Source of the DNA: Dehalogenimonas alkenigignens
GTDB taxonomy: Bacteria; Chloroflexota; Dehalococcoidia; Dehalococcoidales; Dehalococcoidaceae
DNA: 64,000 nt
Direction: 5' to 3'
NCBI RefSeq assembly: GCF_001466665.1
Contig: NZ_KQ758903.1
Location: forward strand, 1,485,684 to 1,549,683
Positions within the stretch are counted from its first letter, which is position 1; each line of letters begins with the position of its first letter. Below, piece after piece: positions 1 to 64,000 of the stretch. The notes below the pieces were generated by a model. The model ran no database searches. It saw only the letters and a program-made list of their open reading frames with translations, and was not told where the DNA came from. The translations under genes and the position numbers were made by a program.

Positions 1-675
1 GTCAATCCCACCCAGTTTGGACCGGACGAAGATTTCGGCGCCTATCCCCGGGACACCGACCTGGATCTAAAGCTGCTTGAAAACAGCGGCGCCGACGCCG
101 TTTTTTTACCCGGTGCCGGGGAAATGTATCCCCCCGGCACCGATATTTTCGTCGTGCCCGGAAAAATCGCCGACAGGCTGGAGGGTTCCGCGCGGCCCGG
201 CCACTTCCGCGGAGTAGCCACCGTCGTCCTCAAACTGTTCAACTTGATCCAGCCGCAGCGAGCCTACTTCGGACAGAAGGACGCCCAGCAGACGGCGGTC
301 ATCAGGAAGATGGTCGCCGACCTTGACGTGCCGGTCGAAATCAAGGTCTTGCCCACGGTGAGGGAAAGCGACGGCCTGGCCATGAGCAGCCGCAATACCT
401 ATCTGAATCCGGCCGAGCGCAGCGCCGCCACGGTGCTCTACCGGTCATTGAAGCTGGCTCAGGAACTGATCAACGGCGGAGAGAAGGACGCCGAAATCGT
501 CCGGCAACGGATGACAGAACTGATCTTGGCTGAACCGCTAGCCCGCGTCGATTATGTTTCGGTGGCCGACGCCCGAAGTCTCGAGGAACTGACCTTCGTC
601 ACCAGTCCGGTGCTCGTGTCGCTGGCTGTCCGTATCGGGCGGACGCGGTTAATCGACAACGTCATGCTGGCCTAG
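1..675 (+). CDS. panC: Pantoate--beta-alanine ligase, 5'-truncated by window edge
   Basis: Cytoplasmic enzyme that condenses pantoate with beta-alanine, using ATP, in the last step of pantothenate synthesis. The frame is open from base 1 and gives 224 residues; roughly the first 55-60 of a normal ~280-residue PanC lie outside the window, including the ATP-binding HxGH region. Visible family motifs are NPTQF near the edge, PGHFRGVATVV, YFGQKDAQQ and RESDGLAMSSRN, the last being the KMSKS-like loop. An internal ATG at 124 is not the start because homology continues upstream of it. The 3' end overlaps the convergent MFS gene by 14 bp. Identification is firm; only the N-terminus is missing. Confidence 0.96.
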   Translation, partial: VNPTQFGPDEDFGAYPRDTDLDLKLLENSGADAVFLPGAGEMYPPGTDIFVVPGKIADRLEGSARPGHFRGVATVVLKLFNLIQPQRAYFGQKDAQQTAVIRKMVADLDVPVEIKVLPTVRESDGLAMSSRNTYLNPAERSAATVLYRSLKLAQELINGGEKDAEIVRQRMTELILAEPLARVDYVSVADARSLEELTFVTSPVLVSLAVRIGRTRLIDNVMLA

Positions 676-1912
676 CCGGCTTGACCAGCACCCTCAATCC
701 GAGCATCGCCAGGAACGCCAGCGCCGCGCCGAAGAAGAACGGGCTGGCGGGTGAAACCTCCTGCCACAAGAAACCGGCGATGAGGCTGGCAGGCAGCAGC
801 AGCAGGCCCAGCACGCCGTGGTACAGACCGAAGGCGGTACCCCGCTTCTCCGGCGGCACCAGGTCGGCGACGAAAGCCTTAGCCACCCCCTCCACGATGC
901 CGTAATAGACGCCAAAGACGGCGAACAGCAGCCAGATATGCCAGCTGGCGCCGGCGGCGGCGAATCCCAGATAGGCGGCGGCGTAGATGCCCCAGCCGAT
1001 CATCATCAGGGTTCTGCGGCCCAGCCGGTCTGACAGAACGCCGGCCGGCGTCGCCGCCAGCATATAGGTGATGTTGAAGACAACCAGCATCAGGGTGACA
1101 TCGAGGACGGAATTGCCGAGATTTTGCGCCCGGAGGATGGCGAAGAAGCTCGACGAATTGCCCAGGGTGAAGATGCCGAGCACCAGCAGGAACAGCTTGA
1201 AGTCCCGGCTCATGCCATTGACCGTATCGCGGAGGCCGGTCTTTTCGACCTCGACCCTTGCCGCCCGCTGAGGATCCTTGACCATGGCGGCCAAGATGAC
1301 GACCGAGATGACGGCCGGGATGACGCCGATGACAACCAGCAGGCGGAAAGTGTCCTGGGTCAGATCGACACTGCCGCGCTGGGTCAGGTAGATGACCGTC
1401 GCGGCGATGAACAGGCCGAGGAAAGCCCCGGCCGAGTCCATGGCTTTATGAAGGCCGAAACTGCGCCCGCGTTCTTTTGGTTCGATCGAGACGGCGATGA
1501 GGGCGTCCCGCGGAGAGGTGCGCAACCCTTTGCCCAGCCGGTCTGCGAAGCGGATGCCCAGCACGGCGGTCCAGTGCCCGGCCAGGTACATGAACGGTTT
1601 GCCCAGCGTCGACAGCCCGTAGCCGGCTATCGACAGCGCCTTGTAGCGGCGCAGCCTGTCGGCCAGCCGGCCGGAATAAATCTTGACCAGGGCTTCGGTA
1701 GAATCCGACACGCCGCCGACCAGGCCGATTACGGACGGGGCCACGCCGAGGACGTTGGCCAGGAACAGCGGCACCAGGGTAAAGATCATCTCGGACGAGA
1801 TGTCGGTGAAAAAACTGGTCAGGCCAAGATAGAAGACATTGGGGCGTACGCCGAGGATCTTTTTCGAGTCAGAGGCAGGTGGCACGGAGGCATCGAGATT
1901 CGGCATAGCCAT
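662..1912 (-). CDS. MFS transporter, probable efflux
   Basis: Predicted 12-helix inner-membrane carrier of 416 residues. The conserved loop between helices 2 and 3 reads SGRLADRLRRYKAL, and a second half-repeat loop reads AGVLSDRLGRR, so both MFS halves are intact. Substrate cannot be told from sequence; drug or metabolite export is the usual guess for this subgroup. Two ATGs lie close together (1912 and 1906). A TAAGAT box lies exactly 6 nt upstream of the second, and there is no Shine-Dalgarno, so the mRNA may be leaderless starting at 1906. The gene converges on panC with a short overlap. Confidence 0.9.
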   Translation of the reverse strand: MAMPNLDASVPPASDSKKILGVRPNVFYLGLTSFFTDISSEMIFTLVPLFLANVLGVAPSVIGLVGGVSDSTEALVKIYSGRLADRLRRYKALSIAGYGLSTLGKPFMYLAGHWTAVLGIRFADRLGKGLRTSPRDALIAVSIEPKERGRSFGLHKAMDSAGAFLGLFIAATVIYLTQRGSVDLTQDTFRLLVVIGVIPAVISVVILAAMVKDPQRAARVEVEKTGLRDTVNGMSRDFKLFLLVLGIFTLGNSSSFFAILRAQNLGNSVLDVTLMLVVFNITYMLAATPAGVLSDRLGRRTLMMIGWGIYAAAYLGFAAAGASWHIWLLFAVFGVYYGIVEGVAKAFVADLVPPEKRGTAFGLYHGVLGLLLLPASLIAGFLWQEVSPASPFFFGAALAFLAMLGLRVLVKPARPA

Positions 1913-1954
1913 ATCTTAGCAGAGCCGAACCGGAGGCAAAATGGTGTAAAAAAT

Positions 1955-2029
1955 TGGCTCCCGAGGAAGGATTCGAACCTTCGGCCAATCGGTTAACAGC
2001 CGACCGCTCTACCACTGAGCTACTCGGGA
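1955..2029 (-). tRNA. tRNA-Asn (GTT)
   Basis: Cloverleaf read on the minus strand. The 7-bp acceptor is TCCCGAG/CTCGGGA, followed by T8 and the D-arm TAGCTCAGTGG. The anticodon loop is centred on GTT, the T-arm carries GGTTCGAATCC, and a G discriminator is followed by an encoded CCA. It is the last of four tightly packed tRNAs on this strand. Confidence 0.96.
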
Positions 2030-2038
2030 GTGTGGGTG

Positions 2039-2112
2039 TGGCTGCCGAGCCAGGATTCGAACCTGGGCAAAAGGATCCAAAGTCCTCTGTGCTACCACTA
2101 CACAACTCGGCA
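2039..2112 (-). tRNA. tRNA-Gln (TTG)
   Basis: Minus-strand cloverleaf with acceptor TGCCGAG/CTCGGCA, anticodon TTG in the loop ACTTTGGA, T-arm GGTTCGAATCC and encoded CCA. Only 9 bp separate it from tRNA-Asn, so the four tRNAs are probably one transcript. Confidence 0.95.
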
Positions 2113-2134
2113 AGGCTTTTCATCAGCTAAAAGC

Positions 2135-2222
2135 TGGTGCCGAAGGTCGGACTCGAACCGACACAGGAGTTGCCCCCTAGCAGTTTTTGAGACTGCCGCG
2201 TCTACCATTCCGCCACTCCGGC
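2135..2222 (-). tRNA. tRNA-Leu (CAA)
   Basis: An 88-nt class II tRNA with a long variable arm. The acceptor is GCCGGAG/CTTCGGC with one G-T pair. The anticodon stem GCAGT/ACTGC encloses the loop CTCAAAA, giving anticodon CAA, which reads UUG. CCA is encoded. Confidence 0.95.
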
Positions 2223-2253
2223 AAAAAGCCGAATGTTGTTAAAGATCAGGGGG

Positions 2254-2329
<76 letters not shown>

Positions 2330-2390
2330 GCGAACAACGCTTGTTATTGTATCGGTTTGGAATTGCCCGGTCAAGCGTTGACGCCTTACG

Positions 2391-2978
2391 TTAAATGCCG
2401 CCGTACCGGGTAAAAACGATGAGAACGATTAACGAAGACAGAGCGGAACCGACGGCCACCTGGGCGGCAGTATGCTGCCCGAGATGCACCCGGGCCCAAC
2501 CCATCAAAGGGATGAGCGACAAAGAAGGAACCGCCCAAGCGCCGTAGAGAATATGCAACACCGTCACCAGTGCCGCAACCGTTGACGCGTGCACTGAAAT
2601 TTTCCACCAAAGATTGATGAAAGCGAAACTTACTATGGATGCCAGACCGGCGATCAGGGCGGCGGTTAAGAGCTGCGGGGCATTCAACCAGGTCAGGATG
2701 AAGGTTCCCAGGACGTTGAAGAAAAGCCCGACGACGTAGATCCGGTGGCGCTGGTGCCGCCGGTTTGAGAACAGGGCGTCCATGCGTCCCGTTCTCACCA
2801 GATAAACGGCGATGAGCAGCGGCGGCATGAAGCACAGACCGGTCACCGCAATAAACCATTTCAATGCTTCAACCGCCGAACCAGCGGCCTCCGAAGCAAC
2901 TAAACCGAGGATAATCAATCCCGCTGCCGGGGGATTGAGCCCGTCGGAAATCAAATTGGCGATTTTTGTTTTGGTCAA
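2391..2978 (-). CDS. PAP2-like membrane phosphatase
   Basis: A 195-residue hydrophobic protein with about five or six membrane segments. The C-terminal half has KISVHAS followed about 40 residues later by GWARVHLGQHT, resembling the conserved His-containing blocks of the PAP2 (phosphatidic acid phosphatase type 2) superfamily. Such enzymes remove phosphate from lipid phosphates in the membrane. The N-terminal PAP2 motif (KxxxxxxRP) is not clear, so activity is uncertain. The start is a TTG at 2978 preceded by GAGG. An extended -10 promoter lies about 27 bp upstream. Confidence 0.72.
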   Translation of the reverse strand: MTKTKIANLISDGLNPPAAGLIILGLVASEAAGSAVEALKWFIAVTGLCFMPPLLIAVYLVRTGRMDALFSNRRHQRHRIYVVGLFFNVLGTFILTWLNAPQLLTAALIAGLASIVSFAFINLWWKISVHASTVAALVTVLHILYGAWAVPSLSLIPLMGWARVHLGQHTAAQVAVGSALSSLIVLIVFTRYGGI

Positions 2979-3004
2979 TGCCGCCTCTAATCTGAAAACG
3001 CGCC

Positions 3005-3013
3005 ATTATAGCA
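3005..3013 (-). promoter_or_regulatory. Extended -10 promoter of the PAP2-like gene
   Basis: On the minus strand TGC directly precedes TATAAT, a textbook TGnTATAAT extended -10 element. The predicted start of transcription leaves a ~20-nt leader containing GAGG before the TTG start. Confidence 0.6.
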
Positions 3014-3042
3014 TACCAGCCAGCCTGCGGCGGTTCTCTTAT

Positions 3043-3071
3043 TTGACCCCCGCGGAATGGTAACCGATAAT
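3043..3071 (+). promoter_or_regulatory. Promoter of sufC-sufB
   Basis: TTGACC, a 17-bp spacer and GATAAT, ending 25 bp before the sufC ATG. A strong GGGAGG ribosome-binding site follows. No obvious inverted-repeat operator for an IscR- or SufR-type regulator was seen. Confidence 0.7.
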
Positions 3072-3096
3072 AGATATATCATCCGGGAGGTAGTCA

Positions 3097-3855
3097 ATGG
3101 ACAGCGATAAATTATTGGAAATTAAGAACCTCAAGGTAGCGGTCGAGGGCAAAGAAATCCTCCATGGCATCAGCCTGTCAATCAAAGCCGGCGAGACTCA
3201 TGTTATCTACGGTCCCAACGGCAGCGGCAAGACTACCCTGCTCATGACCATCATGGGCTTCCCGAAATACAAAATTACCGGCGGCCAGATCATCTTTGAG
3301 GGGCAGGACGTAACCGATGCCACCCTGGACGAGCGGGCGCGCGTCGGCATAGGTCTTTCCTTCCAGCGGCCGCCGATTGTCCGCGGCGTCAAGACGCGGG
3401 ATATGGTTACCGCCTGCTTCCGAGGCCGCGAGGACGGCGACACGCTGTCGCGCCTGGCGGAAAGGGCTAATATGACCGATTTCCTGGACCGGGACATCAA
3501 CTACGGCTTTTCCGGCGGCGAGACCAAGCGTTCCGAACTGCTGCAACTCCTGGCTCAGAGCCCCGATCTGGTACTCCTGGACGAACCGGAGTCCGGGGTT
3601 GACCTGGAAAACATCGCGCTTATCGGCGACCTGATCAACGACCTGCTGGAAAAAACCCACCCGATGCGCAACCGCACCCGCAGCGGACTGATCATCTCCC
3701 ATACCGGCCATATTCTTGAATATGTCAATGCCCGCACTGGTTATGTCATGTTCGAAGGCCGCATCATCTGCGAGGGCGACCCCCATGAAATTCTGGAGAC
3801 CATCAAAATCAAAGGTTATGGAGAGTGCGCCTCATGTCAGATCTGCAAAAGGTAA
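3097..3855 (+). CDS. sufC: SufC-type Fe-S assembly ATPase
   Basis: A 252-residue cytosolic ABC-family ATPase that pairs with SufB to build iron-sulfur clusters. Walker A is GPNGSGKTTLL near residue 40. The signature is FSGGETKR and Walker B is LVLLDEPESGVDLENI, all typical of SufC rather than of membrane transporters. A strong GGGAGG site precedes the ATG. The 3' end overlaps sufB. No sufD, sufS, sufU or sufE lies beside it, so this is the two-gene minimal arrangement (SMS type) known from anaerobes and archaea. Confidence 0.93.
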   Translation: MDSDKLLEIKNLKVAVEGKEILHGISLSIKAGETHVIYGPNGSGKTTLLMTIMGFPKYKITGGQIIFEGQDVTDATLDERARVGIGLSFQRPPIVRGVKTRDMVTACFRGREDGDTLSRLAERANMTDFLDRDINYGFSGGETKRSELLQLLAQSPDLVLLDEPESGVDLENIALIGDLINDLLEKTHPMRNRTRSGLIISHTGHILEYVNARTGYVMFEGRIICEGDPHEILETIKIKGYGECASCQICKR

Positions 3856-5078
3856 AGGCTCCTGATTTCTCCGAACGCGCCCGGGCTGCCGCCGCTAAAA
3901 AAGCCGCCGCCGGGCCGGATATCGACCTAGACGGGTTCAAGGTGCCGGTCAGGGGCGAAAAAGATTACCTGGACAGCCCGGAGACCATCTCCGAACAAGA
4001 TAAAAGCCGCATGCTGGAGTCCGGCATCATGCTTGACGACCGGACCGGCCGCTCCGGCACCTTCGTCCAGATGGACAACACGCCGGTGCACTTCCACGCC
4101 GCCCAGGAAGGCATCGAGGTCATGAGCATCTCCGCCGCCTGGGAGAAGTACGACTGGCTCAAAGACTATTGGTGGAAGGCGGTGGCGGTGGACGCCGACA
4201 AGTATACCGCCCATGTCGAACTCCACGGCGCCGACGGCTATTTTATCCGCGCTCTGCCGGGGGTGAAGACCGATTACCCCGTCCAGGCCTGCCTCTACCT
4301 GGAAGCCGGCAAAGCGGTCCAGGATGTTCACAACATCATCATCGCCGAGGAAGGCTCGGAGCTGCATATCATCACCGGCTGCGCCGTAGCCCACCGCCAG
4401 GAGATGGGTCTGCACCTGGGCGTCTCCGAGTTCTACATTAAAAAGGGCGCCAAGATAACGTTTTCCATGATTCACACCTGGTCGCCGGAGACCGAAGTGC
4501 GGCCGCGCACCGGAGCGATCATCGAAGAGGATGGGTTGTTCCTGTCCAACTACGTTATCATGAAGCCGGTGCACTCCATCCAGGCATCGCCGATCGCCCG
4601 ATGCGTCGGCAAGAACGCCACGGTGCGCTTCAACTCCATCATGGTGGCCACTCCCGGCTCGCATATGGACCTGGGTTCCCGAGCCTTTCTCAACGCTCCG
4701 GGTGCCCGCACCGAGATGATCGCCCGGGCGATCACCGCCGGCGGCGAGATCGTTTCGCGCGGCTACATGGAGGGCAACGCGCCCGACATCAAGGGGCATC
4801 TGGAATGCCGCGGCCTGATTCTTAAAGATAACGGCTCTATCCACGCCATCCCGGAACTCAAGGCTACGGTACCCAACGTCGACCTGTCCCACGAGGCGGC
4901 GGTGGGTAAGATCGCCGAAGACGAGGTGGAATACCTGATGGCCCGCGGCTTGACCCGTGACGAAGCCACCGCAGCCATCATTCGCGGATTCTTGAAAGTG
5001 GATATTGAGGGCCTGCCGCCGATGCTTAACGCCGAACTGCGCAAAGCGGTGGAAGCCTCGGAAAAAGAGGCGTTATAA
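3834..5078 (+). CDS. sufB: SufB/SufD-family scaffold of the minimal Suf system
   Basis: A 414-residue SufB/SufD beta-helix protein, the scaffold partner of SufC. Family signatures at the C-terminus include LECRGLIL (Cys at about residue 325), AIPELKA, VDLSHEAAVGKI and RGLTRDEATAAIIRGFL. A GTG at 3825 is possible, but the ATG at 3834 has GGAG at proper distance and is preferred; the gene overlaps sufC by 22 bp. It is shorter than two-subunit SufB proteins and probably forms a homodimer in place of SufB-SufD, as proposed for minimal SufBC systems. Whether it acts like SufB or SufD cannot be settled by eye. Confidence 0.9.
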   Translation: MSDLQKVKAPDFSERARAAAAKKAAAGPDIDLDGFKVPVRGEKDYLDSPETISEQDKSRMLESGIMLDDRTGRSGTFVQMDNTPVHFHAAQEGIEVMSISAAWEKYDWLKDYWWKAVAVDADKYTAHVELHGADGYFIRALPGVKTDYPVQACLYLEAGKAVQDVHNIIIAEEGSELHIITGCAVAHRQEMGLHLGVSEFYIKKGAKITFSMIHTWSPETEVRPRTGAIIEEDGLFLSNYVIMKPVHSIQASPIARCVGKNATVRFNSIMVATPGSHMDLGSRAFLNAPGARTEMIARAITAGGEIVSRGYMEGNAPDIKGHLECRGLILKDNGSIHAIPELKATVPNVDLSHEAAVGKIAEDEVEYLMARGLTRDEATAAIIRGFLKVDIEGLPPMLNAELRKAVEASEKEAL

Positions 5079-5083
5079 AAAGC

Positions 5084-5114
5084 AAAAAGCCTTCGAAAAA
5101 CTCGAAGGCTTTTT
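5084..5114 (+). terminator. Bidirectional terminator after sufB
   Basis: A 13-bp inverted repeat (AAAAAGCCTTCGA and complement) around a 5-nt loop, ending in T5 on the plus strand and also T-rich on the minus strand. It can serve both sufCB and the convergent FmdB-type gene. Confidence 0.85.
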
Positions 5115-5132
5115 CAACGGCATCGTGATTGG

Positions 5133-5321
5133 TTATCCCCGCTCAAAAGGCCAATGAGGATGGTGCTTGTGCTTATCACCGCCGGTGATGAAGGTTGCGG
5201 GTTTGCGGGTTACCTCAGTTGAGGCGCATTTCGGGCAGGCAACGGGACTGGAATCCGAAAACTTCCTAAGCATTTCAAATTTGTTTTTACATTTCTGGCA
5301 AACATAGTCGTAGAGCGGCAC
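5133..5321 (-). CDS. FmdB-type zinc ribbon protein 1
   Basis: A 62-residue protein with the FmdB/putative regulatory zinc ribbon: MPLYDYVCQKC at the start and CPKC about 20 residues later, giving the four metal-binding cysteines (CxxC...CxxC). The tail is histidine-rich (HKHHPHW). FmdB was named from a methanogen formamide gene region and its biochemical role is not established. A similar short protein lies just upstream on the same strand and a third upstream of that. Confidence 0.85.
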   Translation of the reverse strand: MPLYDYVCQKCKNKFEMLRKFSDSSPVACPKCASTEVTRKPATFITGGDKHKHHPHWPFERG

Positions 5322-5378
5322 TGGAACCTCCTGAAAGAGGATTTATCAGACAGCAGAGCCTGTCGGGGCCTTATGCTG

Positions 5379-5558
5379 CTAGGATAACTCCCAGGGCATC
5401 TTGCGCGGCGCCTTCCCCGTAGTGACGAAGGTAGAAGCCTTCTTTTTAATTTCGGTGTCGCCGCAGTTGGGGCAGGTCACAGGTGACGTGTCAGTGACCT
5501 TACGAAGGAGTTCAAACTTCTTTTTACATTTTTCGCAGCGGTATTCGTATAGCGGCAT
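5379..5558 (-). CDS. FmdB-type zinc ribbon protein 2 (59 aa)
   Basis: Read directly from the minus strand: ATG at 5558 to TAG at 5379. The protein begins MPLYEYRCEKCKKKFELLRK and continues with VTCPNCGDTE, the same CxxC...CxxC ribbon as its two neighbours, and ends GKAPRKMPWELS. It is the middle of three tandem copies. Its very short length means automatic gene calling may miss it. Confidence 0.85.
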   Translation of the reverse strand: MPLYEYRCEKCKKKFELLRKVTDTSPVTCPNCGDTEIKKKASTFVTTGKAPRKMPWELS

Positions 5559-5668
5559 TCGAGTCCCTTTTTTCCGCGTATTTTAACAAACCAGACCCGG
5601 ACAGACAATCCTGTCCAGGCAAGAAGTTTTTCAGTTTTTCGGATCCGAACCGGACCCGGGAGCTACCC

Positions 5669-5875
5669 TCAAGATGAAACTCTTGGGGACGGTCCGCAAC
5701 CGGCTCCGCCGTAACTGCCAGCACCGCCCCCGATGCCGCAACTGAAATTTGATATCTTACGTTCAACTTCATAGGAGCCGCATTTTGGGCAGGTTACCGC
5801 CGCGGTATCGGACAGGCGGCGGAGCAACTCAAATTTCTTGGCGCAAGACTTGCATGAATACTCGTAAATAGGCAT
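5669..5875 (-). CDS. FmdB-type zinc ribbon protein 3
   Basis: A 68-residue zinc ribbon starting MPIYEYSCKSC and containing VTCPKCGSYEVERK, with a glycine/serine-rich tail that adds two more cysteines (FSCGIGGG and GAGCGPS). That tail resembles the FmdB forms annotated as regulatory. It has a GGAG-type ribosome site and its own candidate promoter upstream. It is most similar in its ribbon to copy 2, suggesting local duplication. Confidence 0.85.
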   Translation of the reverse strand: MPIYEYSCKSCAKKFELLRRLSDTAAVTCPKCGSYEVERKISNFSCGIGGGAGSYGGAGCGPSPRVSS

Positions 5876-5900
5876 CGTTCACTCCTGCATTGGATATTGT

Positions 5901-5927
5901 ATTATACTACATGATGTACAGCATCAA
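5901..5927 (-). promoter_or_regulatory. Candidate promoter with palindrome upstream of FmdB-type gene 3
   Basis: On the minus strand TTGATG and a perfect TATAAT are separated by 15 bp. The spacer holds the palindrome TACATGATGTA (5908-5918). The short spacer is a weakness; the palindrome may be an operator. Confidence 0.4.
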
Positions 5928-5971
5928 TGAAGTGACATTGGTTACACAGAATCGGGCTGCAAGGTTGAGAG

Positions 5972-6574
5972 ATGCCGAATTATTTTGAAGCTTTGGGCGT
6001 GTCCGATGCCGATCTGGCTGTCGCCCGCGGTCTGGCGGCAGGACACTTCAGCGGCCAATTTGGGGAAAAATACAAAAAGTATGTTGCCCGGGTCGGCGCG
6101 GCGCTGCTCGAAATTTACCCGCCGGCTCACAAGCTGCAGCCTGAAGAAATTATCGACCTGATCAGCGTCATCGACATCATCGGGCCCGATTCCAGAGGCC
6201 TGATGAAGCGGCTCAAGGAGTCATGCACCGGCTGCGGCTGGTGTTGTTCTCAAACGAAGCGGATCGTTGTCGACGAGGAAGATACCCTGCGCATCAGCCG
6301 TAAACTTAAGCAGAAGCGCGAAGACCTGTTTACTTTTGATGGCAAAGAATGGTTGATCAAAAAGGCGCATCCCTGCGGCTGGTGGAATCCAAAAAACGGC
6401 CGCTGCGTCATTTACGCCGACCGCCCGAGCACTTGCCGCGTCTGGCCGCTTGGTGTAACGGAGGCCGGCCATAAAACAATTCAACCGATGGAACACTGCA
6501 ATTACGCGGTGATGGTTACCGTCAATAAAGCGATCTGGACACTGGAGAGCGCCGCGAAACAGAGCGGCGCCTGA
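5972..6574 (+). CDS. YkgJ-family cysteine cluster protein
   Basis: A 200-residue soluble protein with the YkgJ-type cysteine cluster in its second half: CTGCGWCC near residue 80, then HPCGWW, RCVIY and STCRVWPLG. These cysteines are thought to bind a zinc or iron-sulfur centre; the family function is not established. The start ATG has an AGAG/AAGG purine run upstream. Only 13 bp separate it from the YgiQ-type radical SAM gene, so the two are probably co-transcribed. Confidence 0.8.
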   Translation: MPNYFEALGVSDADLAVARGLAAGHFSGQFGEKYKKYVARVGAALLEIYPPAHKLQPEEIIDLISVIDIIGPDSRGLMKRLKESCTGCGWCCSQTKRIVVDEEDTLRISRKLKQKREDLFTFDGKEWLIKKAHPCGWWNPKNGRCVIYADRPSTCRVWPLGVTEAGHKTIQPMEHCNYAVMVTVNKAIWTLESAAKQSGA

Positions 6575-6587
6575 AGCACGGTCTCTG

Positions 6588-8369
6588 ATGTTCCTGCCGA
6601 CCACCAAACAAGAACTCGACGCCCTGGGTTGGGACAGGCTCGATGTCATTCTGGTCACCGGCGACAGCTATATCGACAGCCCGTTTATCGGTATCGCCGT
6701 CATCGGCAAGATGCTGGCCAGGGCCGGCTTTCGCGTCGGCGTCATCGCCCAGCCCGATACCCATTCAGCCGCGGACATCACCCGCCTAGGCGAGCCGCGG
6801 CTGTTCTGGGGCGTCTCCGGCGGCTGCATCGACAGCATGATCGCCAACTACACCTCGCTCAAGAAAAAACGGAGAAGCGACGACTACACCCCCGGCGGCC
6901 GGAACACCCGCCGCCCCGACCGCGCCGCCATCGTCTACACCAACCTCATCCGGCAGCATTTCAAGAACACCGCACCAATCGTCCTCGGCGGGCTGGAAGC
7001 CTCGCTGCGGCGGGTGGCTCATTACGACTACTGGGACGACCGGGTCCGCGGCTCGATCCTCTTCGATGCCAAAGCCGATTACCTGCTCTACGGCATGGCT
7101 GAAAAAGCGACGGTTGAACTAGCCCGAACCCTCAACCAAGTCGGCGATGTGCGGCAAATCCGCGGCCTGTGCTACATCGCCGGCGAGGCCGACACGGCAG
7201 CGGTGAGGAAGAACTACCTTGAACTGCCGCCACTTGACCTCGTCGAGGAGGACAAGGAAGCCTTCACCGAAATGTTCTACGCCTTTTACCAAAACAACGA
7301 CCCCATCACCGCCCGCGGCCTGTACCAGAAACACGGCAACCGCTACCTGGTGCAGAACCCGCCGCAGCCCTCGATGAGCCAATTAGAACTCGACGCCGTC
7401 TTCGGCCTGGGTTTCGAGCGCGCCCAGCATCCCTATTACGAAACGCTGGGTAAAGTGAAAGCCCTGGAAACGATCAAGTTCTCGATTCTTTCCCACCGCG
7501 GCTGCTACGGCGAGTGTAACTTCTGCGCCATCGCCGTCCATGAAGGCCGCACTGTCCAGTGGCGTAGTGAGCAATCGATCCTGGCCGAAGCCCGGGAATT
7601 GACCAAATACCCGGACTTCACCGGCTTCATCCGGGACGTCGGCGGCCCCACGGCCAACATGTACGGCTTCGAGTGCGGTCAGAAACTGGAGCGCGGCGCC
7701 TGCCCCGCCAAGCGCTGCCTTTACCCGGAGGTCTGCCCGTCGCTGGAAGTGGATCATTCCAGGCAAGTGTCGCTGCTCAAAAAGCTGCGCAAGATTGAGG
7801 GCATCAAAAAGGTCTTCGTCGCTTCCGGCGTCCGGCCGGACCTGGTGCTGGCCGACCGCCAGCACGGCGAGCCATATTTGAAAGAGGTCGTCGGCCACCA
7901 TATCTCCGGCCAGATGAAGGTGGCCCCAGAGCACTCCGAGGACAGCGTGTTAAGGCTCATGGGCAAGCCGCCCGCCGCTTCCACGCTCAAGTTCAAATCG
8001 TTTTTCGACAAACTCAGCGCCAATGCCGGCAAAAAGCAGTTTTTAACCTACTACCTGATCGCCGCCCATCCCGGCTGCACCGCCGCGGACATGAAGCACC
8101 TAAAGAGCTTTGCCGACAGAAACCTCCACCTGAACCCGGAGCAGGTCCAGATTTTCCTGCCGGCCCCCTCCACTTATTCCAGCCTGATGTATTACACCGG
8201 CATAAACCCTTTTACCGGCAAGCCGATATTCGTTGAGAAAGAACCGCAGCTGAAAAACCTCCAGAAGGACATCATTATTGAACCCGCTGAGGATAAAACT
8301 CTTGGTAAACGGACACAGCGCACCGAAACGAATAGAATGGTTGCCAAGCGACGCCCCCGTCGCCCGTAA
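6588..8369 (+). CDS. YgiQ-family radical SAM protein
   Basis: A 593-residue protein of the UPF0313/YgiQ radical SAM family. The SAM cluster motif is GCYGECNFCAI (CxxxCxxC), near residue 305. The N-terminal part contains the YgiQ-specific block VTGDSYIDSPFIG and YTPGGRN. The reaction catalysed by the family is unknown. E. coli YgiQ is longer (about 740 residues), so this is a compact version. It follows the YkgJ-type gene closely. Just after its stop codon, a second diverged copy of the C-terminal ~75 codons continues in the same frame. Confidence 0.9.
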   Translation: MFLPTTKQELDALGWDRLDVILVTGDSYIDSPFIGIAVIGKMLARAGFRVGVIAQPDTHSAADITRLGEPRLFWGVSGGCIDSMIANYTSLKKKRRSDDYTPGGRNTRRPDRAAIVYTNLIRQHFKNTAPIVLGGLEASLRRVAHYDYWDDRVRGSILFDAKADYLLYGMAEKATVELARTLNQVGDVRQIRGLCYIAGEADTAAVRKNYLELPPLDLVEEDKEAFTEMFYAFYQNNDPITARGLYQKHGNRYLVQNPPQPSMSQLELDAVFGLGFERAQHPYYETLGKVKALETIKFSILSHRGCYGECNFCAIAVHEGRTVQWRSEQSILAEARELTKYPDFTGFIRDVGGPTANMYGFECGQKLERGACPAKRCLYPEVCPSLEVDHSRQVSLLKKLRKIEGIKKVFVASGVRPDLVLADRQHGEPYLKEVVGHHISGQMKVAPEHSEDSVLRLMGKPPAASTLKFKSFFDKLSANAGKKQFLTYYLIAAHPGCTAADMKHLKSFADRNLHLNPEQVQIFLPAPSTYSSLMYYTGINPFTGKPIFVEKEPQLKNLQKDIIIEPAEDKTLGKRTQRTETNRMVAKRRPRRP

Positions 8370-8378
8370 GAAATACCT

Positions 8379-8609
8379 ACTCACCCTGGCTGCACCGCCG
8401 CGGACATGCGCGAGTTGAAAACCTTTGTCGCCAAGAACCTCAAAGTGAACCAGGAGCAGGTCCAGGTCTTCCGGCTAGCACTCTCAACGTTTTTAAGCTT
8501 GATGTACTATACGAGTATGGACGCGTTTACGGGCAGGAACCTGTTTGTTGAGAAAGATTCTAATAACAAACAGTCCGAGAAGATAATTGTCACACAGAAA
8601 TATATTTAG
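8379..8609 (+). pseudogene. Remnant of a second YgiQ-type gene (C-terminal tail only)
   Basis: Nine bases after the ygiQ stop, in the same frame, the sequence encodes THPGCTAADMRELKTF, then QEQVQVF, SLMYYT and FTGRNLFVEK. These align with the end of the intact gene (AHPGCTAADMKHLKSF, PEQVQIF, SLMYYT, FTGKPIFVEK). Identity is only about half, so this is not a recent exact duplication. There is no catalytic domain. It may be the leftover tail of a native gene replaced by a homologous copy, or an old tandem duplication. Confidence 0.75.
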
Positions 8610-8790
8610 CGCTGTTTTTATTTCTTAAATAAAGGCGAATTCCATAGATAATGATCAAGATGCCGGAAACACAGCAAATATACAACCTTAATATGCAACG
8701 AAAATTCAGTTCCAACCATCAGATACTTCCACCGGCAATTAAGACGCCACACAGTATAAGTGCAGCCGAAATTTCTACGTCTTTATCCAT
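8590..8790 (-). pseudogene. Small membrane protein gene interrupted by TGA
   Basis: From the ATG at 8790 (AAGG 6 nt upstream) the frame reads MDKDVEISAALILCGVLIAGGSI, then TGA at 8721-8719, then WLELNF and a second hydrophobic stretch GILIIIYGIRLYL, ending at a second TGA at 8592-8590. The two halves look like a two-helix membrane protein with a nonsense mutation, or two fragments. It follows another small membrane gene on the same strand. UGA recoding cannot be excluded but nothing else supports it. Confidence 0.4.
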
Positions 8791-8811
8791 AGGTTGCCTT
8801 GGGATCCGTAT

Positions 8812-9042
8812 TTACGCCATTTTCTTAACCAATGCTGTTATTATCAAACCTGTAATCCCTATTAGGAGCAAAATAATGCTTCCCAAACCAAATCTGTCTC
8901 CAAATCCGATCCAGAGACCCGTCAAAGCGAAAACCCCGAAATAGATGAAGCTCACATCCAGATATTCACGCCATCGTTTGGCACGGAATAGGATTACGAT
9001 TCCAATTGCGACAATCCCTATGAAAGCTGCAATTAAACCCAT
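8812..9042 (-). CDS. Small membrane protein, unknown function
   Basis: A 76-residue protein with three hydrophobic segments (about residues 2-18, 32-45 and 54-70) separated by a basic loop (RAKRWREY). No family is recognised. GAGG lies about 10 nt upstream of the ATG. It sits between the broken small membrane gene and a REP hairpin. Confidence 0.5.
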   Translation of the reverse strand: MGLIAAFIGIVAIGIVILFRAKRWREYLDVSFIYFGVFALTGLWIGFGDRFGLGSIILLLIGITGLIITALVKKMA

Positions 9043-9116
9043 CTGATGTGCACCTCGTACATACCTTTAAAGAAACCCACATCAATTTTGTTAGCGTATT
9101 GGTCGGGCAGTCCCTG

Positions 9117-9149
9117 GAGGGTGGGTGGAGCGAAGCGAAACCCACCCTC
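9117..9149. repeat. REP-like hairpin
   Basis: A perfect 10-bp inverted repeat, GAGGGTGGGT and complement, encloses a 13-nt loop (GGAGCGAAGCGAA). This is the typical form of REP elements mobilised by RAYT transposases, and a decayed RAYT reading frame begins 10 bp away. Confidence 0.75.
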
Positions 9150-9158
9150 ATTCAAGGT

Positions 9159-9560
9159 TCACGTCCGGAAATTGTTTATCCATTGATTGTCACCATTCGG
9201 TGGATACAAACCGTTCTCAATGTATTTTATTATACCACTATCGCGCCAAAGTGTGGTGTAAGTTATTAAAACGTGTTTCACCGGGTTGCAGTGAATGTAA
9301 TCGCAATGGCAGTTAACATCCGCCTGGTCACGGATAGCATGCTCCCAAACCGGCCTCTGCCCAATTCCTTTCTCCTCTTTACCTTCATTGACTTTGAATC
9401 TCATTGCGGCAACGATAGGAACGGCATACCGTCGGTTTAAGTTTGACTTGATCATCTTCCATCGGATCGAATAATCGGAATCGTTCTCCGGCAGGTTCCA
9501 GATCATGTGGAGATGGTCGGGTAATGTTACATACTCCAAATCATAGCCACCCGCCTCAGC
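9159..9560 (-). pseudogene. REP-associated tyrosine transposase (RAYT), 5'-truncated
   Basis: The minus-strand frame encodes the C-terminal ~130 residues of a RAYT (Y1/IS200-like HUH transposase). Visible are LPDHLHMIWNLPEND with the HxH metal motif, RWKMIKSNLNRRY, WEHAIRD and DYIHCNPVKH with the catalytic-region tyrosine, then GLYPP. The N-terminal ~50 residues are missing. Upstream of about 9560 the frame simply runs into the antisense of the M20 gene, so no start exists. One REP hairpin remains on its 3' side. It is inactive. Confidence 0.85.
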
Positions 9561-9566
9561 TTGGGC

Positions 9567-9572
9567 TATAAT
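9567..9572 (+). promoter_or_regulatory. -10 element for leaderless M20 gene
   Basis: Perfect TATAAT ends 7 nt before the ATG at 9580 and there is no ribosome-binding site. The predicted transcript begins at or next to the start codon. A -35 box is not convincing. Confidence 0.5.
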
Positions 9573-9579
9573 CAGACCC

Positions 9580-10761
9580 ATGAAAAACGACCTCGCCGCA
9601 CTCAAACACAGCATTAAAGACTCCGTCGCCACCCAGGCCGCCGCCCTTAAAAAGATCGCCCTGGACATCCACGCCAACCCGGAACCGGGCTTCAAGGAGA
9701 AGCAGGCCGCCGCATGGCTTACCGGCCACCTCAAGCAGAACGGCTTTGCTGTCGAGATGGGCATCGCCGATCTGCCGACGGCCTGGAAAGCCACCTTCGG
9801 CAAAGGTTCGCCGGTCATCGCCTTCGTCGGCGAGTATGACGCCCTGCCGGAGGTCGGCCACGCCTGCGGCCATAACCTCATCGCCACCGCTTCGGTCGGC
9901 GCCGCCGTCGCCGCCAAAACCCTCGCCGACAAATTCGGCGGCACCGTGGTCATGATCGGCACCCCCGCCGAGGAGCTTTACGGCGGCAAGATCCCCATGG
10001 TCAAGAAGGGTATCTTCAACGGCCTGGACGCCGCCATGCTGGTGCACCCCGGCTCGGATTCGACGGCCATTACCCGGGCGCTTGCCGTAGTCACGCTTTA
10101 TGTCGAGTTCTTCGGCCGGGAGTCTCACGCCGCCGCCCACCCGGAGCAAGGTATTAACGCCCTGGATGCCATGATCATCGGTTATAACGGAGTGACGGCT
10201 CTGCGGCAGCATATCGAGCCCTCCGCCCGCCTCCACGGCATCATCACCGACGGCGGCAAGGCAGCCAACGTGGTGCCGGGGCACGCCGCGGGCACCTTCC
10301 TAGTGCGTGCCATGACCATGAAGTACCTAGAGGAATTAAAGGAAAAGGTGTTAAACTGCTTCCGCGCCGGGGCGCTGGCGACCGGCGCCGAGCTTTCCTA
10401 CCACTGGGACGAACACGCCTACGAACCGCTACTGCCCAACCTGACCCTGGCCGGTCTCTTTGTCGACAACATCAGAAGCCTCGGCCGCGACATTGAACTC
10501 GATGACAGCTCCCACGCCTTCGGCTCTACCGATATGGGCAATGTTTCCTGCGTCGCGCCGTCGCTCCACGGCTTCCTGGCCATCGCCCCCAGGGGCGTTT
10601 CCGGCCATACTCGGGAATTCGCCACTTACACCGCATCGGACGAGGGCATCAAAGGCATGCTGGACGCCGCCGCCGGCATGGCTATGACCGCCGCCGACCT
10701 CTTCTCCAACCCGGAGACGCTGGCCAAGGTCAGGTCCGAGTTTGAGAAGGCCCTCAAATAA
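9580..10761 (+). CDS. M20-family amidohydrolase
   Basis: A 393-residue cytoplasmic di-metal hydrolase of the M20 (AbgB/ACY1L2-like) family that cleaves amide bonds of N-acyl amino acids or small peptides. Metal-site motifs are GEYDALPEVGHACGHN near residue 87 and PAEELYGGKIPM near 128. A late GVSGHTREF block closes the active site. The ATG at 9580 lacks a Shine-Dalgarno but has TATAAT 7 nt upstream. The gene abuts the truncated end of the RAYT remnant. Exact substrate is unknown. Confidence 0.9.
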   Translation: MKNDLAALKHSIKDSVATQAAALKKIALDIHANPEPGFKEKQAAAWLTGHLKQNGFAVEMGIADLPTAWKATFGKGSPVIAFVGEYDALPEVGHACGHNLIATASVGAAVAAKTLADKFGGTVVMIGTPAEELYGGKIPMVKKGIFNGLDAAMLVHPGSDSTAITRALAVVTLYVEFFGRESHAAAHPEQGINALDAMIIGYNGVTALRQHIEPSARLHGIITDGGKAANVVPGHAAGTFLVRAMTMKYLEELKEKVLNCFRAGALATGAELSYHWDEHAYEPLLPNLTLAGLFVDNIRSLGRDIELDDSSHAFGSTDMGNVSCVAPSLHGFLAIAPRGVSGHTREFATYTASDEGIKGMLDAAAGMAMTAADLFSNPETLAKVRSEFEKALK

Positions 10762-10784
10762 ACAATAGATCATATAGAAATTAC

Positions 10785-11582
10785 ATGGGTGTCTATCTGG
10801 GACTCGATGCCGGCTCCATCTCCACCAAAGCCACCGCCCTTTCGCCTGATGGTAAAATCTTCGCTTCGGCGTACAAACCCACGGCCGGCGACCCGCTGGC
10901 GGCTTCCGAGCTGGTCCTCGCCGAGGTGAAATCAAAGATCGAGGGCGAGATTTTCGGCCTAGGCGTCACCGGCAGCGCCCGCGAGTTGGTCGGCCAAATG
11001 CTGGACGCGACCACCATCAAGAACGAAATCACCTGCCAGGCTCTGGCCGCCGCCCACCTGGTGCCGGACGCCCGTACCATCATCGAGATCGGCGGCCAGG
11101 ACTCCAAATTCATCGCCTTGAAAGATGGACTGGTGCAGGACTTTGCCATGAACACCGTCTGCGCCGCGGGCACCGGCAGCTTTTTGGAGCACCAGGCGCG
11201 GCGGTTGGGCCTGTCCATTGAAGAATTCGCCGCCAAAGCGCTGGAAAGCACGTCGCCGATCAAGGTTGCCGGCCGCTGCACCGTCTTCGCCGAGTCAGAC
11301 CTGATTCACGCGCAGCAGACCGGAGCGCCGGTCCCCGATATCATCTACGGGCTGTGCCTGGCCCTGGCACGCAATTTCCTGGCCGATGCCGGTCGCAACC
11401 GGAATATCGAACCGCCTGTCATTTTTCAGGGGGGAGTGGCCAGGAACGCCGGCATGGTAAGGGCTTTTGGCGAACGGCTGGGCTGTGAAATCATCGTGCC
11501 GGGGGTGCCGGAGCTGTCCGGCGCGTTAGGAGCTGCCTTGCTCTTAAAGCGGCAGTTGGAGCATAATAAGAACCGGTCTTGA
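10785..11582 (+). CDS. BcrA/BadF/HgdC-type activase ATPase
   Basis: A 265-residue ASKHA-fold ATPase of the 2-hydroxyacyl-CoA dehydratase/benzoyl-CoA reductase activator family. The phosphate motifs are GLDAGSISTKA and EIGGQDSKFI. The two cysteines that hold a [4Fe-4S] cluster across the homodimer are in NTVCAAGTGSF and GRCTVFAESD. Such proteins inject an electron into a partner enzyme at the cost of ATP. No dehydratase subunits lie nearby, so its partner is unknown; a double-cubane protein elsewhere is one possibility. TATAGA lies 6 nt before the ATG with no Shine-Dalgarno. Confidence 0.9.
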   Translation: MGVYLGLDAGSISTKATALSPDGKIFASAYKPTAGDPLAASELVLAEVKSKIEGEIFGLGVTGSARELVGQMLDATTIKNEITCQALAAAHLVPDARTIIEIGGQDSKFIALKDGLVQDFAMNTVCAAGTGSFLEHQARRLGLSIEEFAAKALESTSPIKVAGRCTVFAESDLIHAQQTGAPVPDIIYGLCLALARNFLADAGRNRNIEPPVIFQGGVARNAGMVRAFGERLGCEIIVPGVPELSGALGAALLLKRQLEHNKNRS

Positions 11583-11627
11583 ACAAGGCCGGCGACCCCA
11601 CGAGTGTTGACAAGGGAAGGGAAGTGT

Positions 11628-12653
11628 ATGCGGATAGCTGTAGATGCCTCCGGTGGTGATTTTGCCCCGTACGAAATAGTCAAAGGCGTCATCAAGGCTG
11701 CCCAGGAACTCAAAGATAAGGGTATAGAGATTATTCTGGTCGGCAAGCGCCCGGTATTGCATGTCCAGGCCGGGAGACACCTCAAGAAGTTGAATATTTC
11801 CATCGCGCATGCTCCTCAGACTATCGAGTTCAACGAGCATCCGGTTGAAGCCTTGAGGAACAAGCCCAAATCTTCCATCGCGGTGGGTACGATGATGGTT
11901 AAAGAGGGAAAGGCTGACGCTTTTGTTTCAGCCGGCTCCACCGGCGCGATGTTATGTGCCGCCTACTTGCTGCTCGGAAAGATCGAGGGTATCGAACGGC
12001 CCGCCCTGGCCAGCATCATCAAGCTGGTACCTCACGCCCCCGCACTGCTGCTGGACGCCGGCGCCAACTCAGACTGCCGCCCCCAGCATCTTGTAGAATT
12101 TGCCCGGCTGGGTAATATCTATGCCAAAAACGTCATCGGCATCGAATCCCCGCGCATTGCCCTGATGAGCGTCGGAGAGGAAGAAACCAAAGGCAACAAA
12201 CTGGTCATCGAGACCCATCAGCTGCTGAAAACGACCCCGGGACTGAAATTCATCGGCAACGTTGAAGGTCACGACCTGGTGCACCACCGGGCCGATGTCA
12301 TCGTCACCGACGGCTTCACCGGCAACGTCCTGATCAAAGCCTTCGAAGGTCTGGGCGATTCCATCATCAAGATACGCCAGGTCAGCCAGGCGGTAAACTC
12401 GGCTTCTCACCTTCGCGGCAGAGCCCTGCTGGCTGATGTCGGCATCGGTCACATGGTCAAAGGCATGGACTTCCGTGAGGTCGGCGGCGCCTGCCTGCTC
12501 GGAGTCAAAGGAACAATCATCGTTTCTCACGGCCGGTCACGGGCTAAGGCAATCAAGAACGCCATCCTGATGGCCAAAAGGACGGTGGAACAGCGTATAC
12601 CCCAGCTTATCGCCGAGGAGGTCAAGGATAATGTCAGCGCCGTCACGGTATGA
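11628..12653 (+). CDS. plsX: Phosphate acyltransferase PlsX
   Basis: A 341-residue peripheral enzyme that makes acyl-phosphate from acyl-ACP for phospholipid synthesis. It begins [14 protein letters not shown], the diagnostic PlsX start, and contains VGKRP, SAGSTGA and [10 protein letters not shown]-like blocks. An upstream TTG at 11604 is in frame, but the ATG at 11628 has the purine run GGGAAGGGAAG just before it and fits the family start. The 3' end overlaps trxB by 23 bp. Confidence 0.95.
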
Positions 12654-13566
12654 CATCATTATTATCGGCGGCGGACCGGCCGGTCTTTCAGCCGGTCTCT
12701 ACACCGCCAGGGCCAAACTCAAGACACTGATCATTGAGGGTTCAGCCATCGGCGGGCGCATGGCGGAAGCCTGGGAGATTGAAAACTATCCCGGTTTCAC
12801 CGAGGCTGTCCACGGTTACGATCTGGGCCAGAAAATGTACGAGCAGGCCACCAAATTCGGCGCCGAGCACGCTCAAACCAGCGTCACCGGCATACGGGTT
12901 GACGGCGGAGAAAAGATCGTCACCACACCCATCAGGGATTACGCCGCCCCGGCCGTCATCATCGCCGGCGGCTCCGAGCGAAGAAAGCTGGGCGTCCCGG
13001 GGGAAACCGAGTTAACCGGCAGGGGTGTTTCCTTTTGCGCAACCTGCGACGGGCCGTTCTTCCGGGAGAAGGCTGTGGCGGTGGTCGGCGGCGGCAACGG
13101 CGCCCTGAATGAGGCGACCCATATATCCCATTTTGCCTCAAAGGTTTACGTCATTCACCGGCGGGACTCCATGCGCGCCACCAAGGTGCTCCAGGAAAAA
13201 GCCTTCTCCGATCCTAAAATCGAGTTTATCTGGAATACCGAAGTTACAGCCATCGAAGGGAAGGATTCGGTTGAACGGCTCAAACTGAAAAACGTCCAGA
13301 CCGGAGCTGAATCAGCTCTGCCCGCCCAAGGCGTGTTCATCGCCGTCGGCCTGATTCCCAACACAGGTTACCTTCAGAACCTCATAAATATCGACCAGTA
13401 CGGCGCTGTTCTCACCAATGATAAAATGGAGACGAACGTCCCCGGGATTTATGCCGCCGGCGACGTCAGAGCCAACTCCGTCCGCCAGGTGGTCACCGCA
13501 GCCGGCGACGGAGCGACGGCCGCCCTCTACGCCCAGAAATTTATCTCCGAAAACGCCAAACCCTGA
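12631..13566 (+). CDS. trxB: Thioredoxin reductase (NADPH)
   Basis: A 311-residue FAD protein that reduces thioredoxin. It has the FAD-binding [10 protein letters not shown] at residue ~12, the redox pair in [10 protein letters not shown] (Cys-Ala-Thr-Cys) at about residue 135, the NADPH-binding [10 protein letters not shown] and the second FAD motif GIYAAGDVR. Length is normal. It is translationally coupled to plsX and precedes rplI. Confidence 0.95.
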
Positions 13567-13593
13567 AACGGAAACTCAACCGGAAGGATATCG

Positions 13594-14046
13594 ATGAGAG
13601 TAGTTCTCCTTAAAGACGTGCCGAATATTGGGAAAACCGGTCAGATTAAAGATGTGCCGGACGGCTATGCCCGAAACTACCTGTTGAAAACCGGGTTGGC
13701 TGCCGCCGCCACCCACGAAGCCAGATCTTCGACTCAAGCCAAACTGGATGCTGAGCAGAAGAAACAGGCCAGGATTGAAGCCGAACTTGCCGCCGCCGCT
13801 AAACTGCTTGACGGGCTGCAGGTGGTCGTAGCCGGTAAAACCGGAGCCGGGGACAGGCTCTACGGATCGGTCACCTCGGCGGATATCGCCACAGCGGTAC
13901 AACGGGCGGCCGGATATGAACTTGACAAGCGTAAGATTGAGTTGGCTGAGCCCATCCGCTCCCTGGGCGACTATAAGGTGACTGTGAAACTTTCCGGGGC
14001 GCTGACCCCGGTGCTCAAAGTTAAAGTTGTACCGCAAGGGAGTTAG
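13594..14046 (+). CDS. rplI: 50S ribosomal protein L9
   Basis: A 150-residue ribosomal protein. The N-terminal L9 signature is [24 protein letters not shown], followed by the long helix and the C-terminal RNA-binding domain. GGAAGGA precedes the ATG. It is directly followed by dnaB, the common rplI-dnaB order in bacteria. Confidence 0.96.
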
Positions 14047-14051
14047 CGCCC

Positions 14052-15413
14052 TTGGTTGAATCACGGTTGCCGCCTCACGACCTGGCCGCTGAAGAAGCCG
14101 TTAACGGTTCGCTTCTGATCGACGGGAAAGTCATTTATGAGCTTGCCGCTTTTCTTCGGCCGGCGGATTTTTACAGCGAAACGGGACGCTGCGTTTATGA
14201 AGCCGCCCTGGAGCTGTACCACCGCGGCGAAGCGATTGATCAGATCACCGTTGCCCGCGAACTGGACCGCCAACGCAATCTGGAGAAGGTCGGCGGGGCG
14301 GCCTACCTGGCGCATCTGCTCACCACGGTACCAACTTCGCTGGATGCGGAACACTACGGCCGCATCATCTATAACCTGTCCGTATCGCGCCTCCTGATCA
14401 GCGCCGGCATCAAGATCACCGAATTGGGTTACTCCGCCGACCCCAGCCCGGGCGCGGTGATCTCAAAGGCTGAGACCCTGCTTTACAATTTGCGCAACGA
14501 ACGCGCCTCCGTCGATTTCATTCACATCAAAAGTATCCTCGACCGCTACCTGGAACCGCCTCAAACGGCGCAGCACCTTGAGAGCGTACCGACGGGCTTT
14601 TATGGTCTGAATGACTACATCGGCGGCTTGAAGCGGGGCGATCTGATCATTGTCGCCGGACGCCCGAGCATGGGCAAAACTTCATTGGGCTTGAACATCG
14701 CCCGCAATGCCGCGGTCGACCACCACGCTTGCGTCGCCGTCTTCTCTCTGGAGATGTCTTCTGATTCACTGGTACAAAGGCTGCTGTCCAGTGAAGCCGG
14801 AATCAATGTCAGGCACTTTACCCCGGGATTGTCCTCTCCCGATGACGAAAACCGGATCATGCACGCCATCGGGATTCTGTCCGAGGCGCCTATCTACATC
14901 GATGACTCGCCGCAATTGCGGATCGCCGACCTGCGCTCCAAAGCCCGACGCCTGCATTTTGAATACGGCATCGACCTGATAATCGTTGACTATCTCCAAT
15001 TGCTGCAGGGAGACTCAGGCAGCGGCAAGGGTGACAACCGGGTCCAGGAGATCAGTTATATTTCCCGCGCCTTAAAGGGAATCGCCCGGGAACTCAACGT
15101 GCCGGTGGTGGCGCTTTCCCAACTGTCACGGGCTGTCGAATGGCGGTCGTCACACGAACCAAAGCTCTCGGACTTGCGTGAAAGCGGCTCAATCGAACAG
15201 GACGCCGATATCGTGATATTCATTTACCGCGAGGAGGTCTATTTCAAAGAGGAGGAGTGGGCCGCTACCTACCCCGACAAGGAGTATCCGCGGGAGATCG
15301 CCGACATCATCATCGCCAAACACCGCAACGGTCCCACCGGAACGATTAAAGTGCGTTTCCGGCACGCGCTGACCAAATTCGAAAATCTGCAGTCCATTGC
15401 TGAGATTGCCTGA
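14052..15413 (+). CDS. dnaB: Replicative DNA helicase DnaB
   Basis: A 453-residue hexameric helicase. The N-terminal domain reads PPHDLAAEEAVNGSLL, Walker A is AGRPSMGKTSLGLNIA at about residue 200, Walker B is IDLIIVDYLQLL, and the C-terminal ESGSIEQDADIV, IYREE and KHRNGPTG motifs are intact. No suitable ATG exists; the start is a TTG at 14052 with GGGAG 10 nt upstream, 6 bp after rplI. The following two genes encode DnaD-like and DnaC-like proteins, so this is a replication or restart cassette. Confidence 0.96.
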   Translation: MVESRLPPHDLAAEEAVNGSLLIDGKVIYELAAFLRPADFYSETGRCVYEAALELYHRGEAIDQITVARELDRQRNLEKVGGAAYLAHLLTTVPTSLDAEHYGRIIYNLSVSRLLISAGIKITELGYSADPSPGAVISKAETLLYNLRNERASVDFIHIKSILDRYLEPPQTAQHLESVPTGFYGLNDYIGGLKRGDLIIVAGRPSMGKTSLGLNIARNAAVDHHACVAVFSLEMSSDSLVQRLLSSEAGINVRHFTPGLSSPDDENRIMHAIGILSEAPIYIDDSPQLRIADLRSKARRLHFEYGIDLIIVDYLQLLQGDSGSGKGDNRVQEISYISRALKGIARELNVPVVALSQLSRAVEWRSSHEPKLSDLRESGSIEQDADIVIFIYREEVYFKEEEWAATYPDKEYPREIADIIIAKHRNGPTGTIKVRFRHALTKFENLQSIAEIA

Positions 15414-15444
15414 CCATGGTAACAAGCGACCTGTACAAATCAAA

Positions 15445-16131
15445 ATGAAAACTTTCGAGGGCTTCCCCGATAAATTCGAATTCACCGCCGTGCCGAAACC
15501 CTTCCTGGCACAAGCGCTGCCGCTTATCAGCAGTCTCGAGGAACTCAAAGCCTCCCTGCTGTTCTTCAGGGTGCTTTATCAAAAAAAGGGCTTCCCGCCG
15601 TATGTCACCGCGGCCGAGATCGCTGATCTGAACTCCGGGTTGGATGAAGCCGCCGCGGACCAGGCATTAAGCGAGACGGCGGCCAGAGGTACCACCATCA
15701 AGCTGGCGGTGGTCGAAAAAGGTAAACCGGTAGCCCTGTATTTTTTGAATGACGGGCGGAACCGCGAAGCTGTCCAGGAGATTATTGCAGGCAGGATTAA
15801 ACTCGGGAGCATCACGCCAAACGAACCTGTCAAGTTTGTGTCATCACCCGAACTGCCGGATATTTTCAGCTTGTATGAACAGAATATCGGCCTTCTGACA
15901 CCCATCATTGCCGAAGAACTCAAGGAAGCGTTGAAACTCTACCCTGAATCCTGGGTGAAGGACGCAGTCAAAGAGGCCGCCAGTCTTAACAAGCGCAACT
16001 GGCGATACATCAGCAAAATACTGGAAAACTGGGCCGCAGGCGGCAGGAACGATGGAACATATTTCGGAAATCCTCAAAAAGACCCTGACAAATACACCAA
16101 AGGCAAATACGGGAAATTTGTCCGGCGCTGA
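15445..16131 (+). CDS. DnaD-domain protein
   Basis: A 228-residue protein whose C-terminal ~70 residues match the DnaD/DnaB-II domain: IFSLYEQNIGLLTPIIAEEL, then LYPESWVKDAVKEA and NWRYISKILENWAAGG. In Firmicutes these domains act at primosome assembly. The N-terminal part looks like a winged-helix region. The ATG at 15445 has little Shine-Dalgarno; a longer form from 15397 would overlap dnaB. It ends 80 bp inside the DnaC-like gene. Its place between helicase and loader supports a primosomal role. Confidence 0.85.
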   Translation: MKTFEGFPDKFEFTAVPKPFLAQALPLISSLEELKASLLFFRVLYQKKGFPPYVTAAEIADLNSGLDEAAADQALSETAARGTTIKLAVVEKGKPVALYFLNDGRNREAVQEIIAGRIKLGSITPNEPVKFVSSPELPDIFSLYEQNIGLLTPIIAEELKEALKLYPESWVKDAVKEAASLNKRNWRYISKILENWAAGGRNDGTYFGNPQKDPDKYTKGKYGKFVRR

Positions 16132-17452
16132 TTCCCACCCCGGTGAAACGCCCAGCGATTGCCCGGGGTGCCGCGGCGCGCGCTTCGTGTACGCCCGGAA
16201 CGCGGATGGCAAACCGGATTATTCCCTCACCGTGCCCTGCCGGTGCGTTGACTCCGCCGCCGACGCCGAGAAAGTCAGGCGGCTGGCTGAGTATTCCCGC
16301 CTTGGAACCCTGCGGTCGCTGACTTTCGATAATCTGCTGCCGGAAGGCCGGCATGGTTCACCGCAAAACCGCGCCGGGTTCAAGTCAGCTTACCACGCGG
16401 CGCTGACTTTTGCTGAATCTCCTGTCGGATTTCTGGTCCTGACCGGACCATCCGGCGCCGGCAAGACCCATCTAGCGGCGGCGATCACCAACCGCCGCAT
16501 CGACGCCGGTCACGCCGTACTCTACCGCTCGGCGCCCGATCTGCTGGACGACCTTAAGGCCGGCTTTGCCTCGAACGCCGATAATCCGTTTCCCGACACT
16601 TTTGAAATGATAAAAAACACACCTCTCCTGGTGATTGACGACCTGGGCGTCCAGTCCGACACCGCCTGGGCGCGCGAGAAAATGGATCAACTGATCACCT
16701 ACCGTTTCAACCATGAACTGCCGACGGTCATCGCGACGGCACTGCCCATGGATAATTTGGACGACCGGCTGAAGAACCGTTTGTCGGATCCGCGCCTGGC
16801 TAAAGTGTTGAACCTGGCGACCGGCGGCGCCGACATGGATTGGCCTCCGGGGCTGGATTTACAGCGCACGATGAACTTTCTGTCTTTCGATCGGGACCGC
16901 CTTAATCTGCCTCCCGAAGATAGGGATAACCTTGCCCGCGCCTACCAGGTAGCCCATGATTTCGCCCGGGCGCCCGAAGGCTGGCTCATCCTTCAGGGCG
17001 TCACCGGCTGCGGAAAGACTCACCTGGCATCGGCAATCGTGAACTTCAGGTACCAGGGAGGGCAAACCGCTCTCTTTGTCGTCGTACCGGAATTCCTTGA
17101 CCATTTACGGTCGGCTTTCAGTCCCGATGCCAAAGTTTCTTACGATGAGCTTTTTGATCGGGTCAAGACGACGCCTTTCCTGGTGCTTGATGACTTCGGC
17201 GAACAGGCGACTACGCCCTGGGCCCAGGAGAAGCTTTATCAGGTGATTTCCTATCGCTACAACGCCCGGCTGCCCACCGTGGTGACGACACGGGCGTCTC
17301 TCGACGAAATCGAACCGGCCATTTCTTCGCGCTTCATCGACCACCAGTTCAGCATGGTCTTCAACATCACCGCGCCCGATTACCGCGGCGACGCTTCCCA
17401 CGCCAAAGCAAGAAGGCCGGCGCCACGGCCATCCCGCCAATTCAAAAAGTAA
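16052..17452 (+). CDS. DnaC/DnaI-like helicase loader with two AAA+ domains
   Basis: A 466-residue protein. An N-terminal zinc-binding stretch has C37, C40, C63 and C65. Two complete ATPase domains follow. Domain 1 has Walker A GPSGAGKTH at 132-140 and Walker B LLVIDDLG at 192-199. Domain 2 has Walker A GVTGCGKTH at 316-324 and Walker B FLVLDDFG at 376-383. The blocks around each align with each other, so this is an internal tandem duplication. Normal DnaC/DnaI proteins are 245-310 residues with one AAA+ domain. It overlaps the DnaD gene by 80 bp. IstB-type transposition helpers are the alternative family, but no transposase is present. Confidence 0.88.
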   Translation: MEHISEILKKTLTNTPKANTGNLSGADSHPGETPSDCPGCRGARFVYARNADGKPDYSLTVPCRCVDSAADAEKVRRLAEYSRLGTLRSLTFDNLLPEGRHGSPQNRAGFKSAYHAALTFAESPVGFLVLTGPSGAGKTHLAAAITNRRIDAGHAVLYRSAPDLLDDLKAGFASNADNPFPDTFEMIKNTPLLVIDDLGVQSDTAWAREKMDQLITYRFNHELPTVIATALPMDNLDDRLKNRLSDPRLAKVLNLATGGADMDWPPGLDLQRTMNFLSFDRDRLNLPPEDRDNLARAYQVAHDFARAPEGWLILQGVTGCGKTHLASAIVNFRYQGGQTALFVVVPEFLDHLRSAFSPDAKVSYDELFDRVKTTPFLVLDDFGEQATTPWAQEKLYQVISYRYNARLPTVVTTRASLDEIEPAISSRFIDHQFSMVFNITAPDYRGDASHAKARRPAPRPSRQFKK

Positions 17453-17561
17453 GGCTCGGGCGGTAAACAGGTGTAGCTGAGGGTAAATTGCCCTTTGCCG
17501 GGAAACTTGCGCCGTCCGCCTTTTATCTCTAAAATGGCACCACTAGGGAGATAAGGCTGAA

Positions 17562-18068
17562 ATGCTCAATCACCCGGTGCTGGTGCTGAACCAGAATTAC
17601 GAGCCCATCCACGTCTGCCAGGTTAGGCGCGCTATCCTCTTATGCTATCAGGGCAAAGCGGAAATGCTGGAAGACGGCCTCGGCCTGCTCCACACCGTCC
17701 GACTCTCCATTCCCATGCCTTCGGTCATCCGGCTGCAGCATCACGTGAGACGTCCGCGCCCCCGGCACAAACTCACGCGGTGGGAAATTTTCCACCGCGA
17801 TGATTTTTCCTGCCAGTACTGCGGTAAAAAAGCCCAGCCTCTGACCATCGACCACGTCATCCCCCGTTTCCAGGGCGGGCGCCACTCGTGGGAAAATTTG
17901 GTAGCCGCCTGCGTGCCATGCAACCGCCACAAGGCTGGTCGAACCCCTGAGCAGGCAAACATGAAACTGCTTAAAAAACCCGGTATGCCGGAAGGCAGGC
18001 CGCTGGTTGTCGTCTCACACCGGTACCAGGAGCGGATGCACATTTGGCAGAAGTACCTGCCGGCTTAA
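17562..18068 (+). CDS. HNH endonuclease family protein
   Basis: A 168-residue soluble protein with an HNH nuclease domain at about residues 85-130: FSCQYCGKK, then LTIDHVIPRFQGGRHSWENLVAAC and CNRHKAGR. Cysteine pairs frame a structural zinc. The N-terminus (MLNHPVLVLNQNYEPIHVC) is the conserved start of this housekeeping-type HNH family found across many phyla. A TAAAAT box lies about 36 bp upstream, with a ribosome site just before the ATG. Biological role is unknown. Confidence 0.88.
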   Translation: MLNHPVLVLNQNYEPIHVCQVRRAILLCYQGKAEMLEDGLGLLHTVRLSIPMPSVIRLQHHVRRPRPRHKLTRWEIFHRDDFSCQYCGKKAQPLTIDHVIPRFQGGRHSWENLVAACVPCNRHKAGRTPEQANMKLLKKPGMPEGRPLVVVSHRYQERMHIWQKYLPA

Positions 18069-18116
18069 CTCTAAACCATATGATATAAAGAAGGACGCCG
18101 CGGCGTCCTTCAACGA

Positions 18117-18962
18117 TTATCTGCGCCTTTTTCTCCGTCTGCGATGGGCTACTCCGGCCGCTTCCGCCTTTATTCCATCGGCCGGCGTCTGGTCATCGGC
18201 TTCGGTGATCGGCGCCACTGAAATCCTATCCGCCGGTTCCGGAGAAACAGGCCTGATAGATTGAAGCGCGGGTTCGACCGCTGCCGCTGCAGCGCAACAA
18301 CGGGCGCGCTCTTCGTTTAGTTCCTTGTAGACTTCATATTCATGACCCAGGCAGCAGAGCAGCCGGCCGCAGACGCCGGAGATCTTGACCGGATTCAGCG
18401 GCAGGTTCTGTTCTTTGGCCATTTTAATTGATACCGGGGCAAAATCAGTCAAGAAACTGGCGCAGCACAACTCACGGCCGCAACGACCGTAACCTCCGAG
18501 CAGCTTTGTTTCGTCCCGCGGACCGACCTGGCGCAATTCGACTCGAACGTGGAGTTTTCGGCCGAGTTCGCGGACCAATTCCCTAAAATCAACACGGCCT
18601 TCCGAGCTGAAGAATACTGTCAGGTGACTCTCATCGAGATTGTATTCCGCCGCCAGGCATTTCATCGGCAAACCGAGCTTCGCTACCAACTCCTCGCAAT
18701 CAGCAAGCGTCTGAGACTCGGCGAAACACGTCTTGTGACGGCGTTCAATATCTTCAGCAGTAGCTAACCTTATCACCGGTTTTAAAGGCGACTCGAGTTG
18801 ATCGTCGGCCATTTCCCGGACCGGATTTACCACCCGCCCTATTTCCGGACCATGGGCGGTTTCGACAACCACATTAACCCCTGCTTGAAGGTCAAAATCC
18901 CCCGGGTCGAATTGATACAGCTTACCCGCCCGTTTTAAACGAATATCTACGACATTAGCCAA
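18117..18962 (-). CDS. PSP1-domain protein, RicT (YaaT)-like
   Basis: A 281-residue protein with the PSP1 domain. Its cysteine-rich segment GRCGRELCCASF and GVCGRLLCCLGHEYEVY is the hallmark of RicT. In Bacillus RicT works with RicA and RicF, binds iron-sulfur clusters and affects RNA processing and development; here only the domain similarity is claimed. The C-terminus is a basic tail (RRRRKRRR). The start is TTG at 18962, overlapping the end of holB by 8 bp. holB next to the PSP1 gene is also the order in Bacillus. Confidence 0.85.
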   Translation of the reverse strand: MANVVDIRLKRAGKLYQFDPGDFDLQAGVNVVVETAHGPEIGRVVNPVREMADDQLESPLKPVIRLATAEDIERRHKTCFAESQTLADCEELVAKLGLPMKCLAAEYNLDESHLTVFFSSEGRVDFRELVRELGRKLHVRVELRQVGPRDETKLLGGYGRCGRELCCASFLTDFAPVSIKMAKEQNLPLNPVKISGVCGRLLCCLGHEYEVYKELNEERARCCAAAAAVEPALQSIRPVSPEPADRISVAPITEADDQTPADGIKAEAAGVAHRRRRKRRR

Positions 18963-19989
18963 TTCTATTGGTACTCCCTTTTATCACCGGCAAGTTCAGC
19001 ATCAACACCTCAAGGGCAAGGCGGGGCGAGGCGTTTTGTTCCAGATGGCGCCGCGTGGCATTCAAGGACCCGATCAGACGCTGCGCCTCCGCGGCGGTGA
19101 TCCGGCTTGCCAGTTCCGCAGTAATTATCTCATAATCAGTATTAATAACTTCTTCTTTTATGTCAAGTTTTACCAGCAGGATATCCCGGCAGAAGCTGAG
19201 CCATTGATCCAGGAGACGATATATTTCGGTACGAGTCTTACCGAAACGCTGGGACAGTTTATCTGCCAGTTCGAACCGGAAGTCGAATCCCGAGCCGAGA
19301 GCATCGGTAAGCTTCAGAAGATTGTCGCGCCTTTCCAATTGCAGTCCTTCGTCTCGGGCGGCGGTAATGGCCCAGCCTGCCCTGCCCTGGCTGAGGCGCG
19401 CCAGTAAATCGGCGCGTTCCGCCGGAAACCCCAGGCCATGCTCAAGAAACCGGACTATTTCCCGGCGCGGCGCCGCCGCCAGCCTGAGCTTCATACAACG
19501 TGACCGAATCGTCTCAGGCAGTTGATTCTCTCTGACAGTCGTCAGGATGAAAACCACCCCGGGCGGCGGTTCTTCCAGCGTTTTTAACAACGCATTAGCA
19601 GCCCCGGTGGACAAACGTTCGGCTTCATCAATAATAATCACCCGAAATTTGCCTTCAAAAGGCGGCAGTGAAACGGCATGATTTATCTCTCGAACCTGTT
19701 CGATGGATAATTCTACCCTGTTTTTACCGTCCTCGTCTGCGGCTTGAACACTGATCAACCGGACATCGGCGTGAATACCGGCGGTTATACGGCGGCAAGA
19801 TTCGCAACCGCCGCACGGGGAGTTGTCCCCAGTGCAGTTAAGGGCTTGGGCCAGTTTCAAAGCCAGCGCAGTCTTGCCGGAATGCTCGGGAGCGGTAAGC
19901 AGATAAGCGTGGCACAGTACCCCTTTTTCGAGGCTTTTCGCCAAAAAGGCGGCTACATTCTTTTGCCCGATTATCTGCCAATCAGCCAT
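18955..19989 (-). CDS. holB: DNA polymerase III delta' subunit
   Basis: A 344-residue clamp-loader subunit. It begins with WQIIGQKNVAAFLAKSL. It carries a degenerate P-loop (APEHSGKTALA), four zinc cysteines in NCTGDNSPCGGCESCRR, and the IIDEAERLSTGAANALLKTLEEPP block typical of delta' and DnaX. The ATG at 19989 directly follows the lysA stop; a TTG at 19998 is the alternative. It is co-transcribed with lysA and the ricT-like gene. Confidence 0.9.
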   Translation of the reverse strand: MADWQIIGQKNVAAFLAKSLEKGVLCHAYLLTAPEHSGKTALALKLAQALNCTGDNSPCGGCESCRRITAGIHADVRLISVQAADEDGKNRVELSIEQVREINHAVSLPPFEGKFRVIIIDEAERLSTGAANALLKTLEEPPPGVVFILTTVRENQLPETIRSRCMKLRLAAAPRREIVRFLEHGLGFPAERADLLARLSQGRAGWAITAARDEGLQLERRDNLLKLTDALGSGFDFRFELADKLSQRFGKTRTEIYRLLDQWLSFCRDILLVKLDIKEEVINTDYEIITAELASRITAAEAQRLIGSLNATRRHLEQNASPRLALEVLMLNLPVIKGSTNRIG

Positions 19990-19990
19990 T

Positions 19991-21298
19991 TCAGCCAAGA
20001 TCGGTCCGCAGCAGGTCTTCGATCGACTCGCGCCGCCGGATTAACCGGTGTTGCCCTTCCTTGACCATGACCACTGCCGGGCGAAAAAAGGCGTTATAAT
20101 TCGATGCCATGGGGATACAATATGCCCCGCAGACCGGCATGACCAGGGTATCTCCAGGGTCTGCTGCCGGCAGCTTTACGTCAGCGGCCAGGATATCGCC
20201 GGATTCGCAGAACCGACCGGCTACAGTATAAAGCTGGTTCGCTCTTTCCGTCATGCGATTAGCAAGGTACGGCTCGTAACAGGCGCCGTAAAGCGCCGGC
20301 CTGATATTGTCAGCCATGCCGCCATCGACGCACAAATAGCGCCTGATGCCTGGGATATCCTTGATGACGCCCACTGAATAAAGCGCCACCGCGGCCCGGG
20401 CAACGGTCGCCCGCCCCGGTTCCACCGTGAGCGACAGCGATGTTAAATCCAGGCGGCGGCATTCCTCTTTGAAAAAAGAGACGATAGCCTCCGCGTATTC
20501 ACCCACTGAAGGGGGCGCTTGACCGGAAAGATACTGGACGGCAAAACCGCCGCCGGCATCCAGCTCATCAACAATGAGACCCCACCGCCCCCTGACCCCG
20601 GCAATAAATCCGAGGGCGGTGTGCATAGCGTCCAGGAAAGGTTGGATTTCAAATATCTGCGAACCGATATGATAATGAAAACCGACCAACTTCAAAGAGT
20701 TAGAGCTTAAAATCCGCCCAACTGCCGAATCGGCGTCTTCCAGCCCGAAACCAAATTTGGAGTCAATATTACCGGTCGTGATTTTGGCATGAGTATGCGG
20801 GTCAATGCCCGGCTTGATACGCAACATGACATCAGCCCGGCAGCTGCGGGCGCCGGCAATGCCATCCAACCGTGCCAGCTCCCAGGCGTTATCAATGACG
20901 ATACGCCCGACCCCGGCTGCCAAGGCAAGTTCAAGTTCGGCATCGGACTTATTATTTCCGTGGAAATAGATGTTTTTCATCGGGAAGCCAGCCGATCGGG
21001 CAATCTCCAGTTCGCCGCCGGAAACAACATCAAGCCCCAGGCCTTCCTCGGCGATGATTTTAGCTACCGCCCGGTTAAGACAGGCTTTGCCGGCATAAAC
21101 GACTCGAGATGAAGATAACCGCCCGGTAAACTCCCGCTTAAACTCACGAGCGCGAGCCCGGATGTCCTCTTCGGCGAAGACGTAGAGCGGCGTGCCGTAT
21201 GTTTCAGCCAAGTCCATGGAGTCGCAGCCGCCGATCACCAGGTGCCCGTGATCGTTGATTGCCGAACCTAAAGGAAAAAATGGGGGTGTTTCTTTCAT
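19991..21298 (-). CDS. lysA: Diaminopimelate decarboxylase
   Basis: A 435-residue PLP enzyme making lysine from meso-diaminopimelate. The PLP lysine is in YAGKACLNRAV. HYHIGSQI and the C-terminal EPGRATVARAAVALY and CESGDILAAD (catalytic Cys) blocks are present. Upstream in-frame ATGs exist, but a complete promoter ends 7 nt before the ATG at 21298, so translation most likely starts there on a leaderless mRNA. In an organism without murein, the enzyme serves lysine synthesis only. Confidence 0.94.
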   Translation of the reverse strand: MKETPPFFPLGSAINDHGHLVIGGCDSMDLAETYGTPLYVFAEEDIRARAREFKREFTGRLSSSRVVYAGKACLNRAVAKIIAEEGLGLDVVSGGELEIARSAGFPMKNIYFHGNNKSDAELELALAAGVGRIVIDNAWELARLDGIAGARSCRADVMLRIKPGIDPHTHAKITTGNIDSKFGFGLEDADSAVGRILSSNSLKLVGFHYHIGSQIFEIQPFLDAMHTALGFIAGVRGRWGLIVDELDAGGGFAVQYLSGQAPPSVGEYAEAIVSFFKEECRRLDLTSLSLTVEPGRATVARAAVALYSVGVIKDIPGIRRYLCVDGGMADNIRPALYGACYEPYLANRMTERANQLYTVAGRFCESGDILAADVKLPAADPGDTLVMPVCGAYCIPMASNYNAFFRPAVVMVKEGQHRLIRRRESIEDLLRTDLG

Positions 21299-21305
21299 AG
21301 CGCCC

Positions 21306-21334
21306 ATAATATCAATCCAGCGTTCCGGGGTCAA
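21306..21334 (-). promoter_or_regulatory. Promoter of lysA-holB-ricT, leaderless
   Basis: Minus strand: TTGACC, exactly 17 bp, then TATTAT, ending 7 nt before the ATG at 21298. Both boxes are near consensus and there is no room for a ribosome-binding site. Confidence 0.75.
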
Positions 21335-21418
21335 AGAGAAAAACCAGCCCTTACGGCAGCGGTGGTGACGCGGCCGGCCGGCTCTGATACAATGCAGGAA
21401 GGTTATTAAGGAGAAAGA

Positions 21419-22042
21419 ATGTCATTGAAGGTACCGCAGGATAGAAACTCCAACGAAATCCGCATCTTCACCGGCTGTAACGAAGAAGACACTTGTCCAA
21501 AAGTCCGGCGGGAACGGCTGGCCGAAACTGAAGAAATGATTTTGACCATACTGATCGAAATTCCCAAGGGAAGCCGCAATAAATACGAGTACGACAAAGA
21601 GCGCAAGATAATCAAATTCGACCGCATGTTGTTTTCTGCGGTGCATTATCCGTCGGACTACGGCTTCATCATCGATACCCTAGCCGAAGACACCGATCCC
21701 CTGGATGCTCTGGTGCTGGTATCCGAACCAACCTTTCCCGGCTGCTTGATCGAAGCCAAACCGGTGGGTTTGTTCCGCATGCGGGACGAAAAAGGACCCG
21801 ATGAAAAAATCCTGTGCGTCCCCATGGGGGATCCCCACTGGAACTTCATCCAGGAACTTTCAGACGTCCCGCCTCACCTGTTGAAGGAGATCGAGCACTT
21901 TTTCATCATCTACAAGGAACTGGAGAAAAAGAAGACCGGCGTCGAGGGCTGGGAAGATCGGGAATCAGCCATCAAGGCGGTACATGCCTCGCGCAAGCGT
22001 TACCAGGACAACCTGAAGCAGCTCGGCGCCAGCCGGATTTAG
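21419..22042 (+). CDS. ppa: Inorganic pyrophosphatase, family I, with N-terminal extension
   Basis: A 207-residue soluble enzyme hydrolysing pyrophosphate. The catalytic core starts at about residue 42 with IEIPKGSRNKYEYD and includes VHYPSDYGFI, EDTDPLDALVL and DEKGPDEKILCVP (Mg-binding aspartates). The first ~40 residues are an extension not found in the standard ~170-residue enzyme. The upstream ATG has a strong AGGAG at proper spacing, so the extension is probably translated. The 3' end overlaps the convergent glycosyltransferase by 4 bp. Confidence 0.93.
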   Translation: MSLKVPQDRNSNEIRIFTGCNEEDTCPKVRRERLAETEEMILTILIEIPKGSRNKYEYDKERKIIKFDRMLFSAVHYPSDYGFIIDTLAEDTDPLDALVLVSEPTFPGCLIEAKPVGLFRMRDEKGPDEKILCVPMGDPHWNFIQELSDVPPHLLKEIEHFFIIYKELEKKKTGVEGWEDRESAIKAVHASRKRYQDNLKQLGASRI

Positions 22043-22629
22043 CCTTCGAAGCGGCCGATCAGCTCCGCGTATCGCTTTTCGAGTGACGCTGCCGCTACTT
22101 CAATCTCTTTTTCTGAACCAGCCCAATCAAGCCGCAGCATCCGGTTGGACGGTACCCCGAGTTCCTTCAGGCGAGCGGACACGGGTTCGGAAGAAAAGGT
22201 GACTATCTCGAACATCTTTAGCGCGTGCTCCGCCGACCATTTGACCATTCCCCGGCTGGCTTCAATCAGGACATCCGGGCCGGGTGCGGTTAACACCATG
22301 CGTTTGAAACGTAAAAATCTGCGATACACCGCAGCCAGGATTCCGAACCGCGTCAGATAATGAGCGTGAATAATATCCGATTTTACGGGATATATTATTG
22401 GTACGGCAGCAATAAAAGCCAGATATACCCATGGATAGCGGGTGCTTAGTGGCAACCGGTGAGCGGTAATCTTTAAGCTGCTGTTTATCAGGCGGTCTGA
22501 CCCTGCCCTCCGGTACACCAGATGAACATTCCAGCCGAGATCGGCCAAACGCTCGAGCAGTTTCAAGTCCGGCGCCGAGGGCTGATCTATCAGGTGAATT
22601 ACCGTTCGATTGGCCGTTTTTTTCAACAC
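22039..22629 (-). CDS. Glycosyltransferase GT4-type, N-terminal domain only
   Basis: A 196-residue protein matching only the acceptor-binding N-terminal half of GT-B glycosyltransferases: LLERLADLGWNVHLVYRR, then DIIHAHYLTRFGILA and a later SSEPVSARLKELGVPSNRM. The nucleotide-sugar-binding C-terminal domain (E-x7-E motif) is absent; the protein ends in a charged helix. It is either a truncated gene or a subunit acting with another protein. The start is a GTG with a TATATT box 5 nt upstream. It is divergent from the sugar nucleotidyltransferase genes, suggesting surface-glycan work. Confidence 0.7.
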   Translation of the reverse strand: MLKKTANRTVIHLIDQPSAPDLKLLERLADLGWNVHLVYRRAGSDRLINSSLKITAHRLPLSTRYPWVYLAFIAAVPIIYPVKSDIIHAHYLTRFGILAAVYRRFLRFKRMVLTAPGPDVLIEASRGMVKWSAEHALKMFEIVTFSSEPVSARLKELGVPSNRMLRLDWAGSEKEIEVAAASLEKRYAELIGRFEG

Positions 22630-22634
22630 GAGTC

Positions 22635-22663
22635 AATATAACCGAAATTCCTCCCCGCGTAAA
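22635..22663 (-). promoter_or_regulatory. Promoter of the glycosyltransferase, leaderless
   Basis: Minus strand: TTTACG, 17-bp spacer, TATATT, then 5 nt to the GTG at 22629. It is back to back with the nucleotidyltransferase promoter. Confidence 0.6.
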
Positions 22664-22671
22664 CTTGGCCG

Positions 22672-22700
22672 TTGACACTCAAAATCGCCGGCCTTAGAAT
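22672..22700 (+). promoter_or_regulatory. Promoter of the sugar nucleotidyltransferase-glmS operon, leaderless
   Basis: Perfect TTGACA, 17-bp spacer, TAGAAT. The expected transcription start falls on the ATGs at 22705/22708. This is one of the strongest promoters in the window. Confidence 0.8.
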
Positions 22701-22707
22701 GCCGATG

Positions 22708-23922
22708 ATGGGTAATACCTCTACGGTAGTGATTATGGCCGCCGGAGAAGGCGCGAGAATGCGCCCGCTTACCGGGACTCGCCCCAAGGTGATGCTGCCG
22801 GTGGCTGGAAAGCCGATCCTGGAACATTTGCTTACCGAATGCGCGGCCGCCGGCGCCGGCGATTTCATCCTGGTTGTCGGTTATCACGATGAAGCGGTCA
22901 GAAACTATTTTACCGATGGCAGCAAGTGGGGAGTAAATATCAGATATGTCATTCAGCGGCAGCCAGCTGGTACCGCTGACGCCTTGCGCCAGTCAAGTCA
23001 TCTCCTGGGTACCGCCTTTGTTTTACTGAACGGCGACATCATGCTGAAATCAGTCGACATTGTCCCGCTGATTTCAGCGGAAACCAATCTGATTTCTATC
23101 GTTGAACTTCCAAATGTCGAGGGTAAGGGAGTGATCGAGACTCGGGGCGGGCAAGTCGTCCGGCTGTACGAGAAATGTACCAACCCGCCAACCCGACTGG
23201 CTAACGCCGGGGTATATCATTTTACGGGGGATATCCTGAAATTCGTACAGCAGACTCCGATATCGCCACGAGGCGAGTATGAAATAACCGATACGGTTCA
23301 GGCGCTTATCGACGCCGGAATTCCAGTCGGTTACCGGTTGGTCAGCACCTGGTCAGAACTGAGTTACCCGTGGGATTTGCTTCAGGCTAACGAATCGGCG
23401 CTGGCGAATTGCCCGCCGTCCGTCGAGGGCATGATCGAGCCTGGCGCCACCATTACCGGCTCTGTCGCCATCGGCGATGGAAGCTTGATCAAAGCCGGGT
23501 CTTACATCACAGGGCCGGTGAAAATTGGCAGAAATTGCGTTATCGGGCCAAACTGCCATATCCGCCCGGCAACGGATATCGGGGATGATTGTCATATCGG
23601 CTCCGGTGTAGAAATCAAGAATTCGATCATCATGACAGGCACCAGGATTCCTCACCTCTCTTATGTGGGTGACAGTATAATCGGGCAAAATTGCAACCTG
23701 GGGGCCGGAACTCAAATAGCCAACCTGCGGCTGGATAAAAAAACGATCGCGGTAAACGGAATCAACACCGGCAGGCAAAAACTGGGCGGTATCTTCGGAG
23801 ACGGCGTCGTCACCGGTATCAATGCCTCGATCAATCCCGGGACCATGGTGGGGCACCGGGCGCGGATTGGACCGGGGGCGGCTGCCAAGGGCGTCCTTGC
23901 GCCCGGCGCGACGGTTTATTGA
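22708..23922 (+). CDS. Bifunctional sugar-1-phosphate nucleotidyltransferase/acyltransferase (GlmU-like) 1
   Basis: A 404-residue cytosolic enzyme. The N-terminal nucleotidyltransferase domain has MAAGEGARMRPLTGTRPKVMLPVAGKP (dissected: GxGxRxxPLT and Lys). The C-terminal half is a left-handed beta-helix of hexapeptide repeats such as IGDGSLIKAG and IGPNCHIRPA. This architecture matches archaeal-type GlmU/Sta-like enzymes that make UDP-GlcNAc or dTDP-sugars. Several ATGs overlap the promoter; 22708 is preferred because transcription should begin there. It is followed by a paralogue and glmS. Confidence 0.88.
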   Translation: MGNTSTVVIMAAGEGARMRPLTGTRPKVMLPVAGKPILEHLLTECAAAGAGDFILVVGYHDEAVRNYFTDGSKWGVNIRYVIQRQPAGTADALRQSSHLLGTAFVLLNGDIMLKSVDIVPLISAETNLISIVELPNVEGKGVIETRGGQVVRLYEKCTNPPTRLANAGVYHFTGDILKFVQQTPISPRGEYEITDTVQALIDAGIPVGYRLVSTWSELSYPWDLLQANESALANCPPSVEGMIEPGATITGSVAIGDGSLIKAGSYITGPVKIGRNCVIGPNCHIRPATDIGDDCHIGSGVEIKNSIIMTGTRIPHLSYVGDSIIGQNCNLGAGTQIANLRLDKKTIAVNGINTGRQKLGGIFGDGVVTGINASINPGTMVGHRARIGPGAAAKGVLAPGATVY

Positions 23923-23938
23923 TGTCTGGAGTAAATTG

Positions 23939-25120
23939 ATGAGACAAGCCATTATCCTTGCCGCCGGCGAGGGGCAGCGCCTGCGGCCGTTGACCGCATC
24001 ACGGCCTAAAGTCATGCTCAAGGCGGCCGGAAAGCCGATTATCGGATACGTTATTGAATCCCTGATCGCCTGCGGTATCCGCAATATAGTAATCGTCGCA
24101 GGTTACCGGCGCGACCAATTGTTTGACGCCCTGGGCGATGGGTCATCTTCAGGCGTGAATATCAGATATGTCATACAGGAACATCAAGCCGGCACCGGCC
24201 ATGCCCTTAAGCAGGCTGAGTCACTGGCGGATAATGAATTCCTGCTGCTACCGGGCGACCACCTTATTGAGGCGGCAACGATTAGGGAAATCTGCATGCT
24301 TGACCCGCTGGCCTTGCTGGTAAAACGGATTCCAAATGACCAGACAGTTCGGTACGGGGCTGTTTCGATTAGCGGGGGCGAGGTGAAAGAGATTATTGAA
24401 AAGCCCGCCCAGCCATGCGACAAGCCGGTCAGTACGGGCATCTTCAAACTGGACAAAACGATATTTCAGCACCTCGGGCAAGTGTCGGATATCCCTGCGG
24501 CTATCAATACAATGGTCGCAAAGGGAGCTAGGATTCGGGCAGTCGAGGCTGACGGAACCTGGCTTGACGCAATCTATCCCTGGGACCTCCTGGAGCTTAA
24601 CAATCATGCCCTGAAAACATTGCCTCCTGATATCCGCGGCACTTTAGAGAATGGGGTATTCACCTCCGGCGCCACCTCCATCGGAACGTCCAGCCGCATC
24701 CGGTCGGGGAGTTATCTCACCGGCCCGGCGCATATCGGCGGATTATGCAATATAGGCCCGGCGGCAGTTATCGGTCCGGGGGTATCAATCGGGGACAGTG
24801 TATCCGTTGGGGCGTTATGTGTGATTACTAACAGTATCATCGGCGACGACGTCGTTATCGGTCCGGGCGCTGTAATCGAGAATTCGATAATCGGCCCGGG
24901 GTGCAGCATCGGGGCTAACTTTTCATCCTGCAGCGGCGAGGCCGAGATAAAAGTCGACGGAGAATGGCTGGTGCGGAAGGCCGGCTCGATTATCGGCGAA
25001 AACTGCCGTCTTGAAGCATCTGTGGTTGCTTCGCCGGGAGTGGTCCTGGGCAACGAAAGTTCCGTCATGGCAATGAAAAATATCACCGGCAGATTTGCCG
25101 ACGGCTCCAGGGTAGTATAG
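23939..25120 (+). CDS. Bifunctional sugar-1-phosphate nucleotidyltransferase/acyltransferase (GlmU-like) 2
   Basis: A 393-residue paralogue of the preceding gene. The N-terminus reads IILAAGEGQRLRPLT and SRPKVMLKAAGKP. Hexapeptide repeats (IGTSSRIRSG, IGPAAVIGPG, IGDDVVIGPG) fill the C-terminal half. The frame is open further upstream, but the ATG at 23939 has GGAG 8 nt before it and starts at the conserved core. It lies 16 bp after copy 1 and 1 bp before glmS. Two copies may give glucosamine-1-P acetyltransferase and uridylyltransferase roles to separate proteins, or act on two sugars. Confidence 0.88.
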   Translation: MRQAIILAAGEGQRLRPLTASRPKVMLKAAGKPIIGYVIESLIACGIRNIVIVAGYRRDQLFDALGDGSSSGVNIRYVIQEHQAGTGHALKQAESLADNEFLLLPGDHLIEAATIREICMLDPLALLVKRIPNDQTVRYGAVSISGGEVKEIIEKPAQPCDKPVSTGIFKLDKTIFQHLGQVSDIPAAINTMVAKGARIRAVEADGTWLDAIYPWDLLELNNHALKTLPPDIRGTLENGVFTSGATSIGTSSRIRSGSYLTGPAHIGGLCNIGPAAVIGPGVSIGDSVSVGALCVITNSIIGDDVVIGPGAVIENSIIGPGCSIGANFSSCSGEAEIKVDGEWLVRKAGSIIGENCRLEASVVASPGVVLGNESSVMAMKNITGRFADGSRVV

Positions 25121-25121
25121 G

Positions 25122-26897
25122 GTGTGCGGCATCGTCGGCTACGTCGGCTCGCGCCAGGCTAAGACCGTTTTACTCGGCATGATGCTCCGACTGGAATACC
25201 GCGGCTACGATTCCTGTGGCCTGGCGACCGTTGAGACCGGGGTTAACCTTGTGAAAGCCGCGACGCGGGTCCAGGACCTTGCCGACCGGGGGATGGAAAT
25301 GCCGGGGACTTACGGGATAGGCCATACCCGCTGGGCCAGCGTCGGCACGGTAACTCAGGAAAACGCGCATCCATTCATGGCTTGCGACCAGGCTGTAGTT
25401 ATCGCCCACAATGGTAACATCAAGAACTTTGCCGAATTGAAAAAACGGCTGGAAAATTCCGGACATCAATTCTCATCGCAAACAGATTCCGAAGTGATTG
25501 CCCACCTGACCGAAGAATATTACCAGGGTGACTTAGTAGACGCGTTGGGAAAGGCAGTCAAAGAACTCGACGGTCCTTTCGCCGTCATCGCTCTGCATCC
25601 TGACAACCGGCGGCTGGTCGCTGCTGTAAATGGCTGCCCCATCGTCATAGGATTGGGCGAGGGAGAAAATTGGCTGGCGTCGGATGTGCCCGCTCTGCTG
25701 GAATACACCGGCCGGGTATTTCACCTGGAAGACGGCGACATCGCCGCCGTGGAAGCCGATTCCGTGAAGATATATGCAAAAGGAAGACTGGTCAGCCGGG
25801 CAAATCAAACAATCGGGTGGGCCCCGGAGGCTGTAGCCAGAGCCGGCTATCAACACCTGATGCTGAAAGAAATCCATGAACAGCCGCGGATTATTCGAAA
25901 CATAATCCAGCGAAAACAGTCAGCCTGGCTGCCAGGCGATTCTTTCGGAGAGACCACTTGCGGTGTTCTCCTCATCGGCTGCGGCAGTTCCTACCATGCC
26001 TGTCTGGCGGGAAAAATCTTGATAGAAAGGCTCTCGGGAATTCAAGCCAACGCCGAGCTGGCGACAGAGTTATTCGACGTCACAGGCTCCACGCGGCGAT
26101 ACCGGGCAGTGATCGGCCTGTCGCAGTCAGGCGAGACCGCCGATACCTGCGCCGCCTTAGACAGACAGCGCCAGGCAGGCTTTTATACGGTCGCTGTTTC
26201 AAACGTGCCAGGGTCCAGGATCACGCGCCTGGCCGAACAGACGATTCTCACCGATGCCGGGCCGGAAATGTCGGTTGCCGCCACCAAAAGCTTCACCGCC
26301 CAACTGGTCACTTTGCTCAATATGGGCCTGGCCTTACCGTTAAAAGAGCCCAAGCGGGCGCTCGATTTAACGGGGGAACTTCGGGCTCTGCCGGCGAGGC
26401 TGCAAAGGATTCTCGACCGGGAAGACGCTCATGCCTCCGCCGCCCGGTGGCTGGCATCCTTCAAGAACATTATCTGTATCGGGCGAGGCATATTTCTGCC
26501 GATTGCTCTCGAGTGCGCTTTGAAGCTGAAGGAAATTACGTATATCCACGCCGAGGGATGTGCCGCTGGCGAACTCAAGCACGGCACTCTGGCCTTGCTT
26601 TCGCCGGTCACCCCGGTGATCGCCTTCATGGGTACCGACGAGACGCGAGCGCAAATGCTGACCGCGATACGCGAAGTCAAGGCGCGGGGGGTTCCCGTGC
26701 TGGCGATAGCGCCCGAAGGCGAAGAGGATTTGGAGGATCTTGCTGACAGGGTCATCCTTCTACCCCGTACCGACCCCCTGCTCCAACCGGTGCTTGCCGC
26801 GGCAGCCGCCCAGATGCTGGCTTACCACGCTGCGCTTTCCCTGAATCTGCCTATCGACAACCCCCGTAATTTGGCGAAGAGCGTTACTGTCGAGTAA
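25122..26897 (+). CDS. glmS: Glutamine--fructose-6-phosphate aminotransferase
   Basis: A 591-residue enzyme making glucosamine-6-phosphate. It starts MCGIVGYVG, so Cys2 becomes the N-terminal nucleophile. The glutaminase domain has GHTRWA and the isomerase half has two SIS domains with GCGSSYHA, SQSGETADT and SVAATKSFTAQ, ending LAKSVTVE. The start codon is GTG one base after the preceding stop. With the two upstream genes it forms a short path from fructose-6-P to UDP-GlcNAc, probably for surface glycans since no murein genes are seen. Confidence 0.96.
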   Translation: MCGIVGYVGSRQAKTVLLGMMLRLEYRGYDSCGLATVETGVNLVKAATRVQDLADRGMEMPGTYGIGHTRWASVGTVTQENAHPFMACDQAVVIAHNGNIKNFAELKKRLENSGHQFSSQTDSEVIAHLTEEYYQGDLVDALGKAVKELDGPFAVIALHPDNRRLVAAVNGCPIVIGLGEGENWLASDVPALLEYTGRVFHLEDGDIAAVEADSVKIYAKGRLVSRANQTIGWAPEAVARAGYQHLMLKEIHEQPRIIRNIIQRKQSAWLPGDSFGETTCGVLLIGCGSSYHACLAGKILIERLSGIQANAELATELFDVTGSTRRYRAVIGLSQSGETADTCAALDRQRQAGFYTVAVSNVPGSRITRLAEQTILTDAGPEMSVAATKSFTAQLVTLLNMGLALPLKEPKRALDLTGELRALPARLQRILDREDAHASAARWLASFKNIICIGRGIFLPIALECALKLKEITYIHAEGCAAGELKHGTLALLSPVTPVIAFMGTDETRAQMLTAIREVKARGVPVLAIAPEGEEDLEDLADRVILLPRTDPLLQPVLAAAAAQMLAYHAALSLNLPIDNPRNLAKSVTVE

Positions 26898-26931
26898 ACT
26901 CAAATATATAAAAGCCTGATTGGAGGACTCC

Positions 26932-27381
26932 GTGTACAGAAAATTGTTGGTGCCGCTTGATGGTTCTGAGCTTTCTGAAACCATCTTGCCGCAGGTTGCC
27001 GCTGTGGCTAAACCAGCTTCGGCTTCGGTAGTGCTCCTTAGAGTCAGGGAGTCCCTGGACCGCGGCGTGAGGCAGACCTTAGGCGACGATATTGCCGAAA
27101 AGCTGGACACGGTCAACCGGGAAGAGATTCAAAGCTATCTCGACCGGATCGCCGGTGACCTGATCCGCGACGGCATCGCTGCTGACATTGCTATTGCCGA
27201 AGGGAACCCGGCCGAGGCAATTATCAATTACGCCTCGACTCACGCCGTCGACCTTATCGTAATGGCTACCCACGGCCGGGGCGGCCTGACACGCTGGGCT
27301 TTTGGCTCCGTCGCTGATAAGGTCCTGCGCCAGTCTCCAGTGCCGGTGCTGTTGGGCCCGGTGACCGGCTCCAGGGCTTAG
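26932..27381 (+). CDS. Universal stress protein, UspA family
   Basis: A 149-residue single Usp domain starting MYRKLLVPLDGSELSE. The ATP-binding loop near the C-terminus reads ATHGRGGLTRWAFGSVADKVLR, with GxxG-type spacing and a following serine. GGAGG lies 5 nt before the GTG at 26932; an upstream in-frame TTG would overlap that site. It may be read through from glmS, 34 bp upstream. The gene overlaps the convergent PEBP gene by 4 bp. Confidence 0.9.
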   Translation: MYRKLLVPLDGSELSETILPQVAAVAKPASASVVLLRVRESLDRGVRQTLGDDIAEKLDTVNREEIQSYLDRIAGDLIRDGIAADIAIAEGNPAEAIINYASTHAVDLIVMATHGRGGLTRWAFGSVADKVLRQSPVPVLLGPVTGSRA

Positions 27382-27833
27382 CGGCCGTATAACCCGGTGA
27401 CCAGAACTTCAGCCAGGACGTGGCCGGAGACTGCCCTGTCGAATTGTTCCCGCCCGGCGCCGGGGTTCAACACCGGCACGGCGTCCAGGGCCATCAGGCG
27501 GTAACGATAATGATGGACAGGCCCGGGCGGCGGGCAGGAAGGGTAATAGCCGTAGGCGCCTCCTGAATTAACACCTTGCATTATCCCATTGGGAAGCTCC
27601 GCCTTACGGGCTGTGCCCGCCGGCAGCCTGAACGCCGATACCGGGATATTCCAGATTATCCAATGGGTAAAAAGGCCGCGCGGTGCGTCAGGATCGTCCA
27701 TCAATAAGGCGAGACTTTTAGCCCCGGCGGGGATGCCCCTCCAGGAGATCTCCGGGGAAAGTCCCGGACCGTCGCAGGTATTGCGCCTGGGGATGAACTC
27801 CCCATCCTTGAACCCGTCAATGATCATTTCCAT
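27378..27833 (-). CDS. YbhB/YbcL-type PEBP family protein
   Basis: A 151-residue phosphatidylethanolamine-binding-like protein. Family motifs include CDGPGLSPEISW, MDDPDAPRG and FTHWIIWNIP, with the anion-pocket residues in place. Physiological role in bacteria is poorly known. ATG at 27833 has GGAG 9 nt upstream and overlaps the end of the HAD gene by 10 bp, so the two are coupled. Confidence 0.9.
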   Translation of the reverse strand: MEMIIDGFKDGEFIPRRNTCDGPGLSPEISWRGIPAGAKSLALLMDDPDAPRGLFTHWIIWNIPVSAFRLPAGTARKAELPNGIMQGVNSGGAYGYYPSCPPPGPVHHYRYRLMALDAVPVLNPGAGREQFDRAVSGHVLAEVLVTGLYGR

Positions 27834-28543
27834 CCGGCGGTCTCCTGGTCTACCAGGGCGCTCAACTGGTAAAGATTCTTGACCCTGACACATTCAGACG
27901 GCGCTTCCGAGAATCCGCCGCGGTCAAGCAGAACAGCACGCATACCTACCGCCGAGGCGCCGAGGACATCTATTTGGTACTGGTCGCCGATAAAGATGAC
28001 CTCATCGGCCGGTAAATCGGCTTGCCGCAGCGCTTCAAGGAAAATCTCCGGGTGGGGCTTGGTGAAACCTGTTTCCTGCGAGGTGACGACGATGCTGAGG
28101 AATGGGGTTAAATCCAGTTCATCCATGAGCGGCTTAATATCCCTATCGACGTTGGAGATGACGCCCAGTTTAAGCTCACGGCGCTTGAGCTCAGTCATCG
28201 CCGGGATGACATCGTCGAAAAGGGTCTGTTTGAGTTTGGTGTCGCGCCACCGGAGGAGCATTTGGCGAACCAGATCCGGCTCGGGCTGGATGCCGCCTTC
28301 CCTGAGTACGATCGACTGGTGTTTGAAATAGACCTCAGTGACCTCCTCCTTAGTCCGCCTGCTCAGCGGGCGTTTGGCGTTTTCGGTGTAAAAATACTCG
28401 TCGGCGGCGGTGAAAGCCCTGGCGAAAGCTGACGGCGGCACTTTGATGCCCAGGCCATCAAGCATCTTGGATTCCCACTCTTCACGGGGCGGTGTATAGC
28501 CCACCAGAGTCTGGTAGAGGTCAAAAAAGACAGCTTTGATCAC
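27824..28543 (-). CDS. HAD-superfamily hydrolase
   Basis: A 239-residue cytosolic hydrolase. Motif I reads VFFDLYQTLVG: the Asp nucleophile is present but the second, usually acid-base, Asp is Tyr. Motif II (SNVD), motif III lysine (FTKPHPEIF) and motif IV (FIGDQYQIDVLGA) follow. The GTG at 28543 has AGGAG upstream. DxY in motif I is shared with L-2-haloacid dehalogenases and with many HAD proteins of unknown substrate, so dehalogenation cannot be claimed. Confidence 0.88.
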   Translation of the reverse strand: MIKAVFFDLYQTLVGYTPPREEWESKMLDGLGIKVPPSAFARAFTAADEYFYTENAKRPLSRRTKEEVTEVYFKHQSIVLREGGIQPEPDLVRQMLLRWRDTKLKQTLFDDVIPAMTELKRRELKLGVISNVDRDIKPLMDELDLTPFLSIVVTSQETGFTKPHPEIFLEALRQADLPADEVIFIGDQYQIDVLGASAVGMRAVLLDRGGFSEAPSECVRVKNLYQLSALVDQETAGWK

Positions 28544-28754
28544 GTGTTCTCCTAAAGATATGCTTGGCCCCAATTCTAGCCGAGGCAGCGGCGCGACGCA
28601 AAATGTTGCCGGCATCGTCGGGTACCGGCACTTTGATTCTGCTGCCAAAGGCTGCCGAATTGGTAAAATGTTCCGCCCCTGTTTTCTGTCCCCCCACGGT
28701 AGCCCTAAACCGGCCGATGCGATATAGTGGAGAAAACAGGTCCGGGAGGATAAT

Positions 28755-29546
28755 ATGCCCAAGGCATTCTGGAAAGGCGCCATCAGCTTTGGCCTGGTGG
28801 TTATACCGGTATCTATGTCGGTGGCGGTGCGGGAACGGCCGCTGCGTTTCAGTTATCTCCATAACAAGGACCTGATAAAGCCTAATCAGGTGCTGCACTG
28901 CCCGGAGGACGGCGAGTATTTCAGCATCAAGGATACCGTCCGCGGGTACGAGTATGCCAAAGGCCACTACATTGTCATCACCGAGGACGATTTCGAGGCG
29001 GTCCCGTTGCGGACAACGCGAAGCATCGATATCCAATCCTTCGTCGATGCCGGGGAGATTGATCCGATCTACTTTTTCGACAGCCACTATCTGGAACCGC
29101 AGCAACTGGGTGAAAAACCCTTCCGGCTGCTGCGGCTGGCGATGCTGGAGACGGGCAAAGTGGCGGTGGCTAAGGTAGCTTTTGCCCGCAAGGAGCATCT
29201 GGCTTGCCTCCGGCCTTACGGTGAGACCCTGGTTCTCCACACTATGCGCTACCCCGGTGAAATCACCGAGGCGCCGGAGGTTGCTGAGAGTAAAGCCGCG
29301 CCGTCAAAGGCAGAGATCAATATGGCCGTCTCGCTCATCCGGAGCATGGAGGAACCGTTCAAACCGGGACAGTACCGCGACGAATACCGGGCAGCGTTGG
29401 AAAAAATCATCGCCGCCAAGCTCAAGGGCAAGAAGATCGAGGCGCCAAAAGTAACTCCAGAGAAAGAAACCGAGGATCTCATGGCCGCTCTCGAAGCGAG
29501 TTTGGCTAAAGCCAAACCGAAGATTATGGCGGTAAAAGAGAAATAG
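28755..29546 (+). CDS. ku: Ku DNA end-binding protein
   Basis: A 263-residue bacterial Ku homologue for non-homologous end joining. It starts FWKGAISFGLVVIPVSMSVAV and has the family LRLAMLETGKVAVAKVAFARKEHLACLRP and MRYPGEI blocks. The C-terminal tail is lysine-rich, as in Ku proteins that recruit the ligase. GGGAGG precedes the ATG and a TATAGT box lies ~25 bp further up. A ligase gene follows 50 bp downstream. Confidence 0.94.
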   Translation: MPKAFWKGAISFGLVVIPVSMSVAVRERPLRFSYLHNKDLIKPNQVLHCPEDGEYFSIKDTVRGYEYAKGHYIVITEDDFEAVPLRTTRSIDIQSFVDAGEIDPIYFFDSHYLEPQQLGEKPFRLLRLAMLETGKVAVAKVAFARKEHLACLRPYGETLVLHTMRYPGEITEAPEVAESKAAPSKAEINMAVSLIRSMEEPFKPGQYRDEYRAALEKIIAAKLKGKKIEAPKVTPEKETEDLMAALEASLAKAKPKIMAVKEK

Positions 29547-29596
29547 ACCGGGATTTTAAAGCGATAGAAAAGAAACTTTCATTCGATTCCGGTTCT

Positions 29597-30595
29597 GTGC
29601 CGGGCGCTGCCAGGTCAGAGATGCCCGAAAAGGTGGCGCCGATGCTGGCGACGCTGACCGGCGGGCCGTTCACCGACCCTGAGTGGTACTTCGAGCCGAA
29701 ACTCGACGGCTACCGCATCATCGCCCTGGTAAAACGCGGCAGGGCCAAACTTCAGTCCCGCAATTTCCAGGACTATACAGACAACTTCCCGGGCATCGCC
29801 ACCGAGATGGGCACACAGCCGGTAGCGGAGGCTGTTTTCGACGGCGAACTGGTCGCTCTAGATGAACGCGGGAAGCCGTGCTTCCAGTGCCTGCAGCAGC
29901 ACGTTAAACAGGGCAGCGGCGGACAGGAGAGCCCGTACGCTTTCATCTACTATGTATTCGATCTTATTCACCTGAATGGGTACAACCTGACCGGCGCCGT
30001 CCAAACCGACCGGGTAAAAATCCTTGACGACGTGTTGCGAGCTGGGAAATCAGTGAAACGGGTGTCACGGCTTGAGGGCGACGGCGACGAAATCTTCGCC
30101 GCGGCAGTTGAAGCGGGTATGGAGGGAGTCATCGGTAAACGCCGCGACGCCAAATACTACCCGGGTAAACGATCCGCCGACTGGCTCAAGATCAAGGCCA
30201 CGCAGGCCGACGAGTTCATCATCGCCGGCTACACCGCGGGACAGGGCAGCCGGGCGGGAGCGTTCGGCTCGCTGGTGCTCGGCCAATACGGCGAAGGCGG
30301 CCGGTTTAACTACGTTTCTAACGTCGGCACCGGCTTCAATGAAGCCCTACTCCAGGAGATGATTAAAAGTATGAGACAGCTGGTTGTCGAGAAATCACCG
30401 TTCGATCACAAACTGCCACTGGAGTCCGCCATCACCTGGCTTAAGCCAGTACTTGTCGCCGAGGTGAAATTCGCCGAACGCACCCGTGACGGCGGCCTGC
30501 GGGCGCCGGTATTTTTGAGGCTGAGAGAGGACAAGCCCGCCCGAGACGTGCGAAGCCAGCGATACGCAAAACCGCCGGGGAAACCGAGAAAGTAG
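29597..30595 (+). CDS. ATP-dependent DNA ligase (LigD ligase-domain type)
   Basis: A 332-residue ligase. The nucleotidylated lysine is in EPKLDGYR, about residue 34, followed by SRN, DGELVALD, YYVFDLIHLNG, GVIGKR and DWLKIK motifs and a C-terminal OB domain ending LRLREDKPARDV. The polymerase and nuclease domains of full LigD are absent. The start is uncertain: GTG 29597 or ATG 29621; neither has a good ribosome site. Paired with Ku it gives a two-gene NHEJ module. Confidence 0.92.
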   Translation: MPGAARSEMPEKVAPMLATLTGGPFTDPEWYFEPKLDGYRIIALVKRGRAKLQSRNFQDYTDNFPGIATEMGTQPVAEAVFDGELVALDERGKPCFQCLQQHVKQGSGGQESPYAFIYYVFDLIHLNGYNLTGAVQTDRVKILDDVLRAGKSVKRVSRLEGDGDEIFAAAVEAGMEGVIGKRRDAKYYPGKRSADWLKIKATQADEFIIAGYTAGQGSRAGAFGSLVLGQYGEGGRFNYVSNVGTGFNEALLQEMIKSMRQLVVEKSPFDHKLPLESAITWLKPVLVAEVKFAERTRDGGLRAPVFLRLREDKPARDVRSQRYAKPPGKPRK

Positions 30596-30642
30596 AAGCA
30601 TTGCCGGTCACTAAACCAGCGTCGTTCTCAAACCGGATTACC

Positions 30643-30666
30643 GAGGTCCTTCATCTGAAGGTCCTC
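30643..30666 (+). terminator. Candidate terminator after the ligase gene
   Basis: Hairpin GAGGTCCTTCA / TGAAGGTCCTC with one T-T mismatch and a 2-nt apex, followed by TTTC. It lies between convergent ligase and cobA/btuR genes. Confidence 0.5.
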
Positions 30667-30668
30667 TT

Positions 30669-31250
30669 TCAATACTCGATGCCGCGGCGGGCGGGGATGC
30701 CCCGGTCATAGGGATGTTTAATCTTGACCATTTCGGTCACCAGGTCGGCGGAGTCGATGACCACTTGAGGCGCCAGGCGCCCGGTCAAGACCAACTCAAC
30801 ATTCTCCGGCCGGTCCTTGATGAGGCGAACTACGTCGGCGGCATCCAGCCAACCCCAGCCGGTGACGATATTCACCTCGTCTAAAATTATAACGTCCCAG
30901 TCACCCGAAAGCATGGCGCGCCGCGCCTCGGCCAGGGCTTGACCGGCCTTTTCCCTGACTTCCGGTGAAGGCGACTCTGGATGGCGCACGAGGCCGGGGC
31001 CGAAAGCCGCCCACTTGACCCCCGGCAGACGGTGAAGCACTTCCTGTTCGCCGGAGTCATAGGCTCGGTTCATAAAATATACAATATAGACCCGGTAGCC
31101 GCGGCCGGAAGCCCGCACGGCAGTACCGATGCCGGCCGAAGTCTTGCCCTTACCGCCGCCGGTGAAAACCTGCGTCAGACCGCGTTTCAGCGGCTCGTAG
31201 GTCAGGGCGGCGGAGGGGGAATAGTCCGGGGCGCGGTGTGAATCTTCCAT
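30669..31250 (-). CDS. cobA: Cob(I)alamin adenosyltransferase, CobA/BtuR type
   Basis: A 193-residue cytosolic enzyme that adenosylates corrinoids. The P-loop TGGGKGKTSAGIG and VYFMNRAYDSGE, VILDEVNIVTGWGWLD and VVIDSADLVTEM are typical of CobA/BtuR. ATG at 31250 gives the usual length; in-frame starts up to 31352 exist and no start has a clear ribosome site. It lies downstream of the cbiE-like gene and close to rdhA1, whose product needs a corrinoid, so salvage or remodelling of cobamides is the likely context. Confidence 0.9.
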   Translation of the reverse strand: MEDSHRAPDYSPSAALTYEPLKRGLTQVFTGGGKGKTSAGIGTAVRASGRGYRVYIVYFMNRAYDSGEQEVLHRLPGVKWAAFGPGLVRHPESPSPEVREKAGQALAEARRAMLSGDWDVIILDEVNIVTGWGWLDAADVVRLIKDRPENVELVLTGRLAPQVVIDSADLVTEMVKIKHPYDRGIPARRGIEY

Positions 31251-31365
31251 GCTATTCTCGCTTGTATTCGTCGCCTGGCATTTATGACCGGACATCCGAT
31301 TAAGGGCAGTTTTTGGCTCACTCCCTCTTATCAGACCCCAGTAACGGCGCAAAAGTGGAGGTATT

Positions 31366-32067
31366 TTAAGTGCGTGGCAGCGCGCCGCCTGGGTTTTTAA
31401 CCACCATGACCGACGTCAGTCGGTATTCCGTGTCCCGAACAGCCCCGAGGGTGGTGGGGTAGAGTTTTTCGTCTTCCATAGTCATGTATTCGCAGATAAG
31501 TACCGGGGTATCTGCCGGCAGGCCGTGATCCAACAGGTAAGCCGCCGTCTGGCGGGGAACCTGGGTCTCGTTGGTCAAAGCCACCAGGTGGCGGCCGATA
31601 CCAAAGGCATCCACCATGAATTTCAGTTTCCGCTCTTTGATATCCTCGCGGCCGTCATGAAAGGAAATCAGCACTGATTCGTCAAGGCAGATCTGGGCGC
31701 GGGCGGCAGCGAACTGGGCGGCGCCGGCCAAGGGTACAATACGGACATCGAAATCAAAAAAGACACCCAGCACCTGCGACAGAGAGGATGAGACGCACGG
31801 GTCGCCGACGCGCAGGACGGCAACCGTTTCGCCGGTCTGCCGGGCGCGCTCGGCTGCCTCTTTTTCTTTCTGCAGATAATTCTTGGTCTCTTGAAAGAAC
31901 AGCGTTTTGCCGGCTACCAGATCCTTGACCGGACGCAGCGACCAATCCCAGGCCAGGATAATATCGGATGATTTAATGGCCTCCTCAGCGGCATGGGTCA
32001 GCCATTTGGGCGAACCGCCGGGACCGATGCCGACGATGAAACATACTGGTTTCTTCCCTTGAGTCAT
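31366..32067 (-). CDS. cbiE: CbiE-like precorrin/cobalt-precorrin C5 methyltransferase
   Basis: A 233-residue tetrapyrrole methylase. The SAM-binding start is FIVGIGPGGSPKWLTHAAEEAI, followed by VLRVGDPCVSSSLSQVL and ESVLISFHDGRED, matching CbiE, the C5-methylating half of CobL. GAGGAG lies before the ATG at 32067. The decarboxylating partner CbiT and other ring-modifying enzymes are not in the window, so it may be a remnant of an incomplete corrin pathway or act on another tetrapyrrole. Confidence 0.82.
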   Translation of the reverse strand: MTQGKKPVCFIVGIGPGGSPKWLTHAAEEAIKSSDIILAWDWSLRPVKDLVAGKTLFFQETKNYLQKEKEAAERARQTGETVAVLRVGDPCVSSSLSQVLGVFFDFDVRIVPLAGAAQFAAARAQICLDESVLISFHDGREDIKERKLKFMVDAFGIGRHLVALTNETQVPRQTAAYLLDHGLPADTPVLICEYMTMEDEKLYPTTLGAVRDTEYRLTSVMVVKNPGGALPRT

Positions 32068-32402
32068 CCGATTTCTCCTCAGAATACAGTGTCCAGAATA
32101 GTAACATATGGGGCGCCGCGGCACAAAACCTGGAACTGCGGTTGGGTTCAAATTAATCATGCTACCGGTTACAAACTATTAACTAAGGACAACTATATAT
32201 TAAAGGTTCAGTAATCTTAGTCTCATTAAATATAGGCATGATGGCGGATATACCAAAGCCAGGTTACGAAATACAATCTATACCAAGTCAATCAACTTAC
32301 TTAGAGAATGTGAAATCGAAAGCGAGGGTTTAAGTATCGGATGATAAAGTGAATTGCACTGAAGTGGTAGCAACAATTACAACAGAAGGAAAAGGGGGAA
32401 AT
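32068..32402. other. Intergenic region upstream of rdhA1
   Basis: About 335 bp, visibly richer in A and T than the flanking genes. No gene or transposase remnant was found. It must hold the promoters of cbiE (minus) and rdhA1 (plus). An A/T-rich TAAAGT at about 32344 is a weak -10 candidate. No clear operator was identified. Confidence 0.5.
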
Positions 32403-33788
32403 ATGAAACAGTATCATTCTACGATGAGTCGGCGAGATTTCATGAAAGCGATAGGAGTGGCCGGCGCCGGGATCGCCGCCGCGGGCGCGGCAGCCCCGGT
32501 GTTCCATGACCTGGATGAAATGGCTGCTGCCGGTAGCGGCTACAGACGCCCCTGGTGGGCCAAAACAACGGAAACCCCTACCACCGAGATCGATTGGCAG
32601 AACATGAAGAAGTTCTCGGAAGGCAATACCATGCGCGGCAAAGGAACGGAATATCTTTTGACTTACATCGACAAAGCTGAACAGGACCGCCGGGCTGCCG
32701 CCAAAACCGAGGCGGTCAAAGCGCATAAAGCCGCCAAAGACCCCGGATATACTGCCCGGGATTACGCCTTCAGCGGCAATGCCTCCCGCGGTCTCACCAG
32801 CAATGGTTTTGAGAACTGGAAAACGGCATCCACTCCCGAAAAACTCGGGCTCCCGAAGTGGGAAGGGACGCCAGAAGAAAATGCCTCGGTCGTACGCAGT
32901 TTTTTACGGTTCAACGGCATGCTGTCCATCGGCTTCACGCGGTTGGAAACGGACACAACCATGAAACTGATGTATGAATACGGGCCGAACAACAAGGAAA
33001 AATACACCTTTGCCGATGTCGACGCTCCATCATACGTTTCCGGTAAGGAGCAGGTATATCCGAACAAATGCAAATGGGTGATTACCGTGGTCAATCAGGA
33101 ATCCCAGGAGTTGTGGAAGCGGAATCCGTATCCACTGCAGGTCCAGATCCGCTATCCGCGGGCTCAATGGATTCAGGAGCAATTTCAGGGCTTTATGACT
33201 TCCCTGGGATACTACGCTCTCTCCGAGGGCGGCAACGGCACCGGCATCGCTCCGGCTTTCGGCGTTATGTCCGGTCTGGGTGAAATGGGGCGGATGAACC
33301 GGATGATCACTCCCGAGTGGGGGCCCACAGTAGGTATTTTCCGGTATGTGACCGACCTGCCTCTGCCCGACGACAAACCCATAGATGCCGGTTTTCTTGA
33401 GTTCTGCAAAACATGCAAGAAATGCGCTGAAGCATGCATTGAGGGCGCCCATTCGTTTGACAAAGAACCCAGCTGGGAAGTTTCCGGCCCGTGGAATAAC
33501 CCCGGCCACAAAGCCTGGTTTGAGGATTCCCGCAAGTGCCGAGCGTACCAGTCCTTGCCGGACAGCTGCAATGCCGGAACCTGCCTGGCGGTCTGCACTT
33601 TTACCAAATACGAAAAGGCCGGCATCCACAATGTGGTAAAAAGCGTCGCCAGCACGACCCCGATGTTCAACGCCTTTTTCCGCCAGATGGATGACTTCAT
33701 GGGCTACGGGTTGAAGGATCCGGCCAGCTTCTGGGACATTTGCCCGCCCATCTATGGCGTTGAAAACACAGTCGGTTACGATTACTAG
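32403..33788 (+). CDS. Reductive dehalogenase catalytic subunit RdhA1
   Basis: A 461-residue corrinoid/Fe-S enzyme that removes halogens outside the cell membrane as a terminal respiratory reductase. A Tat signal with SRRDFMK (Arg10-Arg11) and a hydrophobic stretch precede PVFHDLDE. The first Fe-S motif is C335, C338, C341, C345 (CxxCxxCxxxC, lacking the usual following Pro). The second is C-x9-C-x4-C-x3-C, where CxxC is usual for the middle pair. The ATG at 32403 has AAGGGGG upstream. No rdhB anchor gene lies on either side. Substrate cannot be read from sequence. Confidence 0.93.
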   Translation: MKQYHSTMSRRDFMKAIGVAGAGIAAAGAAAPVFHDLDEMAAAGSGYRRPWWAKTTETPTTEIDWQNMKKFSEGNTMRGKGTEYLLTYIDKAEQDRRAAAKTEAVKAHKAAKDPGYTARDYAFSGNASRGLTSNGFENWKTASTPEKLGLPKWEGTPEENASVVRSFLRFNGMLSIGFTRLETDTTMKLMYEYGPNNKEKYTFADVDAPSYVSGKEQVYPNKCKWVITVVNQESQELWKRNPYPLQVQIRYPRAQWIQEQFQGFMTSLGYYALSEGGNGTGIAPAFGVMSGLGEMGRMNRMITPEWGPTVGIFRYVTDLPLPDDKPIDAGFLEFCKTCKKCAEACIEGAHSFDKEPSWEVSGPWNNPGHKAWFEDSRKCRAYQSLPDSCNAGTCLAVCTFTKYEKAGIHNVVKSVASTTPMFNAFFRQMDDFMGYGLKDPASFWDICPPIYGVENTVGYDY

Positions 33789-33822
33789 ATAACCAGCAAT
33801 CCGGACCGCGTGTAACCTTAAG

Positions 33823-33852
33823 GGCACGGGTGGAATATTCCACCCGTGCCCT
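33823..33852 (+). terminator. Terminator after rdhA1
   Basis: A perfect 30-bp palindrome: GGGCACGGGTGGAAT directly followed by its complement. The T-tract after it is weak (TGTTCTT). It lies between rdhA1 and convergent lepA and may serve both. Confidence 0.75.
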
Positions 33853-33896
33853 GTTCTTAAGACTCCGTTATAGGTGGCTGATCTAACTGCCGATTA

Positions 33897-35717
33897 TTAA
33901 AGCTCAGTCTTCAGGACGCTGAAGAAGGCTTCCTTGGGCACCTCCACCTGGCCGATGGACTTCATCTTTTTCTTGCCCTCTTTCTGCTTCTCCAGCAACT
34001 TCCGTTTGCGAGTGATGTCGCCGCCGTAACACTTGGCTAAAACGTCCTTGCGCTTGGCCGGGATGTCTGCCCTGGCGACGATGCGGCCGCCCTCCGCAGC
34101 CTGAATTGGGATGGCGAAGAGCTGGCGCGGAATGACCTCCTTGAGCTTATGCACCAGCGCCTTGCCGACATCATGGGACTGATCCGGCGGCACGATTCGA
34201 CTGAAAGCGTCGACGAGAGTGTTATTGACCAGGATGTCAATCTTGACCAGCCGGGCGTCGCGGTAGCCGTCGAACTCGTAGTCCAGGGAGGCGTAGCCGT
34301 TGGACCGGCTCTTGAGCTGGTCGTAGAAGGTGGTCAGCATCGATCTTAGCGGCATGTCATAGTCCAGCTGTACCCGCTGAGTACCCTCAGCGCCGGTGGC
34401 TGATCCCAGGAACTCGGTGTGGCGGTGCATACCGCCGCAGGTGCGCTCCAGTTCCATGATGGGCCCGATGTATTTCGACGGCGTAAGAATACGCACCTTG
34501 ACCCAGGGCTCTTCCATACGGGCTACCTCGGTGGGCGGCGGCAGCTCGGACGGATTGACCACCGAGATGATTTCGCCGTTGGTCTTGGTGATAGCGTAAT
34601 TCACGCCCGGAGCGGTGACCACCAGCGACAGGCCGAACTCACGTTCCAACCGCTCGTAGACGATGTCCATATGCAGCAGCCCCAGAAAGCCGCACCGGAA
34701 GCCATGGCCCAGCAGGGGCGAGTTCTCCATCTCGTAGGACAGCGAGGCGTCGTTGAGCTTGAGCTTCTCCATGGCCTCTCGCAGTTCGTGGTAATCCGAG
34801 GCGGTAGTGGGATAGATGCCGGCGAAAACCATCGGCTTGGCCGGCCGGTAGGAGGCCAGCGGCTCTACGGCCGGGCCAACAACAGACGTCACAGTGTCAC
34901 CGACGGAGCAGTCGCCGACGGTCTTGAGGCCGGTAGCAATGTAACCCACCTCGCCAGACGACAGGCTTTCCACGGGATGCTCGGCCGGGTCGAAATAGCC
35001 GACCTCCAGCACCTCCAAGATAGTCCCTTGTGCCATCAACTTGAGCTTGTCGCCCCGGTTAATGGCGCCGTCAACGACGCGCAAATAGGCAATGACGCCT
35101 TTGTAGGGATCGTAGTGCGAATCAAAAATTAAAGCCCGGAGAGGGCTGTCCGGGCTCCCGGACGGCGGCGGCATACGGGCAACGACAGCTTCCAGCAGCT
35201 CCGGCACGCCCAATCCGGTCTTGCCGGAGATTTTCAGGGTCTCAGCTTCACCGTAGCCAAGCACGCTCCTGACTTCAGACATTACCCGCTCAGGCTCGCC
35301 GGAAGGCAAGTCGATCTTATTTAGCGCCGGCACCACCTCCAGGTCATGCTCCATCGCCAGGTAGACATTGGCCAGGGTCTGGGCCTGAATGCCCTGGGTG
35401 ACGTCGATGACCAACACCGCCCCTTCACAAGCGGCCAGGGTGCGCGAGACCTCATAGGAAAAGTCTACATGACCGGGGGTGTCGATCAGGTTCAACAGGT
35501 ACTGCTGGCCGGAGGCCGCGGTGTAGCTTAACCGGATGGCCTTAGCCTTGATGGTGATGCCGCGCTCCCGCTCCAGTTCCATGCGGTCCATGACTTGCTC
35601 GCTCATCTCCTCGCGGCGCATGGTACCGGTGCTCTCGATAAGGCGGTCGGCTAGCGTTGACTTGCCGTGGTCGATGTGGGCGATGATGCAAAAATTACGT
35701 ATGAAACACTGTTCCAT
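33897..35717 (-). CDS. lepA: Elongation factor 4 (LepA)
   Basis: A 606-residue ribosome-associated GTPase. G1 is [15 protein letters not shown]3 is DTPGHVDF and G4 is NKID. The C-terminal LepA-specific domain contains the [33 protein letters not shown] region (read in pieces) and [16 protein letters not shown]. Length is normal. The ATG is preceded by GGATTTAG repeats rather than a standard ribosome site. Confidence 0.97.
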
Positions 35718-35821
35718 CTAAATCCTAAATCCAAAGTGCGAAATTCGAAATCCGAAACAAATCCCAGTGGCTTAGTCCAAGAGCACCACACACGATGCCA
35801 TTACGCAACCGGGCACTAACC

Positions 35822-36961
35822 CTATTCATCCGGCAGGAAACGGATGAAGACTTCATTGCCCAGCAGCCTGCCTCTCGGCGTCAACTGCAGCCGGCCGCCG
35901 GAAACCTCGACCAGACCAAAGCCCGACAACTCTCCGATCACGGCGGCGTATCGGCTATATAAGTCTATCTTATATTGCCGCCCTATGTCATCCAGCGAGA
36001 TGCCATCGGCCAAGCGCAGGCCCAGAATAACTGATTCCGACAGGGCGCCCGCCTGGCCGATAATTTCGATTTCATGCGGCGGCAGGTTGCCGGATGCCAG
36101 GGCGCCAACATAGCCATCGAGGCTGTCGGTATTGGCGATACGTCTTTCATCGATGAGAGAGTGGGCGGCGACCCCCAGCCCACGGTACTCCCCGCGCCGC
36201 CAGTAGACCAGGTTATGGCGGCTCTCAAAGCCGACTTTGGACCAGTTAGAGATTTCATAGTTCTGATACCCCGCCGCCGAAAGCCTTGCCGAGGCCAATT
36301 CGTACTCCGAAGCCGCCCTGTCGGGATCGACGGCCGGGAGCTCGCCGCGGGCGGCAGCCTCGCCGAGTTTGGTACCGGGCTCGAGCGTCAGACCATAGAG
36401 CGAAAGATGGTCGGCGCCCAGCGCGATGATGCCGTCCAGCATCGAGTCCCAATCGGTGAGGCAACGCGAAGGCAATCCATAGATGAAGTCCAGGCTAAGA
36501 TTAGTGAAGCCGGCGGCTCGGGCTTTCTCGACTGTCCGCTTAGCGTCAACCGCTGTATGCAGGCGCCCCAGAAAGATGAGTTCGCCGTCGTCCAGGCTCT
36601 GAACGCCCAGACTTAGGCGATTTACACCCACCTGCCGCAGCCTCCGGAGGTAGTCCTCGTCGACGGTACCGGGATTAGCCTCCAGGGTTATCTCGACTCT
36701 CGAGTCGACATGGTAGTACTGACGCACGGCATCAAGAATTCGCCCAACATCGCCGGCTGACAGCAAGCTGGGCGTGCCGCCGCCGAAATAGATAGTTCGA
36801 ACGACAGCACCGGGACGTCGAGTTAGCCGCAGTTCTATTATAAGCGCTTCAACATAATCCACGACCTGACCCTCCCGTCCTGCATAGGAGATAAACGAAC
36901 AATAGCTGCATTTACGCCGGCAGAACGGGATATGGAAATACAGGGAGAGTTCAGATGTCAT
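35822..36961 (-). CDS. hemW: HemW-like radical SAM protein
   Basis: A 379-residue protein of the coproporphyrinogen dehydrogenase-like family. The start YFHIPFCRRKCSYCSF holds the radical SAM CxxxCxxC cluster, followed by TIYFGGGTPSLL and VNRLSLGVQS. A final cysteine typical of true HemN is absent, which favours HemW, a heme chaperone. A TAAAAT box lies 9 nt before the ATG at 36961, giving a very short or no leader. Confidence 0.88.
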   Translation of the reverse strand: MTSELSLYFHIPFCRRKCSYCSFISYAGREGQVVDYVEALIIELRLTRRPGAVVRTIYFGGGTPSLLSAGDVGRILDAVRQYYHVDSRVEITLEANPGTVDEDYLRRLRQVGVNRLSLGVQSLDDGELIFLGRLHTAVDAKRTVEKARAAGFTNLSLDFIYGLPSRCLTDWDSMLDGIIALGADHLSLYGLTLEPGTKLGEAAARGELPAVDPDRAASEYELASARLSAAGYQNYEISNWSKVGFESRHNLVYWRRGEYRGLGVAAHSLIDERRIANTDSLDGYVGALASGNLPPHEIEIIGQAGALSESVILGLRLADGISLDDIGRQYKIDLYSRYAAVIGELSGFGLVEVSGGRLQLTPRGRLLGNEVFIRFLPDE

Positions 36962-37016
36962 TTTATGTCAATTTTAACAGAAATGTGCCTTACCCAACCA
37001 CTTCGGCACCGGCTGA

Positions 37017-37064
37017 AATAGAATAGACCGCCGGGGGAGGAGGAGCCCGGCGGTCTATTCTATT
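37017..37064 (-). terminator. Terminator of the division operon
   Basis: A long hairpin with a 19-bp stem (AATAGAATAGACCGCCGGG and complement) and a 10-nt purine loop. It lies 25 bp after the last gene of the minus-strand ftsA-ftsZ operon. Confidence 0.8.
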
Positions 37065-37088
37065 ATGAATGAGGCGGAAAAAACGTAG

Positions 37089-37427
37089 TTAGATCAGGCG
37101 CCCCTCTAGCATCGCCAATTGGCGGAAGTCGAGTGCGGCTGTCTTGGTGATCAGCCGGCGCCACGATTCATTATCTGTCAGCGCATAAAGCGCGGTTTCT
37201 TTTCCTTCGACGGTGCAAAGGAGACCCTTAGCTTTCAAACGGGAGATCGTCCGGTCGATATCCCTGGGTTTCATATCCAGACTCTCAGCCAGGGCTGACC
37301 GGGAAAACCGGGTGTAAGGATGACGGCCCAGAAGCCGCAGCAGACGCAGCATCTCCTGACTTTCGAGGTCATCGGCAAACTCCCGCATGAATTCCTGGAT
37401 TTCGTTTTCTGTTATACGGCAGTTCAT
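37089..37427 (-). CDS. Winged-helix DNA-binding-like protein after ftsZ
   Basis: A 112-residue protein. Residues ~35-95 form a helix-turn-helix-like pattern: TRFSRSALAESLDMKPRDIDRTISRLKAKGLL, then a wing with YALTDNE. The ATG at 37427 has GGAG 7 nt upstream. It is the last gene of the ftsA-ftsZ operon, 63 bp after ftsZ, so a role in controlling division genes is possible but not shown. Confidence 0.65.
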   Translation of the reverse strand: MNCRITENEIQEFMREFADDLESQEMLRLLRLLGRHPYTRFSRSALAESLDMKPRDIDRTISRLKAKGLLCTVEGKETALYALTDNESWRRLITKTAALDFRQLAMLEGRLI

Positions 37428-37490
37428 ATTCAGCTCCAGGGGGGTGGCGGTAACCAACCGCCACCCCATGTCTAAGGGAATAACCGGGTC

Positions 37491-38615
37491 TTACCACCGT
37501 TTGGTGCTATATGAAGCGGGCGCAGTCGGGCGGGCCGGTTCTGGCCGGCGGGCGCCGACGAGACCGCGCTGCCGCAGGAAAGCCGGGATCTCCAGTTCTT
37601 TTTCTGTCTTGATATTGCGGAGAAGGCGGGTAATTTCCTTATCGCGGGAGTTGACCGAAGTCGACTTGTCGGCAAACCCGGTAGCGATCAGGGTCAAGCG
37701 GACTTCATCTTTCATCGAGTCATCGGTGTTGACGCCGAAGATAACGTTGGCTTCCGGGTCAACGGCCTGACGGATGACTTCAGCCGCTTCGTTGACTTCG
37801 AACAGAGTCAGGTTATCGGGCCCGACGACGTTGAAGATACAACCTTTGGAACCGTCAACGGAGACATCAAGCAGCGGGCTGGTGAGCGCCTCTTTGGCGG
37901 CCAGAACGGCACGGTTGTTGCCCTTGCCGCGACCAATGCTCATCCAGGCCGGGCCGGCATCTTTCATCACGGCGCGGACATCGGCATAGTCCAGGTTGAT
38001 GATGCCGGGGACGGTGATGACCTCAGCGATAGCCTGAACGCCGTGATGCAGGACCTCATCAGCCATGCGGAAAGCGCCATCGACGCCGGTCTTGTTGTCG
38101 CAAATCTGGAACAGGCGGTCATTGGGAATAAGGATCATGGTATCGACATTGGGCATCAGTTCTTCGATGCCCTCTTCGGCAACCTTCATGCGGTGGGAGC
38201 CTTCAAATCCGAAGGGCTTGGTGACCACAGCGATGGTAAGAGCGCCAGTCGCCTTGGCCGCGGCTGCAACCACAGCCGCCGAACCGGTGCCGGTGCCGCC
38301 GCCCATGCCGGCGGTGACGAATACCATGTCGGAACCCTCGACAACCTTCAGGATATCCTCGCGGCTTTCTTCGGCCGCTTTACGGCCCATTTTGTTATCA
38401 CCACCGGCGCCGAGGCCGCGGGTGCATTTTTCACCCAGCTGGATCCGCATCGGGGATTCTGTGATAGCCAGAGCCTGGGCGTCGGTGTTCATGGCAACAA
38501 ATTCAACACCGCGAATCTGCTCCCGGACCATGCGGGTGATGGCGTTGCAGCCGGCACCGCCGCAACCGATGACCTTGATTCTAGCGCCGCTGGGGACATA
38601 GATCGTTTTAGCCAT
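37491..38615 (-). CDS. ftsZ: Cell division GTPase FtsZ
   Basis: A 374-residue tubulin-like GTPase. The nucleotide-binding start is GCGGAGCNAITRM, the tubulin signature is GGGTGTGSAAVVA and the T7 loop is NLDYADVRAVM. The C-terminal linker is short and ends SYSTKRW; a classical FtsA-binding peptide is not obvious. GAGGAG precedes the ATG. It follows ftsA by 24 bp. Division without visible murein genes fits Dehalococcoidia. Confidence 0.97.
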   Translation of the reverse strand: MAKTIYVPSGARIKVIGCGGAGCNAITRMVREQIRGVEFVAMNTDAQALAITESPMRIQLGEKCTRGLGAGGDNKMGRKAAEESREDILKVVEGSDMVFVTAGMGGGTGTGSAAVVAAAAKATGALTIAVVTKPFGFEGSHRMKVAEEGIEELMPNVDTMILIPNDRLFQICDNKTGVDGAFRMADEVLHHGVQAIAEVITVPGIINLDYADVRAVMKDAGPAWMSIGRGKGNNRAVLAAKEALTSPLLDVSVDGSKGCIFNVVGPDNLTLFEVNEAAEVIRQAVDPEANVIFGVNTDDSMKDEVRLTLIATGFADKSTSVNSRDKEITRLLRNIKTEKELEIPAFLRQRGLVGARRPEPARPTAPASYSTKRW

Positions 38616-38639
38616 ATTCTTTTTCTCCTCGATTATTTT

Positions 38640-39839
38640 TTATTTTCGTTTAAACAGGCCGAAGAATCCGCCGCCGCTCTCGGATGAGCCGGAAATTGGT
38701 TTGACCGGGATCTCGGTGCGGCTTTTAGCTCGCCACATGATCAGGCCTACCGAGGTAGTGAACGCTGGATCGGTCAGGCGTTCGGAGACCCCGTACATGG
38801 CCGGCGGGGCGCCGATGCGAACCGGCAGGCGAGCAACTTCCTGTCCCATCTCAGCCAAGCCGGGGAGATTGGCCGAACCGCCGGTGAGTACCATGCCGCC
38901 GCGCAGCAGGTTCTGGTAGTCCTCACCAGGAACCTCCAGCAGGGCTAAACGAACCATTTCCTCCACCCGAGAACGAATAATCTCGGAGACCTGGGACTGT
39001 GGGAAAGAATGGCCGCCCTCTGACAACATCTGGTCATTGCCTTCATCACCGACCGGCATGACACTGCCGTAACGTAGTTTGATTTCCTCAGCCAGCTCCC
39101 AGCTGACGCCGAGACCGACTGAAATATCGTGCGTAATCTGATAGCCGGCAACAGGCAGAACCGACGTGTGGATGGGTTTGCCGTCTTTGAATACCGCAAT
39201 GTCGGTCGTGCCGCCGCCGATATCGGCAAGAATAATACCGTCCATCATCTCATCGGCCGAGATGACCGCTTCGGCGCAAGCCAGGGGGGAAAAGATCATC
39301 TCATCGATCTCGACGCCCGCGCCTTTTATGCACTTGGACAGGTTCTCCACTGCGGTGGCTGAAGCCGTAACCATGTGGGTCTCGACTTCCAGTTTGAAGC
39401 CGTGCATACCGACCGGACTCTTGACACCTTCCTGCCCGTCAACGGTGTAGGATAAAGGAAGCAGGTGCAGCAAGCGGCGATCAGCAGGGATAGCGGTGTT
39501 CCGGGCAACTTCCAGAGCCCGATTGACATCCGCCTGCTTGACAACCTCGTCTTTGCGCGAGATGGCGATCACGCCCCGATTGTTGGCCGAATGGATATGA
39601 CGACCGGTGATGTTGACGATTGCCGATGCCATTTTAAATCCGGCGGTCTGCTCGGCCATGCTAACCGCTTTGCGAATTGATTCTCTGGCTTCGTTGAGAT
39701 TGACCACCATGCCTTTTTGCAGACCGCGCGATGACACCACGCCGACACCGAGAATCCGGACCCCGGCTTCATCAGCATCAGCCATAATGGCACACACCTT
39801 GGTGGTGCCTACATCAATTGCTGAAAGTCGTTTTTTCAA
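38640..39839 (-). CDS. ftsA: Cell division protein FtsA
   Basis: A 399-residue actin-like membrane anchor for FtsZ. ASKHA motifs are SAIDVGTTKVCAI and ILADIGGGTTDIAVF, with a C-terminal MVLTGGSANLPGL. The extreme C-terminus GGGFFGLFKRK fits the amphipathic membrane-targeting helix. The start is TTG with GGAGGAG just upstream. A truncated paralogue precedes it in the operon. Confidence 0.95.
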   Translation of the reverse strand: MKKRLSAIDVGTTKVCAIMADADEAGVRILGVGVVSSRGLQKGMVVNLNEARESIRKAVSMAEQTAGFKMASAIVNITGRHIHSANNRGVIAISRKDEVVKQADVNRALEVARNTAIPADRRLLHLLPLSYTVDGQEGVKSPVGMHGFKLEVETHMVTASATAVENLSKCIKGAGVEIDEMIFSPLACAEAVISADEMMDGIILADIGGGTTDIAVFKDGKPIHTSVLPVAGYQITHDISVGLGVSWELAEEIKLRYGSVMPVGDEGNDQMLSEGGHSFPQSQVSEIIRSRVEEMVRLALLEVPGEDYQNLLRGGMVLTGGSANLPGLAEMGQEVARLPVRIGAPPAMYGVSERLTDPAFTTSVGLIMWRAKSRTEIPVKPISGSSESGGGFFGLFKRK

Positions 39840-39861
39840 TTTCTCCTCCTCTTTGAGCCCG

Positions 39862-40302
39862 CTACCTGGCGCCGGCGACCTCGCGCAGGCGTTCGGTTAG
39901 CCTGACTCCCAAGTTTTCAATATGCTGCTGGTGGACGTTTTGAGGAACCCTCTTTATCTCCGTGATGAACCCCTTGGGCAGCTGCCCGGCGCTCTGATTC
40001 TCCGGCTCGCGCAGCCCCGGCAGGATTTCCTTTATAAGAGCGATGACACCACGGTGCTGATGATTGCCGGTGATGCTGATCACCGCCGAGTCAATTCGAT
40101 GCCCGGAAGATCTTTCCGCCAGTGCCAGTGAACTCCGGATGGACTGGCGAGCTTCATCCAGATTGACCACCATACCTTTTTGGAGACCCCTGGAGGGTGC
40201 GACCCCGATGCCGAGGACGGATACTCCCAGTTGGCTGGCCTCAGCAACCACTGTACATATCCTATCGGCACCGATATCTATCGCCGACACTCGTTCCTTC
40301 AC
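39862..40302 (-). CDS. Truncated FtsA paralogue (N-terminal domain only)
   Basis: A ~146-residue protein whose first ~95 residues match the N-terminus of the neighbouring FtsA: SAIDIGADRICTV, VLGIGVAPSRGLQKGMVVNLDEAR and VISITGNHQHRGVIA. The nucleotide-binding second half is missing; the rest is a different tail with LPKGFITEIKRVP. GTG at 40302 has GGAGG upstream; ATG at 40323 is the alternative. It sits in the operon with an intact frame, so it is probably expressed rather than dead. Confidence 0.75.
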   Translation of the reverse strand: MKERVSAIDIGADRICTVVAEASQLGVSVLGIGVAPSRGLQKGMVVNLDEARQSIRSSLALAERSSGHRIDSAVISITGNHQHRGVIALIKEILPGLREPENQSAGQLPKGFITEIKRVPQNVHQQHIENLGVRLTERLREVAGAR

Positions 40303-40329
40303 ATACCCTCCAGAGTCAGACATGGAAGA

Positions 40330-40542
40330 CTATTTACCGCCTTCGCGGTAGCGGACATTCCATTTAGCGCACAGGCTCTCTACGAAAGCCCTGGTGCTGG
40401 CGTCGGGCGAGCGACGAAGCTCAGCCAGAAAACCGTGAAGCAGTTCGCCGCCACTCATGCCGGGGGTAGGTTCCTGCGGACCTGGCAGGTTGATGGTGAC
40501 GATCTCGGTCATTACCTTTTGATAATCGATTGCCGTTCCCAT
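40330..40542 (-). CDS. Small protein at the head of the division operon, unknown
   Basis: A 70-residue acidic-to-neutral soluble protein beginning MGTAIDYQKVMTEIVTINLPG, with a helical second half ending WNVRYREGGK. No family is recognised. AGGAGGAG precedes the ATG. It is first in the operon with the FtsA paralogue, ftsA and ftsZ, which suggests but does not prove a division-related role. Confidence 0.65.
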   Translation of the reverse strand: MGTAIDYQKVMTEIVTINLPGPQEPTPGMSGGELLHGFLAELRRSPDASTRAFVESLCAKWNVRYREGGK

Positions 40543-40575
40543 TGATAAACTCCTCCTGTTCTAAAATTTGCGACT

Positions 40576-40605
40576 ATCTTATGCGCTGCCAAACGCAAGC
40601 GTCAA
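40576..40605 (-). promoter_or_regulatory. Promoter of the ftsA-ftsZ operon
   Basis: Minus strand: TTGACG, 18-bp spacer, TAAGAT, about 34 bp before the first ATG of the operon, which has its own AGGAGGAG. Confidence 0.65.
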
Positions 40606-40616
40606 TTTGTGTCCAA

Positions 40617-40701
40617 TTTTGTCCAGGCTGTTTCCAAAAGAGTGTTGATTTTGTCCTCCAACTTATTGTTTCCAAGTATAAAATTCTTGTCATTTTTGTC
40701 C
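40617..40701 (+). repeat. Three TTTTGTCC direct repeats between divergent genes
   Basis: Identical TTTTGTCC octamers at 40617, 40649 and 40694. Two TTTCCAA motifs lie between them (about 40631 and 40670). The third octamer is inside the promoter spacer of the DUF5343 gene, and the first is just upstream of the division promoter. This looks like a repeated binding site. Confidence 0.5.
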
Positions 40702-40715
40702 TTGTGGCCTAAAAT
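40687..40715 (+). promoter_or_regulatory. Promoter of the DUF5343 gene
   Basis: TTGTCA, 17-bp spacer, TAAAAT, ending 15 bp before the ATG at 40731, with AAGGG between. The spacer contains a TTTTGTCC repeat. Confidence 0.65.
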
Positions 40716-40730
40716 AAGGGCGACTCAGCT

Positions 40731-41465
40731 ATGAATATGCCAGTTTCCAAGACGCTGCCGCCTTATGTTTCTTACCGCACGTTTTGGAATTTTCTGGACG
40801 GACTAAAATCCGCCGTACCGGCGCGGATCGATAGAAGTTTTTGGGGCGACAAACTGTCGGGCTCAACCGGCGGTCAGCTAATTGCGGCTTTGAAATATTT
40901 GAAGCTGATAGATGCCGGCGGCGTACCGACTTTGCGTTTGCGGCAGATAGTGTTCGCAAAAGGCCCCCAGCGTTCTGATCTGCTGCGCCAGTTGGCTATG
41001 GAAGCCTATCCCTTCTTCCTTACATCTCTCGATCCAGCCTCGGCTACCTACTCTCAACTCGAAGAAAAACTGCGCGAGAATTTTCAGATAACTTCCGATG
41101 TCGGCCGCAAGTGCATCAAATTCTACATCGGGCTAGCGGGAGATGCCGCGATCAACCTGGCGCCGTTTGTCACTAAAAAATCCAAGTCTAACTACTCATC
41201 AGGCGCGGGACGCAAGAACAGGAGAACGGCGGCAAAACCCGCTGATTCTCTGGAAATACAGCCCACGCCGACAGCCGCGCTGCCTCACAGCAACATCGTT
41301 GTTAACGAAGCGACCGCGCCTCTTTTTCTGCCGTCCCCGTCAATAAGTCAGATGCTGCTGGCCAAATTCCCCGATTTCGATCCCGCCTGGTCTGACGAAG
41401 TGAAATTGCGCTGGTTCCAAGCTTTCGACGAGTTGCTCCAAAAAGTCCCCGGCGCCAAACGGTAG
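40731..41465 (+). CDS. DUF5343-family protein
   Basis: A 244-residue protein. Residues ~10-140 match the DUF5343 pattern: YVSYRTFWNFLDGLK, PARIDRSFW, GGQLIAALKYLKLIDAGG and a later GLAGDAA region. The middle is low-complexity and basic (KKSKSNYSSGAGRKNRRTAAK), followed by a proline-rich linker and a C-terminal helix block (FPDFDPAWSDEVKLRWFQAF). Function of the family is unknown; winged-helix-like DNA binding is a plausible guess. It is transcribed divergently from the division operon. Confidence 0.8.
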   Translation: MNMPVSKTLPPYVSYRTFWNFLDGLKSAVPARIDRSFWGDKLSGSTGGQLIAALKYLKLIDAGGVPTLRLRQIVFAKGPQRSDLLRQLAMEAYPFFLTSLDPASATYSQLEEKLRENFQITSDVGRKCIKFYIGLAGDAAINLAPFVTKKSKSNYSSGAGRKNRRTAAKPADSLEIQPTPTAALPHSNIVVNEATAPLFLPSPSISQMLLAKFPDFDPAWSDEVKLRWFQAFDELLQKVPGAKR

Positions 41466-41632
41466 GCTGGGATCCTAAAGGGTCTCATAAGCAGGTTTCC
41501 AACCATTTTCCGCCGGAACTTCAGTCCGAGCAGTGGCTTAACTTCCTGAATAAACCCCTAAGTGGTTCGCAATATTATTATTTCAATCGTATCCATTATT
41601 TTTTATGTTAATTATAAGCGCCTGGCAGTGGT

Positions 41633-41641
41633 TGGTATAAT
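41633..41641 (+). promoter_or_regulatory. Extended -10 promoter of the exonuclease gene, leaderless
   Basis: TGG followed by perfect TATAAT (TGnTATAAT), ending 8 nt before the ATG at 41650. No -35 and no Shine-Dalgarno are evident. Confidence 0.6.
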
Positions 41642-41649
41642 GGAGCCTG

Positions 41650-42144
41650 ATGACCATAGCTTGCGAGGCTTACCTGGATATCGAAACCACCGGTTTCTCC
41701 CCGGATGATTGTCCCATTACCGTCATCGGCATCCATATTTGCCGCGGCCAAGATGAAGAATTCGTTCAGTTGGTCGGTGACCATATCACCCCCGAAGCCC
41801 TGCTCGAAGCGTTACGCGGAGTTGAAGTCCTCTACACCTTCAACGGAGAGCGGTTCGACCTTCCTTATATCCGGCGGCGCCTGGGTGTTGACCTGATGGC
41901 TGAGGGTATCCGCCACTGCGATCTGATGCACCATTGCCACCGCCAGGGCTTGCGCGGCGGGCTTAAAAAAGTTGAAGTAAGCCTGGGAATCCGCCGCCGC
42001 CTTCCGAACATTAACGGTTACCAGGCGGTCAGGCTTTGGTGGCGTTATCTCAATGATTATGATGACCAAGCCCTGGAGACCCTGTTAGAATATAATAAGG
42101 AAGATACCCAAAACCTGAAGATACTCCGCCGACGCCTCGAATAA
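41650..42144 (+). CDS. YprB-like RNase H-fold exonuclease
   Basis: A 164-residue DEDD-type 3'-5' exonuclease domain. ExoI motif is AYLDIETTGFS, ExoII is YTFNGERFDLPYI and the C-terminal ExoIII is LLEYNKEDTQNLKIL. The catalytic acidic residues are all visible. It corresponds to the nuclease domain of YprB-type proteins without extra domains. Translation starts at the ATG 8 nt after a TATAAT box. The RNA or DNA target is unknown. Confidence 0.85.
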   Translation: MTIACEAYLDIETTGFSPDDCPITVIGIHICRGQDEEFVQLVGDHITPEALLEALRGVEVLYTFNGERFDLPYIRRRLGVDLMAEGIRHCDLMHHCHRQGLRGGLKKVEVSLGIRRRLPNINGYQAVRLWWRYLNDYDDQALETLLEYNKEDTQNLKILRRRLE

Positions 42145-42199
42145 GATGAGGCAGGACGAACCTCCCCCGACCGCCGGTTTTTTCCTGGTCTCAGGGACG

Positions 42200-42208
42200 T
42201 GGTAATAT
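42200..42208 (+). promoter_or_regulatory. Extended -10 promoter of the membrane/EEP gene, leaderless
   Basis: TGG followed by TAATAT, with 7 nt to the GTG at 42216. No ribosome-binding site is present. Confidence 0.5.
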
Positions 42209-42215
42209 TAGAACC

Positions 42216-44165
42216 GTGCGCCGCGACGAAATTCTGGCCAAACTAAACGTCCGGCTGCCCGAAGCGGTTTCGGCTATTGCCCTACCCGCCCTGGCAGTAG
42301 CGCTGGGGCTGCAATGCATCAGGGTTCTGATATCCGGGTTGACCTGGGTGCTGGGCGACAGGTTCCAGCTGGGTGCTTTCCAACTCGGCGCCATCGCTTT
42401 TGCCGTTTTCGGAGTTGCCTTCCTGGCAAGCTTGCTGCGGCGTAAACTGGGATATCGCCGGGTCATTGCGGCGAGCCTGATCAGCCTTTCAGCCTCAGCC
42501 ATTTTCGTCCAGATATGGCCGGGCGACCCGATTTTCGGCCTGATAGCCGCCGGCGCGGGCACTGCCGCCTTTACTTTGTTCCTGCCGGTCTATCTCGATG
42601 AAGTCCGCCGCCAGGAAGATGCCGCCATTCCGCTTTTTGCCGCCGGGTTTCTCTGCGGGCTGGTAGTTGACAGCCTTCTGAGCGGAGCCTGGGGGACATA
42701 CGATCCAATATGGCAGCAATCCGCGGTGCCGGTACTGCTGACCGCCTCCCAGGTGGCAGCGCTAATGTTTGCCACCGTCAAAGTATGGGGGGAAATCCCA
42801 GTTTCGCCGCCCGGGCCGATCAGGAGTCGATCCGGGGCCTGGATAATCGTCGGTCCCTTCCTTTTTCTCCAACTCCTGATCCTCCAAAACATCCCTTCCC
42901 AGTCCACTCTCACCGGACTAAACACCGCAACCACCTATTTATGGCTCATCGGGGCGGAACTTGCCGGTGTAATCGGCGCTTTCTTTCTACACACCCGGCA
43001 TGCCGACGCGACCTATCTGGCGACACTTTTCAGTTCCGGCCTGCTGGTGACCTTCGCCTTTTTCCCCTTCTCCACCGGAGTGATGGGACTGGCGCTCCTG
43101 TTATTAGCCCAGGTGTCTGCCTGTTATCTGTTCTTTACAGTAGTTCTTGGTATGAACAACACGCAGCGCGGCCACACAATGAACCTTTCCACCGCCAACG
43201 GGGTGGGCATGCTGCTTTTAGCCATCCTGATCCTGGCTTACTACGCGGTATATCAAATCGCGCTGCCATATGAAAATTCGATGCTGGTGATGGTTTCAGC
43301 GGTGCTGGTTTCTGGCGGAGCGCTGACCTCACTGCGGTATTCTAAAACCCGGCTAAGGGTAAATCGGAAACAGTGGGCGGTGGCACTGCTGGCTTGCGCC
43401 GTCGCCTTAGTGCCCCCGGCGGTCCACGCCTCGACCGAAACCCAACCAGCTGTCCCCAGTGATGAAGGATTCCCGGTTAAAGTACTCTCATACAACCTGC
43501 ATAACGGTTTCAATTACATTGGAAAATTGGAACTGGAAGCGCTGGCACTGGAGATCGAGCGGAGCGGCGCCGATATCGTCGCTCTCCAGGAAATCTCTCG
43601 CGGCTGGCTGGTCAACGGTCGAGTCGATATGCTGACCTGGTTGGCGGAAAGACTCCAAATGGACTATTTTTTTGGCCCGACCACCGGGCCTTTCTGGGGT
43701 AACGCTCTTTTCTCCCGGTACCCGATCATCTCCGCCCAGAACCATCAGTTACCGTCAGATGGCCTGCCGCTTCAGCGAGGTTTTATCTCCGCCAAGATTA
43801 GAGTTGGCGGTGAGAACTTGCAGGTAATTGCAACCCACCTTCACCATGTCGAGGAAGATACAGAGACCAGAATCGGACAATTATTAGCGTTGATGGCTTT
43901 TTTTAACCCGGCAGAGCGTACCATTATCATGGGTGATCTGAACGCCGAACCTTCAAGCACCGAAATCGGTTTGCTGCGGGGTTTAGGTATAAAAGACGTT
44001 ATCGCAACCATCGAACCGCCGCCGGCATATACTTTTAGCGCGAAGGACCCGTTTCAGCGAATTGATTACATTTGGGTCACGCCTGACATCACCTTCTCCG
44101 AACCGGCGATTCTGACCAGCACTGCATCCGACCATTTCGGGGTGATGGTCACCATAACCAAGTAG
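42216..44165 (+). CDS. Polytopic membrane protein fused to an EEP-family hydrolase
   Basis: A 649-residue fusion. Residues ~1-405 contain about 11-12 hydrophobic helices with no recognised transporter signature. Residues ~420-649 are an endonuclease/exonuclease/phosphatase domain: VKVLSYNLHNG, DIVALQEISRGW, WGNALFSRYPI, VIATHLHHV, IMGDLNAEP, RIDYIWV and SDHFGVMV, so all catalytic Asn, Glu, His and Asp positions are kept. The hydrolase domain should face one side of the membrane; lipid or headgroup phosphodiester cleavage is possible but unproven. The start is GTG after a TAATAT box. Confidence 0.85.
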   Translation: MRRDEILAKLNVRLPEAVSAIALPALAVALGLQCIRVLISGLTWVLGDRFQLGAFQLGAIAFAVFGVAFLASLLRRKLGYRRVIAASLISLSASAIFVQIWPGDPIFGLIAAGAGTAAFTLFLPVYLDEVRRQEDAAIPLFAAGFLCGLVVDSLLSGAWGTYDPIWQQSAVPVLLTASQVAALMFATVKVWGEIPVSPPGPIRSRSGAWIIVGPFLFLQLLILQNIPSQSTLTGLNTATTYLWLIGAELAGVIGAFFLHTRHADATYLATLFSSGLLVTFAFFPFSTGVMGLALLLLAQVSACYLFFTVVLGMNNTQRGHTMNLSTANGVGMLLLAILILAYYAVYQIALPYENSMLVMVSAVLVSGGALTSLRYSKTRLRVNRKQWAVALLACAVALVPPAVHASTETQPAVPSDEGFPVKVLSYNLHNGFNYIGKLELEALALEIERSGADIVALQEISRGWLVNGRVDMLTWLAERLQMDYFFGPTTGPFWGNALFSRYPIISAQNHQLPSDGLPLQRGFISAKIRVGGENLQVIATHLHHVEEDTETRIGQLLALMAFFNPAERTIIMGDLNAEPSSTEIGLLRGLGIKDVIATIEPPPAYTFSAKDPFQRIDYIWVTPDITFSEPAILTSTASDHFGVMVTITK

Positions 44166-44326
44166 CTAAACCAGTCGGTATTTGTACCCCCGCCGGTTTT
44201 TGTGCCAGAATTACCGCCATTGCCGCGAACATCGGCATCACATCAAAGCGATGGTCCCGCCTTTCGCATCCAGATGTGGAAAAATGAACCAGGCGCAGTC
44301 AACCTTAAATTAATGCAGGAGTATGA

Positions 44327-45205
44327 TTGAGTACCGGCAGCGGAGTTGACCGGCGCGCCCTTATAGGGATCGCTATTACCATGTTATTCTGGGCGTCCTC
44401 GTTTGCCGGCATCCGGGCTGGTTTGGAGAGCTTTTCACCGGGCGCGTTAGTGCTGTTCAGATTCCTCATCGGCTCTGCTACACTGGCTGCCTGGGTAGTG
44501 TTCAGAGAGAGCATCCGCCTGCCGCGGCTGTCCGACATGCCCCTTGTCCTGGCTGGCGGGCTTATTGGCATAACCGTTTACCATATCTGCCTGGCTTACG
44601 GCGAGCAGACCGTCACCGCCGCTTCGGCTTCTTTCATCATCGGGGCAGTGCCAATCTTCACTGGATTACTGGCGGTAGTGACTCTAAATGAGCGGCTCGG
44701 GCTGCGCCAGTGGCTGGGCATCGTCACCAGCTTCACCGGCATCGGCTTGATTGCTCTGGGAGAAGGCGGCCACCTTGAACTGGAAAAAGGCGCGCTGGCC
44801 ATTCTCCTTGCCGCGGTATGCACCTCCGTATACTTCGTAATCCAGAAGCGGCTGTTACGGACTTATACCCCCCTGGAGGTGACCTGCTATGCCTTCTGGG
44901 TTGGAACGGCTCTGATGCTATTCTTCCTGCCGCAGTTAGCGGCCGAATTACCGGAGGCGGCGCTCGGCCCTGCACTGGCGGTGGTATATTTAGGCATCTT
45001 TCCCGCGGCCATGGCATACGTCATCTGGAATTACGTGTTCAGCCGCACCACGGCTTCGGTGGCAACCAGTTTCATGTATCTGAATCCAATTGCCGCAACC
45101 ATAATCGCCTGGATATGGCTGGGTGAAACACCTTCACCTCTGGCGGGTTTGGGCGGATTGCTGGCACTCGGCGGCGTCATTCTGACCGCCAGAAGTATCC
45201 GTTAA
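44327..45205 (+). CDS. EamA/DMT-family transporter
   Basis: A 292-residue protein with ten predicted helices in two EamA repeats: the first has FWASSFAGIRAGLESFSPG, the second FVIQKRLLRTYTPLEVT and a late YLNPIAATIIAWIWLGE. Such proteins export amino acids or other metabolites. The start is TTG at 44327 with AGGAG 6 nt upstream. A strong terminator follows. The ~160 bp before the gene hold nothing recognised. Confidence 0.9.
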   Translation: MSTGSGVDRRALIGIAITMLFWASSFAGIRAGLESFSPGALVLFRFLIGSATLAAWVVFRESIRLPRLSDMPLVLAGGLIGITVYHICLAYGEQTVTAASASFIIGAVPIFTGLLAVVTLNERLGLRQWLGIVTSFTGIGLIALGEGGHLELEKGALAILLAAVCTSVYFVIQKRLLRTYTPLEVTCYAFWVGTALMLFFLPQLAAELPEAALGPALAVVYLGIFPAAMAYVIWNYVFSRTTASVATSFMYLNPIAATIIAWIWLGETPSPLAGLGGLLALGGVILTARSIR

Positions 45206-45227
45206 TCCCGTTTTAATCTGGGAACGA

Positions 45228-45266
45228 AAACGGCGGCGGCGGTTATGGTAACCGCCGCCGCCGTTT
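45228..45266 (+). terminator. Bidirectional terminator between convergent genes
   Basis: An 18-bp perfect stem of GGC repeats (AAACGGCGGCGGCGGTTA and complement) with a TGG apex, followed by TTT on the plus strand and TTTT on the minus strand. It separates the EamA gene and the DOMON-like gene. Confidence 0.85.
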
Positions 45267-45284
45267 CACATGCACCGAGTTCAA

Positions 45285-46091
45285 TTAAGGGAGTTCCAAT
45301 ACACCATAACCGCGGTAAGTAGGAGTCGCCCGGACATCTTCGTTATTGCCGTAAGCCCAAACGAACAGGTTCGGTCCGGAGAGCAGCGGCAGGTCGAAAG
45401 CGTCTCCTGTGGTGAACCGGCGGCGGAACTCAAGAACGGTATAGGGCGGGCTTTCACTCTCGTCGCTGGCAGCCGGGATCTCTTCCAGCGCCGCTCTCTC
45501 AAGCAGGCTCATCTGACCTCCGGTATCCGGGTCGCTGATCACCGACCAGTTGGGATAATGGGAATTTGACCACATATCATAGACATTGCCCGCGGCAACT
45601 CCGGCACCGCCGTATCCGGCGATCATATCCATCGGCCCGCTTCTTAAACTGTCGATGAACCCGATCCCAATCCATCCAGTGGTCGGCGCGCTAATGGCCA
45701 TATAAATAAACTGAGTGTCAGTTTTCCAGTACACCTGGAAGTTGGCGCCAACGACCAGGCTGCCTTCGTATTCGCCAATCTCAATTTTACCGTCAGCCTT
45801 CCAGTCAACCGGCCCTGTCGACGCCGGCGGCCCGCCGCCACCGGGGGGGTTATTGGAGGAGAAAAGGTCATCAGGAGACGAAATTATGCTGATTACCGAA
45901 TAACTGACGGACAGGAAAAGACCTATCGAAGATAAGACGACTCCGGCAATGGGCAAGCCTTTCTTGGCTGGCCGCCGCCTGAGGATGATGATGCCCCAGA
46001 CAAGGCCGATAATGGGAATAGGTAAACCGAAAAATGGGATCAGCCAGGTGAACAATGCGAGAATGCCAAGAACGAATACTTCACCGCCCAT
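45285..46091 (-). CDS. Membrane-anchored DOMON-like protein
   Basis: A 268-residue protein. Two hydrophobic helices at about residues 3-40 and a third at ~50-70 are followed by a Pro/Gly-rich linker (NNPPGGGGPP). A C-terminal extracytoplasmic domain reads DGKIEIGEYEGS, WKTDTQFIYMAISAPTTGWIGIGF and DMIAGY, resembling DOMON heme- or sugar-binding folds. The N-terminal part resembles DUF4190. AGGAGG lies 4 nt before the ATG at 46091; an upstream in-frame extension is not needed. Ligand is unknown. Confidence 0.7.
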   Translation of the reverse strand: MGGEVFVLGILALFTWLIPFFGLPIPIIGLVWGIIILRRRPAKKGLPIAGVVLSSIGLFLSVSYSVISIISSPDDLFSSNNPPGGGGPPASTGPVDWKADGKIEIGEYEGSLVVGANFQVYWKTDTQFIYMAISAPTTGWIGIGFIDSLRSGPMDMIAGYGGAGVAAGNVYDMWSNSHYPNWSVISDPDTGGQMSLLERAALEEIPAASDESESPPYTVLEFRRRFTTGDAFDLPLLSGPNLFVWAYGNNEDVRATPTYRGYGVLELP

Positions 46092-46139
46092 ATTGCCTCC
46101 TGAAGCTTGCCGGCGCTGTAGACAATGAAAACTTGGGTT

Positions 46140-46145
46140 ATTATA
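46140..46145 (-). promoter_or_regulatory. -10 element for the DOMON-like gene
   Basis: Perfect TATAAT on the minus strand, about 48 bp before the ATG. The best -35 (TTGGCT) is 19 bp upstream, which is longer than ideal. Confidence 0.45.
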
Positions 46146-46253
46146 CACCCAAGTAAATAAAGTCAGCCAACCGGAATCCGATGTTATATTATCCAATTAT
46201 GATGAAAAAGTGAAATATTTTTACATCACGGTTGTCTTACGATTGTTACCATC

Positions 46254-46282
46254 TTGACAATTAAGCGTGTTCACTTTAGAGT
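46254..46282 (+). promoter_or_regulatory. Promoter of the ABC transporter pair
   Basis: Perfect TTGACA, 17-bp spacer, TAGAGT. A ~40-nt leader with CGGAG precedes the ATG at 46330. Confidence 0.75.
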
Positions 46283-46329
46283 AAATCCATTCTTTCACCG
46301 GTCATTAATTACCGCCGGAGAACAGTTAT

Positions 46330-47286
46330 ATGCCTGAAGCAGTAGTCGTCACCACCGACGGGCTGACCAAAATATTCGACGAAAAAGTCACGGCGGTTAA
46401 TAACCTGAACATTACTGTCCGTGAAAATGCCATCATCGGCTTCCTGGGTCCCAACGGCGCCGGCAAGACCACCACCATCAAGCTCCTTCTGGGTCTGCAA
46501 AAACCTACCTCCGGCAGTGCCACGGTTTTCGGCATGGACATCAGCAAGGATAGTCTCGACATCAGAAAGCGAGTCGGCTACCTTGCCCAGGACCCACGTT
46601 TCTACGAGTATATGTCCGCCCGCCAGACGCTGCGTTTTGTCTGCCGCTTCTTTTATCAGGGTCCTGTTGAATTGGTCGAGAAACGGATAAACGAGACACT
46701 GGATATAGTGGGATTGACCCGTGTCGCCGACCGCCCAATAAAAGGTTTTTCGGTCGGCGAACGCCAGCGGCTGGGAATTGCCCAGGCCTATATCCACGCC
46801 CCGGACCTACTTATCCTCGACGAACCGGCAGCCTCGCTTGATCCGATGGGCCGGAGAGACGTGTTGGAGCTGCTGCTTCAATTGCGCGAAAAAACAACGA
46901 TCTTATATTCGACCCACATCCTGTCCGATGTTCAAAGAGTAAGTGACGAAGTCATCATCATCAACAAAGGGGAACTGGTCACCCAGTCGGGTATCGACAG
47001 GCTTCTGGCAGGGAAGAATTCGACATATTCGATGATCACACGGGGAGACGTCGCTGGACTTCACGATTCGCTGATGTCGCAGCCATGGGTCGAAAGTATC
47101 TCCCGGAAAGCCCACAGCGGACACGTGGATTGGGAAATCGCCGTTAAAAGCATCGAATTAGCCGAAGGCAATCTGCTGCGGATAGCGCTGGCCGCTGAAG
47201 GTATCTTTGTTGTTGACTTCGGCCGCAGAAAACACCAACTGGAAGAAGTATTCATGAACCTGGTGGAGGGGGAAAAAGTTGGCTGA
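46330..47286 (+). CDS. ABC transporter ATP-binding protein
   Basis: A 318-residue ATPase of the ABC-2 exporter type. Walker A is GPNGAGKTTTIKLL, the signature is FSVGERQRLGIAQA and Walker B is LLILDEPAASLDPMG, followed by the switch His in STHILSD. A ~100-residue C-terminal domain is typical of NatA/CcmA-like exporters. It overlaps the permease gene by 8 bp, so both make one complex. Cargo is unknown. Confidence 0.93.
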   Translation: MPEAVVVTTDGLTKIFDEKVTAVNNLNITVRENAIIGFLGPNGAGKTTTIKLLLGLQKPTSGSATVFGMDISKDSLDIRKRVGYLAQDPRFYEYMSARQTLRFVCRFFYQGPVELVEKRINETLDIVGLTRVADRPIKGFSVGERQRLGIAQAYIHAPDLLILDEPAASLDPMGRRDVLELLLQLREKTTILYSTHILSDVQRVSDEVIIINKGELVTQSGIDRLLAGKNSTYSMITRGDVAGLHDSLMSQPWVESISRKAHSGHVDWEIAVKSIELAEGNLLRIALAAEGIFVVDFGRRKHQLEEVFMNLVEGEKVG

Positions 47287-48073
47287 GATTACCGTTTTTC
47301 ATGACGCCGCTGACTTGATTCCGGTCAAAGCCAAGGGCTGGCAGGTTGGTTTCCCGAATATGTTCAAACGCGAACTGGAACGGGTATGGAATCCCAGGGC
47401 ATTCTCCATTCAGACTTTAGCCTGGCTGGTGCTGCTTAATTTCGTCCTGGCAATGTTCATTCAGATGGACCCGGGGCCGTTCACCATTACCATTTTCATG
47501 TATGTTTCCGGAGTACTCGTTCCCATGGGCGCCGCAGTGATCGCCTCTGGTTCAATCATCGGCGAGAAAAACTCCGGCACCGCGGCCTGGGTCCTGTCTA
47601 AACCAGCTTCCCGCACCGGATTCGTCATGGCTAAATTCCTGGCCATTTCCTCCGGATTTCTTACCTCTGCGGTGGTGATTCAAGGGATTGTCGCCTACGC
47701 GCAACTCTCACTGGCGACCAAATCTTTTGTGCCGGCTGGTCCATTTATCGGCGGCATGCTGCTTCTTTCGCTGGCGGTCCTGTTTTACCTGTCAATGACC
47801 TTGATGCTCGGCACGATGTTTGAGAGCCGCATGCCGGTGATGGGCATTCCGGTAGCTCTGGTCATGGGTCAAATATTCCTGTCCCTGCCGCTGTCCGATC
47901 TGGCCGACTGGTTGCCTTATTTATTGCCGGGAAACTTACTCCAACTCGGGGCCACGGTCACCGGCGGCACCGATGAAAACGGCCCGTGGATAGTCACAGT
48001 GCTGATCTCACTGGTCTTTACCGGCCTGTTTCTGTTCCTGGCTCTGCAGCGCATTCACCAGGACGAGTTATAA
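47279..48073 (+). CDS. ABC-2 type transporter permease
   Basis: A 264-residue protein with six predicted helices, beginning after a short cytoplasmic region (FPNMFKRELERVWNPRAF). The GSIIGEKNSGTAAWVLSKPASRTGF block matches ABC-2 permeases with the PxSR-type coupling region. The start is TTG inside the preceding ATPase gene, with GGAGGGGG upstream. Forms the membrane part of the exporter. Confidence 0.9.
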   Translation: MAEITVFHDAADLIPVKAKGWQVGFPNMFKRELERVWNPRAFSIQTLAWLVLLNFVLAMFIQMDPGPFTITIFMYVSGVLVPMGAAVIASGSIIGEKNSGTAAWVLSKPASRTGFVMAKFLAISSGFLTSAVVIQGIVAYAQLSLATKSFVPAGPFIGGMLLLSLAVLFYLSMTLMLGTMFESRMPVMGIPVALVMGQIFLSLPLSDLADWLPYLLPGNLLQLGATVTGGTDENGPWIVTVLISLVFTGLFLFLALQRIHQDEL

Positions 48074-48200
48074 GCAGCTAACGCCTCCGCCCTCCAGATA
48101 TCCGATCCGGCACACTATTGCCAGAGGTTTCGAACGTCCTTAACAATAGCCGAACGGGCTTTGGACGGGATCGTCAATCCTATCGGATGCCGGGAGTGTA

Positions 48201-48821
48201 TTAAAAACCAGCGACAGAACTTTCCGCCACCGGGCACCTCTTATTGATTTCGGCGATCATGCGATCGGGTTCGTCGGCGTGGAAGTAAATGAATGTCACC
48301 CTCTGCGTGGTCTGGCCCCACAGGGTCATTTCCACTGGTTGACTCAGTTCAAGTTTCATACTGGTGGCGCTGCCGATACTGAAACAGGCAGTATTCTCAG
48401 CTAATCCAAATTTCAACCCGTCGCCGGTTTGGCCTAACCATTCTCGGCTGATGGCAGCCGATTTGATAAAGCTGCAGGGTATCTCTCCGGAGGCAATAGC
48501 GCCATATCTGAGGATGAGACGATCCTGGGTCAACTCGTGGGGCAAAGCTATCATCGAAGAATAAAGCCCGGCGGTATATACTAGGGCATATCCGAGGATA
48601 ACAGCCAGAACCCAGGTCAGAATTGGCCATGGCAATATAAGAGCAGTCAGAAAAACACCCGCCGGGGCGATGAAAACCATCATGAAGGTGAGTGGCATAG
48701 CAGCCGAACGCCGATGATACGAAAAACGGCTATTTCCCTCTTTGTAACCGCCGAAAAGCAATCGCAGCAAGTAGACGAGCATGCGGATTTGAATTAGTAT
48801 CCTGCCTAGTAAGGTTGACAT
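48201..48821 (-). CDS. Membrane protein with PH-like cytoplasmic domain, unknown
   Basis: A 206-residue protein. Two strong helices lie at about residues 42-90 after a short basic N-terminal region with weak hydrophobic helices. The C-terminal ~110 residues form a beta-rich soluble region (RLILRYGAIASGEIPCSFIKSA and VEMTLWGQTTQRVTFIYFHADEP) that looks like a PH-type domain. No family is firmly recognised. It is monocistronic, convergent with the ABC permease. Confidence 0.65.
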   Translation of the reverse strand: MSTLLGRILIQIRMLVYLLRLLFGGYKEGNSRFSYHRRSAAMPLTFMMVFIAPAGVFLTALILPWPILTWVLAVILGYALVYTAGLYSSMIALPHELTQDRLILRYGAIASGEIPCSFIKSAAISREWLGQTGDGLKFGLAENTACFSIGSATSMKLELSQPVEMTLWGQTTQRVTFIYFHADEPDRMIAEINKRCPVAESSVAGF

Positions 48822-48913
48822 CGTAAAGACGTCCTTTCATTTGCGGCACCGCATCTTTTCTAGAAACAGTTAACTGGCACTATCATATCCAAGACCACGG
48901 GTTGAGGCAATAA

Positions 48914-48947
48914 TAAAAGCGTGGGGCATTGCTACCCCACGCTTTTA
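48914..48947 (-). terminator. Terminator of the MHS transporter gene
   Basis: A 13-bp stem (TAAAAGCGTGGGG and complement) with an 8-nt loop, followed on the minus strand by TTATTATT. Confidence 0.8.
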
Positions 48948-48968
48948 AAAGCTGAAACTGAATCCAGG

Positions 48969-50408
48969 TTATTCTTTTACCGGTGAACCACCAAGAGCTG
49001 CTTTAGCTTTTTCGCCGGCTACCTGACCCATCATGGAGATCGAGGTTGAAGCATCGGTGATGTCAACATCCTTGGTCTCTTTAACGAACAGCATGCCGAC
49101 GACAAAGCAGATCGAAGCCACGCCCATCGGCCACCAGAGGCCGGCGAAGTTGTTGCCGGTGGAGTTGATCAAGGCCAGACCGAAAATCGGTACCAGTCCG
49201 CCGAAAACGCCGTTGCCGATATGGTAAGGCAGCGACATCGAGGTATAGCGGATTTTAGTCGGGAATAACTCTACCAGGAAGGCAGCGATAGGTCCGTAAA
49301 CCATCGTCACGTAAATGACCTGAATGAATATCAAAGCCATCAGAGCAGGCATATTGTAACCAATGTAGTCGAACATGAAATGCTGGCCGGGGTCGGTTGG
49401 AGCAAAGGCAGCCATCGCACCATAGATCGGATAGTAAGTCACAACCGCCAGGAACATACCTGCCATCATGATCTTCTTACGGCCGATCTTGTCGGACAGC
49501 CACCCGAAGAAAATGAAGAACGGGGTAGCAAACAACAACGCGACGCCAATTATAACGTTGGAGTCCACCAGCGTCACTCCGAAGATTTTCTGAAGGTAGA
49601 ACAGCGCGTAAAACTGGCCGGTGTACCAAACGACACCCTGACCCATGGTAGCACCGAACAACGCCAGAGCAACCCATTTCAGGTTATACGGATTGGCAAA
49701 GCTTTCTTTCAAGGGGTTCTTGGAAACGGTCTTGGTATCCTTGAGTTTCTGAAACAGCGGGGATTCCCTCAGGGACAACCGGATCCAGATGGATAAAGCG
49801 ATAAGGAAGATGGAGACCAGGAACGGTACGCGCCAGCCCCATTCGCCAAAAGCTTCGGTGCCGACGATAAGGCGGGTAGACAGAATGACACCCAGGGATA
49901 AGAACAGACCCAGTGTAGCCGTGGTCTGAATGAAGCTGGTGTAAAAGCCGCGCTTGCCGGGCGGAGTGTGTTCAGCGATATAGGTCGCGGCGCCGCCATA
50001 TTCGCCACCGAGAGCCAGGCCTTGCAGAATACGAAGTGTGATAAGAATGATGCCGGCAAAATCGCCAAGGGTTTCACGCGTTGGCAGCAGGCCGACAGCG
50101 AAGGTCGCCAAACCCATTATGGACATGGTGACGAGGAAGGTAAATTTCCGGCCGATCAGGTCTCCGATACGTCCGAAGAACACAGCGCCGAACGGGCGGA
50201 CGATGAAACCGATGGCGAAAGTAGCGAGCCAGGCGATGATGTCGCCGACTTCGGTGCCGGTGTGATAGAACTTGCCGGAGATAGTAGTGGCCAACGAGCC
50301 GAAAATGTAAAAGTCGTACCATTCGATCATGGTACCTGAGGACGAGGCAAAGATGACTTTCTTCAAGCTTTGAGCGCCGTTTTTAGCGGTATCAACTATG
50401 CTTGCCAT
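48969..50408 (-). CDS. MFS metabolite:proton symporter (MHS family)
   Basis: A 479-residue 12-helix carrier of the metabolite:H+ symporter family that includes ProP and KgtP. The start SGTMIEWYDFYIFGSLA and loop FGRIGDLIGRKFTF are diagnostic. ILRILQGLALGGEYGGAATYIAEH and GWLSDKIGRKK are also present. Likely substrates are organic acids or osmolytes. A usp gene 50 bp upstream on the same strand shares its promoter. Confidence 0.93.
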   Translation of the reverse strand: MASIVDTAKNGAQSLKKVIFASSSGTMIEWYDFYIFGSLATTISGKFYHTGTEVGDIIAWLATFAIGFIVRPFGAVFFGRIGDLIGRKFTFLVTMSIMGLATFAVGLLPTRETLGDFAGIILITLRILQGLALGGEYGGAATYIAEHTPPGKRGFYTSFIQTTATLGLFLSLGVILSTRLIVGTEAFGEWGWRVPFLVSIFLIALSIWIRLSLRESPLFQKLKDTKTVSKNPLKESFANPYNLKWVALALFGATMGQGVVWYTGQFYALFYLQKIFGVTLVDSNVIIGVALLFATPFFIFFGWLSDKIGRKKIMMAGMFLAVVTYYPIYGAMAAFAPTDPGQHFMFDYIGYNMPALMALIFIQVIYVTMVYGPIAAFLVELFPTKIRYTSMSLPYHIGNGVFGGLVPIFGLALINSTGNNFAGLWWPMGVASICFVVGMLFVKETKDVDITDASTSISMMGQVAGEKAKAALGGSPVKE

Positions 50409-50458
50409 GAAACCTCCCTTCTCCTAATTCAAAACTGATTGGTGCCGGGTATTCATGA

Positions 50459-50896
50459 TTATTCACTCGCCCGGATCATCATCACCGGGATCTTGGAATG
50501 ACGGACCACGCGTTCAGCCACGCTGCCGATCAGCCAGCTAGCCGGCCAACCGCGCCCATGAGTTGACATGGCGATGACATCGGCTTTGAGTTCTTCAGCC
50601 ATTTTAAGAATGGTGGTGGCGGGTCCGCCTTCCCGCAGATGACAGGTAACCTTAAACCCGGCGGCTTTGAGTTCATCGCAGACTTTGGTCATGTATTTGT
50701 TGGCGCTTTTTTCGCCCTCGGCGACGGTGTAGCCGGCGATTGCCGGGTCCTCGAAGGCAAACTCTTGAGCGGGATTTGCCGCAACATTCAGTAAGGCGAT
50801 TTCAGCTCCTTCGGCATAAGCAAGCGCTTTTGCATGAGGCAGCACGCCTTCAGCGGTCTTGGATCCGTCGAGCGGAACCAAAATTCTTTTGTACAT
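50459..50896 (-). CDS. Universal stress protein, UspA family
   Basis: A 145-residue single Usp domain starting MYKRILVPLDGSKTAEG, with the ATP-binding loop STHGRGWPASWLIGSVAERVVRHS near the end. GGTGGGGAAGG lies before the ATG at 50896; the longer frame upstream is non-coding leader. It leads an operon with the MHS transporter. Usp proteins fused or linked to transporters often sense adenylates, but the role here is inferred only from position. Confidence 0.9.
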   Translation of the reverse strand: MYKRILVPLDGSKTAEGVLPHAKALAYAEGAEIALLNVAANPAQEFAFEDPAIAGYTVAEGEKSANKYMTKVCDELKAAGFKVTCHLREGGPATTILKMAEELKADVIAMSTHGRGWPASWLIGSVAERVVRHSKIPVMMIRASE

Positions 50897-51355
50897 CCTT
50901 CCCCACCTTTCGGTTTTTATTACTGGATTATGGGTCAAAGTTTTCTCAAGTTCGAGAGAGGTGAGATGCCATTTCTGGCTGGAATATCCCAATTTGTCGA
51001 CCTTTGAAGGTTCATAACCCTCTGCAAACTGGAATGCGGATATCATACATGGTACTAGTACCTAATTGCAAGGTCATTATCAAGAGATATTTTCTTTATT
51101 ACCGTTTTTTATCCTTCTTTTCTATTCTTTGTTGTATATTATATTGTACTCACCATCATTTCGCCCATATACCCATACTTTTCACCTCTGCAGGCATTGA
51201 ATATCTGCTTTGTCTCAGGGCAAGAGAAATGAATATTTTTTTACGTAAAGTAACTTTGCCGGTATTGGTCGGTGGGCGACAAGTTCCAGGTGAGGTATTT
51301 ACCAGAACCCGTGGTTTCGGGTAACATGAAATGAATACAAATTCAGGGGAAAAGC
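50897..51355. other. Intergenic region between usp and the isochorismatase-like gene
   Basis: About 460 bp with no supported gene. It contains the usp promoter/operator at 51042-51071 and a ~140-nt leader. The stretch 51075-51240 is unusually T-rich on the plus strand and holds no recognised element. Confidence 0.5.
51042..51071 (-). promoter_or_regulatory. Promoter with internal palindromic operator, usp-MHS operon
   Basis: Minus strand: TTGCAA, 18-bp spacer, TATGAT. The spacer contains the perfect 12-bp palindrome GGTACTAGTACC (51051-51062), well placed for a repressor to block or an activator to twist the promoter. Confidence 0.6.
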
Positions 51356-51895
51356 GTGCTTAAATTAGAAAATTCGCTGCTGCTAATTATAGATGTGCAG
51401 GAAAAACTGTTTTCGGTCATCCATGAAAGGGAGATCCTACTCTCAAATCTTTTGAAACTCGTTAAAGGAATCAATATTCTCAACGTACCGATTATTTTCA
51501 CCGAACAGAACCCAGCCGGCCTCGGTAAAACACTGTCAGAAATAACAGAACTCATCTCTAGCGCGGGGGCACCAGTGAAGTTCAGCTTCAGCTGCTGCGG
51601 TGAAACCGAAATAATAAACCAGATCAGGACCTCGAAGCGTAACCAAATACTGGTTTGCGGTATTGAAGCCCATATCTGTGTTTATCAGACTTCTCTCGAT
51701 CTACTGTCTGGGGGGTACGAGGTGCATCTCGTTAGTGATTGCGTTTCCTCGCGCTCAGCCCAAAACCGCGAGCTGGCGCTGCGGAGACTTGAACGGGAGG
51801 GCGTCAAAGTGAGCGGGGTTGAAATGGCGCTGTTTGAACTGCTTCAGACAGCAAAAGCACCGCAATTCAAGGCTATCAGCGCTTTAGTAAAATGA
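51356..51895 (+). CDS. Isochorismatase-family cysteine hydrolase
   Basis: A 179-residue soluble hydrolase. The catalytic Asp is in LLLIIDVQEKLF and the nucleophile Cys in VCGIEAHICVYQT, after the conserved cis-peptide region. A family lysine lies in the middle (GAPVKFSF). Close relatives include YcaC-type hydrolases; the substrate is unknown. The start is GTG with AGGGGAAAAG upstream. Confidence 0.88.
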   Translation: MLKLENSLLLIIDVQEKLFSVIHEREILLSNLLKLVKGINILNVPIIFTEQNPAGLGKTLSEITELISSAGAPVKFSFSCCGETEIINQIRTSKRNQILVCGIEAHICVYQTSLDLLSGGYEVHLVSDCVSSRSAQNRELALRRLEREGVKVSGVEMALFELLQTAKAPQFKAISALVK

Positions 51896-51925
51896 ACAAT
51901 CCCCAATACGACTTATAGATAGTAT

Positions 51926-52135
51926 TTATATTCGGGATTCTTTGGTGGGTGTGGTCGAGGGGCCGGGCACGGATTCTTTTTCCGCGGTGAACGGGGAATA
52001 TCCGGTACCCAGCGGTTTGCCATCCCGGGTGATTTGGAGGCCGGTGCCGCAGCGGGCGCACGACTGATGGCGCGGGAACTGAAGTCCCCAGCCGACGCAT
52101 TCATAACCGCAGTTTGGGCATTTGCCTTGAAGCAT
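51926..52135 (-). CDS. Small zinc-ribbon protein
   Basis: A 69-residue protein with CPNCGYECVGWGL at the N-terminus and CARCGTGLQI about 18 residues later, so two CxxC pairs form a probable zinc ribbon. The tail is Pro/Ser/Thr-rich and disordered. No function is known. It is the last gene of the minus-strand run that includes glycerate kinase. Confidence 0.7.
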   Translation of the reverse strand: MLQGKCPNCGYECVGWGLQFPRHQSCARCGTGLQITRDGKPLGTGYSPFTAEKESVPGPSTTPTKESRI

Positions 52136-52195
52136 GACCTAATGATACACCAATAGTACGGGGAATAACAGGTTTTTTTGAAAATAACGCGGTAA

Positions 52196-53581
52196 TTAAA
52201 CTTTGGTACTATTCTCGAGCAGGTACAAAACAAAGTCGCCGACATTGGTCCCGGTATCACCTGTCACCACCAACGAATTCCCGATGCTCTTAAATGCGGA
52301 ATTACTATCAAAGTTATCGGTGAATTCCGTTAGATTGAGCCCGAGGCGATTTGCCTTCTCCAGCGTGGCGCGATCAGCCATGGCACCGGCGACATCCGGT
52401 ATGAAGTCAGAATCGTCGGTGCCGACAGATGCCACCAGCCACTCCCCGGGCATGGTTCTCAATTCCTGGAGGGCGACTAGGGCGTAGTGCTGGTTCCGGC
52501 CGCCGGCACCGGCAGTTGACGGTACCACGGGGGCTGTTTCGCCGCCGAAAATGACGGTATCAAACTCATTATACTTGCCACCAATAATATCGGCCGCGGC
52601 CAGGCAAGCGGCGGAGGCAGTTTCCCCGGAAATATATGAAGGCGAAATCCAAACACGGCGCCCAAGATCTTTAGCGCGGGTCTGCATCGCCGTCAGAGCC
52701 AGCTGATTATCGGCAATTGTAAAATTATGGCAATTAGGAAGGGATTTGGGAGTATCTGGCACACTTCCATCCCTACCCTTCATGAGGTGGTTCATCACCT
52801 TCGGCGGTAACCGCGCAGCCAATTTATACCGGTAGATTACGCCCAGAGCATCATCGAAAGTGGACGTATCCGCCGCCGTCAAACCGGAGGCGATGACGGA
52901 CGGATCGTTGCCTGAAACGTCGGAAATTATCAGCGATATCACTTGGGCGGGGGAAAAATGCCGCCCCAGGTTGCCGCCTTTGATTTTTGACAGGTGCTTT
53001 CTCACGACATTGATTTCAGTGATGTTCGCCCCGGACTTTATCAGAATATCGACAGCTTGTTGTTTATCAGACAGGCTTATTCCTGAAGCTGGGCTGGACA
53101 GCAAAGCCGAACCGCCGCCTGAAATCAGGCAAACCACCAGATCTTCGCCGGTGATGTCGAACATGTTCTTGAAGCCTAGAATACGTTCAGCAGCCTGAAC
53201 GCTGCGTTCATCGGGTATCGGATGCCCGGTATTGACGACTTCAACGCGACGGGTCTGGTAGTTACCGCCTTTGCCGGCAACCAGACCCGCGCAAATATGA
53301 TCAGGAGCGATAATTTTTTCCAGAGAGACTGCCAAAGCGCCGGAAGCTTTACCGCCGCCGACAATAAATAGCCGGCAAGGGATCTGGAATCGGTGGCCGG
53401 GAATATCGAGCGTCCGGCTTGATGGATTGAAACTGAGCACTGAAGGGATGACCCGGTCCGGCTGAACGCTCTGGATGCCGGCTTCAATCAAGTCAATAGC
53501 AAGCCGCCGCAGAGGAGACAAACCCAGTTCTTCGCCGTTTTTGATTATCATCGGTTTCGCCCCAGGCAGGATTATAATCAA
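52196..53581 (-). CDS. Glycerate kinase, type II (MOFRL/DUF4147)
   Basis: A 461-residue cytosolic kinase making 2-phosphoglycerate or 3-phosphoglycerate. The N-terminal DUF4147 domain has VGGGKASGALA and LISGGGSALLSSP; the C-terminal MOFRL domain has FGGETAPVVPSTAGAGGRNQHYAL and VGTDDSDFIPDVAGAM. The start may be the ATG at 53551 rather than 53581. It follows the PstS-like gene by 41 bp on the same strand, but a metabolic link to dehalogenation is not evident. Confidence 0.92.
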   Translation of the reverse strand: MIIILPGAKPMIIKNGEELGLSPLRRLAIDLIEAGIQSVQPDRVIPSVLSFNPSSRTLDIPGHRFQIPCRLFIVGGGKASGALAVSLEKIIAPDHICAGLVAGKGGNYQTRRVEVVNTGHPIPDERSVQAAERILGFKNMFDITGEDLVVCLISGGGSALLSSPASGISLSDKQQAVDILIKSGANITEINVVRKHLSKIKGGNLGRHFSPAQVISLIISDVSGNDPSVIASGLTAADTSTFDDALGVIYRYKLAARLPPKVMNHLMKGRDGSVPDTPKSLPNCHNFTIADNQLALTAMQTRAKDLGRRVWISPSYISGETASAACLAAADIIGGKYNEFDTVIFGGETAPVVPSTAGAGGRNQHYALVALQELRTMPGEWLVASVGTDDSDFIPDVAGAMADRATLEKANRLGLNLTEFTDNFDSNSAFKSIGNSLVVTGDTGTNVGDFVLYLLENSTKV

Positions 53582-53622
53582 AGGGCTGGAGCTTTGACAC
53601 CTTGTTAGATTGGATGGGGATT

Positions 53623-54555
53623 TTACTGGTCCAGGTTGGGGAAAAATAGTCTCAGATACCCGCCGAGCATAACCATGTCCTGCCCCGGCTCGGACAGGCA
53701 GAAATCAATGAATTCCTGCACTATGCCACCCGGCTGGCCGTCCGTATAGTAATACAGGGGGCGGTAGATGGGGAAGATTCCGGCCGAAGTGGTTTCCAAA
53801 CAGGCTTTTGAGGGCTCTTCACCGGCGGTGTGGGCGATCCAGGTCGGCGTCACTTCCTGGGTGACGATGTTGACCGGCGTGAAAAAGACGGCGAACGGGT
53901 TTTCGGCCACCAGGTCGTTGCCTTCTTCGGCCGACCTGACGAAGATTACATTTGACCCGAACTCGATGGTTTCATCCGCAGAAGGCAAACCGTACAGCCG
54001 CAATACCTTCGCCTTAAAGAAATCATAAGCCGGGGTGCCAGGCGGCATGGCGTAAACGGCTATTGGTTCGTCCGGCCCGCCAAGTTCTTTCCAGTTGACG
54101 ATCCGGCCGCTGTAAATGCCGGATACCTGCTCCAGCGTCATCAGTTCCACCGGATTCCACGGCCAGCGGATGACAGATAACGCGTCCGAAGCAATTCGGA
54201 TGCGATTTGTTTCTATCCCGGGCGCCGTTTCGGCATCGGCCGGTCCCAGCCGCGGCATTGACTGGTATATCGCAGCGCCGCGGGACAAAGCGTCAATACC
54301 GGAGAACGCATCCTCAACGACCGTTATAACCACCCCGGGATGCAGCTTCATGAATTCGGCCGCCCAAACCCGGGACAACGGCGCCACCAGCGGGTCACCG
54401 CTAATGGTAAAGGAGCCGGTAAGGTCACTGGATCGATCAATATCTGTAGTATCACCGGCGCCGGAATTATTGGAAGGGAGAAACGCCAGGATCATCAATG
54501 CCGCGGCCGGTATTACCAGCGGCAGCAAATTATTTTTGGTACTGAACTGCTTCAT
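53623..54555 (-). CDS. PstS-like solute-binding protein coupled to rdhA2
   Basis: A ~310-residue exported protein of the phosphate-binding (PstS/PBP-like) family. An N-terminal hydrophobic helix (LLPLVIPAAALMILAFL) without a clear cleavage site or lipobox suggests membrane tethering. The family blocks are TGSFTISGDPLVAPLSRVWAAEF, LSVIRWPWNPVELMTLEQVSGIYSGRIVNWKELGG and IYRPLYYYTDGQPGG. The TGATG overlap with the rdhA2 stop indicates translational coupling; GTG at 54558 is an alternative start. No pstCAB lies nearby. It could sense anions, or serve as a membrane partner for RdhA2. Confidence 0.82.
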   Translation of the reverse strand: MKQFSTKNNLLPLVIPAAALMILAFLPSNNSGAGDTTDIDRSSDLTGSFTISGDPLVAPLSRVWAAEFMKLHPGVVITVVEDAFSGIDALSRGAAIYQSMPRLGPADAETAPGIETNRIRIASDALSVIRWPWNPVELMTLEQVSGIYSGRIVNWKELGGPDEPIAVYAMPPGTPAYDFFKAKVLRLYGLPSADETIEFGSNVIFVRSAEEGNDLVAENPFAVFFTPVNIVTQEVTPTWIAHTAGEEPSKACLETTSAGIFPIYRPLYYYTDGQPGGIVQEFIDFCLSEPGQDMVMLGGYLRLFFPNLDQ

Positions 54556-55955
54556 CACCAGTCTTTGACCCCAAACCCTTTCAGCTCGTCATAAGGCCAT
54601 TTGGAAAGATCACGCTGCCACCAGTCTTCACGTTCCGCATCACTTTTCTGCCGCCCGTAGCCGAACGCGCGGTCCATACCGGCAAAGAAACCATTCAGCG
54701 CCGGCGTCACGGCCGAGGCCGCTCTGACCATGTTATGAATAGAGGCATCCGGAGGATGGTTGAAGGGGCAGGTCATCTGGCAGTTAGAACAGTCATGCGG
54801 CCCGCCCCACTCGGCACACTTCTGCCAGTGCTGGTGGAAGCCTTTAAAGCCGCCGCGGTTCCATTGCCCGGCAACTTCCCACGAGGTGTCATCGTCCAGC
54901 GACAGGGCGCCCGGCGGGCATATCTCGGCGCAACGCTTGCAGGACTTGCAGAATTCAGTCACCCCGGCATCAATCGGCCGGGTCGGCTGAAGCGGTAGAT
55001 CGGTTATCGCCCAATCAACGTAACGGATGGACAGGCCGTAATCCGGCGAGCAGCAGTAAGCGGTACGCCCCTGCTCCGCCAGTCCGGAGAACAAACCGAA
55101 AGGCACATTGGCCCGGACTTCCGGCTGCAGCGCCAGGTACCCGAGACCGTGCAGAAAACCGGTGACATTCCAGCGTATCTGAGGAGCATGCGAATAAGAG
55201 GCGTTGCGAGAAGCCTGACCGAGTTCGAAGGTTTTATTGCGGTCAGGTCCAGTATCATCCGTTCTCAAGGCATACAATGACTGGGGATAATTCTGCTTGG
55301 TAAGCCAGGTGAGAATCCAGCGGCAGCGGCTGGGAATATGGTACACACCGGCTGCATCGATATAAGCAGCCGGGATATCTTCCCAGATGGTCGTGCCGAG
55401 GTCGAACAGGCGCTTCGTATGCTCATTCACCTCGATAGCCCCGACCCGGGGTGCGCCGTAAAAATGAGCCGCGGCTCTCATCATCTGCAGATTGTCTTCA
55501 GGAGCCCCCTGCCAGGCCGGCAGACCGCGGTCGGCCGGAGACGCGGTGCGGATGTTGCCCTGCCAGCCGAGATGCTGCATATTAAAGTTGTCATAAGTGG
55601 CCTCGTCCAGGGCGATGTCCCGGAGCGTGCCACCGGGAGTATTGTCGGCAACGTCCCGGACATGCCGGGCGTTGCGTTCATCAGCCTGCCTTTTCACCAG
55701 CGAAAGCGGCAGCATGTATAGCTTACGGGTATCATACGGCCTGAACATATCCCAATCGATCGGCGTGGTCAGGTCTTCGAAATCCCGCTCTTTCTGCCAC
55801 CACTTGCGGTAATGGTGGGTGTCTGCCCCAGCGGCGAGTTCATCCAGGTCATGAAACAGCGGACCGCCGGCCGCGGCCAGCGACATGCCGGCTCCGGTCA
55901 GGCCGAGACCTTTCATGAAATCACGCCTTGAGATGTTTGAATGGAATTTGCTCAT
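54555..55955 (-). CDS. Reductive dehalogenase catalytic subunit RdhA2
   Basis: A 466-residue exported corrinoid/Fe-S enzyme. The Tat signal is SRRDFMKGLGLTGAG with Arg10-Arg11, followed by PLFHDLDE. The first cluster motif is CKSCKRCAEICPPG (CxxCxxCxxxCP) and the second C-x8-CSNCQMTCP, the canonical spacing. The corrinoid-binding core lies between. No rdhB follows; instead a PstS-like gene overlaps by one to four bases. A terminator separates it from rdhA3, so it probably has its own promoter in 55956-56097, where none is obvious. Confidence 0.94.
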   Translation of the reverse strand: MSKFHSNISRRDFMKGLGLTGAGMSLAAAGGPLFHDLDELAAGADTHHYRKWWQKERDFEDLTTPIDWDMFRPYDTRKLYMLPLSLVKRQADERNARHVRDVADNTPGGTLRDIALDEATYDNFNMQHLGWQGNIRTASPADRGLPAWQGAPEDNLQMMRAAAHFYGAPRVGAIEVNEHTKRLFDLGTTIWEDIPAAYIDAAGVYHIPSRCRWILTWLTKQNYPQSLYALRTDDTGPDRNKTFELGQASRNASYSHAPQIRWNVTGFLHGLGYLALQPEVRANVPFGLFSGLAEQGRTAYCCSPDYGLSIRYVDWAITDLPLQPTRPIDAGVTEFCKSCKRCAEICPPGALSLDDDTSWEVAGQWNRGGFKGFHQHWQKCAEWGGPHDCSNCQMTCPFNHPPDASIHNMVRAASAVTPALNGFFAGMDRAFGYGRQKSDAEREDWWQRDLSKWPYDELKGFGVKDW

Positions 55956-56097
55956 TGGATAACCGTTTTTACGCTGCCGATACTAACTCATTAAAGACTC
56001 TGCACTAACATTATGTAATATAAACGTCCGGCGGTCAATCCGCCATCATGCTTAGTTTACGTTAGGGAAAGATTACCTTCCAAGTGAACTCCGTTTG

Positions 56098-56133
56098 AAG
56101 AATAGAGGCGGGCTCGCGCCCGCCTCTATTCTT
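56098..56133 (-). terminator. Terminator between rdhA3 and rdhA2
   Basis: A 16-bp stem (GAATAGAGGCGGGC core and complement) with a 4-nt loop, and T-rich sequence on either side. It ends the rdhA3 transcript 35 bp past its stop. Confidence 0.8.
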
Positions 56134-56167
56134 GTTTTCCGGGCTGGATGCTCCAGCTTGGAAAAGC

Positions 56168-57682
56168 TTATTTCTTGTAGCCGCCGTCGAATGAGGTGAC
56201 GGTGGAGTCCATGCCGAAGACCGGGAAGGAGCGATCCCACCATTCCTCAGCCTTGGGGGAACCACCCTCATGGGTACCGGCACCATATTCGAATACCTCG
56301 CCCATGCGGAAGAAGAAGTTGTTGAGCGGGCCAATCTGTATATTGGATATGGTGCCTCGGATGAGTTCGTGCACCATGGCGCCCTTGTTGGTGGTGAAGG
56401 TGCAGTTGCCCCAGCAGACATTGCAGCCGTCAAGCTCGGTGCGGACCATGCGGCAGGCGGCGCCGTCAGACCAGAACTCTTTGGTGCCCCTGTTGTGCAT
56501 CAGGTTGGGCTTGCCGTTGATGTCCGGGATCTCCCAGGTCGGCTCTTTGGCCAGCGAGATGCACTCGGCCGGGCAGGCGCGGGCGCACTTGCCGCAGTCG
56601 GCGCAGAACTTGAACATGCCGGCATCGATGGGATGGGTCGCGGCTACCGGCATATCGGTGATGTAGGAGTGAATGCGGCCGATGGGGCCCAGTTCAGGGG
56701 TCAGGCTGTAAACGTTGTTGCGGGAGGATTCAGCCACGCCGGTGAGGTTGGCCACAGCGGCTTCAATGAACGGATAGTTGGAGTCTCCGCCGTCGCCGAT
56801 CATCTGGTAGCCCATGTAGCGCAGGAAGTTGTAGACCGAGGGTTTGAGCGCGGTGGCCACGAAGTCCGAGCCGTTGAAGCGGCCGCCCATGGCCGGTGCG
56901 GCGCGGGACATTTCGTGGGACATGTGCTCCCAGTGAACCAGGTGATACATCTGATTCTTGGCCGGTACCGCCAGAGCGGTGGAGTTTTCGTAGGCGGTAT
57001 CGGCGGTATCGTCAATGATGAACTTCTTGGCGGCGTTGTGCTTAACGTTAGTGCACAGCAGTTTCTCGCGGTCCAGCGAAGAGAATTCGCCGTAGCCGGA
57101 GATGGCGGCGCCGACGTACTTCTGGTAGGCGTTCAGCATGTGGCTGTTCTCTTCCGGGGTGCCGTTCCACTTGGGCTCGCCGCGGTCGGCGGGGGTGGCA
57201 ACACCCTTGTAGGTGGCGCCGCCGCCCTTGGTCCAGGTGCCGTTGGTGGAAGCGCCGGCCCAGGACTTGCTGACGTAAGCGGACCAGGAGGTGGTCACCG
57301 CGGTCTTCAGGGCCTGGCCGCGGTAGGTGTAACCGGGAGCTTGAGCCGCGATCTTGGCTTTGGCGTACTCGGCGCCCTTAGCGGAGGCGGCATCGGCACG
57401 GGCCTGCCCGTGATAGTAAGCCCACATCTCGGTCTGCTGCCCGGTGTTCGTCGGGTTGGGGCGTTTAATGACATCCCAGTCAACTTCGGTGGTCGGGTTG
57501 TGGGCTTCGCGCTCCTTGACCCACCAGGGGCGCTTCTGCATGACAGCGCCGGCGGAAATGAGCTCATCGACATCATGGAAAGCCGGATTGACGGCCGCCA
57601 TGGCGCCGACACCGCCGGTCACCATCGCCATGACTTTCATGAACTCTCTGCGGCTGACGGTACTGTGAAACTTGTTCGACAC
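56168..57682 (-). CDS. Reductive dehalogenase catalytic subunit RdhA3
   Basis: A 504-residue exported corrinoid/Fe-S enzyme, the longest of the three. The Tat motif is SRREFMKVMAMVTGG with Arg11-Arg12, then PAFHDVDE. The first Fe-S motif is CADCGKCARACPAE and the second is C-x9-CNVCWGNC. The start is GTG at 57682 with AAGGAG 6 nt upstream. A low-complexity insert of Ala/Lys/Thr (around residues 95-150) is not seen in the other two. No rdhB is present; a lipoprotein gene lies 122 bp upstream and a cobalamin-type radical SAM gene before that. Confidence 0.94.
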   Translation of the reverse strand: MSNKFHSTVSRREFMKVMAMVTGGVGAMAAVNPAFHDVDELISAGAVMQKRPWWVKEREAHNPTTEVDWDVIKRPNPTNTGQQTEMWAYYHGQARADAASAKGAEYAKAKIAAQAPGYTYRGQALKTAVTTSWSAYVSKSWAGASTNGTWTKGGGATYKGVATPADRGEPKWNGTPEENSHMLNAYQKYVGAAISGYGEFSSLDREKLLCTNVKHNAAKKFIIDDTADTAYENSTALAVPAKNQMYHLVHWEHMSHEMSRAAPAMGGRFNGSDFVATALKPSVYNFLRYMGYQMIGDGGDSNYPFIEAAVANLTGVAESSRNNVYSLTPELGPIGRIHSYITDMPVAATHPIDAGMFKFCADCGKCARACPAECISLAKEPTWEIPDINGKPNLMHNRGTKEFWSDGAACRMVRTELDGCNVCWGNCTFTTNKGAMVHELIRGTISNIQIGPLNNFFFRMGEVFEYGAGTHEGGSPKAEEWWDRSFPVFGMDSTVTSFDGGYKK

Positions 57683-57703
57683 TATTTTCTCCTTGATTCT
57701 TTT

Positions 57704-57737
57704 TTGCGACTTTGTTTTTGCGACTTGTTTGCGACTT
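57704..57737 (-). repeat. Three direct repeats in the rdhA3 leader
   Basis: The plus-strand motif TTGCGACT occurs at 57704, 57718 and 57729, i.e. AGTCGCAA three times on the coding strand, immediately upstream of the rdhA3 ribosome-binding site. Spacings are 14 and 11 bp. It may bind a protein or affect translation, or be a slippage-prone tract. Confidence 0.6.
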
Positions 57738-57804
57738 TGGATCCCATGTTTGAACTTGAATCTGTTCTCTTCTAGACAATCACCTCCTTAGAAACACGCA
57801 GCGG

Positions 57805-58383
57805 TTAATCAGTATTGCCCAGGCCGACGCCGGTGCCTTCTAGGCCGTTGGCGCCGGTAGCTACCGGGTCGCCGATGTTGGCCGAATGCAGCCGCGGGTA
57901 GCAGCTGAAGGTCACGTTCATGTGGGCGTTTTCAATGACCACCATGCCGCTTTCATCCAGCCCGGTGACGATACCTCTGGCTTCAACCGTATCGGTCACC
58001 GCCAGGTACTGGAAGAATTCATCGCCGTTAGCCAGTTCGACCTTGATCTTTTCAGCCAGCGCCACATACGGCGAGGCGATTTTAGCCGTTACTACCGTCC
58101 GGCGGACGAAGACTTCCTGACCCACATACTGCTGCCAATTGGCTATTAGTTCGGCGTCGGTGACATCCACCCAGGTGATTTCCTCGACAATGGGCGTATC
58201 GTTGCCGCCAAGTTTCCCCCCGGTGGCGCCCGAGCCCAGGTCGACGGTGAAACCGTCACAGCCGGTCAGGGCGACCAGCATGGCCAGCCCGGCGATGCCC
58301 GTAGCCAACAGCGCCGGCTTGCCGCGGCGGTGCGGTTTGGTGGCGTCAACGCTCACCAGTTCCGCCCCAAGATAGTTACACAT
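57805..58383 (-). CDS. Predicted lipoprotein upstream of rdhA3
   Basis: A 192-residue protein. After a basic N-terminal region a hydrophobic helix ends in the lipobox LTGC (about residue 42), so the mature protein should be lipid-anchored outside the membrane. The mature part has a beta-rich region (YVGQEVFVRRTVVTAKI and EARGIVTGLDESGMVVIENA) like small OB-fold domains. The start is uncertain: ATG 58383 has GGAGGG but 13 nt away. It lies between a radical SAM gene and rdhA3 on the same strand. Confidence 0.75.
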   Translation of the reverse strand: MCNYLGAELVSVDATKPHRRGKPALLATGIAGLAMLVALTGCDGFTVDLGSGATGGKLGGNDTPIVEEITWVDVTDAELIANWQQYVGQEVFVRRTVVTAKIASPYVALAEKIKVELANGDEFFQYLAVTDTVEARGIVTGLDESGMVVIENAHMNVTFSCYPRLHSANIGDPVATGANGLEGTGVGLGNTD

Positions 58384-58419
58384 TGTGTCTACAGTGCCCT
58401 CCTTTGATCGTTATTCCTT

Positions 58420-59922
58420 TTATCCCGTCCCGGCGGTCATTACCACCGGAGATTCAGGTCTCTTTAGGAGCCAGTTTCGTGATGATCGTTTTTTTTCCGG
58501 ATTACGGCCGATGACCCGCTGGAATTTGACCAGCCAGGATTCGCGGCCGTTGGCGGAGTCGAACAGAGCGTTCAGGTAGTTCTTTATAAGATAGGAAAGC
58601 GAGCCGAAAAATTGCCCTGGTTCCCGTATCGCCGTAATGAAATAGGCCGGGTTATGCCGCAGCATGAAACGGAAGCGTCGGGTGGCAAATGTGGCGCGGA
58701 AACTGGCCAGGGCGTCATCCATCATCTTGACCGGGACCTGCGACAGGTTGGCAGCGGTGGCATGATGAAGCTGGAAAGTGGACCAGCCTGCAAGCCTGTC
58801 AGGGACGCTGACCAGTTTTTCTGCCACGCAGCGGTCAAATAGCACCGTCTTAGGATAGGGCACGAACTTCATGAACAGATACGGCGGGTTGTCCAGCCGT
58901 TTTATGAAATCGAGAGTCTCCTGAAAATCCGCGGCCGTTTCCGTCGGGAAGCCGTATTGAATGAAGAGCGTCGGGATAATCCGCTGGCGGACCAGATTCC
59001 AGAAGGTCTTCTCAAATTCCTGAACGTTGCCCTTGGTCAGTAGGTCAAGGATCTTCTGGCTGCCGCTCTCGGCGCCGAGGATAACGGCGGTGCAGCCCGC
59101 CCTGGCCATCAATTTGGCTGTCTCCTCATCAATCGTGCCTGAGATCTGGCAGTTCCACTTGAGTTTGAGTTTCTTGCCTATCATGATCCGGCAGAACTTG
59201 TGGAGCCGTTCCCGGTTGATACCGAAGTTATCGCCGGTATACATCAGATAGTTAACGCCGAATTCTTTATGTATCCGTTCCGATTGGGCGGCGATGCGCT
59301 CAGCGGAAAGGTCAGCGACGTTGCCTTTGTAGAAGCTGGCGTCGGCGCAGAAGGTGCAGGTATACGGGCAGCCGCGCGAGGTAATGATGGAGACATCCCA
59401 GTATTTTTTAGGATCGACGAGGTGCCAGGCCGGGTCGGGAAGCTCATCCAGAGCTTCAAGAAAGGGGCGGGGTTCATTAATAACGATATCTCGGCCGTTC
59501 TTCCAGGCCAGACCTTTAATTTTCGACACCTGGCCTTCGCCTTTTTCAAGATAGGCCGCCAGTTCAAGCAGGGTGTATTCCCCGGCGCCGATAACGACGT
59601 AATCGACGTATTCTTCCTGAAGTGTCTGTTCCGGCAGGGCCGACGGGTGTCGGAAGCCCCACACTGTTTTGATGTTGGGATATACCTTTTTGAACTCCAG
59701 GGCTTTCTTGATCGAGTCCGCGATACACCCCGTGGAAACGGAGAAACCCACCAGGTCGGGATTAAAATCAGCGAACGACTCCGCAGTCCGGTCACCCAGA
59801 TTGGCGTCGTGCAGCATTACTTTGTGACCGCCCTTTTCCAAAACGGCGGCAATCGACAGCAGTTCATCGGGGAACTTGGTGTACATGCCGTCGCGCAAAG
59901 GAATGCTCAGCAGGATTCTCAT
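58420..59922 (-). CDS. Cobalamin-binding-domain radical SAM protein
   Basis: A 500-residue protein. Residues ~1-130 form a B12-binding-like Rossmann domain (ELLSIAAVLEKGGHKVMLHDANL; no DxHxxG motif, as in many of this class). The radical SAM domain begins with IITSRGCPYTCTFCADASF, giving CxxxCxxC, and continues with GAESGSQKILDLL. The C-terminus resembles the usual DUF4070-like tail. ATG at 59922 has GAGAGG 4 nt upstream. Its position ahead of rdhA3 suggests a role in cofactor or lipid chemistry for that locus, but the reaction is unknown. Confidence 0.88.
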   Translation of the reverse strand: MRILLSIPLRDGMYTKFPDELLSIAAVLEKGGHKVMLHDANLGDRTAESFADFNPDLVGFSVSTGCIADSIKKALEFKKVYPNIKTVWGFRHPSALPEQTLQEEYVDYVVIGAGEYTLLELAAYLEKGEGQVSKIKGLAWKNGRDIVINEPRPFLEALDELPDPAWHLVDPKKYWDVSIITSRGCPYTCTFCADASFYKGNVADLSAERIAAQSERIHKEFGVNYLMYTGDNFGINRERLHKFCRIMIGKKLKLKWNCQISGTIDEETAKLMARAGCTAVILGAESGSQKILDLLTKGNVQEFEKTFWNLVRQRIIPTLFIQYGFPTETAADFQETLDFIKRLDNPPYLFMKFVPYPKTVLFDRCVAEKLVSVPDRLAGWSTFQLHHATAANLSQVPVKMMDDALASFRATFATRRFRFMLRHNPAYFITAIREPGQFFGSLSYLIKNYLNALFDSANGRESWLVKFQRVIGRNPEKKRSSRNWLLKRPESPVVMTAGTG

Positions 59923-60136
59923 GGCACCTCTCAAGAACGATAGGGTTCGCCGGATCCGGAAATTGTCCCGGTGTTAAGCTGGTATTAACCATCGTAATTC
60001 TAGTGTTGTCTTAGTTTAATCCTAATATCATGAAATAGGAATCCGCCAAGATACGTATTTTTAGTTATGATTTAATAACCTGAGAGGATTTTTTACTTTT
60101 TTATGGGCACGCGCGCAAATCAAACCGGCTTGAATG

Positions 60137-60166
60137 TTGCCCCGGGCAGCCTGTTTGGGCTAGATT
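60137..60166 (+). promoter_or_regulatory. Promoter of the geranylgeranyl-reductase-like gene, leaderless
   Basis: TTGCCC, 18-bp spacer, TAGATT, then 7 nt to the GTG at 60174. GGAG directly abuts the GTG, too close to act as a normal ribosome site. Confidence 0.5.
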
Positions 60167-60173
60167 ACCCGGA

Positions 60174-61337
60174 GTGAGTTTGAATTTGGATAGTGATGTT
60201 ATCGTCATAGGAGCCGGCCCGGCCGGTTCGAGAACGGCACAGCGCATAGCCGCGGCCGGCTACAGTGTGATCCTGATCGAACGCCGGGCAGAATTAGGAA
60301 ACCCCGTCTGCTGCACCGGGATTATCAGCTGCGAGGCATTTACCCGTTTCGAGATCGACCCGGTGATCGCTATGCGGGAATTAAAAAGAGCCACAATATA
60401 CGCTCCCAACGGAAGGTCGGTTCAAGCGCAGCGGGACTCACCCCAGGCGGTTATTGTCGACCGCGGATCCCTTGATGGTTTTTTAACCACCCGGGCGGTG
60501 GAATCAGGCGCCAAACTACTTCTAAATACCCGGGCGGAATCCATAAGAACCGACGATAACCGGGTGATTGTCAGCGTTGCTTCATGCGAAAGATCATACA
60601 ATCTGACCGCCAGGGCGGCGGTAATCGCCTCCGGCTTTACCCCAGCGCTGCTTCGCAACTTAGGACTTGGAAGAATCAAGGACGCTGCGCTCGGTCTCCA
60701 GGTGGAAGTGGATACTCCCGAACCTGCTGAAGTCCAACTCTTTCTAGGCCGCCGGTTTGCGCCGGGATTTTTCGGATGGCTGGCACCGATTTCGGATAGA
60801 AAAGCGAAATTGGGTTTGTTGACGCGCACGAAGGCCGACAACAGCCTGGATGCGTTAGCGGACTTCCTAAGGTGCCGGGGGATGATCCACCAGGTAACAG
60901 ACGACATCCAATGCCGCCCGATACCTTTCTCGACACTCCCGAAAACCTTCACCGACCGGATTATGGTGGTTGGAGATGCCGCGGGTCAGGTGAAATCCAC
61001 CACCGGCGGCGGCTTGAGCTACGGCATGACCTGCGCCGATATCGCCGCCGACACCATGACGAAGGCGCTATCCAGGAACAAACTTGATGCGGCCGCCTTA
61101 CAGAGCTACGAAAGGGCATGGAAGGCACGGTTAGGCTGGGATTTACGACTCGGGCGGTTGGCGATGCATGCCTTTCAACGGCTCAGCGATCGGCAGATTG
61201 ACCGGCTGATTGAGAGATGCGCCGATAAAAGGGTGTTCGACCGGATGGCAGCCGATGAGCGGCTGACTTTTGACCGCCACGGCGCCGCATTGCTGTCAGC
61301 CGGCCGCAGTTTGTGGCCGGCATTACTTTCTCTCTAG
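60174..61337 (+). CDS. Geranylgeranyl-reductase-family FAD oxidoreductase
   Basis: A 387-residue flavoprotein. The FAD site is VIVIGAGPAGSRTAQ, followed by VCCTGIIS and the second FAD motif VVGDAAGQVKSTTGGGLSYGM, all typical of the GGR family. These enzymes reduce isoprenoid chains of lipids or quinones. In Dehalococcoidia a role in lipid or menaquinone side-chain saturation is possible but not proven. The gene is divergent from the radical SAM/rdhA run. Confidence 0.88.
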   Translation: MSLNLDSDVIVIGAGPAGSRTAQRIAAAGYSVILIERRAELGNPVCCTGIISCEAFTRFEIDPVIAMRELKRATIYAPNGRSVQAQRDSPQAVIVDRGSLDGFLTTRAVESGAKLLLNTRAESIRTDDNRVIVSVASCERSYNLTARAAVIASGFTPALLRNLGLGRIKDAALGLQVEVDTPEPAEVQLFLGRRFAPGFFGWLAPISDRKAKLGLLTRTKADNSLDALADFLRCRGMIHQVTDDIQCRPIPFSTLPKTFTDRIMVVGDAAGQVKSTTGGGLSYGMTCADIAADTMTKALSRNKLDAAALQSYERAWKARLGWDLRLGRLAMHAFQRLSDRQIDRLIERCADKRVFDRMAADERLTFDRHGAALLSAGRSLWPALLSL

Positions 61338-61358
61338 TCTGGTACAACCAGGCCAGGA

Positions 61359-61610
61359 TTATTCATCATCGTTGCTGACAGGGGGCGGCGGCGGGCAGGG
61401 TTCGTTGCCCGGCTCAGCCTTCTTTTCGGCCGGTTTTCCGTCGATCGATGATTTGATGGATTTAACTTCAGAATCAACTTCCTGAGTCGCCTTCTTAAAG
61501 GAACGGAGTCCCTCGCCCAGAGAGCGGCCGATATCCGGCAGCTTGCCGATTCCAAAGATAGCTATCACAATCACCAGAACGATGATAATTTCCATTGGTC
61601 CGATTCGCAT
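61359..61610 (-). CDS. tatA: Twin-arginine translocase subunit TatA
   Basis: An 83-residue membrane protein. One N-terminal helix (PMEIIIVLVIVIAIFG) is followed by the TatA hinge and amphipathic helix FGIGKLPDIGRSLGEGLRSFKKA. The tail is charged and proline-rich, ending PPPPPVSNDDE. ATG at 61610 has GGAG 6 nt upstream; the frame upstream of it is leader. TatA forms the export channel for folded proteins, which here would include the three RdhA proteins. No tatC is in the window. Confidence 0.93.
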   Translation of the reverse strand: MRIGPMEIIIVLVIVIAIFGIGKLPDIGRSLGEGLRSFKKATQEVDSEVKSIKSSIDGKPAEKKAEPGNEPCPPPPPVSNDDE

Positions 61611-61730
61611 GTCAGTCTCCGAGAAAAACGTTTTGCAGGCACCGAAACTACCAGCATTATAACATAAGAACGAAAACGGGTCATGGGACAACAGGCGAGT
61701 TTCCTATCCGTAAATAGGTAGAACTACTTA

Positions 61731-61759
61731 TTGCCAACACCAGGCGGCAGTCTCATAAT
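61731..61759 (+). promoter_or_regulatory. Promoter of msrB-msrA
   Basis: TTGCCA, 17-bp spacer, CATAAT, leaving a ~27-nt leader with TGGAG before the msrB ATG. Confidence 0.65.
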
Positions 61760-61792
61760 GGACTTAAGACATCAAAATATGGAGTTTCCCGT

Positions 61793-62170
61793 ATGGAATT
61801 CAACAAGCTTAATGCACAGGAAGAACACGTCATGGTTCATAAAGGAACTGAACCGCCGGGTACCGGAAGGTTCAACAAGTTTTTTAAAGAGGGCACCTAC
61901 CGATGCCGGCGGTGCAACGCACGACTGTTTAAATCCGATGCCAAATTTGATTCCGGTTCAGGGTGGCCAAGTTTCGACGAAGCGATACCGGGAGCGGTCA
62001 AGGAAACGGTTGACTCGGATGGAATAAGAACCGAAATCACCTGTGCGAAATGCGGCGCTCATCTGGGTCACGTTTTCCGGGGCGAACGTAAAACCCCAAA
62101 AAACACCCGTCACTGCGTTAACTCGCTGTCGCTCGATTTCACGCCGGGCGCGGGAGAGGGGGAGCGTTAA
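61793..62170 (+). CDS. msrB: Peptide methionine-R-sulfoxide reductase
   Basis: A 125-residue repair enzyme. Two zinc pairs, CRRC and CAKCGAHLGHVF, bracket the core; the catalytic Cys is in RHCVNSLSL. GSGWPSFDEA is the substrate-binding block. The last base of the stop overlaps the msrA ATG, so the two are coupled. Useful to an obligate anaerobe after oxygen exposure. Confidence 0.95.
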   Translation: MEFNKLNAQEEHVMVHKGTEPPGTGRFNKFFKEGTYRCRRCNARLFKSDAKFDSGSGWPSFDEAIPGAVKETVDSDGIRTEITCAKCGAHLGHVFRGERKTPKNTRHCVNSLSLDFTPGAGEGER

Positions 62171-62682
62171 TGGAGAGCGCTGTCTTTGGAGGGGGTTGTT
62201 TTTGGTGCCTTGAAGCGGTGTTCAGCCGCTTAAAAGGCGTTACGGGGGTCACTCCGGGTTACGCTGGAGGTACCGTAGAAAAACCCACCTATGAACAGGT
62301 GTGCTCCGGGCGGACCGGTCATGCCGAGGTGGTCAGGATTGAGTACGATGAATCAGTGATTACGTTCAGGGATTTGCTGGCAGTGTTCTTCCGAGCTCAT
62401 GATCCGACGACGGCGAACCGTCAGGGCGCAGATATCGGCAGCCAGTACCGGTCAATAATTCTAACCGCCGACCAGTCTAAGGAGAACGAGGCACGGGCTT
62501 ACATCGAAAAGCTTGAGACTGCCGGTGAATTTCAGGACCCGATTGTCACCGAGATTCAGAAACTGAACGTATTTTACCCTGCAGAAACCTACCATCACGA
62601 TTATTACAGGCGCCATTCCGATCAGCCTTATTGCAGAGCAGTAATCGCTCCCAAACTGGCAAAGTTATTCAAGGACAAGTAG
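62170..62682 (+). CDS. msrA: Peptide methionine-S-sulfoxide reductase
   Basis: A 170-residue enzyme. The catalytic motif GGGCFWCLEAVF is near the N-terminus, followed by GVTPGYAGG, YEQVCSGRTGHAEVV, HDPTT and GSQYRS, all diagnostic. A late PAETYHHDYY completes the fold. Starts at the TAATG junction with msrB. Confidence 0.96.
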   Translation: MESAVFGGGCFWCLEAVFSRLKGVTGVTPGYAGGTVEKPTYEQVCSGRTGHAEVVRIEYDESVITFRDLLAVFFRAHDPTTANRQGADIGSQYRSIILTADQSKENEARAYIEKLETAGEFQDPIVTEIQKLNVFYPAETYHHDYYRRHSDQPYCRAVIAPKLAKLFKDK

Positions 62683-62703
62683 CTTTCTATTTAAGGAAGA
62701 CCT

Positions 62704-63372
62704 GTGGGACAAATCCGCGTCATCAGCCGCAGCGCTGCACCGTTCGTTGACCGGCAAGAAGCCGGCCGCCTGTTAGCGGACTCGATGAGTCACCTGATGG
62801 ATACTCATGCGGTAGTTCTGGGAATACCCCGCGGCGGCGTGGCAGTGGCGGCGGAACTTGCCCGCCGGTTGAGGGCAGAACTCGATATCGTACTTTCAAG
62901 AAAGTTGAGAGCGCCTGGTCAGCCCGAACTTGCGATGGGGGCGGTGTCGGAAGACGGCCATGTGCTTCTGAATAAGGATGTCGTTGAAGCTCTTGATATC
63001 AAACCAGATACGATCGAGCGGGAACGGACATTTCAACTCTCCGAAATCGAACGGCGCGGTCGTCTGTTCAGGGGAACCAGGAAACGTGTGCCGCTCAAAG
63101 GCAGGATTGTAATTGTCACAGATGACGGTGTGGCAACAGGGGCAACGTTCAGGTCGGCACTGGATGCCTGTCGCCACGAAAGTCCGTCAAGATTGATAGC
63201 CGCCTTGCCGGTGGCGCCGGAAGGCGCCATTCAAGATATTGCGGCCGCCGCCGACGAACTGATTTGTTTACGGGTGCCGCCGTTTTTTAATGCAGTAGGA
63301 CAATTTTATGTCAGATTTGAACAACTTGAAGATGACGACGTTATCAAATTACTTCAACTTTCGACGCCCTGA
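62704..63372 (+). CDS. Phosphoribosyltransferase-domain protein
   Basis: A 222-residue protein of the PRTase fold. The PRPP-binding motif is IVTDDGVATGAT at about residue 138; the PPi loop region is LGIPRGGVAVAAELA and SRKLRAPGQPELAMGAV follows. These match the predicted phosphoribosyltransferase group often linked with dienelactone hydrolase-like domains. Substrate is unknown. The GTG start is preceded by GGAAGA and lies 21 bp after msrA. Confidence 0.85.
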   Translation: MGQIRVISRSAAPFVDRQEAGRLLADSMSHLMDTHAVVLGIPRGGVAVAAELARRLRAELDIVLSRKLRAPGQPELAMGAVSEDGHVLLNKDVVEALDIKPDTIERERTFQLSEIERRGRLFRGTRKRVPLKGRIVIVTDDGVATGATFRSALDACRHESPSRLIAALPVAPEGAIQDIAAAADELICLRVPPFFNAVGQFYVRFEQLEDDDVIKLLQLSTP

Positions 63373-63442
63373 CCAAGCAAACATTAAATAAACAATCACG
63401 GAGGGCAATTACAACGCCATCCGTGATCTGCGTTCTCTCAAA

Positions 63443-63616
63443 TTAACGGCGCCCTCGCCGATGCAACTGCTCCGCCCTTGCCTGTTCCAGTGTCAGGATT
63501 TTGCCGGGGTAACCTACGTACCCGCACTGGAAGCATTGGGCGAAGGTGCCATATTCATCAGAATCCTCAAAAAGGTCGCCTTTACCGCACCGGGGACAAC
63601 TCTTAAAGTGATACAC
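63443..63616 (-). CDS. Small zinc-ribbon protein (57 aa)
   Basis: Read directly on the minus strand from GTG at 63616, with GGAGG 8 nt upstream, to TAA at 63443. The protein starts MYHFKSCPRCGKGDLF and has CFQCGYVGYPGK about 20 residues later, giving two CxxC pairs. The tail ends EQLHRRGRR. No function is known; comparable short ribbon proteins recur in this window. Confidence 0.75.
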   Translation of the reverse strand: MYHFKSCPRCGKGDLFEDSDEYGTFAQCFQCGYVGYPGKILTLEQARAEQLHRRGRR

Positions 63617-63654
63617 TGTCCTTACCTCCGGTTTTTATGTCAGAACCCAATGAC

Positions 63655-63795
63655 CTACTCTTCGGTTGTTCCTGTCTTTACCTGGACCGAGGAAACCGCG
63701 GCTGGTCTTACTTCCCGATTGAATTCGGTCTCCAAGCCCCAGCCGCCCGCGATTATAGCACCCAGCAACAATCCCATGACCAGTATTAAATCCAT
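63655..63795 (-). CDS. Very small single-helix membrane protein (46 aa)
   Basis: Read directly on the minus strand from ATG at 63795, with GGAG 7 nt upstream, to TAG at 63655. A single hydrophobic helix (MDLILVMGLLLGAIIAGGWG) is followed by a short polar tail ending TGTTEE. It precedes the zinc-ribbon gene on the same strand, 38 bp away. No family is recognised. Confidence 0.5.
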   Translation of the reverse strand: MDLILVMGLLLGAIIAGGWGLETEFNREVRPAAVSSVQVKTGTTEE

Positions 63796-63922
63796 TTCCC
63801 GCTCCGGACTCGTTGAATGCCCTCATTAAACACTAACTCAACCGGGCTTTGTATCCGTAAAACTACGTAGTTATTCTTGAAAATGCCCTGAATTTTCCTG
63901 AAATCAAATGCCGAATACTGTC

Positions 63923-63951
63923 TTGGGATTTCACCAGTATTGGTTTATACT
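63923..63951 (+). promoter_or_regulatory. Promoter of the last, partial gene; leaderless
   Basis: TTGGGA, 17-bp spacer, TATACT, then 6 nt to the ATG at 63958. No ribosome-binding site is visible. Confidence 0.6.
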
Positions 63952-63957
63952 TTTATT

Positions 63958-64000
63958 ATGACTAATCGGATATTCTGGTTAGCGCCGCCACGGGAGGCGA
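63958..64000 (+). CDS. Start of an unidentified gene, cut by window edge
   Basis: The frame starts MTNRIFWLAPPREA and runs off the window. Too little is present to name it. A complete promoter immediately upstream supports this as a real start. Confidence 0.5.
   Translation, partial: MTNRIFWLAPPREA

Follow-up and report, generated by a model that had tools for sequence, protein, structure and literature searches.

RdhB is the usual membrane anchor of the reductive dehalogenase RdhA, and the locus described here poses the question of what might retain two RdhA proteins whose genes have no rdhB beside them. The locus lies in a 64,000-nucleotide stretch (the window) of the Dehalogenimonas alkenigignens genome, a single contig of 1.85 Mb (G000). 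A sequence-only reading of this DNA had listed two rdhA genes together with radical SAM, lipoprotein and PstS-like genes, an inventory that Pfam and NCBIfam confirmed, with the lipoprotein itself left unclassified. It had also proposed that the lipoprotein and the PstS-like protein serve as alternative anchors or electron-transfer partners, one for each RdhA. The features are as follows:

58420-59934, minus strand: B12-binding radical SAM gene (BchE/PhpK/HpnJ-like superfamily), ahead of the cassette and not strictly a member of it
57805-58383, minus strand: LIPO, a lipoprotein with lipobox LTGC and a predicted OB-fold core at residues about 70-161
57779-57790, minus strand: TAAGGAGGTGAT, a perfect 12-nt anti-Shine-Dalgarno complement directly 3' of the LIPO stop, ~97 nt upstream of RdhA3
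56168-57682, minus strand: RdhA3 (matching DEALK_16330), a Tat-exported reductive dehalogenase of 504 aa
56135-56165: second inverted repeat, 3' of RdhA3
56098-56133, minus strand: terminator-like hairpin of ~16 bp after RdhA3, its stem pairing kept in all four cassette genomes
56010-56038, minus strand: conserved promoter-like element TTGACC-N17-CATAAT upstream of RdhA2
54555-55955, minus strand: RdhA2 (matching DEALK_16320), a Tat-exported reductive dehalogenase of 466 aa
53623-54558, minus strand: PstSL, a divergent PstS that lacks the lipobox Cys and the phosphate-motif residues; its start overlaps the rdhA2 stop
32349-33788: third rdhA of the window, without rdhB

The genes thus run LIPO-RdhA3-RdhA2-PstSL, all on the minus strand; a DUF4147/MOFRL gene and a small zinc-ribbon frame at lower coordinates flank the unit without belonging to it.

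Dehalogenases without a neighbouring rdhB

Searching all six frames of the window with an RdhB profile gave zero matches, in agreement with the earlier statement that none of its three rdhA genes is accompanied by an RdhB. As a positive control, the same profile recovered four RdhBs in other stretches of G000; the whole genome holds five, matching the published count, and the one closest to the cassette is about 80-90 kb away. An RdhB concealed in another frame is ruled out by this sensitive, positively controlled search, and neither RdhA2 nor RdhA3 has the adjoining rdhB that defines an rdhAB operon. The absence of rdhB is by itself not new, since it is the published norm for the genus: 26 of the 29 rdhA genes of D. 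alkenigignens lack a cognate rdhB, RdhA2 and RdhA3 included, with 'None' entered for DEALK_16320 and DEALK_16330 in Table 5 of that study (PMC4918011), and Dehalogenimonas genomes usually carry three to six rdhB genes each (PMC13390414). For most other rdhB-less rdhA genes we found no comparable partner gene nearby; because such genes are ordinary and mostly partnerless, a local replacement for RdhB is not required.

Both proteins are reductive dehalogenases by TIGR02486 (221 bits for RdhA3 and 227 bits for RdhA2, above the cut-off of 160.35), and all of their orthologues carry the RRxFM Tat motif and the C-terminal cysteine motifs of two Fe-S centers (see also Table 5 of PMC4918011). Their closest relatives (74% for RdhA2, about 80% for RdhA3) occur together in one 1.73 Mb genome. 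RdhA3 falls in a well-supported clade together with RdhB-coupled relatives, among them Dehalococcoides proteins of about 45% identity whose genes have rdhB downstream; no sampled member of the RdhA2 clade has a downstream rdhB. Close to the RdhA2 relative in G001 lies a hydrophobic frame of 86 aa, which was considered as an RdhB but has no Pfam match; the search for RdhB beside that rdhA was likewise negative. Like the products of rdhAB operons in Dehalococcoides and of Desulfitobacterium PceA2B2, RdhA3 and RdhA2 are Tat-exported and carry two Fe-S motifs; unlike those operons, the cassette has no rdhB, and instead places a lipoprotein gene upstream of RdhA3 and a PstS-like gene downstream of RdhA2.

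Conservation and organization of the cassette

The series radical SAM-LIPO-RdhA3-RdhA2-PstSL recurs in identical order and orientation in four of the eight Dehalogenimonas genomes (G000, G003, G005 and G006) and in two genomic contexts, as the flanks differ in G006 and are shared by the other three. A fifth genome, G004, shares its flanks with G005, the radical SAM gene among them, but is missing exactly LIPO, RdhA3, RdhA2 and PstSL, and the DNA match between the two genomes picks up again on either side of the gap; because precisely these four genes are absent between shared flanks, we take the unit to be a four-gene cassette. Relative to the literature, this LIPO-RdhA3-RdhA2-PstSL cassette, with its order conserved in four of eight genomes, is new. 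G006 holds a second LIPO and RdhA3 pair (54% to the query and 80%), situated between genes for a LuxR-type response regulator and a PAS histidine kinase. Conservation of the neighbours, named by the sequence-only reading as a check on its proposal, was therefore found throughout: LIPO accompanies RdhA3 at five of five loci, and PstSL accompanies RdhA2 at four of four. dN/dS was below 0.4 for all genes in each computable comparison, indicating purifying selection; for RdhA2 and PstSL the closest pair, G000-G003, is the only informative one, since dS is saturated in the remaining pairs. That the dehalogenase cassette is real and conserved, and that two exported partners are linked to it, is thus well supported.

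The sequence between RdhA3 and RdhA2 divides the cassette into halves. The hairpin 3' of RdhA3 has a stem of 15-17 bp in the four genomes, its sequence varying while its pairing is preserved, and is followed by a promoter-like element with GGCGGATTGAC and ACATAAT blocks common to all four. Among the fetched loci, the extended form of this promoter pattern occurs only at the RdhA3-RdhA2 gap; in a search set that left out G006, a shorter form matched once in each of G000, G003 and G005 and nowhere in the six other genomes. Downstream, the coupling of the PstS-like gene to rdhA2 that had been reported earlier was borne out by the overlap of the rdhA2 stop with the PstSL start (GTGATG), and the rdhA2-PstSL gaps in the four cassette genomes are -4, -4, +11 and +16 nt. 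Because a hairpin and a promoter-like element intervene on one side, and RdhA2 and PstSL overlap or almost adjoin on the other, LIPO-RdhA3 and RdhA2-PstSL probably form two distinct transcription units, a division that coincides with the pairing guessed beforehand (lipoprotein with RdhA3, PstS-like protein with RdhA2). TAAGGAGGTGAT recurs at each of the five LIPO-RdhA3 junctions, with a mismatch at one of them, and has 1-2 exact copies per genome.

The radical SAM protein combines a B12-binding domain (PF02310) with PF04055 and reached the cut-off of no curated family. Copies ahead of the cassette in G003, G005 and G006 are 81-97% identical to it, and the G004 copy (79%) is retained without the cassette. 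The window gene, with its B12-binding domain, is one of ten members of its family in G000, and of the six clusters that these form, four are no more than 5 kb from an rdhA, against a random mean of 0.69 (P about 0.003). It is thus a member of an expanded family found near rdhA rather than strictly of the cassette, and this wider rdhA-associated family probably acts on a cofactor or small molecule. In the papers searched, we found no relevant report linking PstS or radical SAM genes to rdhA in this genus.

The two linked proteins

All five LIPO sequences have a lipobox (LTGC, MAGC or LSGC) with an invariant cysteine after a hydrophobic stretch. A profile search across the class, covering 393 genomes, found LIPO in four Dehalogenimonas species only; the protein has no sequence match in Pfam, NCBIfam or the PDB, and a scan of viral contigs gave no relatives of use. 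An AlphaFold2 model built on a shallow five-sequence alignment has a mean pLDDT of 59, with a core of ~90 residues whose block means are 73-94, and this predicted core resembles known OB folds at Z about 10-11. The core is thus predicted to be an OB fold, which speaks for its fold and not for its function. LIPO shares its lipobox and predicted OB fold with OB-fold lipoproteins such as PDB 3f1z, but differs from them in having no sequence-level match and in being confined to four Dehalogenimonas genomes. As a candidate membrane anchor for RdhA3, LIPO is plausible.

PstSL departs from its family in a number of ways. It matches PF12849 (65 bits) and has the PBP_like_2 fold, and its structural model (mean pLDDT 69.6) finds PstS proteins as best Foldseek matches; its TIGR02136 score of 113.6 bits is below the cut-off of 206.6, and its identity to the canonical PstS of the order is 33-40%. 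A comparison with 23 canonical PstS proteins, which share 43 conserved columns, shows 14 of these columns to be lost in all four PstSL sequences, including the lipobox Cys and positions of the GS-T, SR, R and G(T) motifs, while many scaffold columns are retained. S55, T57, G84, S101, R102, R171 and G176 are gone in all four; these we take to be phosphate-motif residues, their role being known from solved PstS. Replacements are common to the four proteins (Met-Pro for Ser-Arg, Arg for Val131, Met for Arg171), and we rejected an ordinary phosphate receptor on account of the motif loss. PstSL forms a single clade (support 100/100) whose stem measures 1.34 changes per site, apart from the PstS of Dehalogenimonas itself, and the tree rejects an origin by recent duplication of the PstS in the same genome (AU p 0.0018, with a long-branch caveat). 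No transporter genes adjoin PstSL, whereas canonical PstS copies elsewhere have pstCAB. In sum, PstSL has the fold of the PstS phosphate-binding lipoproteins (TIGR02136), and is set apart from them by the missing pstCAB and lipobox Cys, the swapped phosphate-motif residues and a long separate branch. A scan of GTDB contigs gave no PstSL relatives of use.

The N-terminus of PstSL is hydrophobic and without a lipobox, and signal-peptidase-I-like sites are present in all four sequences; the earlier description of this protein as membrane-tethered is not supported as written, and tethering as against secretion is uncertain. With the lipid anchor lost and signal-peptidase-I-like sites present, PstSL is a poor anchor candidate, and its case as a membrane anchor for RdhA2 is weak. 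An OpuAC lipoprotein adjoining an RdhA2 relative in G002 might have offered a second example, but belongs to a complete ABC transporter and is not comparable.

Local partners or a shared RdhB

Helices 17-18 of DhPceA form a hairpin that packs against both PceB and menaquinone (PMC10624902). The residues of this quinone and PceB pocket (H, R, D and Y) are all present in RdhA2; RdhA3 retains H, R/K and Y and has G in place of D, as do its RdhB-coupled Dehalococcoides relatives. The idea that RdhB-facing residues are degraded in rdhB-less RdhAs was not borne out by this comparison, and because the pocket is largely retained, RdhB could still dock on either protein. The turn that matches the PceB-facing hairpin carries a 2-residue insertion in five of five LIPO-linked RdhA3 proteins and in none of 55 other RdhAs; on the tree it is a single event.

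These observations bear on a credible alternative to partner anchors, in which an RdhB from another locus would act in trans as the anchor of RdhA2 and RdhA3, and LIPO and PstSL would be otherwise employed, in maturation, substrate capture or sensing. The likeliest such protein is a solo RdhB of 88-90 aa with an ExE motif, which is present in all eight Dehalogenimonas genomes (77-100% identity) without an rdhA within 400 bp upstream in any of them; other RdhBs examined lie within ~52 bp of an rdhA, except three further orphans. Its neighbourhood consists of housekeeping genes, the DNA polymerase III delta gene adjoining in six of the eight. An orphan rdhB, DEALK_05730, was published previously (PMC4918011), and from its size and closest homologue we infer that it is one of these conserved solo RdhBs; we found no report of their genus-wide conservation in the papers examined, and it is the presence in eight of eight genomes that is added here to this type of orphan. 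Retention of the solo RdhB in every genome favours anchoring in trans, as does the alike conservation of RdhB-facing residues in RdhAs with and without rdhB; the same protein would also cover the other 20-odd rdhB-less RdhAs, and one shared anchor would explain them more simply than local replacements. However, the sole RdhB traced by complexome profiling in Dehalococcoides migrated with its own RdhA (PMC6005880), the two extra residues in the PceB-facing turn might impede RdhB binding to RdhA3, and the persistent linkage of LIPO and PstSL to their dehalogenases is left unexplained. We regard anchoring in trans as a serious possibility, to be held tentatively.

PstSL may instead still be a receptor for a ligand other than phosphate (a halogenated or anionic substrate, for example) that is passed to RdhA2 or signalled to a sensor. 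The two-domain PBP fold is retained, purifying selection persists after the long fast branch, and many of the losses fall in ligand motifs, with substitute residues common to all four proteins; yet no permease, ATPase or sensor gene is coupled to PstSL and, to our knowledge, organohalides in known systems reach exported RdhAs without a receptor. We think this role unlikely. Still less probable is that the cassette genes are neighbours by common descent only, with unrelated functions. The cassette is indeed limited to four closely related genomes, three of them with identical flanks; yet the order persists in a second context although synteny is poor genus-wide (PMC13390414), LIPO and RdhA3 are duplicated as a pair, the four genes are jointly missing from G004, and rdhA2 and PstSL are tightly coupled.

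The reading that we prefer, to which we would give somewhat less than an even chance, is that the cassette consists of two units, each pairing one RdhA with an exported partner protein of its own; the anchor proposal of the sequence-only reading is partly supported. The gene order, transcription-unit-like halves, co-inheritance and purifying selection are observed, as are the LIPO lipobox, its predicted OB fold and the loss of phosphate-motif residues from PstSL; the 2-residue insertion restricted to LIPO-linked RdhA3 also speaks in favour. In the model, Tat would export RdhA3, which would dock on LIPO, and LIPO, lipid-tethered at the outer face of the membrane, would hold or position it; RdhA2, likewise exported by Tat, would bind PstSL, a former phosphate receptor that may now serve as a protein partner or bind some other ligand as its receptor, and would not be a membrane anchor. 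Counting against such partners are the confinement of the cassette to four close species, the origin of the insertion and of the PstSL losses in single evolutionary events, the solo RdhB in every genome, the retained quinone and PceB pocket on which RdhB could dock, and the lack of such a partner near most rdhB-less rdhA genes. The bolder version, in which Dehalogenimonas evolved extracytoplasmic substitutes for RdhB, with a lipid-anchored OB-fold protein for RdhA3 and a phosphate-blind PstS as a subunit of RdhA2 or deliverer of its substrate, seems to us doubtful.

Most Dehalogenimonas RdhAs have no rdhB of their own. For the membrane retention and electron supply of such enzymes, the cassette provides two concrete candidate partners, and the genus-wide solo RdhB provides a competing, single-anchor answer.

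An anti-Shine-Dalgarno complement between LIPO and RdhA3

Between the lipoprotein gene (LIPO) and the dehalogenase gene RdhA3, 3' of the LIPO stop, lies a perfect 12-nt anti-Shine-Dalgarno complement:

window 57779-57790, (-), TAAGGAGGTGAT

All five LIPO-RdhA3 junctions carry it (one with a mismatch), ~80-100 nt upstream of RdhA3; it is almost single-copy in each genome and resembles mRNA-stabilising Shine-Dalgarno-like or ribosome standby elements.

Radical SAM and DOMON proteins

The genome containing the window (G000) has a radical SAM gene family, related to the window's B12-binding member, at:

26192
668303
853766-856628
1022370
1544106
1643896-1651316

This family is expanded in Dehalogenimonas and enriched close to rdhA genes. 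A DOMON-domain protein with a lipobox is encoded downstream of the PstS-like gene PstSL in genome G006 (L082:5684-6337, (-)); the window also encodes a DOMON protein (45285-46196, (-)), ~7.4 kb from PstSL.

Separated rdhA and rdhB genes

The window's third rdhA groups within a clade of RdhAs without rdhB, and several RdhB genes lack an upstream rdhA:

window 32349-33788, (+), third rdhA, without rdhB
G000:18993 (L127), RdhB gene matching the published orphan DEALK_00250, adjoining an rdhA remnant
G004:1887120 (L128), RdhB gene
G003:1454809 (L129), RdhB gene
G000:C1:519274-519537 (L143, L157), solo rdhB; counterparts in L130-L134, L136 and L137

Solo rdhB is kept in 8/8 Dehalogenimonas genomes (77-100% identity); none of the eight has an rdhA beside it, and in six its neighbour is a DNA polymerase III delta gene. 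Solo RdhB is a possible shared anchor acting in trans.
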